Shown: piece by piece, positions 1-44,391 of the stretch
Position numbering within the stretch: the stretch's first letter is position 1
Layout: every line of letters starts with the position of its first letter
NCBI GenBank assembly: GCA_029213165.1
Contig: JARGNO010000030.1
Location: forward strand, 1 to 44,391
Length of the DNA stretch: 44,391 nt
Source of the DNA: Minwuia sp.
GTDB lineage: Bacteria > Pseudomonadota > Alphaproteobacteria > Minwuiales > Minwuiaceae
Reading direction: 5' to 3'
Made by a program: the position numbers and the translations under genes
The notes under the pieces: generated by a model
Told to the model about the DNA's origin: nothing
What the model saw: only the letters and a program-made list of their open reading frames with translations
Database searches by the model: none

Positions 1-654
1 GGCATCCATCGGTCCGGTGTGGGCGATGCGACCGTCGTCGATCACCGCCATGTCGCGGCCCAGAGAACGGGCAAAGTTGAAATTCTGCTCCACGAGCAGG
101 ATCGTCGTGCTCTCGGCGATTTCCCGGAACGCCTCGGCCATTGCGTTGATGATGGCGGGGGCGAGGCCCTTGGTGGGTTCATCGATCAGGATCAGGTCAC
201 GGGGTTCGATGATGGCGCGCGCCACGGACAGCATCTGCTTCTGGCCGCCCGCAAGCGACCATGCCTGCTTGGTCCAGAACTGTTCCAGCGCCGGGAACAG
301 GCTGTGGACGCGTTTCAGTCTTGCCGCATCGAATTGTCCCTTGCGGGTCGCGAGTACCATGTTCTCCGCAACGGTCAGACCGCCGAAGATTCCCATGTTC
401 TCGGGTACATAGGCGATGCCCTTGCGAGCAATGTCGGCTGTGTGCATGCCGGTGATATCCTGGCCTCGCAGCCGCACCGACCCGGGGGAGGGACGCCACA
501 GACCCATGATCGACCGCAGGGTCGTGGTCTTGCCAGCACCATTGCGCCCCAGCAGCACGAAGACCCCGCCCTCCGGCACTTCCAGGGTGACGTCGTGCAG
601 GATGGCGTACTGGCCGATGCTGGTCTGCATGGCACAGATCGACAGCAGGCTCAT
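1..654 (-). CDS. livF: Branched-chain amino acid ABC transporter ATPase LivF, 3' end cut by window
   Basis: This is one of the two cytoplasmic ATPases of a LivFGHMK-type importer. The first 218 codons lie in the window and the C-terminus runs off the left edge. Visible motifs are a Walker A GRNGAGKTT near residues 36-44, an ABC signature SLAGGQKQ, a Walker B ending in LIDEPTKGLAP, and the switch-His-region LLVEQN typical of LivF. The ATG overlaps the livG stop by four bases (ATGA on the minus strand, 651-654), so the two are translationally coupled. No adjacent permease gene is seen, so livH and livM may lie beyond the left edge. The substrate need not be an amino acid: in this family amides, urea and aromatic compounds are also carried. 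Confidence 0.93.
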   Translation of the reverse strand, partial: MSLLSICAMQTSIGQYAILHDVTLEVPEGGVFVLLGRNGAGKTTTLRSIMGLWRPSPGSVRLRGQDITGMHTADIARKGIAYVPENMGIFGGLTVAENMVLATRKGQFDAARLKRVHSLFPALEQFWTKQAWSLAGGQKQMLSVARAIIEPRDLILIDEPTKGLAPAIINAMAEAFREIAESTTILLVEQNFNFARSLGRDMAVIDDGRIAHTGPMDA

Positions 655-1415
655 GCTTCCACCCCTGCGGTGCCGAGGTAGACGTCGCGCACGATCTGGC
701 TGTTCATGACCTCTTCCGGCGGCCCGTCGGCCACCAGCACCCCGTTGTGCAGCACGACGATCCTGTCGGCCAGGGCGCGCACCACGTCCATCTTGTGTTC
801 CACCAGCAGCACCGTCTTGGTGGTGTCCTTCTTGATCTCGGCAATCAGGTCCAGAACGTCCGGCGCGTGATCCAGCGACATGCCTGCGGTCGGCTCGTCG
901 AACATGTAGATGTCCGGCTCCATGGCCATCAGCATCGCCACCTCCAGCTTGCGCTGGTCGCCGTGCGGCAGGGTAGCGGCTGGCATGTGGGCAACGGCGC
1001 TGAGACGCGTTGCCTCCAGGTAGTGTTCGGCGCGTGAGATGATGTCTGTGAAGGTCTCGACGGCGCGAAACAGCCGCCAGCCTTGGCCGGACCGGGCCTG
1101 GACCACCAGCCGGATGTTCTCCAGCACCGAAAGCTGCGGAAACAGGTTGGTCAACTGGAACGCGCGACCTATGCCGCGCCGTGCCCGCGCTGACGGGGAC
1201 AGGCGTGTCAGGTCGCGCCCGCCCTTGATCACCTGACCCGCGGAGGCGGAGAGCTGTCCCGACATCAGGTTGAAATAGGTTGTCTTGCCTGCCCCGTTGG
1301 GGCCAACGATCACGGTCAGCTCACCGGGATGAAATGCGCAGGAGACATGATCGACGGCGACATGTCCGCCAAAACGGATCGTCAGGTCCCGCGTGATGAG
1401 AGAGGCTTCGGTCAT
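651..1415 (-). CDS. livG: Branched-chain amino acid ABC transporter ATPase LivG
   Basis: A 254-residue cytoplasmic ATPase that would pair with LivF to drive import. Walker A GPNGAGKTT lies at about residues 38-46, the signature is the LivG variant LPHGDQRKLEVA, and Walker B is in IYMFDEPTAGMS, followed by the LLVEHKMDVV segment typical of LivG. Length fits the family. It lies 84 bases downstream of the binding-protein gene and overlaps livF by four bases, so all three probably form one minus-strand transcript. Confidence 0.93.
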   Translation of the reverse strand: MTEASLITRDLTIRFGGHVAVDHVSCAFHPGELTVIVGPNGAGKTTYFNLMSGQLSASAGQVIKGGRDLTRLSPSARARRGIGRAFQLTNLFPQLSVLENIRLVVQARSGQGWRLFRAVETFTDIISRAEHYLEATRLSAVAHMPAATLPHGDQRKLEVAMLMAMEPDIYMFDEPTAGMSLDHAPDVLDLIAEIKKDTTKTVLLVEHKMDVVRALADRIVVLHNGVLVADGPPEEVMNSQIVRDVYLGTAGVEA

Positions 1416-1499
1416 GTTTTGGTGTTCCGCGATGGCCAGCCGGCCCCGCCCCGAATGAGGCAGGACCGGACAGGCACTTTCGTGTCGGATGATACCGGA

Positions 1500-2711
1500 T
1501 CAGTTGTTCCGGCCGACAGGAATGTTCATCTCGGAGGCCGGGATTTCCCGCACCTTTTCAGGGATGGCCCAGTCGACATTGTCATCCACGCGGATCTTGA
1601 AGTGGGTCATGTTCTGCAATGCCTGATGATCCTCCGGCCGGAAGGTCATCGGACCCTTCGGCGTGTCCCAGGTCATGCCTTCCAGAGCCGTGATCAGCGC
1701 CTCGGTCTCCAGTTCGGTGGCCGTCTCCAGCGCCTTCACCACGGCAATCGCGGCAGCCATGCCACCGGCTGTGAAGAAGTCCGGCGGGCTGCCGAAACGC
1801 TTCTGGTGTTCCGCGACCAGCCAGTTGTTCTCCGGATTGTCATGATTTTCGTAATAGTAGTAGATGGCGCCTTCCATGCCTGGCACCCGCTTGTAGCTGG
1901 GCAGGACATGCAGGATATGACCGCCCGTGGAGATCTCGATGCCATAGCGCTGGGGTTCCAGTGCCTGGATCTTGCCCATCGGGTCGCCGCCACCGGCGAC
2001 GTAGATCAGGATGACCTTCCGGCCTTCCTTGTCCTTCAGTGCATTGAACATGCGCTCCGTCGCTGCGGTGAAGTCAGTGGTCCGCTGAGGCACATATTCT
2101 TCCGTCACGATGGTGGCGCCTGACCCCTTCAGCGCGTCCTTGAAGGCGGCGATGCCGTCCCGACCGAAGGCATAGTCCTCCGCCAGCGTGGCCACGAACA
2201 GGTTGGCATCAGGCTTCAGCGCCAGTGCCTGCGCCTGCATGTCCATCGAGGAGTTGCGGGATGTCTTGAAGACATAGCGGTTGCTGTCTGCGCCGGTCAG
2301 GCTGTCCGCCACGGCAGGTTCGATCAGCAGAATCTTCTCGTATTCCTCGGCGATGGGCAGCAGTCCCTTGGTGACGCCGGATGACGTCGCACCGACCGCC
2401 AGCAATACCTCGTCATCGCCATAGGCTTCGGCCAGTACGGCACGGGCGACGTCGGGCTTGAACTGAGTATCCTTGCGGATGATCTCGATGGGCCGACCAC
2501 GCACCATCATCGTGCCCTTGGTGGCATATTCCAGTCCCAGTTCGAAGCCTGTCTGGGTCTGCTTCGAGAAGACCTCGAACGTGTGGCCCGAAATGCCGTG
2601 GACAAGTGCGATCTTGATCGGATCTGCGGCGCCGGCCACGCCGATGGCGGCGGTGCTGGCGATGACGGCACCGAACAGTGCGGCACCGACGTTGCGAATC
2701 GACGGTTTCAT
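1500..2711 (-). CDS. Periplasmic substrate-binding protein of a Liv-type ABC importer
   Basis: A 403-residue type-I periplasmic binding protein (LivK-like, Peripla_BP_6 family). The start is placed at 2711 because a clear GGGAGGAA ribosome site lies just upstream and the protein then begins MKPSIRN with a classical signal peptide ending near AGA-ADP. The mature protein opens with the family-typical IKIALVHG strand. A further in-frame upstream start at 2750 would add 13 residues ahead of the signal and is unlikely. The gene heads the livG-livF unit and is divergent from a PAS-LuxR regulator. The ligand cannot be read from sequence: candidates are branched-chain amino acids, amides or aromatic acids. 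Confidence 0.9.
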   Translation of the reverse strand: MKPSIRNVGAALFGAVIASTAAIGVAGAADPIKIALVHGISGHTFEVFSKQTQTGFELGLEYATKGTMMVRGRPIEIIRKDTQFKPDVARAVLAEAYGDDEVLLAVGATSSGVTKGLLPIAEEYEKILLIEPAVADSLTGADSNRYVFKTSRNSSMDMQAQALALKPDANLFVATLAEDYAFGRDGIAAFKDALKGSGATIVTEEYVPQRTTDFTAATERMFNALKDKEGRKVILIYVAGGGDPMGKIQALEPQRYGIEISTGGHILHVLPSYKRVPGMEGAIYYYYENHDNPENNWLVAEHQKRFGSPPDFFTAGGMAAAIAVVKALETATELETEALITALEGMTWDTPKGPMTFRPEDHQALQNMTHFKIRVDDNVDWAIPEKVREIPASEMNIPVGRNN

Positions 2712-2814
2712 GGTTCCTCCCAAGTTGGACCGTAGGGCGCGGCGTTGCACCGCTCCATCCAGTCATCTAGTTTTGCACATCCATGATCGCTTTCGCGCGC
2801 AGAGGCACAAGACT

Positions 2815-3420
2815 GTGGAACTACGTACGGAAGATTGCTTCCGGGATGGCGACTTTGCCGAGCTGGCCTATCTGAACGCTCCTGTCGGCCTCGTCGTTAC
2901 CGAGAACCGCGTCATACGCGACTGCAACAACGCATTCGCGAAGATGTTCGGCTATGCCCGTTCCGAACTCAGGGACCGCCTGTTCGCGGTGCTCTACCCC
3001 AGCGAGGCGGAGTTCGTGAACATTCGCGATCGCGGTGTCCCGGCACTGCGGGCATGCAATACCTACTGGGATGAGCGGGTCATGGCACGAAAGGACGGCA
3101 CCCTGTTCTGGTGCCGTGTGCGCGGACATTCCTTCACACCGGATGAGCCGCTGATGCGGGCCGTGTGGAGCTTTTCCGACCTGTCGGAGACCCGGCCCTA
3201 CGTGCCGCTGACCGCGCGGGAGCGGGAGGTGATCTCATTCCTCACCGACGGCATGACCAGCAAGGAGATCGCGCGGGAGATCGGCCTTTCCTACCGCACC
3301 GTCGAGGTCTACCGCGCCCGCATCCTGAAGAAGTTCGGGGCGAGCAACACCAGCGCCCTGTTCGTGTCGCTTGGTGGGGTCAGCAGCGATCACGTGGTGA
3401 CCGACGCCGTCGAGCACTGA
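2815..3420 (+). CDS. PAS domain LuxR-type transcriptional regulator
   Basis: A 201-residue regulator with an N-terminal PAS fold (about residues 16-122; NAPVGLVVTENR, FGYARSELRD and the RKDGTLFWCRV strand are typical) and a C-terminal LuxR/GerE helix-turn-helix (about 131-184; LTAREREVISFL, GLSYRTVEVYRARILKK). There is no receiver domain. The GTG at 2815 is chosen because AGAGG sits 9 bases upstream and the protein then starts just ahead of the PAS domain. An open frame continues upstream but would run into the oppositely oriented binding-protein gene. Its divergent position suggests it controls the ABC importer, perhaps after binding a small ligand in the PAS pocket. That link is inference. 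Confidence 0.83.
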   Translation: MELRTEDCFRDGDFAELAYLNAPVGLVVTENRVIRDCNNAFAKMFGYARSELRDRLFAVLYPSEAEFVNIRDRGVPALRACNTYWDERVMARKDGTLFWCRVRGHSFTPDEPLMRAVWSFSDLSETRPYVPLTAREREVISFLTDGMTSKEIAREIGLSYRTVEVYRARILKKFGASNTSALFVSLGGVSSDHVVTDAVEH

Positions 3421-3456
3421 CCGGCGCGCACCGGGGCAGGGGAAGGCCGCAGAACC

Positions 3457-3747
3457 ATGGGCGACAATGACATGCAGGACTGGACGCCGACGCACCGCCA
3501 CTACAAGGGCGGGCTCTATCGTGTGCTGCATACGGCGCTGCACAGCGAGACGGAGGAGAAGCTGGTGATCTACCAGAGCGCGGACGGGCGCATCTGGGCC
3601 CGGCCCTTCGACATGTTTCACAGCCCCGGTCCTGACGGAAGGGGAAAGCGGTTCGCGCCGATTGAGGGGGATCAGCCGGTTCAGCGCAACCCTGTGACGC
3701 CGACAACTCCGCCGCCCACCCTGCGGGAACATCGCTCTGGCCGGTAG
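3457..3747 (+). CDS. DUF1653 domain protein, copy 1
   Basis: A 96-residue protein whose core (HRHYKGGLYRVLHTALHSET to MFHSP and RFAPIEG) matches the small DUF1653 domain, a short beta-rich domain of unknown biochemical role. A purine-rich GGGGAAGG lies about 10 bases ahead of ATG 3457; an internal ATG at 3472 is also possible. It carries a proline- and threonine-rich tail of about 25 residues that the second copy at 7098 lacks. The two copies share a 71-base identical run and differ at only about five of 67 aligned residues, so this is a recent duplication or converted pair. It ends two bases from the convergent iorA-like gene. Confidence 0.8.
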   Translation: MGDNDMQDWTPTHRHYKGGLYRVLHTALHSETEEKLVIYQSADGRIWARPFDMFHSPGPDGRGKRFAPIEGDQPVQRNPVTPTTPPPTLREHRSGR

Positions 3748-3749
3748 GC

Positions 3750-4211
3750 CTATTGCGTGCGCTCGGTCAGCCGGGCAGCGCGGTGGATGCCCTTGCGGAT
3801 GCGGCTGTAGGTGCCGCAGCGGCAGATGTTGGTCATCGCTGCGTCGATATCGCTGTCGCTCGGCAGCGGGTTTTCGGCCAGCAGGGCTGCGGCGGCCATG
3901 ATCTGGCCGGACTGGCAATAGCCGCATTGCGGCACGTCCAGTTCGGTCCATGCCTGCTGTACCGGGTGGGAATTGTCCGCGGAGAGGCCTTCGATCGTCG
4001 TGATCTCGGCAGTGCCGACATCACTGACCGGCAAGATGCAGGTGCGTGTCGCGACCCCGTCCAGATGCACTGTGCAGGCTCCGCACAGGCCCTGGCCGCA
4101 GCCGAAGCGAGTACCCGCCAGCCCGATGGTTTCGCGCAGGACCCAGAGAAGGGGCGTGTCAGGTTCGACATCCACCTCCATCGTCTGTCCATTCACATTG
4201 AGTGTCAGCAT
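3750..4211 (-). CDS. 2Fe-2S subunit of a molybdenum hydroxylase (IorA-like)
   Basis: A 153-residue electron-transfer subunit of the xanthine dehydrogenase/aldehyde oxidase family, closest in layout to isoquinoline 1-oxidoreductase subunit alpha. It has both expected clusters: a plant-type ferredoxin set C38, C43, C46, C58 and an alpha-helical set C96, C99, C130, C132 (QCGYCQSGQ and [10 protein letters not shown]). It would pass electrons from the molybdenum centre to an unknown acceptor. It lies 13 bases downstream of the large subunit in the same transcript. The substrate is not deducible; N-heteroaromatics and aldehydes are typical of the family. Confidence 0.92.
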
Positions 4212-4224
4212 GGTGGGGCTCCGG

Positions 4225-6390
4225 TCAGATGCTCAGGCCGTGGCGGGTCAGGGGCAGGGTTCGGATACGGCGCCCGGTGGCGGCGAAGATCGCGTTGGTC
4301 ACCGCGGCGGCAACCGGAGGCGCGCCCGGTTCGCCCAGACCGGTTGGTGGTTCGGCGCTGGGGACGAAATGCACCTCTACGTCCGGGGCCTCGTGCAGGT
4401 GCAGCACCTCGTAGTCATGGAAGTTGCTCTGCTCCACCCGTCCGCCCTGGATGGTGATCTCGCAGCGCAGTGTGTTCTCCAGACCCCATATCACCGCGCC
4501 ATGCACCTGCGATTCAGCGATGGCCGGGTTGACCACGACGCCGCAATCGACGGCGCAGACGATGCGGTGAATCCGCAGTGAGCCGTCCTCGGCGAAGGAG
4601 ATCTCCGCTACCTCGGCGACATAGGTCCCGAACGACCGGTGCACCGCCAGGCCCTGGAACCGGCCCGGCGGCGGCCTGCCCCAGTCCGCCTTCTCCGCCA
4701 CCAGATCGATCACGCCGAGGTAGCGCGGCTCCTCCGCCAGCAGCCTGCGCCGGTAGGCGAGGGGGTCCTGACCTGCCGCGTGGGCGCATTCGTCGATCGC
4801 GGCCTCCTTGCAGAAACCGGAGAAGGAGTGCTGCACGGACCGGTGGGAACCGTTCGGAACTGGAATGTCCATGATCTCGTCTTCGGTCCTCAGCTTGCCC
4901 ACCGCATAGGGGAACGGATTGCTCTGCACGAAGGATGTGCCAAGCCCCGCAAGCATGTTCACATCACCAAGCAGGGCCTGGACTGGCAGCCACGAGAACT
5001 CGGGGAAATTGTCGGCAATCACCTTCTGGAAGGAGGACGGGGAGGCGATTCTGGTATGCCATTCCTCCGGTGTGCCGTCGGCCCCGAGCGCGATCTGGAA
5101 CCGGGCGCGGGTGACGGGGCGATAGAAGTCGTGCTGCATGTCCTCTTCGCGCGTCCAAAGCAGGCGCACGGGCTGGTCCACTTCCTTCGCGACGGTCACG
5201 GCCTGTTTCACGAAGTCACTCTCCAGCCGCCGTCCGAAACCGCCGCCCAGGTGTGTGACATTGACCTCGATCTCCTGCCGCGGCAGGCCCGTGACCTCTG
5301 CGGCTGCCACGGCGGCACCATGCAGGTTCTGCGTCGGAACCCAGAGGCGGCAGGATGTGGGTGTCACTTGCGCCGTGCAGTTCATCGGCTCCAGCGGTTG
5401 ATGCGCCAGGAACGGTGCCTGGTATTCGACGTCGAGACGCTGGGCAGCCTCCGGGAACGGTTCCTTGTCCATCTCCTGCATCGACGCTTCGAGCATCCGG
5501 GTGAACTCTTCCGAGTTCCTGTCCGCGTTGGGTCCATCGTCGAACCGGATGGACAGTGCCTCCAGAGCCTTCAGCGCCCGCCAGTGGCTGTCGGCCACTA
5601 CGGCCATGCCGTCTTCGAGAGCCACGATCTTCCGCACGCCTGGCATTGCCATCGCTGCGGCCTCGTCCCACGACGCCACCTTGCCGCCGAACACGGGTGA
5701 CTGCGCCACGGTCGCGTAGAGCATGCCGGGCAGTTTCACGTCGATGCCGTAAATCGCGCCGCCACTGATCTTCGCGGGTGTATCCAGTCGGGGAACCGGC
5801 CTGCCGATCAGCCTGAACTGGTCCGGCGTCTTCAGCGCCGGGTCATCGGGTGGCGCGAGTTGCGCCGCGGCCTCCGCCAATGCACCGAAACCCAGCGATT
5901 TGCCGGACGGATGGCTGACGATGGAACCGGCAACACTGCATTCACCGGGTTTCACGCCCCATCTCTCGGCTGCGGCCTCGACCAGCATCGCGCGCGCGGC
6001 GGCGCCCAGCTTGCGCAGCTTGACCCAGTGTGAACTGACCGAGTTGCTGCCCCCCGTGACCTGGATGAAGTAACTCGGGTTGTCGAAGGCAGGGTCGTAT
6101 GGGGCAAATGTTGTCTGGATGCGGTTCCAGTCCGCGTCCATCTCTTCCGCCACCAGCATGGTCAGCGCGGTCTGAACCCCCTGACCCATTTCCGTGGAGG
6201 GTACGATGAAGTTGATGCTGCCGTCCGTGTCGATGTGCAGCCGGGCATTGCGGAACCGCTGCTCCTCCCGCGTTGTGGCGAAGGATGCAATGGTGTCAAG
6301 CTCACGACTGCCGCAGCCGATCAGCAGTCCGGCGGACGCGCCGGGGCCCAGTTGCAGGAACCGGCGTCTGCTGAGTTCGGATATGCTCAT
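4225..6390 (-). CDS. Molybdopterin-binding large subunit of aldehyde/xanthine dehydrogenase family (IorB-like)
   Basis: A 721-residue catalytic subunit of an IorB-type molybdenum hydroxylase. It opens with a twin-arginine motif (SRRRFLQ, residues 7-13) followed by a lipobox-like LIGC at 23-26, so it may be exported folded by Tat and possibly lipidated. The substrate-channel segment GGGFGRR and the C-terminal GLGEPG carrying the presumed catalytic glutamate E687 are present. The start is supported by GGAGAG seven bases upstream. The gene order large-small subunit is the reverse of iorA-iorB. It is divergent from a TetR regulator with a palindromic site between them. No molybdenum cofactor insertion gene (XdhC type) is seen nearby. 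Confidence 0.9.
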
Positions 6391-6482
6391 GATGGTCTCT
6401 CCGAGCCTTGGATGAGATCGATGCCCGCGTGTCGGAAGCCTGTTCGCAGGGAACGCCCTTCGTCAATTCAATTTGGGCAATA

Positions 6483-6508
6483 TTTACAATTTTCGTCAAA
6501 AATGTAAA
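6483..6508. promoter_or_regulatory. Candidate TetR operator between iorB-like gene and tetR
   Basis: A 26-base inverted repeat with perfect TTTACA/TGTAAA outer arms; 10 of 13 base pairs match about the centre between 6495 and 6496. It ends 9 bases before the tetR start and lies about 93 bases from the divergent iorB-like start, the usual place for a self-regulating TetR operator. Confidence 0.55.
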
Positions 6509-6517
6509 ATCTGATCC

Positions 6518-7093
6518 ATGGATGACATGGAAACCTACGAGAATGTCCTCAGGGTCTTTGCCGGGTACGGTTTCGGCAAGGCATCGATGGGGGAGATTGC
6601 CTCGGCGGCGAACGTTTCACGGCAGACACTCTACAACCGGTTCCGGACCAAGAAGGCCGTGCTGAGCTGGGCTGCGGCGGGCTTCACCGAGGTCTGCATG
6701 GCGCGTGCGGTGGCGCGGCTGGCAGAGCCTGAAACGGATACCGGAACGGCGATGACAGGATGCTTCATGGCATGGATCGGCGACGTGCTGCCCCTGTTGC
6801 GGTCCTCCCCTCACGGGGTGGAAATCCTGGACATGGGGGTGGACACCCAGCGCCGCGAGAACGTGGACCGGGTGGCACGGCTGTCACGGCATCTGGCCGA
6901 TTTCATGCTGGATCGCGGGGTCTGCCGGAACGCTTCGGACGCGGAGGGCCGCGCCTTTCTGCTGATCATGGCGTCGAAGGGCCTGTTGCTGGAAAGCCAG
7001 GACATTGCGACCTTCGGTGCCGGGATGCGACGGGCGGTGCAGGCGGTGCTGCTGCTGGCGCTGCCTGATGAACCGAAAACACGGGAGGGCTGA
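6518..7093 (+). CDS. TetR/AcrR family transcriptional regulator
   Basis: A 191-residue one-component regulator. The N-terminal helix-turn-helix is clear at about residues 20-42 (MGEIASAANVSRQTLYNRF); the C-terminal ligand-binding part is helical and not assignable. The N-terminal helix is short: only about ten residues precede VFAGYGFG. It is divergent from the molybdenum hydroxylase genes and upstream of the second DUF1653 gene, which begins five bases after its stop. It probably represses itself and the iorBA-like pair through the palindrome at 6483-6508; the ligand is unknown. Confidence 0.86.
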   Translation: MDDMETYENVLRVFAGYGFGKASMGEIASAANVSRQTLYNRFRTKKAVLSWAAAGFTEVCMARAVARLAEPETDTGTAMTGCFMAWIGDVLPLLRSSPHGVEILDMGVDTQRRENVDRVARLSRHLADFMLDRGVCRNASDAEGRAFLLIMASKGLLLESQDIATFGAGMRRAVQAVLLLALPDEPKTREG

Positions 7094-7097
7094 GCCG

Positions 7098-7313
7098 ATG
7101 ACCGACTGGACACCGACACACCGCCACTACAAGGGTGGGCTCTATCGTGTGCTGCATACGGCGCTGCACAGCGAGACGGAGGAGAAGCTGGTGATCTACC
7201 AGAGCGCCGACGGCCGCATCTGGGCCCGCCCCTACGACATGTTTCACAGCCCGGACCCGAGCGGGGATGGGAAACGTTTCGCGCCGATTGAGGGGGATCC
7301 GCCTGTCCGTTAG
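7098..7313 (+). CDS. DUF1653 domain protein, copy 2
   Basis: A 71-residue DUF1653 protein, a near-copy of the one at 3457. The ATG at 7098 is chosen because GGGAGGGCT, in the end of the tetR gene, gives a ribosome site and because the reading frame upstream lies inside tetR. It starts four bases after the tetR stop, so translation is probably coupled. Bases 7137-7207 are identical to 3511-3581; outside that run changes are mostly in third codon positions. Unlike copy 1 it stops right after the domain (GDPPVR). Confidence 0.82.
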   Translation: MTDWTPTHRHYKGGLYRVLHTALHSETEEKLVIYQSADGRIWARPYDMFHSPDPSGDGKRFAPIEGDPPVR

Positions 7314-7345
7314 GCTGCCCTGACCGGGGAGAGGGAACAGCCGAC

Positions 7346-8520
7346 ATGTCAGAACAATCCGCAATTGATCATGAAGCCTTCCGGCAGGAAGTACGCGCGT
7401 TCCTGGACGCCAACCTGCCTGCAGATATCCGGGAGGCAACACGGCTGACTGCCAGCATGTTCCCGCACATGCCCACCGCCATCGCCTGGCAGAAGATCCT
7501 GCACCGGCAGGGCTGGGCCGCGCCGCACTGGCCGGTCGAGTTCGGCGGGCCGGGCTGGGACCTGCATCAGCAGATGATCTTCCGTGAGGAGCAGGATCTG
7601 GCAGGTGCCCCGTCGACCATCATGCAGGGGCTGTTCATGTGCGGGCCCGTGCTGATGGGCCACGGCACGAAGGCACAGCAGGAGTATTACCTGCCGCGTC
7701 TGCTGTCGGCGGAGCACATCTGGTGCCAGGGCTACTCGGAGCCTGCCTCCGGTTCGGACCTGGCCAGCCTGAAGATGTCGGCGGTGCCCGACGGCGATGA
7801 CTACATCCTGAACGGCAGCAAGATCTGGACATCGAACGCGCATGAGGCGAGCCACATGTTCCTGCTGGTCCGGACATCGACGGAGGGGCGTCCGCAGCAG
7901 GGCATCACCTTCCTGCTGCTGGAGATGGATTCGCCCGGCATCACGGTGGAACCGATCATCAACCTGAACGGGGTGCAGGAGCAGAACCAGGTCTTCTTCG
8001 ATGACGTGCGGGTGCCCCAGGCCAATCGTGTCGGCGCGGAGAACGACGGCTGGACCGTCGCCAAGTACCTGCTGGAGTTCGAAAGAAGCATGAGCTACGC
8101 CGCGCCGCTGAAGAAGCGGCTGCGCCAGATCCGCCGCTCCGCCGCGGAGGAGTTTGCTGCCGATGGCACCCCCCTGATCGACGACCGTGTGTTCCGGCGC
8201 AAGCTGGCGGAGGCGGAGATCAATGCCCGGGCCTTCATCGCCACGGAGATGGCTCCCCCGGTCCCGCAGCTTCCGTGCTGAAGATCGCCGGGGCGGATGC
8301 GCGCCAGGCACTGGACAAGCTCTGGCTGCAGACCGTTGGCCTGCATGGATTGCCGTTGCAGCCGGAGGCGCTGGTGCCGGGCAGCAATGTCGGCTCCCTG
8401 GTGCCGGATCACGCGCTCACCGCCATGGCGACCTGGCTGGATGACCGCTCCACGACCATCGCGGGCGGCAGTGCGGAGGTGCAGCGCAGCATCGTCGCCA
8501 AGGCCGTGCTGGGGCTCTGA
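7346..8520 (+). pseudogene. Acyl-CoA dehydrogenase (PimC-like large subunit), frameshifted
   Basis: The frame from 7346 gives a good acyl-CoA dehydrogenase N-terminal and middle part (GWAAPHWPVEFGGPGW, the QGYSEPASGSDLASL flavin/substrate loop, NGSKIWTSNAHEA) as far as AFIATEM, then stops at 8281 after a few unrelated residues. The rest of the family sequence (SVLKIAGADARQAL to SAEVQRSIVAKAVLGL) continues in another frame to 8520. The break lies at about 8250-8265. The spacing there is about 8-10 residues shorter than usual, so a short out-of-frame deletion fits better than a one-base slip. Total length implies about 400 codons originally. Either the gene is inactive or the sequence has an error here. 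It precedes a second acyl-CoA dehydrogenase by five bases. Confidence 0.82.
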
Positions 8521-8525
8521 ACGCC

Positions 8526-9659
8526 ATGACCTTCGCCCTCTCCGAAGAACAGCAGATGCTGCGTGACAGTGTCGAGCGTTTCGTGGCCCAGGATTACGGG
8601 TTTGATGTTCGCCGCAAGCTGGCGGAATCCGATCTTGGATACAGTTCCCGCAATTGGCAGACCTTCGCCGAACTCGGCTGGCTGTCAGTGCCCTTCGCGG
8701 AGGGGAACGGCGGCTTCGGCGGCAGCTTGCGTGATGTCGCGACCATGACGGAGGCGTTCGGCAAGGGACTTGTCACGGAGCCGTTCGTGCCCTGTCTCGT
8801 ACTGGGCGGGCGACTGGTCGAGATGCTGGGCAGCGCGGAGCAGCGACAGCATATCCTGCCAGCTGTCATCGCCGGAACCTCACAGCTTGCCCTCGCACAT
8901 ACCGAGCGCCGCGCCGCCGGCAATCCGGCCTGCGTCGGTTGTGTCGTCCAGGCGGATGGAGACGATTACCTGATCAGTGGCGAAAAGCACATGGTGCTGA
9001 ACGGGCCGGGCGCTGACGTGCTGCTGGTCTCCGCCCGCTCAGGCGGTGCGGAACGGGACCGGCAGGGTGTCGAGCTGTTCACCGTCGATGCGCGGGCTGA
9101 CGGCATCCGACGTCGCGACTACCCCACGATAGACGGACTGCGCGCTGCCGATATCACCTTCGACAGGGTGCGGGTCACTGGTGCCGCGAGGCTGGGAAAT
9201 TCCGATACGAACACCGATGCCGTCGAAGCCGTGATCGATGAGGCAATCATCGCCTGCTGCGCGGAAGCCGTTGGCGTCATGGAGGTGCTGGTCCGGGACA
9301 CGGTTGAATATGCCCGGACGCGAAAGCAGTTCGGCACGCCGATCGGCAAGTTCCAGGCGCTGCAGCACAGGATGGTGGACATGTTCGTGGCGCAGGAACA
9401 GTCCCGCGCCCTGCTGGTTCAGGTCATCGGGGACTTCCGGGCCGGGGGCGCGGCGGCTCGCAGGGCAGCCTCCGCCATCAAGGTGCACGTCAGCCGCTCG
9501 GCCCGGCTGATCGGTGAACAGGCCATCCAGATCCATGGCGGCATGGGGACCACAGACGAATTGCACATCGGTCACTACGTCAAGCGCCTGCTGGCTATCG
9601 AGGCCCTTTTCGGCGACACCGACTACCATCTGGACCGATACGCCACGCTGGTTGACTGA
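8526..9659 (+). CDS. Acyl-CoA dehydrogenase (PimD-like small subunit)
   Basis: A 377-residue FAD-dependent acyl-CoA dehydrogenase. It has the expected N-terminal helical domain (LSEEQQMLRDSVERFV), middle beta domain (ALAHTERRAAG, DYLISGEKHMVLNG) and C-terminal helical domain ending in IQIHGGMGTTDELHIGHYVKR, which resembles the PimD/FadE-type partner of heteromeric acyl-CoA dehydrogenases. It starts five bases after the frameshifted PimC-like gene. In heteromeric enzymes both subunits are needed, so loss of the first may leave this one without a partner. It ends 30 bases from the convergent ask gene. Substrate class (dicarboxylyl-CoA, branched or cyclic acyl-CoA) is not readable. Confidence 0.88.
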   Translation: MTFALSEEQQMLRDSVERFVAQDYGFDVRRKLAESDLGYSSRNWQTFAELGWLSVPFAEGNGGFGGSLRDVATMTEAFGKGLVTEPFVPCLVLGGRLVEMLGSAEQRQHILPAVIAGTSQLALAHTERRAAGNPACVGCVVQADGDDYLISGEKHMVLNGPGADVLLVSARSGGAERDRQGVELFTVDARADGIRRRDYPTIDGLRAADITFDRVRVTGAARLGNSDTNTDAVEAVIDEAIIACCAEAVGVMEVLVRDTVEYARTRKQFGTPIGKFQALQHRMVDMFVAQEQSRALLVQVIGDFRAGGAAARRAASAIKVHVSRSARLIGEQAIQIHGGMGTTDELHIGHYVKRLLAIEALFGDTDYHLDRYATLVD

Positions 9660-9689
9660 CGGGTGCCGCAATGTCACTGGCCGCATCGG

Positions 9690-11111
9690 TCAGGCGACTT
9701 TCCTCAATTCCTCCGCCGCAGGCACTTCGATGAAGCTGCGGTGCAGGGCACGGATGGCAGGCTGCAGGTCGTCGCGTTCGAATATGAACTGTACATCCAC
9801 ATTGCGCGGACCCTGGCTGGCGCCGAGGGCCGCCAGACCTGCGTCGGCAATCGTGCGCAACCCGTGCGTAAGTACGGACAGGCCGCCAAGGTCTCTTCCG
9901 ATCACGGACACCATGGACATTGGCCGGGCAAGGATGCGGGCTGAGGGATAGTGGTGTGCAAGATCCTTCTCCACACGTCGCATCACCTTCAGTGAGGAAT
10001 CGAGGTAGTGGGTGATGGTATTGGCGTTCGAGACCTTGGAAACGATCCGCACGTTATGACGGCGCAAGGTCTCCAGGATTGTCGTGTCGTAACCCTTCAC
10101 GCCAACCATGTCCTGTTCGAACAGTTCCAGCGCGATGATGTCCAGACCGGTCAGGATCTCGACCGCGGCCTCTTCTGCGGGCTGGTCGTCGATCAGGGTG
10201 CCGGGGTCATGTGGCTCGAAGGCATTGCGGACACGCAGCGGCACATCGGCCTGACGCAGGGTCTTGGCAGCCTTCGGATGTATCGCCTCCATCCCCATGT
10301 TCGACATCTGGTCGGCGACATCGTAGTTCGTCCGACCGAGCTTGCGTACCAGGTCCACACCCACCAGGTTCGGGTCTGCGGAACACAGGTGGAATTCCTT
10401 GTGGATCGTCGCCTCCCGCGCGCCGGTCAGGGCGGCGAGCCGTGAGAAGGTGACTTCGGAATAGCCGCGATCGAATTCGCGCATCAGGCCCTCGCGACAC
10501 TGGGCGTATCCGGTGACGATCGGCATCTCCGTTGCGGGGTCGATCTGATCCATCGCGCTGTTGATCCGTTCATCCAGCGACAGGTCGGCATCATCCCGCC
10601 AGCCTGACAGGTCGACGCATCGGGCGTTCAGTCCGGCGCGCTGCAGCATCAGGGTCGTGACGAATGAGGAATGCGCCTCACCCAGACCGGAGAGCAACTC
10701 GCGGATCTGCAGCATGTGTTCCGACAGCCGGAAGTGGCCGTAGCCGCAGAGCCGGTGCAGGTCCACCAGGCAGTTGCGCGCGCCCTCGGTCCGGTCGCGC
10801 ACGAAGGCGTTGGCCCGTTCCATGTCGGCGGAATGGTCCAGCACCTTCCTGTGGGCTGCGACCATGGCGGTCACGACACGGTCCATCGCATCGTGCCAGC
10901 CGTGATCATTGTCGGCATTCGCGAACTGGGCGTAGACACCCGGTTCACCGGACTTCTTGTGTTCCAGCAAAAGGTTGGTGATGCCACCAAAGGCCGAAAC
11001 GACGAAGATGCGTCCATAGGGGTCGCCGCCGCCGGTCTGGAACAGCGTTTCACGCAGTTCGTTGACCCGTGCCATTGAGGCACCGCCGATCTTCTCGACT
11101 GTATGTGACAT
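9690..11111 (-). CDS. ask: Aspartate kinase of the ectoine cluster
   Basis: A 473-residue aspartate kinase that feeds aspartyl phosphate into ectoine synthesis. The N-terminal KIGGASMA nucleotide loop and the paired ACT region near the C-terminus (VGVKGYDTTI, RPMSMVSVIGRDL) mark it as the specialised Ask_Ect type, which in other bacteria is described as weakly feedback-regulated. The start at 11111 (MSHTVEKIGG) is chosen over an in-frame start 20 codons upstream because the latter would overlap ectC and precede the conserved N-terminus. Only four bases separate it from the ectC stop. Confidence 0.92.
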   Translation of the reverse strand: MSHTVEKIGGASMARVNELRETLFQTGGGDPYGRIFVVSAFGGITNLLLEHKKSGEPGVYAQFANADNDHGWHDAMDRVVTAMVAAHRKVLDHSADMERANAFVRDRTEGARNCLVDLHRLCGYGHFRLSEHMLQIRELLSGLGEAHSSFVTTLMLQRAGLNARCVDLSGWRDDADLSLDERINSAMDQIDPATEMPIVTGYAQCREGLMREFDRGYSEVTFSRLAALTGAREATIHKEFHLCSADPNLVGVDLVRKLGRTNYDVADQMSNMGMEAIHPKAAKTLRQADVPLRVRNAFEPHDPGTLIDDQPAEEAAVEILTGLDIIALELFEQDMVGVKGYDTTILETLRRHNVRIVSKVSNANTITHYLDSSLKVMRRVEKDLAHHYPSARILARPMSMVSVIGRDLGGLSVLTHGLRTIADAGLAALGASQGPRNVDVQFIFERDDLQPAIRALHRSFIEVPAAEELRKVA

Positions 11112-11115
11112 TTCT

Positions 11116-11511
11116 CTAGGCAACCGCTTCTTGCGCAGGGGCGTAGGAGCCGTCCTCGCGATGCACTTCATTGCCTGTGACGGGCGGGTTGAAACAACAG
11201 GCCATCACCAGTTCTTCCTCCGCGCGCAGGGTATGGTGATCGTGCAGGTTCAGGGCATACATGACGCCCGGACTGATCTGATGTGTTTCACCACTGCCCA
11301 GGTCAGTGATCGTGCCGCGACCCTGAATGCAGTAGACGCTTTCGAAATGGTGCTTGTAGTGGAACGTGTGCTCCGAACCGGCCTTCAGGGTTGTGATGTG
11401 AAAGGAGAACCCCATCCCGTCATCGGCCAGCAGCATCCGGACCGATGTCCAGTCTGCGTCCGCCACATCGCGGTCGGTGTTCCTCAACTTCTCGAGATCG
11501 CGAACAATCAT
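11116..11511 (-). CDS. ectC: L-ectoine synthase EctC
   Basis: A 131-residue cupin that cyclises N-gamma-acetyl-diaminobutyrate to ectoine in the cytoplasm. The iron-ligand positions described for EctC are all present: E57 (HHFESVYCIQG), Y85 and H93. Length is typical (about 130). It follows ectB with a five-base gap and is followed by ask after four bases. Confidence 0.97.
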   Translation of the reverse strand: MIVRDLEKLRNTDRDVADADWTSVRMLLADDGMGFSFHITTLKAGSEHTFHYKHHFESVYCIQGRGTITDLGSGETHQISPGVMYALNLHDHHTLRAEEELVMACCFNPPVTGNEVHREDGSYAPAQEAVA

Positions 11512-11516
11512 GTCTC

Positions 11517-12803
11517 TTACTCCGCTGCCGTGCGCATTGCGGTGGATACATCCCGGGCAGCCTGCCCGAGCATCCCGAATCCTTCGTCGAACAGCGACTC
11601 AGGGGTCGTCAGGGGTGCCAGGATCTTCACCACCTCGTCGTGGGCACCCGAGGTCTCGACGATCAGGCCCAGTTCATAGGCGCGTGCGCAGATCGCCCCC
11701 GCCAGTTCACCGGATCCGACATCGACGCCCTTCATCATGCTCCGCCCCTTCAGGCGCGCGCCGGGCAGCAGGTCCGCGATCTTCTGAAGGCTGCGGGACA
11801 ACCGCTCCGACTTCAGTTCCAGTTCACGCTCGAAGCGGTCATCGGCCCAGAATTTCCTGATGGCCGTGGCTGCGGTCACGAATGCATGGGTGTTGCCGCG
11901 GAATGTGCCGTTGTGCTCGGCAGGGCCGAACACGTCATGGTCCGGTCGTACCAGCACCAGCGCCATCGGCAGGCCGAAGCCCGAAATCGACTTGGCCATC
12001 GTGACCAGGTCGGGCTTCAGTCCCGCCTTCTCGAAGGAGAAGAACTGCCCACTGCGGCCGCAGCCGGCCTGGATGTCATCGATGATCAGCAGTGCACCAT
12101 GGTCACGCGCGATCCGCGCGATGCGGCGCAGCCAGTCAGTGGAGGCGGCATTGAGGCCGCCTTCCCCCTGGATGGTCTCCAGCATGATCGCGGCAGGCGC
12201 GTCGACACCGCCGGACGGGTCAGCGAGCATCTGTTCCAGCAGGGCGGCACTGTCGACACCTTCTGCATAGCCCTCATAGGGCAGCCGTGTCACACCGGAC
12301 GTGTCCATTGCGGCTCCGCCGCGATGGTAGCCATTCCCGGTGGCCGCCAGCGCCCCCATGGTCACACCATGGAAGCCGTTGGTGAAGGCGACGATGTTGG
12401 TTCGCCCGGTGGACTTGCGGGCGATCTTCATGGCGGCTTCCACGGCGTTGGCGCCGGTCGGGCCGGTGAACATGACACGGTGGTCCATGGCCCGCGGTTT
12501 CAGGATGCATTCATCGAAGGCCTGCAGGAAGGCAAGCTTTGCGTCTGTATGCAGGTCCAGGCCCTGTGCAACACCGTCGCCCGCGATGTGCGCGATCAGG
12601 GCGTCCTTCATGTCCGGGTCGTTGTGGCCGTAGTTCAGCGATGAACAGCCGGCAAGGAAGTCGATGTATCGATTGCCGTCGGCGTCGAACAGCTCCGATC
12701 CGCTTGCGCGCGTGAACAGGGCGGGGATGGCGCGGCAATAGGAGCGCGCTGCACTCTCGCGGCGCGAAAACACACCTGTCGTATGGTCCATGTCATTGGG
12801 CAT
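11517..12803 (-). CDS. ectB: Diaminobutyrate-2-oxoglutarate aminotransferase EctB
   Basis: A 428-residue class-III PLP aminotransferase that makes L-2,4-diaminobutyrate from aspartate semialdehyde, using glutamate as amino donor. The PLP lysine is K271 in TMAKSISGFGLPM, and the pyridine-nitrogen aspartate is in LLIIDDIQAGCGRSG. The ATG at 12803 has AGGA eight bases upstream. It lies 39 bases downstream of ectA. There is no ectD hydroxylase gene in the cluster, so the product is expected to be ectoine rather than hydroxyectoine, unless ectD lies elsewhere. Confidence 0.96.
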   Translation of the reverse strand: MPNDMDHTTGVFSRRESAARSYCRAIPALFTRASGSELFDADGNRYIDFLAGCSSLNYGHNDPDMKDALIAHIAGDGVAQGLDLHTDAKLAFLQAFDECILKPRAMDHRVMFTGPTGANAVEAAMKIARKSTGRTNIVAFTNGFHGVTMGALAATGNGYHRGGAAMDTSGVTRLPYEGYAEGVDSAALLEQMLADPSGGVDAPAAIMLETIQGEGGLNAASTDWLRRIARIARDHGALLIIDDIQAGCGRSGQFFSFEKAGLKPDLVTMAKSISGFGLPMALVLVRPDHDVFGPAEHNGTFRGNTHAFVTAATAIRKFWADDRFERELELKSERLSRSLQKIADLLPGARLKGRSMMKGVDVGSGELAGAICARAYELGLIVETSGAHDEVVKILAPLTTPESLFDEGFGMLGQAARDVSTAMRTAAE

Positions 12804-12842
12804 GGGCTGATCCTTTCTGGATGTCGGAAACGGGTAAGGAGG

Positions 12843-13391
12843 TCAGGCCGCGCGTTCGAGCGTGACTTCTCCCGGCAGGGTGATGGTCACCAGATGCTCG
12901 GTGTCCTGCTGCCCCTCGAAATGGATATCTTCCTCGAAATGGGGCTTGTCCCTGATCTTGCCGCCTGCGGTCCTGGCGAGGCTTCTGAACAACGCCCAGG
13001 AGGCTTCATTGTCTTCGGTGATCGTCGTCTTCAGTTCGGCCGCATCTGCGCAGGCGTCACGCTGAAGAAGGTGCATCAGCATCTTCTTTCCCAGTCCGAG
13101 ACCGCGGGCGCGCGGGCTGACAGCCACTTGCCAGACAAAGAAGGCGTCGTCGTTCGGAATCATGTGGCCGGAGATCCAGCCGACGATGTCGCCATCCAGA
13201 TCGGCAACCACGCAGGTATCCCGGAAATGTTCCGCCTGGATGAGGTTGCAGTACATCGAATTCTCGTCGAGTGGCGCGCATTCCTTCACCAGCGCCCAGA
13301 TCGCGGGGCCGTCGGTTGCGACGGGCTTGCGCAGGGCTGGCAGGCGCGCAGGCCTGCTGGATACCGGTTCGCGGTCACTGGAAATGGACAT
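12843..13391 (-). CDS. ectA: L-2,4-diaminobutyric acid acetyltransferase EctA
   Basis: A 182-residue GNAT acetyltransferase that makes N-gamma-acetyl-diaminobutyrate from acetyl-CoA. The conserved EctA stretch SMYCNLIQAEHF and the acetyl-CoA loop RARGLGLGKKML are clear. The start at 13391 (MSISSDREP) has an AGGA ribosome site about five bases upstream and gives the family length; the open frame reaches 45 codons further but without EctA similarity. It is the first gene of ectABC-ask and is divergent from ectR. Confidence 0.95.
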   Translation of the reverse strand: MSISSDREPVSSRPARLPALRKPVATDGPAIWALVKECAPLDENSMYCNLIQAEHFRDTCVVADLDGDIVGWISGHMIPNDDAFFVWQVAVSPRARGLGLGKKMLMHLLQRDACADAAELKTTITEDNEASWALFRSLARTAGGKIRDKPHFEEDIHFEGQQDTEHLVTITLPGEVTLERAA

Positions 13392-13422
13392 TGTTCCTGA
13401 ACTCCAAATTACTTCGATAAGC

Positions 13423-13451
13423 GAAATATATTGAACCGCACAGGATATCAA
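13423..13451 (-). promoter_or_regulatory. Candidate sigma-70 promoter of ectABC-ask
   Basis: Read on the minus strand, TTGATA (13451-13446) is followed after 17 bases by TATTTC, or after 15 bases by TATATT (13430-13425), about 32 bases ahead of the ectA start. The surrounding 232-base gap is AT-rich compared with the window. Confidence 0.4.
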
Positions 13452-13482
13452 CCGTTGCATTGGATATTTCGCGCGCAGACCA

Positions 13483-13502
13483 CCATATGCCGCACGATAT
13501 GG
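13483..13502. promoter_or_regulatory. Inverted repeat in ectA-ectR intergenic region
   Basis: CCATAT and ATATGG arms form a perfect 6-base inverted repeat around an 8-base spacer, about 30 bases upstream of the candidate ectA -35 box. It could be a binding site for the divergent MarR-type EctR, but no known EctR consensus was matched. Confidence 0.3.
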
Positions 13503-13623
13503 CGCCGGTGACCGATCTGGATACATCCCCGGGGAGGTGTGAATACAGTCCCGAGAATTGTTTCGACTTGTCGTTTTAATTTGATCAGTTGAAATAAATC
13601 TGCATTTTCTTCATATTTTCCTG

Positions 13624-14124
13624 ATGGACAGGGCCTCCCACAACAGAACTGACGACAGCCTGATTGCGCTTCGGCGCATCCTGCGTGCCACGGAGGCCTT
13701 CTCGCGTGAACTCGCGCAGTCGGCGGGGGTGACACCAGCCCAGTTGCGCGTGCTTCAGATCGTGGAGCAGCGTGACGGCGTGATTCCGAAGGCACTCGCC
13801 CAGCAGATGCGGGTTGGGCAGGCGACGGTCACGTCACTGGTGGACAAGCTGGTGGCGCAGGGGCTTGTAAGGCGCCAGCCATCGGAAATCGACCGCCGTC
13901 AGACCCATGTGATGATTACCGACAGGGGCAGGGACTGTCTGCGGCAGGCACCCGATGCACAGCAGCAGCGCTACGTCCGCTCCTTTCAGAGCCTTTCGGA
14001 CTGGGAGCAGGCGCAACTGGTTTCATCGCTGGAGCGGGTCGCGGAGATGCTGGATGCAGGGCAATCCGACGCCTCTACGGTACTGGACGCCGGGCGGATC
14101 GATTCAGTCACACGCGACGACTGA
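13624..14124 (+). CDS. ectR: MarR-type regulator of ectoine genes, EctR
   Basis: A 166-residue MarR-family winged-helix protein: VTPAQLRVLQIVEQRDG, QMRVGQATVTSLVDKLVAQG and the wing LVRRQPSEIDRRQTHVMIT. MarR proteins divergent from ectABC are known as EctR, repressors of ectoine synthesis at low salt. The name here rests on that position. No good ribosome site is seen upstream of ATG 13624. Its last 21 bases overlap the end of the convergent oxyR gene. Confidence 0.85.
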   Translation: MDRASHNRTDDSLIALRRILRATEAFSRELAQSAGVTPAQLRVLQIVEQRDGVIPKALAQQMRVGQATVTSLVDKLVAQGLVRRQPSEIDRRQTHVMITDRGRDCLRQAPDAQQQRYVRSFQSLSDWEQAQLVSSLERVAEMLDAGQSDASTVLDAGRIDSVTRDD

Positions 14125-15045
14125 ACTGTCCGGCTGTGCTGTCCCGGACCACTCGGCGGTGCCGGTCCTGTTCCGAACCGCGTCTGCTATGCCCTGCAGT
14201 TGCCCGGCGAGCGGGCTTGTCCGCCGCCAGACAATGCCCACCGTCCGCGCGGGCTGCGGGTCCGGAAATCGTGCGACAGCGACCGGCGCGGATCGGGTTT
14301 CGACCGTCATGGCCATCTCCGGAACCAGCGTGACCCCGAAGCCCGCGCCGACCATCTGCACCAGCGTGGAGAGGGAACTCGCGTCCAGTGTCTCCCGCGG
14401 CGCGGAGGATGCGAGATTGCAGAACGACAGGGCCTGGTCGCGGAAACAGTGGCCTTCCTCCAGCAACAGCAGGCGCATTTCCCGCAGCATCTCGCTGTCG
14501 GGGACCGGGGAATCCGCATCACCGGCAGGCCGCACCAGCAGGAACTTCTCCTCGAAAAGAGGCGCCTCTGTCAGGGTGGGTTCGGAGACAGGCAGGGCCA
14601 CGATGGCCGTATCCAACTGCCCCTCCCGCAGTTCCTGGATCAGGGTCGGGGTCAGGGTCTCGCGGATCATCAGGTCGAGATCCGGATGCAACTCCGTCAG
14701 TGTCTCCACGATGGTCGGCAGCAGATAGGGCGCGATTGTCGGGATGATGCCGATGCGCAACCGCCCGACAAGCCTGTCGCGTGACGCGCGCGCCATGTCA
14801 CCGAGTTCATCGATGGCACGCAGGATGCCGGTCACCCGCTGTGCGGTTTCCTCACCGAACCGGGTCAACCGGATCTGCCTTGCGCCCCGCTCCACGAGCG
14901 TGGTGCCGAGCGTTTCCTCCATCTCCTTGATCTGCATGGACAAGGCAGGCTGGGAAATGGCGCAGGCCTCCGCCGCCCGCCCGAAGTGTCCGTGCCGGGC
15001 CAGGGCATCGAAATAGCGCAATTGTCTGAAGGTCAGGTTCATCAT
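14104..15045 (-). CDS. oxyR: Hydrogen peroxide-responsive LysR regulator OxyR
   Basis: A 313-residue LysR-type regulator with a winged HTH at residues 1-65 (RQLRYFDALARHGHFGRAAE) and a periplasmic-binding-like sensor domain. The sensor motif EEGHCFRDQALSFC carries the two redox cysteines. If translation starts at the second ATG (15042) they are C199 and C208, exactly the E. coli OxyR numbering. Neither start has a good ribosome site. Divergent katG is the expected target. The C-terminal 21 bases overlap the end of ectR. Confidence 0.93.
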   Translation of the reverse strand: MMNLTFRQLRYFDALARHGHFGRAAEACAISQPALSMQIKEMEETLGTTLVERGARQIRLTRFGEETAQRVTGILRAIDELGDMARASRDRLVGRLRIGIIPTIAPYLLPTIVETLTELHPDLDLMIRETLTPTLIQELREGQLDTAIVALPVSEPTLTEAPLFEEKFLLVRPAGDADSPVPDSEMLREMRLLLLEEGHCFRDQALSFCNLASSAPRETLDASSLSTLVQMVGAGFGVTLVPEMAMTVETRSAPVAVARFPDPQPARTVGIVWRRTSPLAGQLQGIADAVRNRTGTAEWSGTAQPDSSVVACD

Positions 15046-15056
15046 CAGGAAAAATT

Positions 15057-15090
15057 ATCAGATCGATCAAAAGATGCAATTTCATCTGAT
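15057..15090. promoter_or_regulatory. Candidate OxyR binding region between oxyR and katG
   Basis: ATCAGAT (15057-15063) and ATCTGAT (15084-15090) form a 7-base inverted repeat with a 20-base spacer, 12 bases from the oxyR start. A further TCTGATC lies at 15109-15115. Spacing suits a LysR-type tetramer, but the classical ATAG-type OxyR half sites are not evident. Confidence 0.35.
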
Positions 15091-15126
15091 CATTCGGCGC
15101 TGGTATCCTCTGATCGTGAAATGAAT

Positions 15127-15150
15127 GGCGGCGCTTCGTTAAGCGCTGCC
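15127..15150 (+). promoter_or_regulatory. Stem-loop in katG leader
   Basis: A 10-base-pair stem (one G-T pair) with a four-base CGTT loop lies 34 bases before the katG start. There is no T-run after it, so it is more likely an mRNA leader structure than a terminator. Confidence 0.45.
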
Positions 15151-15160
15151 ACGCGGCTGA

Positions 15161-17395
<2,235 letters not shown>

Positions 17396-17419
17396 CCCGG
17401 TTCCAAGGCCCGAGTAGTG

Positions 17420-17451
17420 GAAGGCCCGGCCCGTCAGACGGTCGGGCCTTC
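17420..17451. terminator. Hairpin between convergent katG and tetR
   Basis: GAAGGCCCG and CGGGCCTTC form a 9-base stem extended inward by CCGT/ACGG around a three-base loop. It lies 24 bases after katG and 15 bases before the end of the convergent tetR, so it could end both transcripts. No T-run follows. Confidence 0.65.
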
Positions 17452-17466
17452 TGCGTCTGGCGGCAC

Positions 17467-18054
17467 TCAGCGCGCGATCAGGGTTCTGGCGGCTGTCTGC
17501 TGCATGACCTCGATGTACCGCGCCTGCGACCAGCCGCATTCACGGCAGAGATGCTCCCAGTTCCTCACTGAAACCAGCATCCACAACCAGTCGGTCGCTT
17601 CCTCTGACGTCAATCCGTCGAACAGATCCCCATCCGCCTCCAGTGCATCGACAGCCGCTGCGCAGCCCTGCCGCACGGCCTGCATCCGGTCGTTCCACGC
17701 CGTCATCGCCGCCGTGTCGGTATCCTTCATGGCCAGCAGGGCCTTGGCCACGCCGTGAATGATCGGAATGTAATTGCCGAAGGCCCCGATCCATGCCGCC
17801 AGCCGCTCCCGACCCGTCTTCGCCGTCCGGCTGGGTACCAGTCGCCCTTCGATGTCGTTCTTGTCATCCACATGACGGCTGGCCGCGACCAGCAGGTCGG
17901 CACGATTGGGAAAATGCAGGTACAGCGCCTGCCGGCTTATGCCGACCGTCGAAGCAATGTCCGACATGCGTACGCCGCCCCCTCCGCCCGCCTGCAGCAG
18001 GTTCAGGGTGGCCTCCAGGATCCGGTCCCGGGTGGTGTTCTTCTCTGTTGCCAT
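17467..18054 (-). CDS. TetR/AcrR family transcriptional regulator
   Basis: A 195-residue TetR-type repressor. The helix-turn-helix is at about residues 28-50 (VRMSDIASTVGISRQALYLHF), and a run of five glycines precedes it. The C-terminal domain is tryptophan-rich (DWLWMLVSVRNWEHLCRECGW) and likely binds a ligand. It is divergent from an NAD(P)-binding protein gene across an 81-base gap filled by an almost perfect 37-base palindrome, so it probably represses itself and the two plus-strand genes. Confidence 0.88.
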   Translation of the reverse strand: MATEKNTTRDRILEATLNLLQAGGGGGVRMSDIASTVGISRQALYLHFPNRADLLVAASRHVDDKNDIEGRLVPSRTAKTGRERLAAWIGAFGNYIPIIHGVAKALLAMKDTDTAAMTAWNDRMQAVRQGCAAAVDALEADGDLFDGLTSEEATDWLWMLVSVRNWEHLCRECGWSQARYIEVMQQTAARTLIAR

Positions 18055-18070
18055 GGGTTCAGTATGACTT

Positions 18071-18107
18071 CACTTGACATGGTGTCAACTTGACACTATG
18101 TCAAGTG
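18071..18107. promoter_or_regulatory. Double TetR operator, two tandem TTGACA-N3-TGTCAA sites
   Basis: A 37-base palindrome centred on 18089 with 17 of 18 pairs matching. It is made of two 15-base sites, 18074-18088 and 18090-18104, each TTGACA-N3-TGTCAA, set 16 bases apart. The TTGACA arms can also serve as -35 boxes on both strands, so a bound repressor would block both promoters. Confidence 0.75.
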
Positions 18108-18135
18108 ACGTGAACAGCGAAACAGGAGAACGAAA

Positions 18136-18765
18136 ATGAATGTCATCATCTTTGGTGCGACCGGAACTGTTGGTGCCCTGGCGGTGCGCAGGATGCTGGG
18201 TGACGGACACCGGGTAACCGCCTTCGCGCGTCATCCGGAGAAGCTGGAGATCAGTGATCCGGCCCTGGTGCGCATTGCCGGCGATGTCGCTGACGAGACC
18301 TCGGTGTCGGACGCTATCGCAGGGCATGATGCGGTCGTCGTGACGCTTGGCGCCGGCATGTCGCGCAGGAGCGTCGTCCGCTCCGTTGGCACGATGAATG
18401 TCATCAGGGGCATGCAGGCGCACGGTGTCGCCCGGCTGATCTGCCAGTCGACGCTTGGCGCGCACGAGAGCTGGAGCAACCTGAACTTCTTCTGGAAACG
18501 GATCATGTTCGGGCTGCTGCTGCGACCGGTGTTCCTGGATCACGAACTGCAGGAAAGCCTGGTGCGGGCCAGCGGACTGGACTGGACGATTGTCCGCCCC
18601 AGTGCCTTCACGGATGGGCCTGACACGGCGAACTACCGCGAAGGCTTTGACGGGAAGGAGCAGCGCCTGAAGCTGAAGATCTCCCGTGCCGAGGTTGCCG
18701 GGTTTCTCGCCCGTCAGCTTGCGGACCGGCGCTACACGCAACGCGCCGTCGCCATTTCGCATTGA
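18136..18765 (+). CDS. NAD(P)-binding oxidoreductase (atypical SDR, NmrA/YwnB-like)
   Basis: A 209-residue Rossmann protein of the atypical SDR group. The N-terminal dinucleotide loop is FGATGTVGALAV (residues 6-17), and DWTIVRPSAFTDGP near residue 155 is typical of NAD(P)H-binding isomerase-like proteins. No classical YxxxK site is evident. It may be a quinone or flavin reductase or a redox sensor. It is controlled, by position, by the divergent TetR protein and is followed after 22 bases by a DUF1772 membrane protein. Confidence 0.8.
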   Translation: MNVIIFGATGTVGALAVRRMLGDGHRVTAFARHPEKLEISDPALVRIAGDVADETSVSDAIAGHDAVVVTLGAGMSRRSVVRSVGTMNVIRGMQAHGVARLICQSTLGAHESWSNLNFFWKRIMFGLLLRPVFLDHELQESLVRASGLDWTIVRPSAFTDGPDTANYREGFDGKEQRLKLKISRAEVAGFLARQLADRRYTQRAVAISH

Positions 18766-18787
18766 ACCGCAGGGAAGGGGATATCTG

Positions 18788-19285
18788 ATGAACACCGAAC
18801 TCGTGACCTGGGGCCTGCTTGCGCTTGCCATGGCAAGCGCGCTGGTGGCGGGCGTCTTTCTCACCTTCTCCGATCTTGTCATGCCGTCGCTTCGCCGTGC
18901 CGACGCGGCGGCGGGCAGCGCGGCGATGCAACTCATCAACCGGACAGTCTATCGCTCCGTCTTCCTTGTGCTTCTGATGGCAATGGTGCCGGTTTCGGTC
19001 GTCGTTGCCATCGGTGCGCCTCTCCTCTCGGTGGGGGAGGCTACACCCTGGCTGGTCGTCGCCGGCGGTCTCTATGTCTTCGGTGTCTTCGGGACGACGG
19101 CGGTCGGCAATGTCCCGATGAACCAGACCCTGGACCGGATGCCCCTTGCCGGTGCCGAGGCACAGGCCTACTGGCCGGGCTATGTCCGTGGCTGGTTGCC
19201 ACTGAACCACCTGCGGACGCTCACCTCTGCCGGTGCTGCAGCCTGTTACATGATCGCGGCCGTGCTGCTGGCGCAGGGCGGCTGA
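18788..19285 (+). CDS. DUF1772 membrane protein
   Basis: A 165-residue protein with four hydrophobic segments, at about residues 7-27, 57-78, 85-105 and 145-162. The pattern FLTFSDLVMPSLRR and the NVPMNQ...YWPGYVRGWLPLNHLRT segment match the DUF1772 (anthrone oxygenase-like) family. The ATG at 18788 gives a clean membrane N-terminus. It is the second gene behind the double operator and ends two bases from the convergent ABC exporter. Its reaction is unknown. Confidence 0.78.
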   Translation: MNTELVTWGLLALAMASALVAGVFLTFSDLVMPSLRRADAAAGSAAMQLINRTVYRSVFLVLLMAMVPVSVVVAIGAPLLSVGEATPWLVVAGGLYVFGVFGTTAVGNVPMNQTLDRMPLAGAEAQAYWPGYVRGWLPLNHLRTLTSAGAAACYMIAAVLLAQGG

Positions 19286-19287
19286 GT

Positions 19288-21153
19288 TCAGGCGACCTCT
19301 TCCCGGGCCAGGAAGCCACCGGACTGCCTGGCCCAGAGTTCGGCGTAGAGGCCATCACGGCGGATCAGTTCGGCATGGGTGCCCTGTTCGATGATCTGGC
19401 CCTGATCCATCACCACCAGCCTGTCCATGGCGGCTATCGTTGACAGGCGGTGGGCAATGGCAAGTACGGTCTTGCCTTCCATCAGGTTGTAGAGGCTTTG
19501 CTGGATGGCGGCCTCGACCTCCGAGTCCAGGGCGCTGGTGGCTTCGTCCAGGATCAGGATCGGCGCGTCCTTCAGCAGGACACGGGCAATGGCGACGCGC
19601 TGGCGCTGGCCCCCGGACAGCTTTACGCCCCGCTCTCCCACATGGGCGTCATAGCTCCTGTTGCCCTTCAGGTCCTCCAGTTCGGAGATGAAGTCATGGG
19701 CCTCCGCCTTGCGTGCCGCAGCGATCACCTGTTCCCGCGTGGCATCGGCACGGCCATAGGCGATGTTCTCCGCCACGGTCCTGTGCAGCAGGGACGTGTC
19801 CTGCGTGACCATGCCGATGGCGGCCCGCAGGCTGTCCTGCTGGACGCCCGCAATATCCTGGCCGTCGATCAGGATGCGCCCACCTTCCAGGTCATGGAAC
19901 CTGAGCAGCAGGTTCACCAGCGTGGATTTGCCGGCACCGGATCGGCCGACCAGCCCGACCTTCTCGCCCGGTCTGATGGTCAGTGACAGGCCATCGATCA
20001 CGTTGGTGGTCTGTTCAGGCAGTACCTTGCCGTAGTTGAAGCGGATGTCCTGCCAGACGATTTCGCCGGTCCGCACCTCCAGGGGCTTCGCGTCGGGTCG
20101 GTCCACGACACTGCGTGCCTGCGCGATGGTATCGACGCCATCCATCACGACGCCGATGTTCTCGAACAGGCCTGCAACCTCCCACATGATCCATGTGGAC
20201 ATGCCGATGAGGCGCAGCACAAGGCCAACCGCGAAGGCGATGGCGCCGGTGGTGATCAGGTCGCCGGTCCAGAGGCCGATGGCCGTGGCACCGATGCTGA
20301 AGATCAGCAGCGCGTTCAGGAACGTCAGGGTGACGGACAGGCCGGTCGAAAGCCGCATCTGGCGGTAGACGGTGCCAAGGAAACGGGTCATGCCCTTGCG
20401 GGCGTACTGGTCCTCGTATCGTGAATCCGCGAACATCTTGACTGTGCCGATATGGGTATAGCTGTCGACGACACGGCCCGTCACATCGGCGCGGGCGTCT
20501 GCCTGTGCCCTGGATACCTGGGCCAGCTTCGGAATGTAGATCCGCAGGATAATGGCGTATCCCACCAGCCAGCCGAGCATCGGCAGTGCCAGCCGCCAGT
20601 CGGAACTGGCAAACAGCACCAGGGCGCTGACGAAATAGACCGCCACATACAGCAGGATCTCCGACATCTTCAGCACCACCTCGCGCACGGCCAGTGCCGT
20701 CTGCATCATGCGCGCGGCAATCCGGCCCGCGAAGTCGTCCTGATAGAAGGCCATGCTTTGGCGCAGCAGGTACCGATGTGCCACCCAGCGCGTCCGCATG
20801 GCGAAGTTGCCGTAGAGTCCCTGATGGCTGATCGACTCTCCGATCAGGTCGAGCAGGGGGTAGAGGACGACGACCATCAGGCCGACAAGGATCAGTGACG
20901 TACCATGTTCGGACCAGAGGCGGTCCGGCGTCGTCGCGGTGAGCCAGTCAACGATGTTGCCAAGCATCGAGAACATCAGAACCTCCACCACCGCGATGGA
21001 AATCGCGAAGCAGGAACTTGCGAGGATCAGTGGCAGGAAGGGTCTGGTGAAATACCACACGAAACCGGCCAGCCGTGACGGCGGCTGGTCCGGTGATGAA
21101 TCCGGGAAGACGTCGACCCGCGATTCCAGCCAGTCATAGAAACGCGAAATCAT
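19288..21153 (-). CDS. ABC exporter, fused membrane and ATPase domains (MsbA-like)
   Basis: A 621-residue half-transporter. The six-helix membrane domain spans about residues 35-335; the ATPase domain has Walker A GRSGAGKST (403-411), signature LSGGQRQR near 520, Walker B ILILDEATSALDS and H-loop AIAHRLST. Helical organisation suggests a homodimer in the inner membrane that moves lipids, peptides or drugs; the substrate cannot be told. It is a single gene, divergent from uup, with 123 bases between them. Confidence 0.9.
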   Translation of the reverse strand: MISRFYDWLESRVDVFPDSSPDQPPSRLAGFVWYFTRPFLPLILASSCFAISIAVVEVLMFSMLGNIVDWLTATTPDRLWSEHGTSLILVGLMVVVLYPLLDLIGESISHQGLYGNFAMRTRWVAHRYLLRQSMAFYQDDFAGRIAARMMQTALAVREVVLKMSEILLYVAVYFVSALVLFASSDWRLALPMLGWLVGYAIILRIYIPKLAQVSRAQADARADVTGRVVDSYTHIGTVKMFADSRYEDQYARKGMTRFLGTVYRQMRLSTGLSVTLTFLNALLIFSIGATAIGLWTGDLITTGAIAFAVGLVLRLIGMSTWIMWEVAGLFENIGVVMDGVDTIAQARSVVDRPDAKPLEVRTGEIVWQDIRFNYGKVLPEQTTNVIDGLSLTIRPGEKVGLVGRSGAGKSTLVNLLLRFHDLEGGRILIDGQDIAGVQQDSLRAAIGMVTQDTSLLHRTVAENIAYGRADATREQVIAAARKAEAHDFISELEDLKGNRSYDAHVGERGVKLSGGQRQRVAIARVLLKDAPILILDEATSALDSEVEAAIQQSLYNLMEGKTVLAIAHRLSTIAAMDRLVVMDQGQIIEQGTHAELIRRDGLYAELWARQSGGFLAREEVA

Positions 21154-21276
21154 GCAGGCAGGCTCCAGCGGCGAATGGGGTCGGACAAGTCAGTCCGATC
21201 TATCTAGCCATCTGAGTGACTTTCTCAAGCGTGGTGCTCTTCCATCGGAGGGTCACTGGCCTTAAGACTGCGCGCC

Positions 21277-23097
21277 ATGGCACCACCACTTCTGCATCTG
21301 CGCGACGTACACCTGACCTTCGGCGGCAAGCCCCTGCTCGACGGTGCGGAGATCGTCGTCTCCGCGGGGGAGCGGGTGTCGCTGGTCGGGCGCAATGGCT
21401 CCGGCAAGTCCACCCTGCTGAAGATCGTTGCCGGCATCGTGCAGGCGGACAGCGCGGATTCCTTCCTGCAACCGGGCACCACGCTGCGCTACCTGCCGCA
21501 GGAGCCGGATCTGTCCGGCCACGCGACGGTACTGGATTTCGTGACCGACGGGCTGGCACCGGGCGATGATCCCTATCGGGCGATTTCCCTGCTGGAACAG
21601 CTGGGTCTCGGCGAGACTGCCGATCCGGCGCATCTGTCGGGCGGGGAGGCGCGCCGCGCGGCGCTGGCGCGGGTGCTGGCACCGTCACCGGACATCCTGC
21701 TGCTTGACGAGCCGACGAACCATCTTGACCTGCCTGCCATCGAGTGGCTGGAGGCGGAACTGAAGTCGATGCGCTCCGCCATGGTGCTGATCAGTCATGA
21801 CCGGCGCTTTCTGGAGAATCTCTCCGGCACCACGATCTGGCTGGACCGGGGGCGGACGCGGCGACTGGACCGGGGCTTCGCCGCCTTCGAGAGTTGGCGT
21901 GACGAGGTGCTGGAGGCGGAGGAGCAGGAACTTCACCGCCTCGACCGCAAGATCGTCTCCGAGACGGAATGGTTGCACAAGGGTGTGACCGCCCGGCGCA
22001 AGCGCAACATGGGACGGCTCAGGAACCTGCACGCGCTGCGGTCGGAGCGACGCAACTTCGAGCGCGCGCAGGGCAATGTGCGCATGGCGGCAGCGGAGGC
22101 GGAGCGTTCGGGCAAGCTGGTGGCCGAGGCAAAGGGTGTGAGCCGTGCCTGGGGTGATACGCCGCCCGTGGTGCGCGATCTGGACCTGCGGCTGCTGCGC
22201 GGCGAGACACTGGCGATTGTCGGACCGAACGGGGCGGGCAAGACCACCCTGCTGCGGCTGCTGACAGGCGAGATCGAGCCGGACAGCGGCACGGTGCGGC
22301 TGGGCACGGCACTGGAAACCGCCAGCCTGGACCAGCGCCGGGAGAGCCTTTCGCCGGACTGGAGCCTGATGGATGCGCTGACCGGTGGCGGCGGCGATGC
22401 GGTGATGGTCAATGGCCAGTCACGGCATGTGGTCAGCTACATGAAGGACTTCCTGTTCGATCCGAAGCAGATGCGCACCCCGATCCATGCCCTGTCGGGC
22501 GGGGAGAGGGGGCGGCTGATGCTGGCGCGGGCGCTGGCGCGGCCATCGAACCTGCTGATCCTGGACGAACCGACAAACGATCTGGATATCGAGACGCTGG
22601 ACCTGCTGCAGGAACTGCTCGGGGACTATGGCGGCACCGTGCTGCTGGTCAGCCATGACCGCGACTTCATCGACCGCGTTGCGGATGCGGTTCTGGTGGC
22701 GGAAGGGGATGGTGTCTGGCAACGCTATCCCGGCGGATATTCCGACATGCTGACCCAGCGCGGCAAACGACCGGAGAAGGTCACCGCGACCGCTGCGCGT
22801 GCCGCGCCAAGGGCAAGGTCCACGCCGAAGGCAATGCCACAGCGGCGCAAGCTGTCGTTCAAGCAGCAGCACGCACTGGACACCCTGCCGGGCCGGATCG
22901 CGGAACTGGAGCAGGAAATGGAAACCCTGACGCAGGAACTGGCTGATGCCGGACTGTTCAGGCGAGACCCGGACCGGTTCCAGGCGGCGACCGACCGGCT
23001 CGGCGCCGCGGAAGCGGAGAAGGAGTTGGCGGAGGAAAGCTGGCTTGAGCTGGAGATGCTGCGAGAGGAAATAGACGCCGAGAGGCAAGCCGGGTGA
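21277..23097 (+). CDS. uup: ABC-F ATPase Uup
   Basis: A 606-residue soluble protein with two ABC domains and no membrane part. Walker A motifs are at 38-46 (GRNGSGKST) and 316-324 (GPNGAGKTT); both signatures read LSGGE, and Walker B regions are LLLDEPTNHLDL and LILDEPTNDLDI. A basic linker (about 225-285) and a C-terminal coiled coil (about 535-606, rich in Glu and Gln) are typical of Uup, which acts on ribosomes and branched DNA. Its last bases overlap the start of the phosphatase gene. Confidence 0.92.
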   Translation: MAPPLLHLRDVHLTFGGKPLLDGAEIVVSAGERVSLVGRNGSGKSTLLKIVAGIVQADSADSFLQPGTTLRYLPQEPDLSGHATVLDFVTDGLAPGDDPYRAISLLEQLGLGETADPAHLSGGEARRAALARVLAPSPDILLLDEPTNHLDLPAIEWLEAELKSMRSAMVLISHDRRFLENLSGTTIWLDRGRTRRLDRGFAAFESWRDEVLEAEEQELHRLDRKIVSETEWLHKGVTARRKRNMGRLRNLHALRSERRNFERAQGNVRMAAAEAERSGKLVAEAKGVSRAWGDTPPVVRDLDLRLLRGETLAIVGPNGAGKTTLLRLLTGEIEPDSGTVRLGTALETASLDQRRESLSPDWSLMDALTGGGGDAVMVNGQSRHVVSYMKDFLFDPKQMRTPIHALSGGERGRLMLARALARPSNLLILDEPTNDLDIETLDLLQELLGDYGGTVLLVSHDRDFIDRVADAVLVAEGDGVWQRYPGGYSDMLTQRGKRPEKVTATAARAAPRARSTPKAMPQRRKLSFKQQHALDTLPGRIAELEQEMETLTQELADAGLFRRDPDRFQAATDRLGAAEAEKELAEESWLELEMLREEIDAERQAG

Positions 23098-24533
23098 TGG
23101 CCGCCCGCGACCAGGAATCGGGCACACCCCGCAATCTGGCGCAGGCGGACGATACGGTGCATTTGCCGACACTGGCGGGCGAACTGCGGGCGCAGCAGGA
23201 AATCGCGATGCAGCGGCTGACGCCCGGTATCGTCATCGTCCTGTACGCATTCGCCGCCCTGGGGATCGGCAAGTACTGGGTCCACATCCCGCTGGCAGGC
23301 GGCGCAATCTGGGTCGGTATCCTGACGATCCTGCTCTCACTCAGTCTTCTCAGGTTCTGGCGGCAACGGACCGGGCGGCCGGCCCTGGTCAGTGGGGCGG
23401 CATTCAGGCGGGCCACCCTGCTCTGGGCCGCAGCCGTCGGATGCCATTTTGCTTGGGCCGTCGTCTTCGTCATGCCGCTGGATGATTCCGTGGGGCGCAC
23501 GACCTTCGCGGTGATGGCACTGTGTCTCGCGGGGATGACCCTGGCCTCTACCTACATGGTGCCACGGATGACCATCGCCTTTCTCGGGCCGATGATTGCC
23601 GCCTCGCTCTATGGCGCGCTGACCGGCGATCCGGCAGTTTCGGCCTTGCAGAAGATCATGACGGCGATCGGGTTTGTCGTCACGGCGTCAATCGTTGTCC
23701 GCATGAACTGGCTGATCTTCCGCGCCGGGGTGCGTGTCATGGTAGACAGGGAAGCGCATCGCATGGAGGTCATGCAGCGCCGGTCCGAAATGGCGGCGGC
23801 CAGTCGTATCCAGCTTCGCCTGCTGCCCGAACCGGGGAACCTCTCAAGGGGGGATGCCCGGTTCGGCCTCGCTGTCACCCATCGCTCGGCGGAGGAGATG
23901 ACAGGTGACCTATACGATTTCTTCATGATCGACGACCACCGGCTGTTCTTCATGGTCGGCGATGTCTGTGGCAAGGGCGTCACTTCCAGCCTGCTCATGG
24001 CCATGACCAAGGTGATGATGAAAAGTGCCGTACTGCGTCAGGACCGCGCCATCGGCGACGTGGTGGGGGAAGTCAGTCGCGAGTTGCTGCGCGAGGAACA
24101 TGACAGCCAGTTCGTGACATGCTTCGCCGGTATTCTCGACGCCAGAAGCGGTGTCGTCGATTTCTGCAACGCGGGCCACGAGCCTGCACGCATCATTGCG
24201 GTGGACAGTACAGCACCGACACACAGCCCACGCGTTGGCGGGCCTCCGCTCTGTGCCTTCGAGGACATGGAGTACGAAAGCGGCCAGATATTCCTGACAC
24301 CCGGTGCGACCCTGCTGATCGTCACCGACGGCGTGACCGAAGCCCTGAACACCCATCGCGACGAGTTCGGCGGTGAACGGCTGGATCGGGCCGTCACACG
24401 AACACCGCACAATGCAGGGATCGAGGCGATGCTGGACGGGATCAACAGGTCCATCGGTGAATTCGTCGGCGATCAGGGCCAGTCCGACGACCTGACGATG
24501 CTCGCGCTGCGCTGGAATGGACCTTCAGCCTGA
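23094..24533 (+). CDS. Membrane-anchored SpoIIE-type serine phosphatase
   Basis: A 479-residue protein with about six hydrophobic segments between residues 43 and 215, a short coiled stretch (VDREAHRMEVMQRRSEMAAA), then a PP2C-like SpoIIE/RsbU domain (about 245-475). Metal-ligand motifs are visible: EEMTGDLYDFF, VGDVCGKGVTSSLLMA, NAGHEPARI, VTDGVTEALN and QSDDLTMLAL. Such proteins usually dephosphorylate anti-anti-sigma factors, but no partner STAS or kinase gene is nearby. The start is GTG 23094 or ATG 23097, overlapping the uup stop, so the two are coupled. Confidence 0.88.
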   Translation: MMAARDQESGTPRNLAQADDTVHLPTLAGELRAQQEIAMQRLTPGIVIVLYAFAALGIGKYWVHIPLAGGAIWVGILTILLSLSLLRFWRQRTGRPALVSGAAFRRATLLWAAAVGCHFAWAVVFVMPLDDSVGRTTFAVMALCLAGMTLASTYMVPRMTIAFLGPMIAASLYGALTGDPAVSALQKIMTAIGFVVTASIVVRMNWLIFRAGVRVMVDREAHRMEVMQRRSEMAAASRIQLRLLPEPGNLSRGDARFGLAVTHRSAEEMTGDLYDFFMIDDHRLFFMVGDVCGKGVTSSLLMAMTKVMMKSAVLRQDRAIGDVVGEVSRELLREEHDSQFVTCFAGILDARSGVVDFCNAGHEPARIIAVDSTAPTHSPRVGGPPLCAFEDMEYESGQIFLTPGATLLIVTDGVTEALNTHRDEFGGERLDRAVTRTPHNAGIEAMLDGINRSIGEFVGDQGQSDDLTMLALRWNGPSA

Positions 24534-24548
24534 TCCAGGCACTCACCC

Positions 24549-25022
24549 TCAGTTCATCGGAATCAGGTTGAGATCCTGGTTGGTGCGGTCGAACAGCCTT
24601 ATGGCCGCGTCGGTGGCTCCTTCATACCGTTCCGTCCGGGCATCCGGCGGGGCCACCTGCTGATGATGACTGGAATGCGGGGTGTAGAAGGTCTCGGTGG
24701 TGTTGCTGCCCCGCGACCGCCGGGTGCTGTAATAGACGTCCAGCCTGTCGTGACAGCCATCGAACTTCCAGACCGAGCGCACACGGACGAAGATCCTTGT
24801 CCTGATCGGTGGGCGAGCCTGGCGCTGGGCCAGCTTGCGCGAAATGGCATCCGCCAGAAAGCTGCCGTTCAGGGCGCAAGGCGCGCCGCCTTCGGTGTAG
24901 ACGGTAACATCGGGGCGATAGGTTCCACCCTGCTGCGCCATTGATGCCGTCACCATCACCGTCAGCGCGAAAGCGAGCAGTCCCGTCAGGCCGGTCAGCA
25001 ACGGATTGAAACGTGCGTTCAT
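24549..25022 (-). CDS. Secreted protein of unknown function
   Basis: A 157-residue protein with a signal peptide (hydrophobic residues about 8-27, likely cut after SMA or AQQ). The mature part has only two cysteines, C49 (GGAPCALNG) and C90 (KFDGCHDRL), likely a disulfide, and a basic, serine- and histidine-rich middle. No family is recognised. The ATG at 25022 is chosen because the signal peptide follows directly; the open frame reaches 25214 but would run into the divergent MFS gene. It is convergent with the phosphatase gene (15 bases apart). Confidence 0.68.
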   Translation of the reverse strand: MNARFNPLLTGLTGLLAFALTVMVTASMAQQGGTYRPDVTVYTEGGAPCALNGSFLADAISRKLAQRQARPPIRTRIFVRVRSVWKFDGCHDRLDVYYSTRRSRGSNTTETFYTPHSSHHQQVAPPDARTERYEGATDAAIRLFDRTNQDLNLIPMN

Positions 25023-25041
25023 CGCTGAAGCTTGCCTGCGG

Positions 25042-25081
25042 CATGTCGCATTTGGCAATGGGGGGCTGTGCCATGTGGCAT
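25042..25081. promoter_or_regulatory. Direct repeat in intergenic region upstream of MFS gene
   Basis: CATGTCGCAT (25042-25051) and CATGTGGCAT (25072-25081) are spaced exactly 30 bases apart, about three helical turns, and each contains ATG-N3-CAT. It lies between two divergent genes and may be a regulator site; no regulator is obvious. Confidence 0.3.
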
Positions 25082-25159
25082 GGCTCCGTCCGGTGCAGCG
25101 CGCTATAACGACCAGCAGTTGATCGCCGGGACAACCGGCGGCGGGTCGAGGAGACGTCA

Positions 25160-26437
25160 GTGAACGGTTCAGATACAGCAGCGCCCGTCGCGGCAGACGG
25201 GGCGGAGCAGACACGCGCGCAATGGATACGCATCATCGTGATCGTGTTCCTGCCTTTCGCGTCGGGCTATTTCCTTTCCTATCTCTATCGCGCCCTGCCA
25301 TCGCTGATCGGTGATCGCGTACGACACGATCTGGCGCTGGATGCCGATGTGCTGGGCCTTGTCGGTGCTGCCTATTTCCTGGCCTTCGGGCTGGCCCAGC
25401 TGCCGCTTGGCATGATGCTGGACCGGTTCGGGCCGCGGCGCTGTCAGTCGGTGCTGCTGCTGATTGCCGCCTCGGGTGCCGTGGTCTTCGGACTGGGTGA
25501 GAATGCCGAGACGCTGGTCATCGGCCGGGCCATGATCGGCCTCGGCTGCGCGGGCGGCCTGATGGGCTCCCTGAAGGCTATCACGCTCTGGTTCCCGCAG
25601 TCGCGCTGGCCGCTGGTCAACGGCTGTCTGCTGGGCCTTGGCGGTCTTGGTGCGCTGACCGCCACGACGCCGGTGGAGTTTCTGCTGGGTGACGTCGGCC
25701 TGGGCTGGCAGGAACTGTTCTTCTACATCGCTGCCGCGACCGTCGCTGCTGCAATGCTAATCTTCGTCGTGGTCCCGGAAAAGCCGGGCAGCACCTCCCC
25801 CATTCCCTTCCGGGAGTTGCTCGGCAGCCTGCGCCGGATCTACAGCAGTCGCTTCTTCTGGCGCATCGCGCCGATTGCGGTGCTGACCATGTCGACCGGC
25901 ATGGCGATCCATACCCAGTGGGCGGGGCTGTGGCTGAAGGATGTGGCCGGATTCGAACAGGCTGGCGTTGCTGTCTATCTGCAGACCCTCTCCATCGCGC
26001 TGACCGTCGGTTTCGTGGCCGGCGGCGTGGTCGCGGATGTTCTCACCCGGCGCGGCGTGCCCCTGGGCATGGTGATGGGGGGCGGGGTGCTGGGCCTGCT
26101 GCTGGCGCAGGGCTCCATCGCCATGGAGGTTGATCCGCAGGCGCATTGGCCCTGGATCCTGCTGGGCCTGAGTTCCAACATCTCCGCCCTGGCGTTCCCG
26201 CTGTTGTGCGGACGCTTCGATCTGAAACTGGCCGGGCGGGTGAACACAGCGCTGAACGTGTTCGTCTTCATCGGCGTCTTCGCCACCGCCTCCGGCATTG
26301 GCTGGGTGATCGACCAGTATCCGCGTACGGTGCTGGGCGGCTATGCCAGCGAGGGGTATCAGGTGGGGCTGCTGACCATCATCGCGGCAGAAGTACTTGC
26401 ATTCCTATGGTTCTTGGTCCCTGACAGGGGAAAGTGA
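25160..26437 (+). CDS. MFS transporter
   Basis: A 425-residue major facilitator with about 12 hydrophobic segments. The loop-2 motif is LGMMLDRFGPRRCQS, and the first segment FASGYFLSYLYRALPSLIGD resembles nitrate/nitrite-porter-like and anion:cation symporter members. The GTG start at 25160 has GAGGAG seven bases upstream. An SDR gene follows after 18 bases, so the transporter may supply or export the substrate of that enzyme. Substrate unknown. Confidence 0.88.
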   Translation: MNGSDTAAPVAADGAEQTRAQWIRIIVIVFLPFASGYFLSYLYRALPSLIGDRVRHDLALDADVLGLVGAAYFLAFGLAQLPLGMMLDRFGPRRCQSVLLLIAASGAVVFGLGENAETLVIGRAMIGLGCAGGLMGSLKAITLWFPQSRWPLVNGCLLGLGGLGALTATTPVEFLLGDVGLGWQELFFYIAAATVAAAMLIFVVVPEKPGSTSPIPFRELLGSLRRIYSSRFFWRIAPIAVLTMSTGMAIHTQWAGLWLKDVAGFEQAGVAVYLQTLSIALTVGFVAGGVVADVLTRRGVPLGMVMGGGVLGLLLAQGSIAMEVDPQAHWPWILLGLSSNISALAFPLLCGRFDLKLAGRVNTALNVFVFIGVFATASGIGWVIDQYPRTVLGGYASEGYQVGLLTIIAAEVLAFLWFLVPDRGK

Positions 26438-26455
26438 CGTGAGAGGGAGGACATC

Positions 26456-27244
26456 ATGATTGATCTCAAGGGCCAGGCGGCCATCGTTACAGGATCGGCC
26501 ACCGGCGTTGGTGCCGCCGTCGCGCGGGCATTGGCAGCGGACGGCTGCAATGTCGTTGTCAACTATACCCGCAGCGAGAAGGAGGCGCAGGAGACCGCGC
26601 AGGCCTGCCGCGATCTGGGGGTCGAGGCGATCACGGTCCAGGCCAATGTGGCGGAGGACGCGGACTGCAAGAAGCTCGTCGATGCCGCTGTCGACAAGTG
26701 GGGCAAGCTCAATCACGTGGTCAACAACGCGGGCACGACCAAGTTCGCCGACCAGAACGACCTGTCTGCCCTGACTGCGCAGGATTTCCAGGACATCTAT
26801 GCCGTCAACGTCATCGGCCCCTACCAGATGGCGAAATGGGCGGAGCCGCACCTGCGATCTGCTGGCAAGGCCTCCATCACCAATGTCTCGTCCATCGCGG
26901 GCGTCACCGGTATCGGGTCCAGCATGGCCTATGCGGCGTCGAAGGGGGCGCTGAACACCATGACCATGTCGCTCGCCCGCTCGCTGGGGCCGGAGATCCG
27001 GGTGAACACGATCTGTCCGGGCATGATCCAGTCCCGCTGGCTGGAGAATGGCATGGGCAAGGAGAAGTATGACCAGTTGCTCGCCAACCAGCAGCGGTCG
27101 TTGCCGCTGCAGCGGGTTTCGACACCGGAGGACAATGCGGAGATCATTCTCTGGCTGATCAAGGGTTCCGAACTGGTGACGGGTGAGTTCGTGATGGTCG
27201 ATGGCGGTGCCCACCTCGGGTTCTCGCTGGCCATGGCGCGATAG
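26456..27244 (+). CDS. Short-chain dehydrogenase/reductase
   Basis: A 262-residue classical SDR. The cofactor loop is TGSATGVG (residues 12-19), the NNAG motif is at 90-93, and the catalytic set is N119, S146, Y159 and K163 (AYAASKGAL). The acidic or basic selector after strand 2 is N-Y-T-R-S, which hints at NADPH. The C-terminus ends VMVDGGAHLG, as in FabG-like oxidoreductases. GGGAGG precedes the ATG. It is cotranscribed with the MFS gene. Alcohol or ketone substrate unknown. Confidence 0.9.
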   Translation: MIDLKGQAAIVTGSATGVGAAVARALAADGCNVVVNYTRSEKEAQETAQACRDLGVEAITVQANVAEDADCKKLVDAAVDKWGKLNHVVNNAGTTKFADQNDLSALTAQDFQDIYAVNVIGPYQMAKWAEPHLRSAGKASITNVSSIAGVTGIGSSMAYAASKGALNTMTMSLARSLGPEIRVNTICPGMIQSRWLENGMGKEKYDQLLANQQRSLPLQRVSTPEDNAEIILWLIKGSELVTGEFVMVDGGAHLGFSLAMAR

Positions 27245-27281
27245 CCCGCGCAGCCGCTACTCGACGAAGGTTGCAGTTGGT

Positions 27282-27314
27282 GTCACTCTGGGTTGCATGC
27301 TGATCTGGAGTGAC
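27282..27314 (+). promoter_or_regulatory. Inverted repeat overlapping the ribosome site of the lipoprotein operon
   Basis: GTCACTC (27282-27288) and GAGTGAC (27308-27314) are perfect 7-base arms around 19 bases. The right arm contains part of GGAG (27307-27310), the best ribosome-site match before ATG 27323. It could be an operator or an RNA hairpin that hides the ribosome site. Confidence 0.35.
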
Positions 27315-27322
27315 CCGAGACC

Positions 27323-28063
27323 ATGAAACCGATCCTGCTGCCTGTCGTTGCATTGATGCTGATGGGCCTGGCAAGCTGCCAGACCACCACCGGCGTTCCG
27401 GAGCCGCGGGAAGCCCGGGTGACCGCTGCCGTTGCCGGCACAACGCCCCTGCGCATCGAACTGGACGGCAACTATTGTCTGGTGCCGCGCGGGCGCTATG
27501 CCAATGATTTCGAGGGGCGGATATGGGCGGCATTCGACGCGGCGGGGGGCAATTGGCGCAAGGTCGCCTATTTCATCAGTTGCAGTGACTATCAGGCGAT
27601 CCAGTCCAGCGTCATCCTGAAGCTCGCGGCCGAGGGCGAAGTCTCGGTCTTCATGCCCGATGGCGCGCCGAAGCGGTTCGAGGGCGGTCGGGCGACCTAC
27701 ATCGATGCGATCATCAAGGCATGGGATGACCTTGACGTCACCGAGGATGGCAAGGAGACACAGCGGAAGCTGGAGGAATTCTTCGCGAGCAGGGGGAGTC
27801 ACAAGTCCCGCCGCGTCGAAGGAGATGCCCGGATGGAACTGGTCGGCAGTGATACATATGCCGCCTACTTTCGCCTTCCTTACCGTCACGTGCTGTCCGG
27901 CAGCTCCCGTGACCTGGTTCAGGTCTTCGCCAAGACCGTGGTTGATGGCCTGCAGGTCCAGATTTCCTTCACAACAGACCGCAGCACCCAGGCCGAGATC
28001 CGTGCCCTGGATGTCGTGAAGCGCCTGACCTACGGCCTGTTCGACGAAGAGGCTTCGATTTGA
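27323..28063 (+). CDS. Lipoprotein of the GYC-Cys family, member 1
   Basis: A 246-residue predicted lipoprotein: signal MKPILLPVVALM and lipobox LASC with the lipidated cysteine C19. It shares with the next three genes a G-N-[YF]-C type motif (DGNYC, C52) followed by a second cysteine 35 residues later (C87, FISCSD), probably a disulfide. The rest is mixed alpha/beta without a recognised domain. It is the first gene of a five-gene plus-strand run and starts 78 bases after the SDR gene. Its stop overlaps the next start (TTGA). No named family recognised. Confidence 0.72.
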   Translation: MKPILLPVVALMLMGLASCQTTTGVPEPREARVTAAVAGTTPLRIELDGNYCLVPRGRYANDFEGRIWAAFDAAGGNWRKVAYFISCSDYQAIQSSVILKLAAEGEVSVFMPDGAPKRFEGGRATYIDAIIKAWDDLDVTEDGKETQRKLEEFFASRGSHKSRRVEGDARMELVGSDTYAAYFRLPYRHVLSGSSRDLVQVFAKTVVDGLQVQISFTTDRSTQAEIRALDVVKRLTYGLFDEEASI

Positions 28064-28743
28064 TCCGGACCCTGGTTGGCGCCGCGCTGACGTGTCTTGT
28101 CCTGCTGGGTGTTGCATCGGCGGAGGAAGTGCGGTTTCGGGCGGGTTCCGCGAATTTCGCCTTCGACATGCCAACGGGCTACTGCGATGTGCTGTTTCCC
28201 GGTTCAGCCACTGCGGAGAGCCTGCGGCGTGATCTGGAACTGGTTCGCCAGCGCGGGGTGGACGTGAAGGCGCTGGCGGTACCCTGTGACCGGATCAACG
28301 GGCTTCTGTCGAATGTCCGGCAGGATCACGGCCTGCGCGTGCTCGCCTTCGGTGTCCTGACGCGGGAGGGTGAGGCGATTGCTGCCGATGGAGGTGGTGA
28401 TGTGTTCTGGCAGGCCATTCGCAACAGCGCGCGCTATCTGAACGCCTTTGCGGGTTCCGATGCGGTTCTGGACGTGGTGCGGGAGATCCTGGATCAAAGA
28501 GGGATACCGGCACGGATCGCGGATATCGAACTGTCGACGGAGCAGAACAGGATTGGTGTCGCCGCCGCGGGTGAGCTGATCCGGTCGAGCCGTCATGAAC
28601 CTTTCAACGCGGCGGCGCTCGCCGAACCGCTTGCGGGCGTTTTCCTTGTTACCTCGGTTGTGGAGTTCGATACTGTGCCCGGCAGTACCGCGAAGCTGGC
28701 GGCAGCGCGCGATCTGCGCATGGATCTGAGAGAAATCGATTGA
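28060..28743 (+). CDS. Secreted protein of the GYC-Cys family, member 2
   Basis: A 227-residue protein with an ordinary signal peptide (MIRTLVGAALTCLVLL, cut near ASA-EE) rather than a lipobox. Conserved motif MPTGYC (C42) and a second cysteine at C76 (AVPCDRI), 34 residues apart, as in its neighbours. The start is TTG 28060, supported by AGAGG seven bases upstream and by the absence of another start before the signal peptide. The TTG overlaps the previous stop. Function unknown; probably periplasmic. Confidence 0.7.
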   Translation: MIRTLVGAALTCLVLLGVASAEEVRFRAGSANFAFDMPTGYCDVLFPGSATAESLRRDLELVRQRGVDVKALAVPCDRINGLLSNVRQDHGLRVLAFGVLTREGEAIAADGGGDVFWQAIRNSARYLNAFAGSDAVLDVVREILDQRGIPARIADIELSTEQNRIGVAAAGELIRSSRHEPFNAAALAEPLAGVFLVTSVVEFDTVPGSTAKLAAARDLRMDLREID

Positions 28744-29510
28744 AGCGCTCGGTTGTCAGAGGATTTCTTGCCCTGCTGCTCGGTATCACGGTCGGGTGCC
28801 AGTCCACGTCGTCCGTGCCGCCGACCGCCAGACAGTCCGCTGTCGAGCCGCTTCCGAATGTCGTATCCATGACCCCTGCCGAACTGAGCGGCGACTACGT
28901 CAGCTTTCCGCTGACGGATCATGAGCTGGCCATGAGGCTGCCGGACGGTTTCTGCGTCACCAGCGCGCGCACACCCCTGCACTTGCAGGAGGCTCTGGCA
29001 AGGTTCGATGTCAGTACGCTTGAGATGAAGGTGCTCGCCCTTTCCTGCGCCGCGCTGGAAGGGCAGACGCAATTGGCATTCCCGATTCCGATGGTCGTCG
29101 CGGGACTGATGCGCCGGGAAGGCGTGCCACTGGTCTTCGACGCAGATCTTGGCGAGGACTATGCCCGCATGGTCCGGATCCTGGGGCAGCAGGGCGACAG
29201 CAAGATCCGCGATCTGGCACGCGAGCTGTTCCTGAAGTCGATGGTGAGCAGAATCGAGCGCAGCGGCTTTGCCGTGGGCCATCTGGACATGCGCAGCCGG
29301 AACAACAGGATCCGTCTGGAGGTGCTGGCGGAGGTGCCTGTCGATGGCATTGATGGGAATGTCTGGTACTTCGCCGACTTCCTTGTGGGGCCAGTGGGGG
29401 ACCGGCTGCTGGGGGTCGGCGTTGTGAACGTGGATCTGGTTCCGTCACCGCCCGCAGTTTCACAGAACAGCGAGATGCTGTTCGCCACCCTGCGCCAGGT
29501 CAGGAAGTGA
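28740..29510 (+). CDS. Lipoprotein of the GYC-Cys family, member 3
   Basis: A 256-residue predicted lipoprotein with lipobox TVGC (C20) after a short signal peptide. The conserved motif is LPDGFC (C72) with a second cysteine at C103 (LALSCAAL), 31 residues on. Both this and member 2 then have a strand-like hydrophobic segment followed by REG (GLMRREGVPL here, GVLTREGEAI in member 2). The start is TTG 28740, overlapping the previous stop by four bases with GAGAG upstream. No known family recognised. Confidence 0.7.
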   Translation: MKRSVVRGFLALLLGITVGCQSTSSVPPTARQSAVEPLPNVVSMTPAELSGDYVSFPLTDHELAMRLPDGFCVTSARTPLHLQEALARFDVSTLEMKVLALSCAALEGQTQLAFPIPMVVAGLMRREGVPLVFDADLGEDYARMVRILGQQGDSKIRDLARELFLKSMVSRIERSGFAVGHLDMRSRNNRIRLEVLAEVPVDGIDGNVWYFADFLVGPVGDRLLGVGVVNVDLVPSPPAVSQNSEMLFATLRQVRK

Positions 29511-29512
29511 AC

Positions 29513-30433
29513 ATGCGTATGCCCTTGATCCTGCTTGTTGTTCTTGTGGGCCTGGCGGCTTGCCGTGGTACCACGGACGCGGAAATGGAGCAGCGGCTCT
29601 CCAGAATCGATGATGCCTTGGGGCGCCCCCCGATGACGGGCGTACCGCGGCGGCCTTCCCAGGCTGTACCGCTGGGGGAAAAGGAAGATCCGGCCCTATC
29701 GGCACCGCGACCGGTATCGGAGCCAAGGAAAGTGCAGCGTCCCCCGGGGCCGGTTGCCGCCGCGCCGACCCTTCCCCCGCCGGATGCCGGAACCGGGCGA
29801 AGTGCGCCTGCTGGTTTCACAATCCTGGCCTTCGACGTGGACGGGCAGGAGCATTCGGTTGTCGTCCCTGACGGATACTGCAATCTCTTCGCCGTCAACC
29901 GACCCTTGCCGACCCGACTGGTCGACCGCGTCACGGGCAACAGCGGCGGTCGTTTCCATCCAGACATGATCGCCATGCCTTGCGCTGACATCTACACGGC
30001 GGGGGCAAGGGGACTGCCCACGTCCTTCATCTTCTTCGTCCGCTCGGCGGAAAGCGGTGTGCCGATCGACTATGCGCCGCGCACCCTTGACCATGACTTC
30101 TTTCCGGACAGGTTCGGTCAATTGATTGAGTCCAGCCGCAAGGGGATCGACGCCCAGTGGCAGGCCGTCGGGGCCTTCATGAGGAGCGTCAGCTTCCCGT
30201 CCGACATCAACAGTGGAGGTGTCGAGTTTGATGGAAATACACTTTCGTTCTCCGGGCGATCAGGATTCCGGGTGCGTGGCGAGCTTCGTCAGTTTCGGCT
30301 GGATACAGCCACGTTCCGGCTCGGCACCTTCTTTGCGACCATTGGTGTGACCCGGGAAGCCGCAGCCGGGCTTGATGTCAGCGTACCGATCACTGCGAAT
30401 CAGATCAGACGGTCCCTCAGGGCATCACGATGA
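29513..30433 (+). CDS. Lipoprotein of the GYC-Cys family, member 4
   Basis: A 306-residue predicted lipoprotein with lipobox LAAC (C17). A proline-rich spacer of about 80 residues precedes the domain, as in anchors that cross the periplasm. The domain motif VPDGYC has its cysteine at C123 and the partner at C157 (AMPCADIY), 34 residues later. ATG 29513 is chosen because AGGAA lies seven bases upstream; GTG 29507 would overlap the previous stop and is possible. Its own stop overlaps the ATG of the esterase gene. Function unknown. Confidence 0.7.
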   Translation: MRMPLILLVVLVGLAACRGTTDAEMEQRLSRIDDALGRPPMTGVPRRPSQAVPLGEKEDPALSAPRPVSEPRKVQRPPGPVAAAPTLPPPDAGTGRSAPAGFTILAFDVDGQEHSVVVPDGYCNLFAVNRPLPTRLVDRVTGNSGGRFHPDMIAMPCADIYTAGARGLPTSFIFFVRSAESGVPIDYAPRTLDHDFFPDRFGQLIESSRKGIDAQWQAVGAFMRSVSFPSDINSGGVEFDGNTLSFSGRSGFRVRGELRQFRLDTATFRLGTFFATIGVTREAAAGLDVSVPITANQIRRSLRASR

Positions 30434-31353
30434 AGGTCTTCGGCTTCCTGCTGGTCTGTCTCTGCTTCGTCAGCGGCCATGCTCACGTTGCGCATTCGGA
30501 TGAGATTGCCCATGACGGCAGGACACGCAGTTTCATTGTCGATGTGCCGCAAGGGCTGCAGGCATCGGCCCCGACTGTATTCGTGCTGCATGGCGGGGGC
30601 GGCACGGCGGAGCGGATCCGGCGAACCACGGCACTGCATCAGGTCGGCGCGCGGCAGGGCTTTGTCACAGTCTATCCGCAGGGTGCCGCCAACCAGTGGA
30701 ATGACGCAAGAAATTCGCCCGTCGTCGTCGCGAAGCAGGGGGGTGGTGGCGCTGACGATGTCGGGTTCCTGCGGGCGCTTGTGGCGCATCTTGTCTCGAC
30801 AGGGGTAACCGATCCGGGGCGGGTCCATGTCGTCGGTCTGTCCAATGGCGGCATGATGGCCTTTCGCCTTGCCTGCGAAGCGGCGGATGTCTTTGCGGCC
30901 TTCGTCCCCGTCATTGCCAGTCTTCCCGAACCGGCGGAGCACGACTGTCGGCCAGCGCGGGCGGTTCCGATGATGGTGATGAACGGGACAGTGGACAGGC
31001 TGGTTCCGTGGGATGGCGGGCCTGTGGCGGCAATGTTCCCCGGTGATCGGGGGCGCACATTGTCCACGGCCCGCACGATGGCTGTGTTCTCGGCGCTCAA
31101 CGGTTGCTCCTCCGAGATTCTCGACAGCGTCGGAGGTCCCGGCAGGGATCCGGTGGTGACGCTCAACGTCCATCGCCATCTCGGCTGCAGGGACGATGTC
31201 GATCTGCGCCTCTATGCTTTCGTTGGCATGGGCCACCGCTGGCCCGGCGGCGGTCCGCTTCCTGCCGCCTATGAAGATCTTTTGGGACCCGCACCGCGTG
31301 CCTTTCCGGTCGGGGCCGAGATCTGGTCATTTCTGGCTGACAAGCACCTCTGA
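30430..31353 (+). CDS. Secreted PHB depolymerase/feruloyl esterase-like hydrolase (LpqC family)
   Basis: A 307-residue alpha/beta hydrolase with a signal peptide (MKVFGFLLVCLCFVSG). The oxyanion segment is VLHGGGGTAE (about 52-61), the nucleophile S138 in GLSNGG, the acid D189 in NGTVDRLVPW and the histidine H269 in GMGHRWPGG. This fits the esterase PHB/LpqC group that cuts polyhydroxyalkanoate oligomers or feruloyl esters; exact substrate unknown. The start ATG overlaps the stop of the fourth lipoprotein (ATGA), so it belongs to the same operon. Confidence 0.85.
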   Translation: MKVFGFLLVCLCFVSGHAHVAHSDEIAHDGRTRSFIVDVPQGLQASAPTVFVLHGGGGTAERIRRTTALHQVGARQGFVTVYPQGAANQWNDARNSPVVVAKQGGGGADDVGFLRALVAHLVSTGVTDPGRVHVVGLSNGGMMAFRLACEAADVFAAFVPVIASLPEPAEHDCRPARAVPMMVMNGTVDRLVPWDGGPVAAMFPGDRGRTLSTARTMAVFSALNGCSSEILDSVGGPGRDPVVTLNVHRHLGCRDDVDLRLYAFVGMGHRWPGGGPLPAAYEDLLGPAPRAFPVGAEIWSFLADKHL

Positions 31354-31379
31354 GGCGTCAGCTGGTTCCCTTACTGACC

Positions 31380-31398
31380 GCCCCAAGCCAAGAGGGGC
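31380..31398. terminator. Weak hairpin between convergent esterase and sixA genes
   Basis: GCCCC and GGGGC make a 5-base stem with a nine-base loop in the 48-base gap between convergent genes. It is short and has no T-run. Confidence 0.3.
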
Positions 31399-31401
31399 AG
31401 C

Positions 31402-31923
31402 CTATTCCTGCATCAGGGCGCGTGGATGGACGACACGGTCGACCGCACAGGTGCCGGGGCGAAGCTTGCCAAAGCCGTTGGAGAGGTTGAATGCCACCAG
31501 TGTCGCCGTGGCCATTCCGCCTGCCAGTTCCCGGCGGGCGTCCCTGTCCGACCGGTCCGCCAGAATTCCCGCCAGTTCCTCGATCCCCGGATTGTGCCCG
31601 ATCAGCAGCAGCGTACGTGCCGAACCGGCCTCCCGACCTATGATCTGCGCGATACGGCTGGATTCCGCCAGATAGAGCGCCTTGATAAAGCGGACTTCGG
31701 TGTCCTGCCAGGCAGCGCTGCTGGCGATACCGTCCCAGGTCTCCCGCGTTCGGCGGGCATCGGAACACAGCACGAGGTCGGGTTCGAGGTTGTTGAGCGC
31801 CATGTACTGGCCCATGGCCTGGCTGGCGGCCCGGCCACGCGGGTTCAGATTGCGCGCATGGTCACCCTGGCCCTGGGCAGGGGCGGCAGCCTTGGCATGT
31901 CGGAGCAGCAGGAGGCGGTGCAT
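31402..31923 (-). CDS. sixA: Phosphohistidine phosphatase SixA
   Basis: A 173-residue member of the branch-2 histidine phosphatase family that removes phosphate from phosphohistidine of histidine-containing phosphotransfer proteins. R8-H9 (LLRHAKA) is the catalytic pair, with R57 (CSDARRTRET) and H110 (LLIGHNPG). Length is typical. It is divergent from ppk with about 100 bases between. A role in polyphosphate or phosphate metabolism is suggested only by position. Confidence 0.85.
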   Translation of the reverse strand: MHRLLLLRHAKAAAPAQGQGDHARNLNPRGRAASQAMGQYMALNNLEPDLVLCSDARRTRETWDGIASSAAWQDTEVRFIKALYLAESSRIAQIIGREAGSARTLLLIGHNPGIEELAGILADRSDRDARRELAGGMATATLVAFNLSNGFGKLRPGTCAVDRVVHPRALMQE

Positions 31924-32023
31924 GGATCGAGTGTTGCAGGGGGCGTCAAATCACTGCAAGGGAAATGCTGTAATTCCTCGCGATCTTGTTGCATCGTCTG
32001 TCTCGCAAATGAAGGAATGCATG

Positions 32024-34198
32024 ATGACCGCGGCCAAAGCTGAGTTGATCGAACCGGTCCAGGACGCGCCCGGCGCGCCTGCCATTGACCTGGATTCGCC
32101 GGACCGCTTCATAAATCGGGAGCTGTCCTGGCTGCAGTTCAATTCTCGGGTCATGCGGGAATGCCAGAATCCGCGCTATCCGCTGTTGGAGCGTGTGCGG
32201 TTCCTGTCGATTTCCGCCTCCAACCTGGACGAGTTCTTCATGGTGCGCGTTGCGGCATTGTGGGGCATGACCCAGGCGGATGTGAAGACCGTCTCGCCGG
32301 ACGGTCTTACAGTCACGCAACAGCTTGAGAAGATTGATGAGCTTGCCAATTGGCTGGTGGTCGAGCAGCAGAACTGCTGGAAAGTGCTGCAACTGGAGTT
32401 GCGCGAAGCCGGTATTGCCATTGTCGTGGCTGACGAACTGGAGCCGCAGGAAAGGGAATGGCTCGACACCCATTTCCTGGAACAGATCCTGCCGGTCCTG
32501 ACGCCCCTGGCCATTGATCCGGCGCACCCGTTTCCGTTCATTCCGAACCTGGGTCTCGCGATGATCGCGCAACTGGTGCGCGACGGGGACAAGGAATTGC
32601 TGAACGCGGTGGTGCCGATCCCTCACCACGTTTCGCGGTTCGTCAGGCTGCCCGGCAACGGGATACGTTTCATTCAGGTCAGCCAGGTCATCGCGCTCTA
32701 CATGGCGCGCCTGTTTCCGGGCTACAGCATCGTCAGCCGGGGGCAGTTCCGCTGCATTCGTGACTCGGACATCGAGGTGCAGGAAGAGTCCGAGGATCTG
32801 GTGCGGACGTTCGAATCGGCGCTGCGCCGTCGTCGTCGCGGGCACATCGTCCGCCTGCAGGTTTCTGCCGACCTGAACGATCGTTTGCGTCGCCTGGTGG
32901 TGACGGAGACCGATGCCCGCCTGGATGATGTGATCAACATCGATGGCATGCTGGCGCTTGCCGATATCCGCCGGGTGATCGTGGACGACAAGCCTGAACT
33001 GCTGTTCAAGCCCTACAACGCCCGGTTCCCGGAGCGCATTCGCGAACATGGCGGTGACTGTTTCGCGTCGATCCGCGGCAAGGACCTGATCATCCATCAT
33101 CCGTTCGAGAGCTTTGACGTGGTGGTGCAGTTCCTGCGGCAGGCCGCCGAAGACCCCAATGTGGTGGCGATCAAGCAGACGCTCTATCGCACATCGGACA
33201 ACTCGCCGATCGTTGAGGCTCTGATTGCGGCGGCCGAGGCCGGCAAGTCGGTGACCGCCCTGATCGAGCTGAAGGCGCGGTTTGACGAGGCGGCGAACAT
33301 TCGCTGGGCGCGGGACATGGAACGCGCCGGCGTTCAGGTCGTCTATGGTTTCATGGAACTGAAGACCCACGCCAAGCTGTCGATGGTGGTCCGAAAGGAG
33401 AAGGAGGGATTGCGCACCTACTCCCACTTCGGCACCGGCAATTACCATCCGATCACGGCCAAGGTCTACACCGACCTGTCCTATTTCACTGACGAACCCG
33501 CGCTTGGCCGGGATATCTCCGCGATCTTCAATTACCTGACCGGCTACGCCAAGCCGGAACAGCTGGAGGAACTGGCCTATTCCCCGCACACGCTGCGCCA
33601 GCGTGTCATGCAGGGGATCGAGGCAGAGATCGAACATGCCCGGGCCGGGCGTCCGGCGACGATCTGGGCAAAGATGAATTCTGTGGTCGATCCCGATGTC
33701 ATCGACGGCCTCTACCGCGCCAGTCAGGCCGGTGTGGAGATCGAACTGATCGTCAGGGGTATCTGCTGTCTGCGTCCCGGCGTGCCCGGACTGTCAGAGA
33801 ATATCCGGGTACGCAGCATCATCGGACGTTTCCTGGAGCACAGCCGCATCGTCGTCTTCGGCAATGGTGAGCCGCTGCCCGGTCGCAACGCGCAGGTCTA
33901 CATCAGCTCAGCCGACTGGATGCCGCGCAACCTGGATCGCCGGATCGAGAGTCTGGTGCCGCTGAAGAACGAGACCGTGCACGCGCAGGTACTGGATCAG
34001 ATCATGCTGGCCAATCTGAAGGACGACCTGCAGAGCTGGATCATGCAGCCCGACGGGACCTATGTCCGCGACAAGGTGGTTGGTGACGGGTTCAGCGCTC
34101 ATGAGTATTTCATGACCAACCCGAGCCTTTCCGGTCGTGGCAAGGCGCTGGAAGAAGGGGTACGCCCGATCTCTCTCACCCTGGATGATGACGACTGA
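32024..34198 (+). CDS. ppk: Polyphosphate kinase PPK1
   Basis: A 724-residue enzyme that makes polyphosphate from ATP reversibly. The N-terminal RFINRELSWLQFN and SISASNLDEFFMVR are hallmark PPK1 motifs, as are IKQTLYRTSDNSPIVEAL, the autophosphorylated-histidine region LKTHAKLSM and the FGTGNYHPITAKVYTDL segment. The start is 32024 (AAGGA seven bases upstream); ATGs at 32021 and 32009 are in frame. An open frame runs further upstream, but into the oppositely oriented sixA. Two bases separate it from ppx. Confidence 0.96.
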   Translation: MTAAKAELIEPVQDAPGAPAIDLDSPDRFINRELSWLQFNSRVMRECQNPRYPLLERVRFLSISASNLDEFFMVRVAALWGMTQADVKTVSPDGLTVTQQLEKIDELANWLVVEQQNCWKVLQLELREAGIAIVVADELEPQEREWLDTHFLEQILPVLTPLAIDPAHPFPFIPNLGLAMIAQLVRDGDKELLNAVVPIPHHVSRFVRLPGNGIRFIQVSQVIALYMARLFPGYSIVSRGQFRCIRDSDIEVQEESEDLVRTFESALRRRRRGHIVRLQVSADLNDRLRRLVVTETDARLDDVINIDGMLALADIRRVIVDDKPELLFKPYNARFPERIREHGGDCFASIRGKDLIIHHPFESFDVVVQFLRQAAEDPNVVAIKQTLYRTSDNSPIVEALIAAAEAGKSVTALIELKARFDEAANIRWARDMERAGVQVVYGFMELKTHAKLSMVVRKEKEGLRTYSHFGTGNYHPITAKVYTDLSYFTDEPALGRDISAIFNYLTGYAKPEQLEELAYSPHTLRQRVMQGIEAEIEHARAGRPATIWAKMNSVVDPDVIDGLYRASQAGVEIELIVRGICCLRPGVPGLSENIRVRSIIGRFLEHSRIVVFGNGEPLPGRNAQVYISSADWMPRNLDRRIESLVPLKNETVHAQVLDQIMLANLKDDLQSWIMQPDGTYVRDKVVGDGFSAHEYFMTNPSLSGRGKALEEGVRPISLTLDDDD

Positions 34199-34200
34199 CA

Positions 34201-35694
34201 ATGCCTGATTCGGTTGCTGCAGTCGGAACGGCAGAACGTGTTGCCGTGATTGATGTCGGTTCCAATTCGGTCCGGCTGGTGATCTTTGGTGACAGTACGC
34301 GCGCGCCGCTCAACATGCTGAACGAACGTGCGTTCTGCGCCCTGGGCAAGGGCTTGCCGGAGACCGGACACCTCAGCCCCGAAGGGGTGCAGAGTGCCAT
34401 CGCCACACTGAAGCGTTTTGCCTGGATGATGCAGGTTACCGGTGTCGACCGTACCGTTGCCTTTGCGACCTCGGCGGTCCGTGATGCCGTGGACGGTCCC
34501 GGGTTTGTCGAGCGGGTCCGCACCGAATGCGGTATCACGCTGGAGGTGCTGTCGGGGGAGGGGGAATCCCGTCTCGCGGCCTATGGCGTGCTGTTCGGCC
34601 TGCCGGAGGCCCAGGGCATCGTGGGGGATCTCGGCGGCAGCAGCCTGGAACTGGCCCCCATCGGCGATGGACGTGCAGGTGCGGGCGTGACCTTGCCTGT
34701 CGGACCCTTGCGGTTTCGCGACAGCGACGCTGAAACCGGGGCAATCCGGAAGGCGGTGCGCCAGGAACTGCGCAAGGTCGATTGGCTCGACAGCATGGCC
34801 GGGCGCGATTTCTATGTTGTGGGGGGCACCTGGCGGGCGCTGGCAAAGCTGGATATTCAGCGGCGAGGCTATCCGCTGCATATCGTGCAGGGCTACGAGA
34901 TGCCGCTGGGGCGGGCGCAATCCCTGGTCGACCTGATCAGCCAGCAGTCACCGGAATCCCTTACGGACGCTGATACGGTATCCAAGCGACGGCTGCCGGT
35001 CCTGCCGCTGGCCTGTTCCGTACTCGCCGCTGTGCTCGAGCAATTGCGGCCGAAACGTCTGGTCTTCTCCGCACATGGTGTCCGGGAAGGTGCCTACCTC
35101 GAAACCCTCACGGGTTCGGACCGGCGCATTGATCCGTTGCTGGCTGCGGCTGAGGCCATGGCGGCGCAGGAGACACGCTTTGGTGCCCGGATCGGGCATG
35201 AGATATTTGCCTGGTGCAGTACCCTGTTCGATGACGAGTCGGCGGCGGAGGCCCGCTTGCGGCGGGTGGCGTCGGTGCTGTCGGATATCGGTTGGCGCAT
35301 GCATCCCGACTATCGCGCAACGCATGCCTTCCGGCGTGTGCTGCGGGCACCTTTGCTGGGCGTCGACCATACGGAGCGGGCTTTCATCGCCACCACGGTG
35401 CTGCGGCGCTATTCGCACAAGGCGAGTGGCGATGCGGTGGTGGAGATGGAGGCATTGCTGTCCAATGGCATGATCCGCCAGGCCAGCCGCATTGGTGCGG
35501 CCATGCGGCTGGCGCAGACGCTTGGCTGTGGCGCGCCGTCCGCCCTCTCCGGTGCCACGATCACGCGTGATGGTGATGAGCTATGTCTGTCGGTGCCGGG
35601 CAAGCTGCGTGATCTGATCGGAGAGACGGTGGAAAGCCGTCTGAAACGTCTGGCCGACAGTTTCGACTGCACCAGCCGTATCGTCAGCGTCTGA
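34201..35694 (+). CDS. ppx: Exopolyphosphatase Ppx/GppA family
   Basis: A 497-residue actin-fold phosphatase that removes phosphate from polyphosphate or pppGpp. ATPase-fold motifs are AVIDVGSNSVRLVIF (phosphate 1), FATSAVRDA, GEGESRLAAYGV and GDLGGSSLEL, with a C-terminal HD-like helical part of about 170 residues. It starts two bases after the ppk stop, so the polymer-making and polymer-cleaving enzymes are expressed together, a common arrangement in alphaproteobacteria. Confidence 0.93.
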   Translation: MPDSVAAVGTAERVAVIDVGSNSVRLVIFGDSTRAPLNMLNERAFCALGKGLPETGHLSPEGVQSAIATLKRFAWMMQVTGVDRTVAFATSAVRDAVDGPGFVERVRTECGITLEVLSGEGESRLAAYGVLFGLPEAQGIVGDLGGSSLELAPIGDGRAGAGVTLPVGPLRFRDSDAETGAIRKAVRQELRKVDWLDSMAGRDFYVVGGTWRALAKLDIQRRGYPLHIVQGYEMPLGRAQSLVDLISQQSPESLTDADTVSKRRLPVLPLACSVLAAVLEQLRPKRLVFSAHGVREGAYLETLTGSDRRIDPLLAAAEAMAAQETRFGARIGHEIFAWCSTLFDDESAAEARLRRVASVLSDIGWRMHPDYRATHAFRRVLRAPLLGVDHTERAFIATTVLRRYSHKASGDAVVEMEALLSNGMIRQASRIGAAMRLAQTLGCGAPSALSGATITRDGDELCLSVPGKLRDLIGETVESRLKRLADSFDCTSRIVSV

Positions 35695-35707
35695 ACGGCG
35701 AGTCCCT

Positions 35708-36463
35708 CTACCAGACCGGCATTGCGGCCAGTGCGGAGAGACCGCAAAGCGCAAGTGCCGCGCGCCTGAACAGGGCTTCCGAAGCGAAGGGAAACAGGCG
35801 TGCGCCGACGAAGAGGCCAACGCCGTAGATGGGGCCCAGCACCAGCGCCAGCAGCAATTGCTCCATGCCGATGAGACCGTAGGCGAGAAATGTCAGACCG
35901 CCGATCACCATCGTTACCGCGAACAGCGCGTTGACGTTGTGCCGCACGGAACGGGCGTCGCCTTCACCGCCGACCCAGAACAGGATCACCGGCGGACCAT
36001 AGAAACTGGCGATACCCCCGGCGATGCCGGACATGAGGCCGACACCCACCACCCCGGCGGTCGGAACAGGCCTTGTCCGCCGCCAGCCGGCCGCCATGGC
36101 CAACACGGCGGCGAGCACCATCAGGGCGATGATCCAGCGCAACTGGTCAATCGGGGCATGTGCCAGGATCCAGGTGCCACAGGGGGTCGCGATGGCGATG
36201 CCGATGGTGATCGGCACCATCTCCCGCCAGTTGCAGCTGCGTATGCCCTGCAGGGTCAGGGGCAGGCCAAAGGTGGAATTGATCATCCACAGCACCACGA
36301 CGGCGATCTTCGGGTCCAGCAGGGCGCTGGACAGCGGCACGAAGACCAGTGCGGCGCCGAAACCGCTGAAGCCGCGGGTCAGACCTGCCAGCGCCATCGC
36401 GAGAGCCAGCAACAGGGTATCGAATGTCATCAGCGCGACGACGCCGTCGCCGATGACGTTCAT
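35708..36463 (-). CDS. TauE/SafE family sulfite/anion permease
   Basis: A 251-residue membrane protein with about eight hydrophobic segments. The N-terminal GLTRGFSGFGAALVFVPL and central GIAGGIASFYGPPVILF are the paired glycine-rich motifs of the TauE/SafE family, which moves sulfoacetate, sulfite or similar anions. Its start overlaps the rnd stop by four bases, so it depends on rnd translation. It ends 13 bases from the convergent ppx gene. Substrate not known. Confidence 0.85.
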   Translation of the reverse strand: MNVIGDGVVALMTFDTLLLALAMALAGLTRGFSGFGAALVFVPLSSALLDPKIAVVVLWMINSTFGLPLTLQGIRSCNWREMVPITIGIAIATPCGTWILAHAPIDQLRWIIALMVLAAVLAMAAGWRRTRPVPTAGVVGVGLMSGIAGGIASFYGPPVILFWVGGEGDARSVRHNVNALFAVTMVIGGLTFLAYGLIGMEQLLLALVLGPIYGVGLFVGARLFPFASEALFRRAALALCGLSALAAMPVW

Positions 36464-37623
36464 TGCGTGGTGTCGAGCGGGATCTCCACGACTTCCTGCC
36501 CCTGAATGGCCAGGCCAAGGCCACCGGCCTTCAACCGCAGGGCATCATTGCCGAAGACTTCCCGCCGCCAGCCCTTCAGGGCCGGAATGTCGGCGGCATC
36601 ATCTGCCGCCAGCTTCTCGATATCCGGTCCCGGACAGACCAGTTTCTGCGCCACGCCATGTGCCGCGCACTTGCGTTTCAGCAGTACCTTCAGCAGTTCG
36701 ATCACCGGCAGCAATGCGGGCGCGGGCGGTTCCGCGCGCTCCACCCTTGGCCAGGATTCCTTCGGCTGGTCCAGCGCGCTCTTCACGGCCTCCATCAGCC
36801 CGGCACCGAACGGGCCATCGGCGATCTTGCGGTTCAGGCTGCGGATGGCTGCCAGCTTCTCGCGGCTCTCCGGCGGGTCGGAGGCGATTTCCAGCAGGGC
36901 CTCGTCTCGGATGACGCGGTTGCGTGGCAGGTCCCGGCGTTGCGCCTCCCGCTCGCGCCAGGCGGCCAGTTCGCGCAGCACGGCCAGGAACCGGGGCTTG
37001 TTGGTGCGCGCCTTCAGCCGTTTCCAGGCGTCCTCCGGTTCGACGGAATAGATGCTCAGGTCGGCCAGGGTCGCCATCTCACCGCCCACCCAGGATGAAC
37101 GTCCCGTGCGCTCCAGATCCTGCAACATCCTTTCGTAGACAGTGCGCAGATGCGTGACGTCGGACAGGGCATAGGACAGCTGCTTGTCGCTGAGCGGGCG
37201 GCGCGACCAGTCGGTGAACCGACTGGTCTTGTCGATGCTCTGACCGGCCAGCTTCCGGACCAGCGCGTCATAGGCAATCTGCTCTCCGAAGCCCATGACC
37301 ATGGCCGCGACCTGGGTGTCGAACAGTGGTGTCGGCACGGTACCTGTCAGATTGACGAAGATCTCGATGTCCTGGCGCGCGGCGTGAAAGACCTTGACGA
37401 TGGCCTCGTCGGCCAGCAGGTCCAGCATCGGCTGCAGATCGATCCCGTTCGCCAGCGGGTCGATGATTGCGCCTTCGTCATCCGGTCCGGCCAGCTGCAC
37501 CAGGCAGAGCTTCGGATAGTAGGTGTTCTCCCGAAGGAACTCGGTATCTATGGCGACATACGACTGCCCGGAAAGCCCGTCGACGTAGCGCTGAAGTGAT
37601 TCTGTATCGGTGATGATCTGCAT
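36460..37623 (-). CDS. rnd: Ribonuclease D
   Basis: A 387-residue 3'-5' exoribonuclease acting on tRNA precursors. The DEDD-y active site is visible: D26 and E28 in [19 protein letters not shown]85 in [10 protein letters not shown], and the tyrosine-aspartate set in [11 protein letters not shown]. An HRDC domain follows at about 210-290 ([20 protein letters not shown]). Length is typical. It is divergent from aspS, as in many alphaproteobacteria, and overlaps the downstream TauE/SafE gene by four bases. Confidence 0.94.
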
Positions 37624-37697
37624 GGCGGTGACTTATAGCAGATCAGCCGTGCTCGCCAGCAGGAACGCGCGCAGGCGCATGAACTGGCGGATCAACC

Positions 37698-37726
37698 TTG
37701 ACAAGCGGGTTCATAGGGGCTTCGTT
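37698..37726 (+). promoter_or_regulatory. Possible promoter of aspS
   Basis: TTGACA (37698-37703) is a consensus -35 box; 17 bases on, TTCGTT is a poor -10. It lies 46 bases upstream of the aspS start in the 148-base gap from rnd. Confidence 0.3.
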
Positions 37727-37771
37727 CCGGCGCGCCTTCTCCGATCCGTTCCAACAGATGGTATTCCGCTG

Positions 37772-39565
37772 ATGCACGCCTTCCGATCCCATACATGTGG
37801 TGCCCTGCGCCGCGCCGACGTGAACACTTCCGTCCGCCTGTCCGGCTGGATTCACCGCAAGCGTGACCATGGCAATCTGCTGTTTGTCGATCTGCGGGAC
37901 CATTACGGCCTGACCCAATGTGTGGTCGAAGCTGATGAAGTGGGCTTCGCGGAGGTCGATCAGGCGCGCGCGGAAAGCGTGATCACGGTGACGGGCCGGG
38001 TTGTGCCGCGCGACGCGGAGGCGGTGAACCCCGACCTGCCGACCGGCGAGATCGAAGTGCGGATCGAAAGCGTCGAAGTGCAGAGCAGCACGGGTGACCT
38101 GCCGATGCCGGTGTTCGGTGACCAGGAATACCCGGAAGACATTCGCCTGAAGTACCGGTTTCTGGATCTGCGCAGGGAGCGGATGCATCGCAACATCACC
38201 ATGCGCTCCAGGATTATCTCGGCCATCCGCCGCCGGATGAACGACGAAGGCTTCATGGAGTTCCAGACGCCGATCCTGACCGCCTCCAGCCCCGAGGGCG
38301 CGCGCGACTTCCTGGTGCCCAGCAGGGTGCATCCGGGCCAGTTCTATGCGCTGCCGCAGGCCCCGCAGCAGTTCAAGCAGTTGCTGATGATCTCCGGTTT
38401 CGACCGTTATTTCCAGATCGCGCCCTGCTTCCGCGATGAGGATGCGCGGGCCGACCGCAGCCCGGGCGAGTTCTACCAGCTCGACATGGAGATGAGCTTC
38501 GTCACGCAGGAGGATGTGTTCCAGGCCATCGAACCCGTCCTGGCGGGCACGTTCGAGGAGTTCTCCGACTGGCCGGTCGTTGACAAGCCTTTCCCGCGTA
38601 TCCCGTTCCGGGAGGCAATGCTGCGCTATGGCACCGACAAGCCGGACCTGCGCATCGCCGAGAGCATGGATATCCGTGACGTGACCGAGGATTTCCGTGG
38701 CGGTGGCTTCGGCATCTTCGCCCGCTCCATCGACAAGGGCGCGGTGGTGCGTGCGATCCCGGCTCCGGGGGCAGGGGGGCGTGCGCGTTCCTTCTTCGAT
38801 GGCATGAACGACTGGGCCCGTCGCGAAGGGGCAGCGGGTCTTGGCTACATCATCTTCGGCGCGGAAGGCCCCAAGGGACCGATTGCCAACAACCTGGATG
38901 CCGAACGGGTGGAATCCATCCGTGTCGCCTGCGGGCTGGAAGCCGGGGATGCTGTCTTCTTTGCCTGCGATCAGGCCGCTGGTGCCGCCAACCTGGCGGG
39001 CAAGGCGCGGATCAAGCTGGCGGACCAGCTGGAACTGATCACCCGCAACCAGTACCGGTTCTGCTGGATCGTCGATTTCCCGCATTTCGAATGGAACGAG
39101 GACGAGAAGAAGATCGATTTCTCCCACAACCCCTTCTCCATGCCCCAGGGCGGGATGGAGGCGCTGGAGACCATGGATCCGCTCGATATCCTCGCCTATC
39201 AGTACGATATCGTCTGCAACGGCATCGAACTGTCCTCCGGCGCGATCCGGAACCACCGTCCCGACATCATGCTGAAGGCTTTCGAGGTCGCGGGCTACGC
39301 GGCGGAGGAAGTGGAAACCCAGTTTGCAGGGATGCTGAACGCGCTCCGCTATGGGGCGCCGCCCCATGGTGGCATTGCACCCGGTATCGACCGCATCGTC
39401 ATGCTGATCCTGGATGAGCCGAACCTGCGTGAAATCGTTGCCTTCCCCATGAACCAGCAGGCGCAGGACCTGCTGAGGGGCGCCCCGGCACCCGCGGACC
39501 CGAAGCAGTTGCGCGAACTGCACATCCGCACGGTGATGCCGAAGGTGGAGAAGAAGGACGACTGA
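37772..39565 (+). CDS. aspS: Aspartyl-tRNA synthetase
   Basis: A 597-residue class II synthetase that charges tRNA-Asp (probably also tRNA-Asn if AsnRS is missing, judged by the bacterial AspRS type). The N-terminal OB fold starts [13 protein letters not shown] and [11 protein letters not shown]. Motif 2 is [19 protein letters not shown], the GAD insertion lies around 310-420, and motif 3 includes [14 protein letters not shown]. The ATG at 37772 gives the typical N-terminus; a longer in-frame start at 37610 would overlap rnd. It ends six bases from the convergent parE-like gene. Confidence 0.97.
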
Positions 39566-39571
39566 GGCGGC

Positions 39572-39883
39572 TCAGAGGTGTCTGCGGAAGTCCATGCGCT
39601 GATGCAGGACCCGCAGGACTATTGCGTCACCGTTCTCGCGTCGGTTGAAGAACACGACATGAGAACCTGACCGGATCGAGAACAGGCTGGGCCTGATTTG
39701 ATCGACCTTTTGAATGCTTGGATTGTTTCGTCTGAGGCTTGCAATGACTGTTTCCATTTCACCAAGGTAAGCGTTCCGCTGTATTCTTCCCCACTGCCGC
39801 TGCGAGAACCGCCCGATCTCCTTGATGTCCTCCCGGGCCATGGCTGAAACAAGGACTTCAGGCAACGGACTCTTGCTCCGCAT
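39572..39883 (-). CDS. parE: ParE/RelE-type toxin
   Basis: A 103-residue toxin of the ParE family, in which members act on DNA gyrase. The conserved C-terminal strand VLRVLHQRMDFRRHL and the middle SIRSGSHVVFF are diagnostic, as is DIKEIGRFSQRQWG. ATG 39883 is preferred over 39841 because the N-terminal beta strand (PEVLVSAMA) would otherwise be lost. It overlaps the end of the antitoxin gene by 26 bases, which keeps toxin output coupled to antitoxin. Confidence 0.82.
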   Translation of the reverse strand: MRSKSPLPEVLVSAMAREDIKEIGRFSQRQWGRIQRNAYLGEMETVIASLRRNNPSIQKVDQIRPSLFSIRSGSHVVFFNRRENGDAIVLRVLHQRMDFRRHL

Positions 39884-40118
39884 CAAGTTCCCGCAGGATA
39901 TCCCTGATGTTCAGTTCGCTGACCTCACCCCGTTCAGCCTGTTCCCAGCCGATGTCGATGGCTTCGCGCAGGCGGGCGAGTTTCGCCTCCTCGCTCATCT
40001 CATGCTCGATCTGGCGGCGCAGGGCTTCGCGCACCACCTCGGAGGCGTTGTTATAGAGGCCGCTCGCGACCTTATCCCGCACATATTCGTCCAGCCGGTC
40101 GGTCAGTGAAACGTGCAT
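39858..40118 (-). CDS. parD: ParD-type antitoxin
   Basis: An 86-residue antitoxin with an N-terminal ribbon-helix-helix (MHVSLTDRLDEYVRDKV, SGLYNNASEVVREALRR) and an acidic C-terminal tail that would bind ParE. The start is at 40118, with GGAGGA directly upstream on the minus strand; an in-frame start at 40163 would add a non-conserved tail. It precedes and overlaps the parE gene, the usual antitoxin-first order, and probably represses its own promoter. Confidence 0.85.
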   Translation of the reverse strand: MHVSLTDRLDEYVRDKVASGLYNNASEVVREALRRQIEHEMSEEAKLARLREAIDIGWEQAERGEVSELNIRDILRELDAEQESVA

Positions 40119-40158
40119 GGCAATCCTCCTCTGCTTCGATCGACATGATACAGGCTTT

Positions 40159-40171
40159 GACAATCCTTGTC
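40159..40171. promoter_or_regulatory. Candidate ParD operator
   Basis: GACAA and TTGTC form a perfect 5-base inverted repeat with a 3-base spacer, 41 bases upstream of the parD start. Ribbon-helix-helix antitoxins bind short repeats of this kind near their own promoter. Confidence 0.35.
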
Positions 40172-40229
40172 TGCATTCTGCGCGCGCCGGGTCTGCGTTC
40201 CAGGCAGTTGCTGTGAGTGATTTTCATGT

Positions 40230-41459
40230 ATGCTCCAGCGCATGACTGACTTTGCCGCATCGCCGCAGAATGCCGGATATTTCTCCCGTGAGCGGGTGGG
40301 ATTCCTGTTCCTGAACGTGGGTCACTTCTTCGACCACATGTTCATGCTGATCTTCGCCACGGTGGCTGTTGCGCTGGCCGGGCAGGACGGCATGTCGTAC
40401 CGCGAACTGCTGGAACTGCTGACGCCGGCGCTGGTCATGTTTGGCGTCGGATCGCTGCCTGCGGGCTGGCTGGCCGACCGCTGGTCGCGGCAGGGGATGA
40501 TCGCCGTGTTCTTCATCGGTATCGGCGGTTCGTCCATCGCCACCGGTTTTGCCAACGAGAACTGGCAGATCATGCTGGGACTGGGGGCCATCGGTACCTT
40601 CGCCGCAATCTATCACCCTGTCGGGATCGCCATGGTCGTGGAGGGGCAGGAGAAAGTCGGTCGTGCCCTGGGCATCAATGGAGTCTGGGGCAACATGGGG
40701 CTGGCGGCGGCACCGCTTCTGACCGGCTGGCTGATCGCCATTTCCAGCTGGCGAGCGGCATTCATCGTGCCGGGCATCGTGGCGGTGCTGGTCGGGCTGG
40801 CCTATGTCGCATTCTGCCGACAGGGACGTGGTGTCGTGCGCGCGGCCAAGCGGACCGTGCCCGATCCGGGGGATCACGATCTGACCCGCGCGGTCCTGAT
40901 CCGCGTCGCGCTGGCGCTGACCCTGACGATCCTTTTCGGTGGCCTGATCTTCCATGCCTCCGCCGTCGTTCTGCCGAAACTGTTCTCGGAGCGTCTGGCC
41001 GACATCACCAGTGACATTGGTGCGGTGGGGACCTATGCCGCCATCGTGCTGGCCATCGCCTCCTTCGCGCAGATCGTTGTCGGGCACCTGCTGGACCGGT
41101 TTCCGGCGCGGCGCATCCTGTTCCTGATCGCCCTGTTCCAGATTCCGGCGCTGGCGCTGGTTGCATCCATCTCCGGTATTCCCATCGTTCTGGCCTCGGT
41201 GCTGATGATGGCGCTGATCTTCGGCGAGATCCCGATCCACGACACAATCGTCACACGCTATACCCGCGCGGCCTGGCGGGGGCGCGTATTCGCCGTGAAG
41301 TTCGTGCTGGCCCTGCTGGTTGCTGCCGTGGTGCCGCGCCTGATCGGATCCCTGCACGACAACTACGGGCTGGATGTTCTGTTCTTCGTGCTGGCCGCCG
41401 CCGCTGCTGGCGTGGCCCTCTCGGCCCTGATCCTGCCCCTGGCCCGCAAGGCTGCCTGA
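40230..41459 (+). CDS. MFS transporter
   Basis: A 409-residue major facilitator with about 12 hydrophobic segments. Signature features are NVGHFFDHMFMLIFATVAV, the loop-2 motif GWLADRWSRQGM and AAIYHPVGIAMV, which recall the fosmidomycin-resistance-like subgroup. The start may be ATG 40230 or 40242; neither has a good ribosome site. It stands alone between parD and the peroxiredoxin gene. The substrate is unknown. Confidence 0.84.
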   Translation: MLQRMTDFAASPQNAGYFSRERVGFLFLNVGHFFDHMFMLIFATVAVALAGQDGMSYRELLELLTPALVMFGVGSLPAGWLADRWSRQGMIAVFFIGIGGSSIATGFANENWQIMLGLGAIGTFAAIYHPVGIAMVVEGQEKVGRALGINGVWGNMGLAAAPLLTGWLIAISSWRAAFIVPGIVAVLVGLAYVAFCRQGRGVVRAAKRTVPDPGDHDLTRAVLIRVALALTLTILFGGLIFHASAVVLPKLFSERLADITSDIGAVGTYAAIVLAIASFAQIVVGHLLDRFPARRILFLIALFQIPALALVASISGIPIVLASVLMMALIFGEIPIHDTIVTRYTRAAWRGRVFAVKFVLALLVAAVVPRLIGSLHDNYGLDVLFFVLAAAAAGVALSALILPLARKAA

Positions 41460-41496
41460 AGCCGTTTCTGCACCTGTTCGCTTGCCGTGAAGTCGC

Positions 41497-41525
41497 CGGA
41501 AACTGGGTCCGTGATTTTTTTCTTT
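41497..41525 (+). terminator. Possible terminator after MFS gene
   Basis: A short CGGA/TCCG stem with a seven-base loop is followed by a run of seven T and then CTTTT. The stem is weak but the T-run is the longest in the window. Confidence 0.4.
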
Positions 41526-41544
41526 TAAATAATTCCAAAGAGCA

Positions 41545-41572
41545 TTGAATGCCCTGCCGAAGGCATTATGTT
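41545..41572 (+). promoter_or_regulatory. Candidate promoter of peroxiredoxin gene
   Basis: TTGAAT (41545-41550) and TATGTT (41567-41572) are separated by 16 bases and lie about 55 bases before the start codon. Confidence 0.45.
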
Positions 41573-41627
41573 GGTTGCAACGGGGCACGATACGGCCCCC
41601 ACCAATTCGCAATGCAGGAGAATTTCG

Positions 41628-42161
41628 ATGCGCGTACCAAGTGTTATCTTCAAGACCCGTGTCCGTGATGAAGCCGTGGGCGGCCCGAACCCGTTTCGCT
41701 GGCAGGACCGCACCAGTGACGAGATCTTCAATGGCCGTCGCGTGGTGGTCTTTGCGCTGCCCGGTGCCTTCACGCCGACTTGCAGTTCAACGCACCTGCC
41801 GGGTTACGAGGCAAACTTCGAGGCGCTGAAGGCAGAGGGCGTGGACGAGGTGATCTGCCTGTCCGTGAACGACGCATTCGTCATGTTCCAGTGGGGCAAG
41901 AACCTGGGCGCGAAGAATGTCACCCTGCTGCCTGACGGCAACGCCGAGTTCACCCACAAGATGGACATGCTGGTGAACAAGGGCAATCTGGGCTTCGGTG
42001 CGCGGTCGTGGCGCTATTCCATGCTGGTCGAGGACGGTGAGATCGTCGAACAGTTCGTGGAACCCGGCAAGAGCGACCTGTGTGAAACCGACCCGTTCGA
42101 GGTCTCCGACGCCGACACCATGCTGGCCGCCGTCAAGGCCCGCAATGCCAAGGCTGCCTGA
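41628..42161 (+). CDS. Peroxiredoxin (Prx5 type)
   Basis: A 177-residue thiol peroxidase that reduces hydrogen and organic peroxides. The peroxidatic cysteine is C52 in PGAFTPTCSSTHLPGYE. Other cysteines are at about 77 (EVICLSVND) and near residue 144 (SDLCETDPF), one of which may resolve. The start at 41628 has GGAG eight bases upstream; the open frame upstream is not conserved. The spacing of catalytic motifs fits the Prx5/AhpE-like group. It is a single-gene unit with a promoter and a terminator, probably under oxidative-stress control. Confidence 0.93.
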   Translation: MRVPSVIFKTRVRDEAVGGPNPFRWQDRTSDEIFNGRRVVVFALPGAFTPTCSSTHLPGYEANFEALKAEGVDEVICLSVNDAFVMFQWGKNLGAKNVTLLPDGNAEFTHKMDMLVNKGNLGFGARSWRYSMLVEDGEIVEQFVEPGKSDLCETDPFEVSDADTMLAAVKARNAKAA

Positions 42162-42187
42162 TCGCCTGAAACAGCTCTGATCACGAA

Positions 42188-42224
42188 CAAGGCCCCTCGT
42201 CGCCAATCGCGGCGGTGGGCCTTG
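42188..42224 (+). terminator. Rho-independent-like terminator after peroxiredoxin gene
   Basis: CAAGGCCC and GGGCCTTG make a perfect 8-base stem with an extra CGCC/GGCG stem inside; CCGTTT follows. It lies 26 bases after the gene. Confidence 0.7.
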
Positions 42225-42283
42225 CCGTTTCATCCGTTCAGGAATGCGCTATCCTGTGCCCGCTGGATCGGGGAGGGGCAGAG

Positions 42284-43444
42284 ATGCGTATCACGAGCGT
42301 CCGCAGCCATGTGTTGCGTTACGATCTGGACGAGGAACTGGGGTACTCGCAGCAATACTATGCGGCGCGGACGGCGCATCTGGTAGAGGTCTCGACCGAC
42401 GAGGGACTGACCGGCTGGGGCGAATGCTTCGGCCCCGGCGCAATTGCATTGGCCAACCGCACCATCGTGGAGCAGGTGCTGCAGCCCATGGTGCTGGGCC
42501 GTGACCCGCTGGCGCGGGAGGCGATCTGGCAACATTGCTACAACATGATGCGCGACCACGGGCAGAAGGGCATGCCGATACAGGCGCTTTCCGGCCTCGA
42601 TATCGCGCTCTGGGACATTGCCGGACAGGCGGCGGACATGCCGCTCTACAGCCTGCTTGGCGGCCCGACGCGGACACGGATACCGGTCTATGGCTATGGC
42701 ATGATGCTCCGCCGGGTTCCGGATCTGGCAGATGCGTTCCGGGACGAGGCGGCAGCCATTCGTGAAGCCGGTTTCGCGGCCACGAAGATGAAGGTCGGTC
42801 TCGGCGTGGCGCAGGACATCGCCCTTGCCACTGCCGTGAGGGAAGGCGTTGGTGATACCTTCCGCTTCGCCGTTGACGCGAACCATTGCTATACCCTGCC
42901 AGACGCGTTGTCGGTAGGGCGCGCGCTGGATGACCTGGGGGCCTGCTGGTTCGAGGAGCCGGTGGCACCGGAAGATCGCGCAGGCTACGCCGAGTTGCGG
43001 GCCAGGCTGAAGACCACCATCGCAGGGGGTGAAGCCGAGTTCACCCGCTATGGCTGGCGCGACCTGCTGGCGGCAGGCTGTGTCGGGCTGGCGCAGCCGG
43101 AGGTCTGTGCGCTGGGCGGCATTACCGAGTTCCAGAAGGTGCTGGCGCTCTGTCACAGTCAGTTCGTGCCGGTGATCAACCACGTGTGGGGATCGGCCAT
43201 AGCCGTTACCACGAACATGCATCTGCTGGCCGCGATGCCCGACATGCCCGGCGGCCTGCATCCCTGGGAGCCGATGCTGGAATTCGATACCACGCCCAAC
43301 CGGTTTCGCGATGACATGCTGTCGGAACCGCTGGACATTCAGGGCCAGGTGAAACGCAATGGGGGCCACGTGGGCCTACCGGGTGGTCCCGGACTGGGAG
43401 TCCGTCCTGATCCGGCGTTCCTGGATCATTATCGCATCGCCTGA
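42284..43444 (+). CDS. Mandelate racemase/muconate lactonizing enzyme family protein
   Basis: A 386-residue enolase-superfamily enzyme. The Lys-x-Lys motif is K168-M-K170 (ATKMKVG), with metal ligands D198 (VDANHCY), E224 (WFEEP) and E250 (GGE) and the catalytic histidine H300 (INHVWG), so racemase- or dehydratase-type chemistry on a carboxylate is expected. The start at 42284 follows GGGGAGGGGCAGAG. A CaiB-family CoA-transferase follows after 26 bases, which suggests a sugar-acid or hydroxy-acid catabolic route, but the substrate is not readable. Confidence 0.9.
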   Translation: MRITSVRSHVLRYDLDEELGYSQQYYAARTAHLVEVSTDEGLTGWGECFGPGAIALANRTIVEQVLQPMVLGRDPLAREAIWQHCYNMMRDHGQKGMPIQALSGLDIALWDIAGQAADMPLYSLLGGPTRTRIPVYGYGMMLRRVPDLADAFRDEAAAIREAGFAATKMKVGLGVAQDIALATAVREGVGDTFRFAVDANHCYTLPDALSVGRALDDLGACWFEEPVAPEDRAGYAELRARLKTTIAGGEAEFTRYGWRDLLAAGCVGLAQPEVCALGGITEFQKVLALCHSQFVPVINHVWGSAIAVTTNMHLLAAMPDMPGGLHPWEPMLEFDTTPNRFRDDMLSEPLDIQGQVKRNGGHVGLPGGPGLGVRPDPAFLDHYRIA

Positions 43445-43470
43445 CAATTCCTGGGGAGGGAGAACCGTCA

Positions 43471-44391
43471 ATGAAACCCTATGAAGGTATCCGGATCATT
43501 GATCCGACCCACGTGCTGGCCGGCCCGTTCTGCTGCTACCAGATGGCCTGGTTCGGGGCGGAGGTCATCAAGATCGAGGCGGTGGAACCCCGCGACTTCA
43601 TCCGCTACGCCAGCCCGGAGGCGGACCTGGCCAAGGCCGGACTGTCGGAGGGCTTCCTGGCCCAGAACGCCAACAAGAAGTCCGTGGTGCTGAACCTGAA
43701 GGATCCGCGCGGTCGGGACCTGTTCAAGCAGTTGGCTGCCACGTCGGACGCCATGGTGGAGAACTTCCAGCCCGGCACCATGGCGGGGCTGGGTCTTGGC
43801 TATGACGATATCCGGGCGGTCAATCAGAAGCTGGTCTACTGCTCCCTGACCGGGTTTGGCCAGACAGGTCCGCTGCGGGATGTTCCGGCCTATGACCATC
43901 TGGTGCAGGGCATTTCCGCCATGGCGTCGATGCAGAACGGCACCACCGATCCGGTGCGTGTCGGCTTTCCGGTCATCGACTATGTGGTGGGCCTGCTCGG
44001 CGCGTTCGCCCTGTCCACGGCCCTGTTCCAGGCGCGCGCCAGCGGGCAGGGGCAGTATGTCGATGTCTCGATGCTCGACTCGGCGCTGATCATCATGGCT
44101 CCGGTGGTGCAGCAATGGCTGACCAGTCAGCGGATTCCGCAATCAACCGGACGCCGCGCGTTCTCCGGCAGTCCCTTCTCCGGCATGTTCGAGACTGCGG
44201 ATGGCATGTTGGTGACTGCGGCGAATACCAGGGCCCAGGCGGAATCGGTCCTTCGCGTGATCGGGCGGGAGGATCTGATCGACGATCCCGACGTGCTGAA
44301 CTGGCAGGGACGGCCGGAAGTGTCGGACCGGGTGCAGCCGATCCTGTTCGAGGCCTTTGCCACCCGCACCGCGTTGGAGTGGGAGGCCCTG
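43471..44391 (+). CDS. CaiB/BaiF family CoA-transferase, 3' end cut by window
   Basis: A class III CoA-transferase that moves CoA between acids; 307 codons are in the window and the end runs off. Family landmarks are RIIDPTHVLAGPFCCYQMAWFGAEV, the presumed catalytic aspartate D142 in PAYDHLVQG, and the later GQYVDVSMLDSALI. GGGAGGGAG lies ahead of the ATG. It starts 26 bases after the enolase-superfamily gene and is probably cotranscribed. Acyl substrates are unknown; known members act on carnitine, succinyl-hydroxy acids and formyl/oxalyl groups. Confidence 0.9.
   Translation, partial: MKPYEGIRIIDPTHVLAGPFCCYQMAWFGAEVIKIEAVEPRDFIRYASPEADLAKAGLSEGFLAQNANKKSVVLNLKDPRGRDLFKQLAATSDAMVENFQPGTMAGLGLGYDDIRAVNQKLVYCSLTGFGQTGPLRDVPAYDHLVQGISAMASMQNGTTDPVRVGFPVIDYVVGLLGAFALSTALFQARASGQGQYVDVSMLDSALIIMAPVVQQWLTSQRIPQSTGRRAFSGSPFSGMFETADGMLVTAANTRAQAESVLRVIGREDLIDDPDVLNWQGRPEVSDRVQPILFEAFATRTALEWEAL

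Follow-up and report, generated by a model that had tools for sequence, protein, structure and literature searches.

Exported cysteine-pair proteins in a tandem, content-variable array of Minwuia: apparently a new sequence family on a Mog1/PsbP-like fold

Four consecutive genes of Minwuia sp. encode small exported proteins, here called P1 to P4, three of which (P2, P3 and P4) descend from a common ancestor according to their sequence profiles. With about an even chance of being right, we read the array as periplasmic accessory proteins of Mog1/PsbP fold that evolve fast, have multiplied in tandem within this one genus and would act in the envelope as protein-contact adaptors. For specialists in envelope lipoproteins the result is of use rather than startling: it indicates that envelope proteins of Mog1/PsbP fold, marked by an invariant Cys pair, make up a new sequence family, and it shows that such proteins can expand as a tandem operon of variable content within one genus. 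The window (the whole stretch of DNA analyzed, 44,391 nucleotides) carries the four genes in one run with a secreted hydrolase, referred to below as the esterase (Table 1); a preliminary description of this DNA had placed all five reading frames correctly.

Table 1. Genes of the array and the adjoining esterase in the window
Feature	Coordinates	Strand	Length	Mature Cys	Remarks
P1, lipoprotein	27323..28063	+	246 aa	Cys52/Cys87	membership distant or doubtful
P2, soluble exported	28060..28743	+	227 aa	Cys42/Cys76	core gene, 5/5 array genomes; Mog1/PsbP-fold-like model
P3, lipoprotein	28740..29510	+	256 aa	Cys72/Cys103	P2 homologue; core gene, 5/5 array genomes
P4, lipoprotein	29507..30433	+	308 aa (306 from ATG 29513)	Cys125/Cys159	homologue of P2 and P3; 2/5 array genomes
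Secreted alpha/beta hydrolase, PHB-depolymerase/feruloyl-esterase-like	30430..31353	+			optional operon passenger, 2/5 array genomes

Signal peptides of P1-P4 were assigned by eye, without a program, and agree with the earlier view of three lipoproteins plus one protein with an ordinary signal peptide. The lipoboxes read ...GLASC-Q in P1, ...ITVGC-Q in P3, where position -3 is Thr rather than the residue seen most often in lipoboxes, and ...GLAAC-R in P4, which has a Pro-rich linker after its lipid-site Cys, while the P2 signal ends ...GVASA-EE. P2 would be soluble in the periplasm, and P3, P4 and P1 tethered by lipid. Under the enterobacterial sorting rule, lipoproteins without Asp at +2 go to the outer membrane, so P1, P3 and P4, which lack it, are probably located there. 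The genes are tightly packed, with overlaps of 4 bases at P1/P2, P2/P3 and P4/esterase, the one at P2/P3 recurring in all five genomes that carry the array; the overlap at P3/P4 depends on a doubtful GTG start, and the P4 orthologue in another Minwuia genome, G008, begins at the residue matching the ATG at 29513. P1 to P4 would be made together from this one operon. A promoter/terminator scan was uninformative, with no sigma-70-like promoter and with four sites resembling terminators where shuffled sequence gave 3.0.

The motifs that first drew attention to the array, DGNYC in P1, TGYC in P2, DGFC in P3 and DGYC in P4, occur exactly as claimed, as does the second Cys, at +35, +34, +31 and +34. 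Exactly two mature Cys, 31-35 residues apart and in aligned columns, are found in each of the 16 locus proteins (four P1, five P2, five P3 and two P4, with signal-peptide and lipid-site Cys left out of the count). Among one million trials that placed two Cys at random in chains of the same lengths, the fraction whose four spacings differed by no more than 4 was 8.6e-5. Most likely the pair forms a disulfide, which would tie the N-terminal hairpin, at its end, to the strand that follows.

Paralogy of all four proteins had been described as seen directly, with repeated tandem duplication as its source; this stands for P2, P3 and P4, but it does not hold for P1, which resembles them in sequence only to a degree near the shuffled background. 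Profiles of signal-stripped families were compared with 100 shuffles per pair, giving prob 96 and score 62.6 for P2-P3 (shuffle maximum 21.8), prob 95 and score 56.7 for P2-P4 (20.6), and prob 74 and score 39.2 for P3-P4 (26.0), and for none of these pairs was the real score reached by any of the 100 shuffles. Sequence matches cross the families as well, from P4 to P2 of G005 (E 3.5e-5) and of G006 (E 1.9e-4), and from P2 to P3 of G008 (E 6.4e-4). In a tree, a branch separates each of P2, P3, P4 and P1 from the rest, with bootstrap values of only 74-89 for the P2 and P3 groups and long branches meeting. The evidence supports tandem duplication from one ancestor for P2, P3 and P4, and P1 would probably be a very diverged fourth member, a placement that sequence and model weakly support. 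Of 100 shuffles per pair, 1 attained the real score of the P1 profile against P2, 11 that against P3 and 3 that against P4, and IdmH (E 0.047) and NTF2-like proteins lead the Foldseek matches of the P1 model, where DcrB stands at rank 17, as might be expected were P1 an unrelated lipoprotein sharing the Cys spacing by accident and the family confined to P2-P4. We regard that as possible, if somewhat unlikely: the best P1-P2 alignment (prob 14) has both Cys in register, the predicted order of strands and helices in the low-confidence P1 model (pLDDT 42.6) is like that of P2 with one helix swapped for a strand, and VIA puts DcrB first for the same model (Z 7.4, 3.5 A over 90 residues), followed by CyanoP (5.4) and 3lyd (5.3).

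No named family had been recognized among the four, and searches bear this out, P1-P4 having no match above cut-off in Pfam or NCBIfam. No Pfam family matched P1-P4 at E<=1; an hmmscan of the 16 locus proteins against Pfam at E<=10, with DcrB/DUF1795 and PsbP included, returned seven families, the best at E 0.024 and none related to Mog1/PsbP; and PADLOC gave none for P1-P4 at E<=0.1. The PDB searched by sequence yielded seven matches, the best at E 0.11, at least two of them located at the lipoprotein signal. Several NCBIfam candidates were rejected: NigD1/NigD2 lipoprotein for P1 (E 0.044, 13.6 against a cut-off of 60 bits), TIGR03845 for P2 (E 0.0057, 16.6 against 148 bits), and, all far under cut-off, PRK12702 for P2 (E 0.11), HpaR for P3 (E 0.1) and DipM for P4 (E 0.89). 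Titles and abstract openings of the papers found to name Minwuia do not mention the array.

The predicted structure of P2 (pLDDT 77.8, pTM 0.76) resembles the Mog1/PsbP fold of CyanoP, PsbP, Mog1, LpqN, DcrB and Tsi3. VIA, which calls the range of Z 7-8.5 middling, aligns the model at moderate strength, and across the greater part of the domain, with solved structures of the fold: CyanoP (Z 8.5 and, for 2xb3, 8.1, with 143 residues at 4.1 A), spinach PsbP (Z 8.2 and, for 2vu4, 8.0, with 129 residues at 3.6 A) and Mog1 1jhs (Z 7.5, with 144 residues at 4.5 A). Its rows also hold Tsi3 (4luq, 3wa5, 4n7s and 4n80, Z 7.9-8.1), MTC28 (Z 7.5), TplEi/Tli4 (5h7y, 5h7z and 4r1d, Z 6.9-7.4), LpqN (Z 6.9), DcrB (Z 5.7) and, above Z 7, BT_1490, PknH and Apa. 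Foldseek returned four matches for P2 at E<=0.001, all of them chains of 3lyd and MTC28; TM-scores by query length are low, at 0.24-0.39 across its 14 highest rows. The best two matches in a viral structure library were annotated lipoproteins (E 3e-4 and 6e-4, query TM-score 0.35-0.36). A Mog1/PsbP-like fold would extend to P3 and P4 through their homology to P2, and the poor model of P1 hints the same way. Separate known families or unrelated folds, the outcomes that the preliminary description had named as contrary to it, did not emerge from the family searches or the models of P1 and P2, but the fold of P2 does resemble a known one; P1-P4 look like a new sequence family, apparently on a fold already known.

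The array was found in five of seven Minwuia genomes (the window's own, G004, G005, G006 and G008), at a single locus beside sixA-ppk-ppx. Its content varies, with P2 and P3 in all five, P1 in four, P4 in two and the esterase in two. Soluble P2 plus lipoprotein P3, present in every array genome by signals read by eye, would form the minimal unit, and P1, P4 and the esterase would be extras that a genome may carry or lack. A first scan of genome contigs with P4 returned no distant homologues, and a second, with the P3 alignment, returned four loci, those of G004, G008, G006 and G005. One further, weak P2 match, L025 on contig 15 of G008 (E 0.0016), was dismissed as chance: it spans the C-terminal part of another exported protein, one that lacks a Cys pair, and continues across two stops. 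Class-wide profile searches, in which no genome had more than 6 or 7 candidates scored for an alignment query among the matches listed, so that distant members could be missed, found 3 of 385 genomes with the P2-P4 alignment and 2 of 385 with P1, in each case including the window's own and all in the genus. Within the searches made, the array appears restricted to Minwuia. Seven dN/dS comparisons of P1-P4 with G008 and G004 gave 0.18-0.35, which marks them as real genes under purifying selection. An exported protein encoded nearby (24552-25214), outside the array, evolves equally fast, with dN/dS of 0.36-0.41.

The esterase passes the Pfam PF10503 cut-off (29 against 23 bits) and matches feruloyl esterase 9j07 (E 1.2e-12), likenesses to the short-chain PHA depolymerase/feruloyl esterase family, but it falls below the cut-off of NCBIfam NF050058, type 1 scl-PHA depolymerase (129.3 against 150 bits). 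It has a Sec-type signal peptide, and Ser138-Asp189-His269 probably form its catalytic triad. A lipoprotein complex presenting or restraining this enzyme had been proposed as the role of the array, and the gene order in the window is suggestive, the esterase following straight after the last paralogue with a 4-base overlap; in G006 it begins 2 bases past the last paralogue, and among nine genomes no esterase match at E<=1e-10 occurs in any without the array. Co-occurrence, offered as a check on the proposal, nevertheless holds in only two of the five array genomes and breaks down in three: the assemblies of G004, G005 and G008, searched throughout, yield no match at E<=1e-10, the array is under purifying selection in G004 and G008 all the same, and G006 keeps the esterase without P4. 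The esterase is therefore dispensable, the idea of restraint is unsupported and already seemed disfavored to us, and as an explanation for the array, now very improbable, the esterase is removed.

Because Mog1/PsbP proteins do many things, the fold says little on function. In the literature consulted on DcrB/Mog1/PsbP and LpqN/MmpL3 (PMC7716261, PMC3482391, PMC9487459, PMC4524185, PMC7458404), the fold relatives EagR, PsbP and Mog1 work via protein-protein contact (PMC4524185), and LpqN works with MmpL3 in the same manner (PMC7458404). By analogy P1-P4 would most likely be protein-protein adaptors or assembly factors in the envelope, perhaps as a hetero-complex. Structural analogy could also suggest handling of lipids or hydrophobic ligands, in which a cupped sheet would bind lipid and help to move lipids or keep the membrane in balance, roles that have been suggested for LpqN and DcrB: both are among the structural matches of P2, DcrB heads the VIA list of P1, and LpqN has been studied with a TMM lipid mimic (PMC7458404). 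We judge this unlikely, as sequence places the proteins in no Pfam family, the operon holds no lipid pathway gene, and the START-like lipid-transfer rows, lower in the P2 VIA list at Z about 4.2, are weak.

The T6SS immunity proteins Tsi3 and TplEi/Tli4, which rank among the top structural matches of P2, raise the analogy of an orphan immunity set whose members would neutralize envelope-attacking effectors from neighbors, with copies and turnover tracking the effectors. Copy number does differ between species, and divergence is high, P2 being 31% identical to its G005 and 28% to its G006 counterpart, against 92% for the adjacent SDR (G005) and 95 and 94% for PPK. The array differs from these immunity systems, however, in that the T6SS sheath gene PF05591 was found in none of nine genomes of the taxonomic family and no cognate or effector-like gene was noticed among those beside it; moreover, the signal peptide of the adjacent hydrolase is of Sec type, close pairs do not reach a dN/dS of 0.4, and the exported neighbor outside the array is just as fast, so that we consider immunity quite unlikely. 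Its wider form, a fast-evolving periplasmic anti-effector array, variable in copy number, whose disulfide-stabilized Mog1/PsbP-fold members, all lipid-anchored but for a single soluble one, would intercept competitors' envelope-attacking enzymes, seems improbable, and would concern a bacterium for which that survey found no T6SS sheath gene.

LpqN, MTC28 and CyanoP/PsbP are exported or lipid-anchored. DcrB is too (PMC7716261), and all of these resemble the array proteins in that respect and as structural matches of the P2 model. The Minwuia set differs from them in its invariant Cys pair, in its multi-copy tandem arrangement, and in lacking both a Pfam match above cut-off and a PDB sequence match better than the one given above. 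PA1624 of Pseudomonas aeruginosa is described as periplasmic and of unknown function, with an N-terminal domain of remote DcrB-like Mog1/PsbP fold and one disulfide (PMC7716261); by that description it is set apart by its two domains and by its disulfide, 110-115, far closer in sequence than the Minwuia Cys pair.

A search of the phylum (398 genomes) returned the window's own genome and five matches at E 0.001-0.009, about chance level. Three of these, L050 (LysM/peptidase-like), L051 and L052, were dropped, the match lying at a lipoprotein-type signal peptide. The other two, L048 and L049, secreted proteins of two other alphaproteobacterial genomes, were kept for their mutual homology and for the motif that both bear. 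Neither has a Pfam or NCBIfam name at E<=1 or a second motif copy within 3 kb, and a class search with both reached 3 of 385 genomes, namely L048's own gene and two short matches (E 0.006-0.007). They differ from the Minwuia proteins in a Cys spacing of 29 and in extra cysteines, and are 31% identical to each other. Their hhalign probability is 86-90, reached by 0 of 100 shuffles, although the same profile had found them, so that this is not an independent test. They resemble the array proteins in having a signal peptide, P-D-G-[FY]-C and a second Cys that falls in register when aligned, and they appear to be remote secreted carriers of a similar PDG[FY]C...C module.

Five adjacent forward-strand genes in the window, flanked by a short-chain dehydrogenase (SDR) gene and an opposite-strand gene for a SixA-like phosphatase, encode four exported proteins, P1 to P4, and a secreted esterase. 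The SixA-like product is a histidine phosphatase by Pfam, and its gene is followed, on that side of the array, by ppk and ppx; SixA and PPK are names we presume for these neighbors. Four-base overlaps occur at the P1/P2, P2/P3 and P4/esterase junctions, that of P2/P3 in all five genomes carrying the array. Overlap of P3 and P4 depends on a GTG start at 29507, which is probably not the true start of P4, because the orthologue in genome G008 begins at the position equivalent to ATG 29513, two bases past the P3 stop.

Features of the array, its surroundings and two distant loci
Feature	Coordinates	Strand	dN/dS vs G008, G004	Remark
Exported protein just outside array	24552-25214	-		dN/dS 0.36-0.42, fast evolving
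SDR gene	26456-27244			one flank of array
P1	27323-28063	+	0.19, 0.30	exported protein
P2	28060-28743	+	0.35, 0.31	exported protein
P3	28740-29510	+	0.29, 0.29	exported protein
P4	29507-30433	+	0.18	exported protein
Fifth gene	30430-31353	+		secreted alpha/beta hydrolase (esterase)
L048 protein	1447-2091			secreted, PDG[FY]C...C module
L049 protein	1459-2115			secreted, PDG[FY]C...C module

The preliminary description saw four exported proteins with a cysteine motif, and both the gene positions and the cysteine pair bear this out. Exactly two mature-chain cysteines (C52/C87 in P1, C42/C76 in P2, C72/C103 in P3, C125/C159 in P4) occur in 16 of 16 locus proteins of the genus (four P1, five P2, five P3, two P4), in aligned columns. 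When one million trials placed two cysteines randomly in each of four chains, spacing as tight arose in a proportion of 8.6e-5. The pair is most naturally read as a disulfide that would form in the oxidising periplasm.

That all four are paralogues, as also proposed, held for three of them. Family profiles lacking signal peptides were compared, and for each pair the columns of one profile were shuffled 100 times to provide a background. Scores were 62.6 for P2-P3 (shuffle maximum 21.8), 56.7 for P2-P4 (20.6) and 39.2 for P3-P4 (26.0), never reached by a shuffle, while those of P1 against P2 (24.8), P3 (16.9) and P4 (18.8) were equalled by 1, 11 and 3 of 100. By these controls P2, P3 and P4 are homologous, whereas the similarity of P1 to them lies near shuffled background and does not establish homology. 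Direct matches link P4 to P2 of G005 (E 3.5e-5) and G006 (E 1.9e-4), and P2 to P3 of G008 (E 6.4e-4). The best P1-P2 alignment (prob 14) has both cysteines in register.

A model of P2 built with 12 aligned sequences (pLDDT 77.8, pTM 0.76) was compared with solved structures by VIA, and many of its best matches were of Mog1/PsbP type. Hits included CyanoP (Z 8.5 and 8.1), plant PsbP (8.2, 8.0), Tsi3 (7.9-8.1), 3lyd (7.9), Mog1 (7.5), MTC28 (7.5), LpqN (6.9), DcrB (5.7) and the Eag chaperones EagT6, SciW and PA94 (5.0-5.8), with BT_1490, PknH and Apa also above Z 7. We take Tsi3, LpqN and MTC28 to have the Mog1/PsbP fold; published work assigns it to DcrB (PMC7716261) and PA0094/1tu1 (PMC4524185). 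Foldseek matches at E<=0.001 were four chains, of 3lyd and MTC28. Because VIA itself rates such Z values as moderate and the Foldseek TM-scores are low (0.24-0.39 of query, top 14 rows), this predicted fold of P2 is well supported but not proven. The P1 model, from 4 sequences, is poor (pLDDT 42.6), with an order of elements similar to that of P2. At this low confidence, the leading VIA match was DcrB (Z 7.4, 3.5 A over 90 residues), ahead of CyanoP (5.4) and 3lyd (5.3); Foldseek preferred IdmH (E 0.047) and NTF2-like proteins and put DcrB at rank 17. The array looks like a new sequence family, apparently built on a structural type already known.

Searches with each array protein covered nine genomes of the taxonomic family, among them the window's own (G000). 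The array occurs in five of seven genomes of the genus and neither of two from other genera, as P1-P2-P3-P4-esterase in G000, P1-P2-P3-P4 in G008, P1-P2-P3 in G004, P1-P2-P3-esterase in G006 (whose contig ends beyond P1) and P2-P3 in G005. G003 and G007 gave no array match at E<=0.01. Their sixA-ppk-ppx block has different neighbors, with no dehydrogenase match within the 11 kb taken; it adjoins what we take by eye to be a DapD-like gene in the place of the SDR (loci L044, L045), so the neighborhood itself has been rearranged within the genus. Class-wide, among the matches listed, the P2-P4 alignment found 3 of 385 genomes and P1 found 2 of 385, all of this genus and counting G000. A phylum search of 398 genomes matched two loci, L048 and L049, both in one other alphaproteobacterial family, at E 0.001-0.0025, values that alone are no better than chance over so many genomes. 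Their proteins are homologous to one another (31%) and match no named Pfam or NCBIfam family at E<=1. Each has a signal peptide and P-D-G-[FY]-C, followed 29 residues later by a second cysteine. A profile of the two matched that of P2-P4 across the Cys-Cys module (prob 86-90; 0 of 100 shuffles), a result not independent of the search, since the P2-P4 profile had found them, and did not match P1 (prob 0.2). The match to P2-P4 suggests that the module possibly predates the Minwuia array.

With 29 bits the esterase exceeds the Pfam Esterase_PHB cut-off of 23, and with 129.3 bits it falls under the NCBIfam PHA-depolymerase cut-off of 150; among solved structures, the feruloyl esterase 9j07 is closest to it in sequence (E 1.2e-12). 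Ser138, Asp189 and His269, conserved in both copies known here, are the likely catalytic triad. In both genomes that have the gene, it lies immediately behind the final paralogue, so the linkage is genuine. This linkage is nonetheless incidental: the other three of five array genomes gave no esterase match at E<=1e-10, and an array that manages without the enzyme argues against the earlier proposal that it exists to present or restrain it.

Mog1/PsbP-fold proteins are often protein-contact modules. Published accounts connect PsbP with photosystem II assembly and stability, Mog1 with Ran and Eag proteins with T6SS effectors (PMC4524185). LpqN has been linked to the transporter MmpL3 (PMC7458404), and DcrB, together with YciB, to membrane fluidity (PMC9487459). 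Because soluble P2 and lipid-anchored P3 (signals assigned by eye) co-occur in all five array genomes with overlapping genes, we infer that this pair may be the core of the array and would serve in the envelope as an adaptor or as a factor in assembly, to which P1, P4 and the esterase would be optional additions. An immunity role, in view of Tsi3 and TplEi among the structural matches of P2, is weakened by the lack of a T6SS sheath gene in all nine genomes of the family; orphan immunity is possible, though unlikely.

The array is under purifying selection and fast evolving, as judged from dN/dS of 0.18-0.35 in seven comparisons with G008 and G004, and nothing in these comparisons points to positive selection acting on whole genes. 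Values reached 0.34-0.64 in five comparisons with G005 and G006, where dS of 1.1-2.0 makes them unreliable. The nearby ABC-F, MFS, SDR, PPK, PPX and TauE genes gave 0.02-0.13 in all comparisons made, SixA 0.12-0.27, a SpoIIE-type phosphatase 0.21-0.23 and the esterase 0.21 (G006 only). In its fast evolution the array resembles the exported protein at 24552-25214, which has no Pfam family at E<=0.001 and whose true start is probably an internal ATG ahead of the signal peptide. That protein is matched in G004, G005 and G008, and it also has cysteines, in the pattern GAPCAL...DGC.
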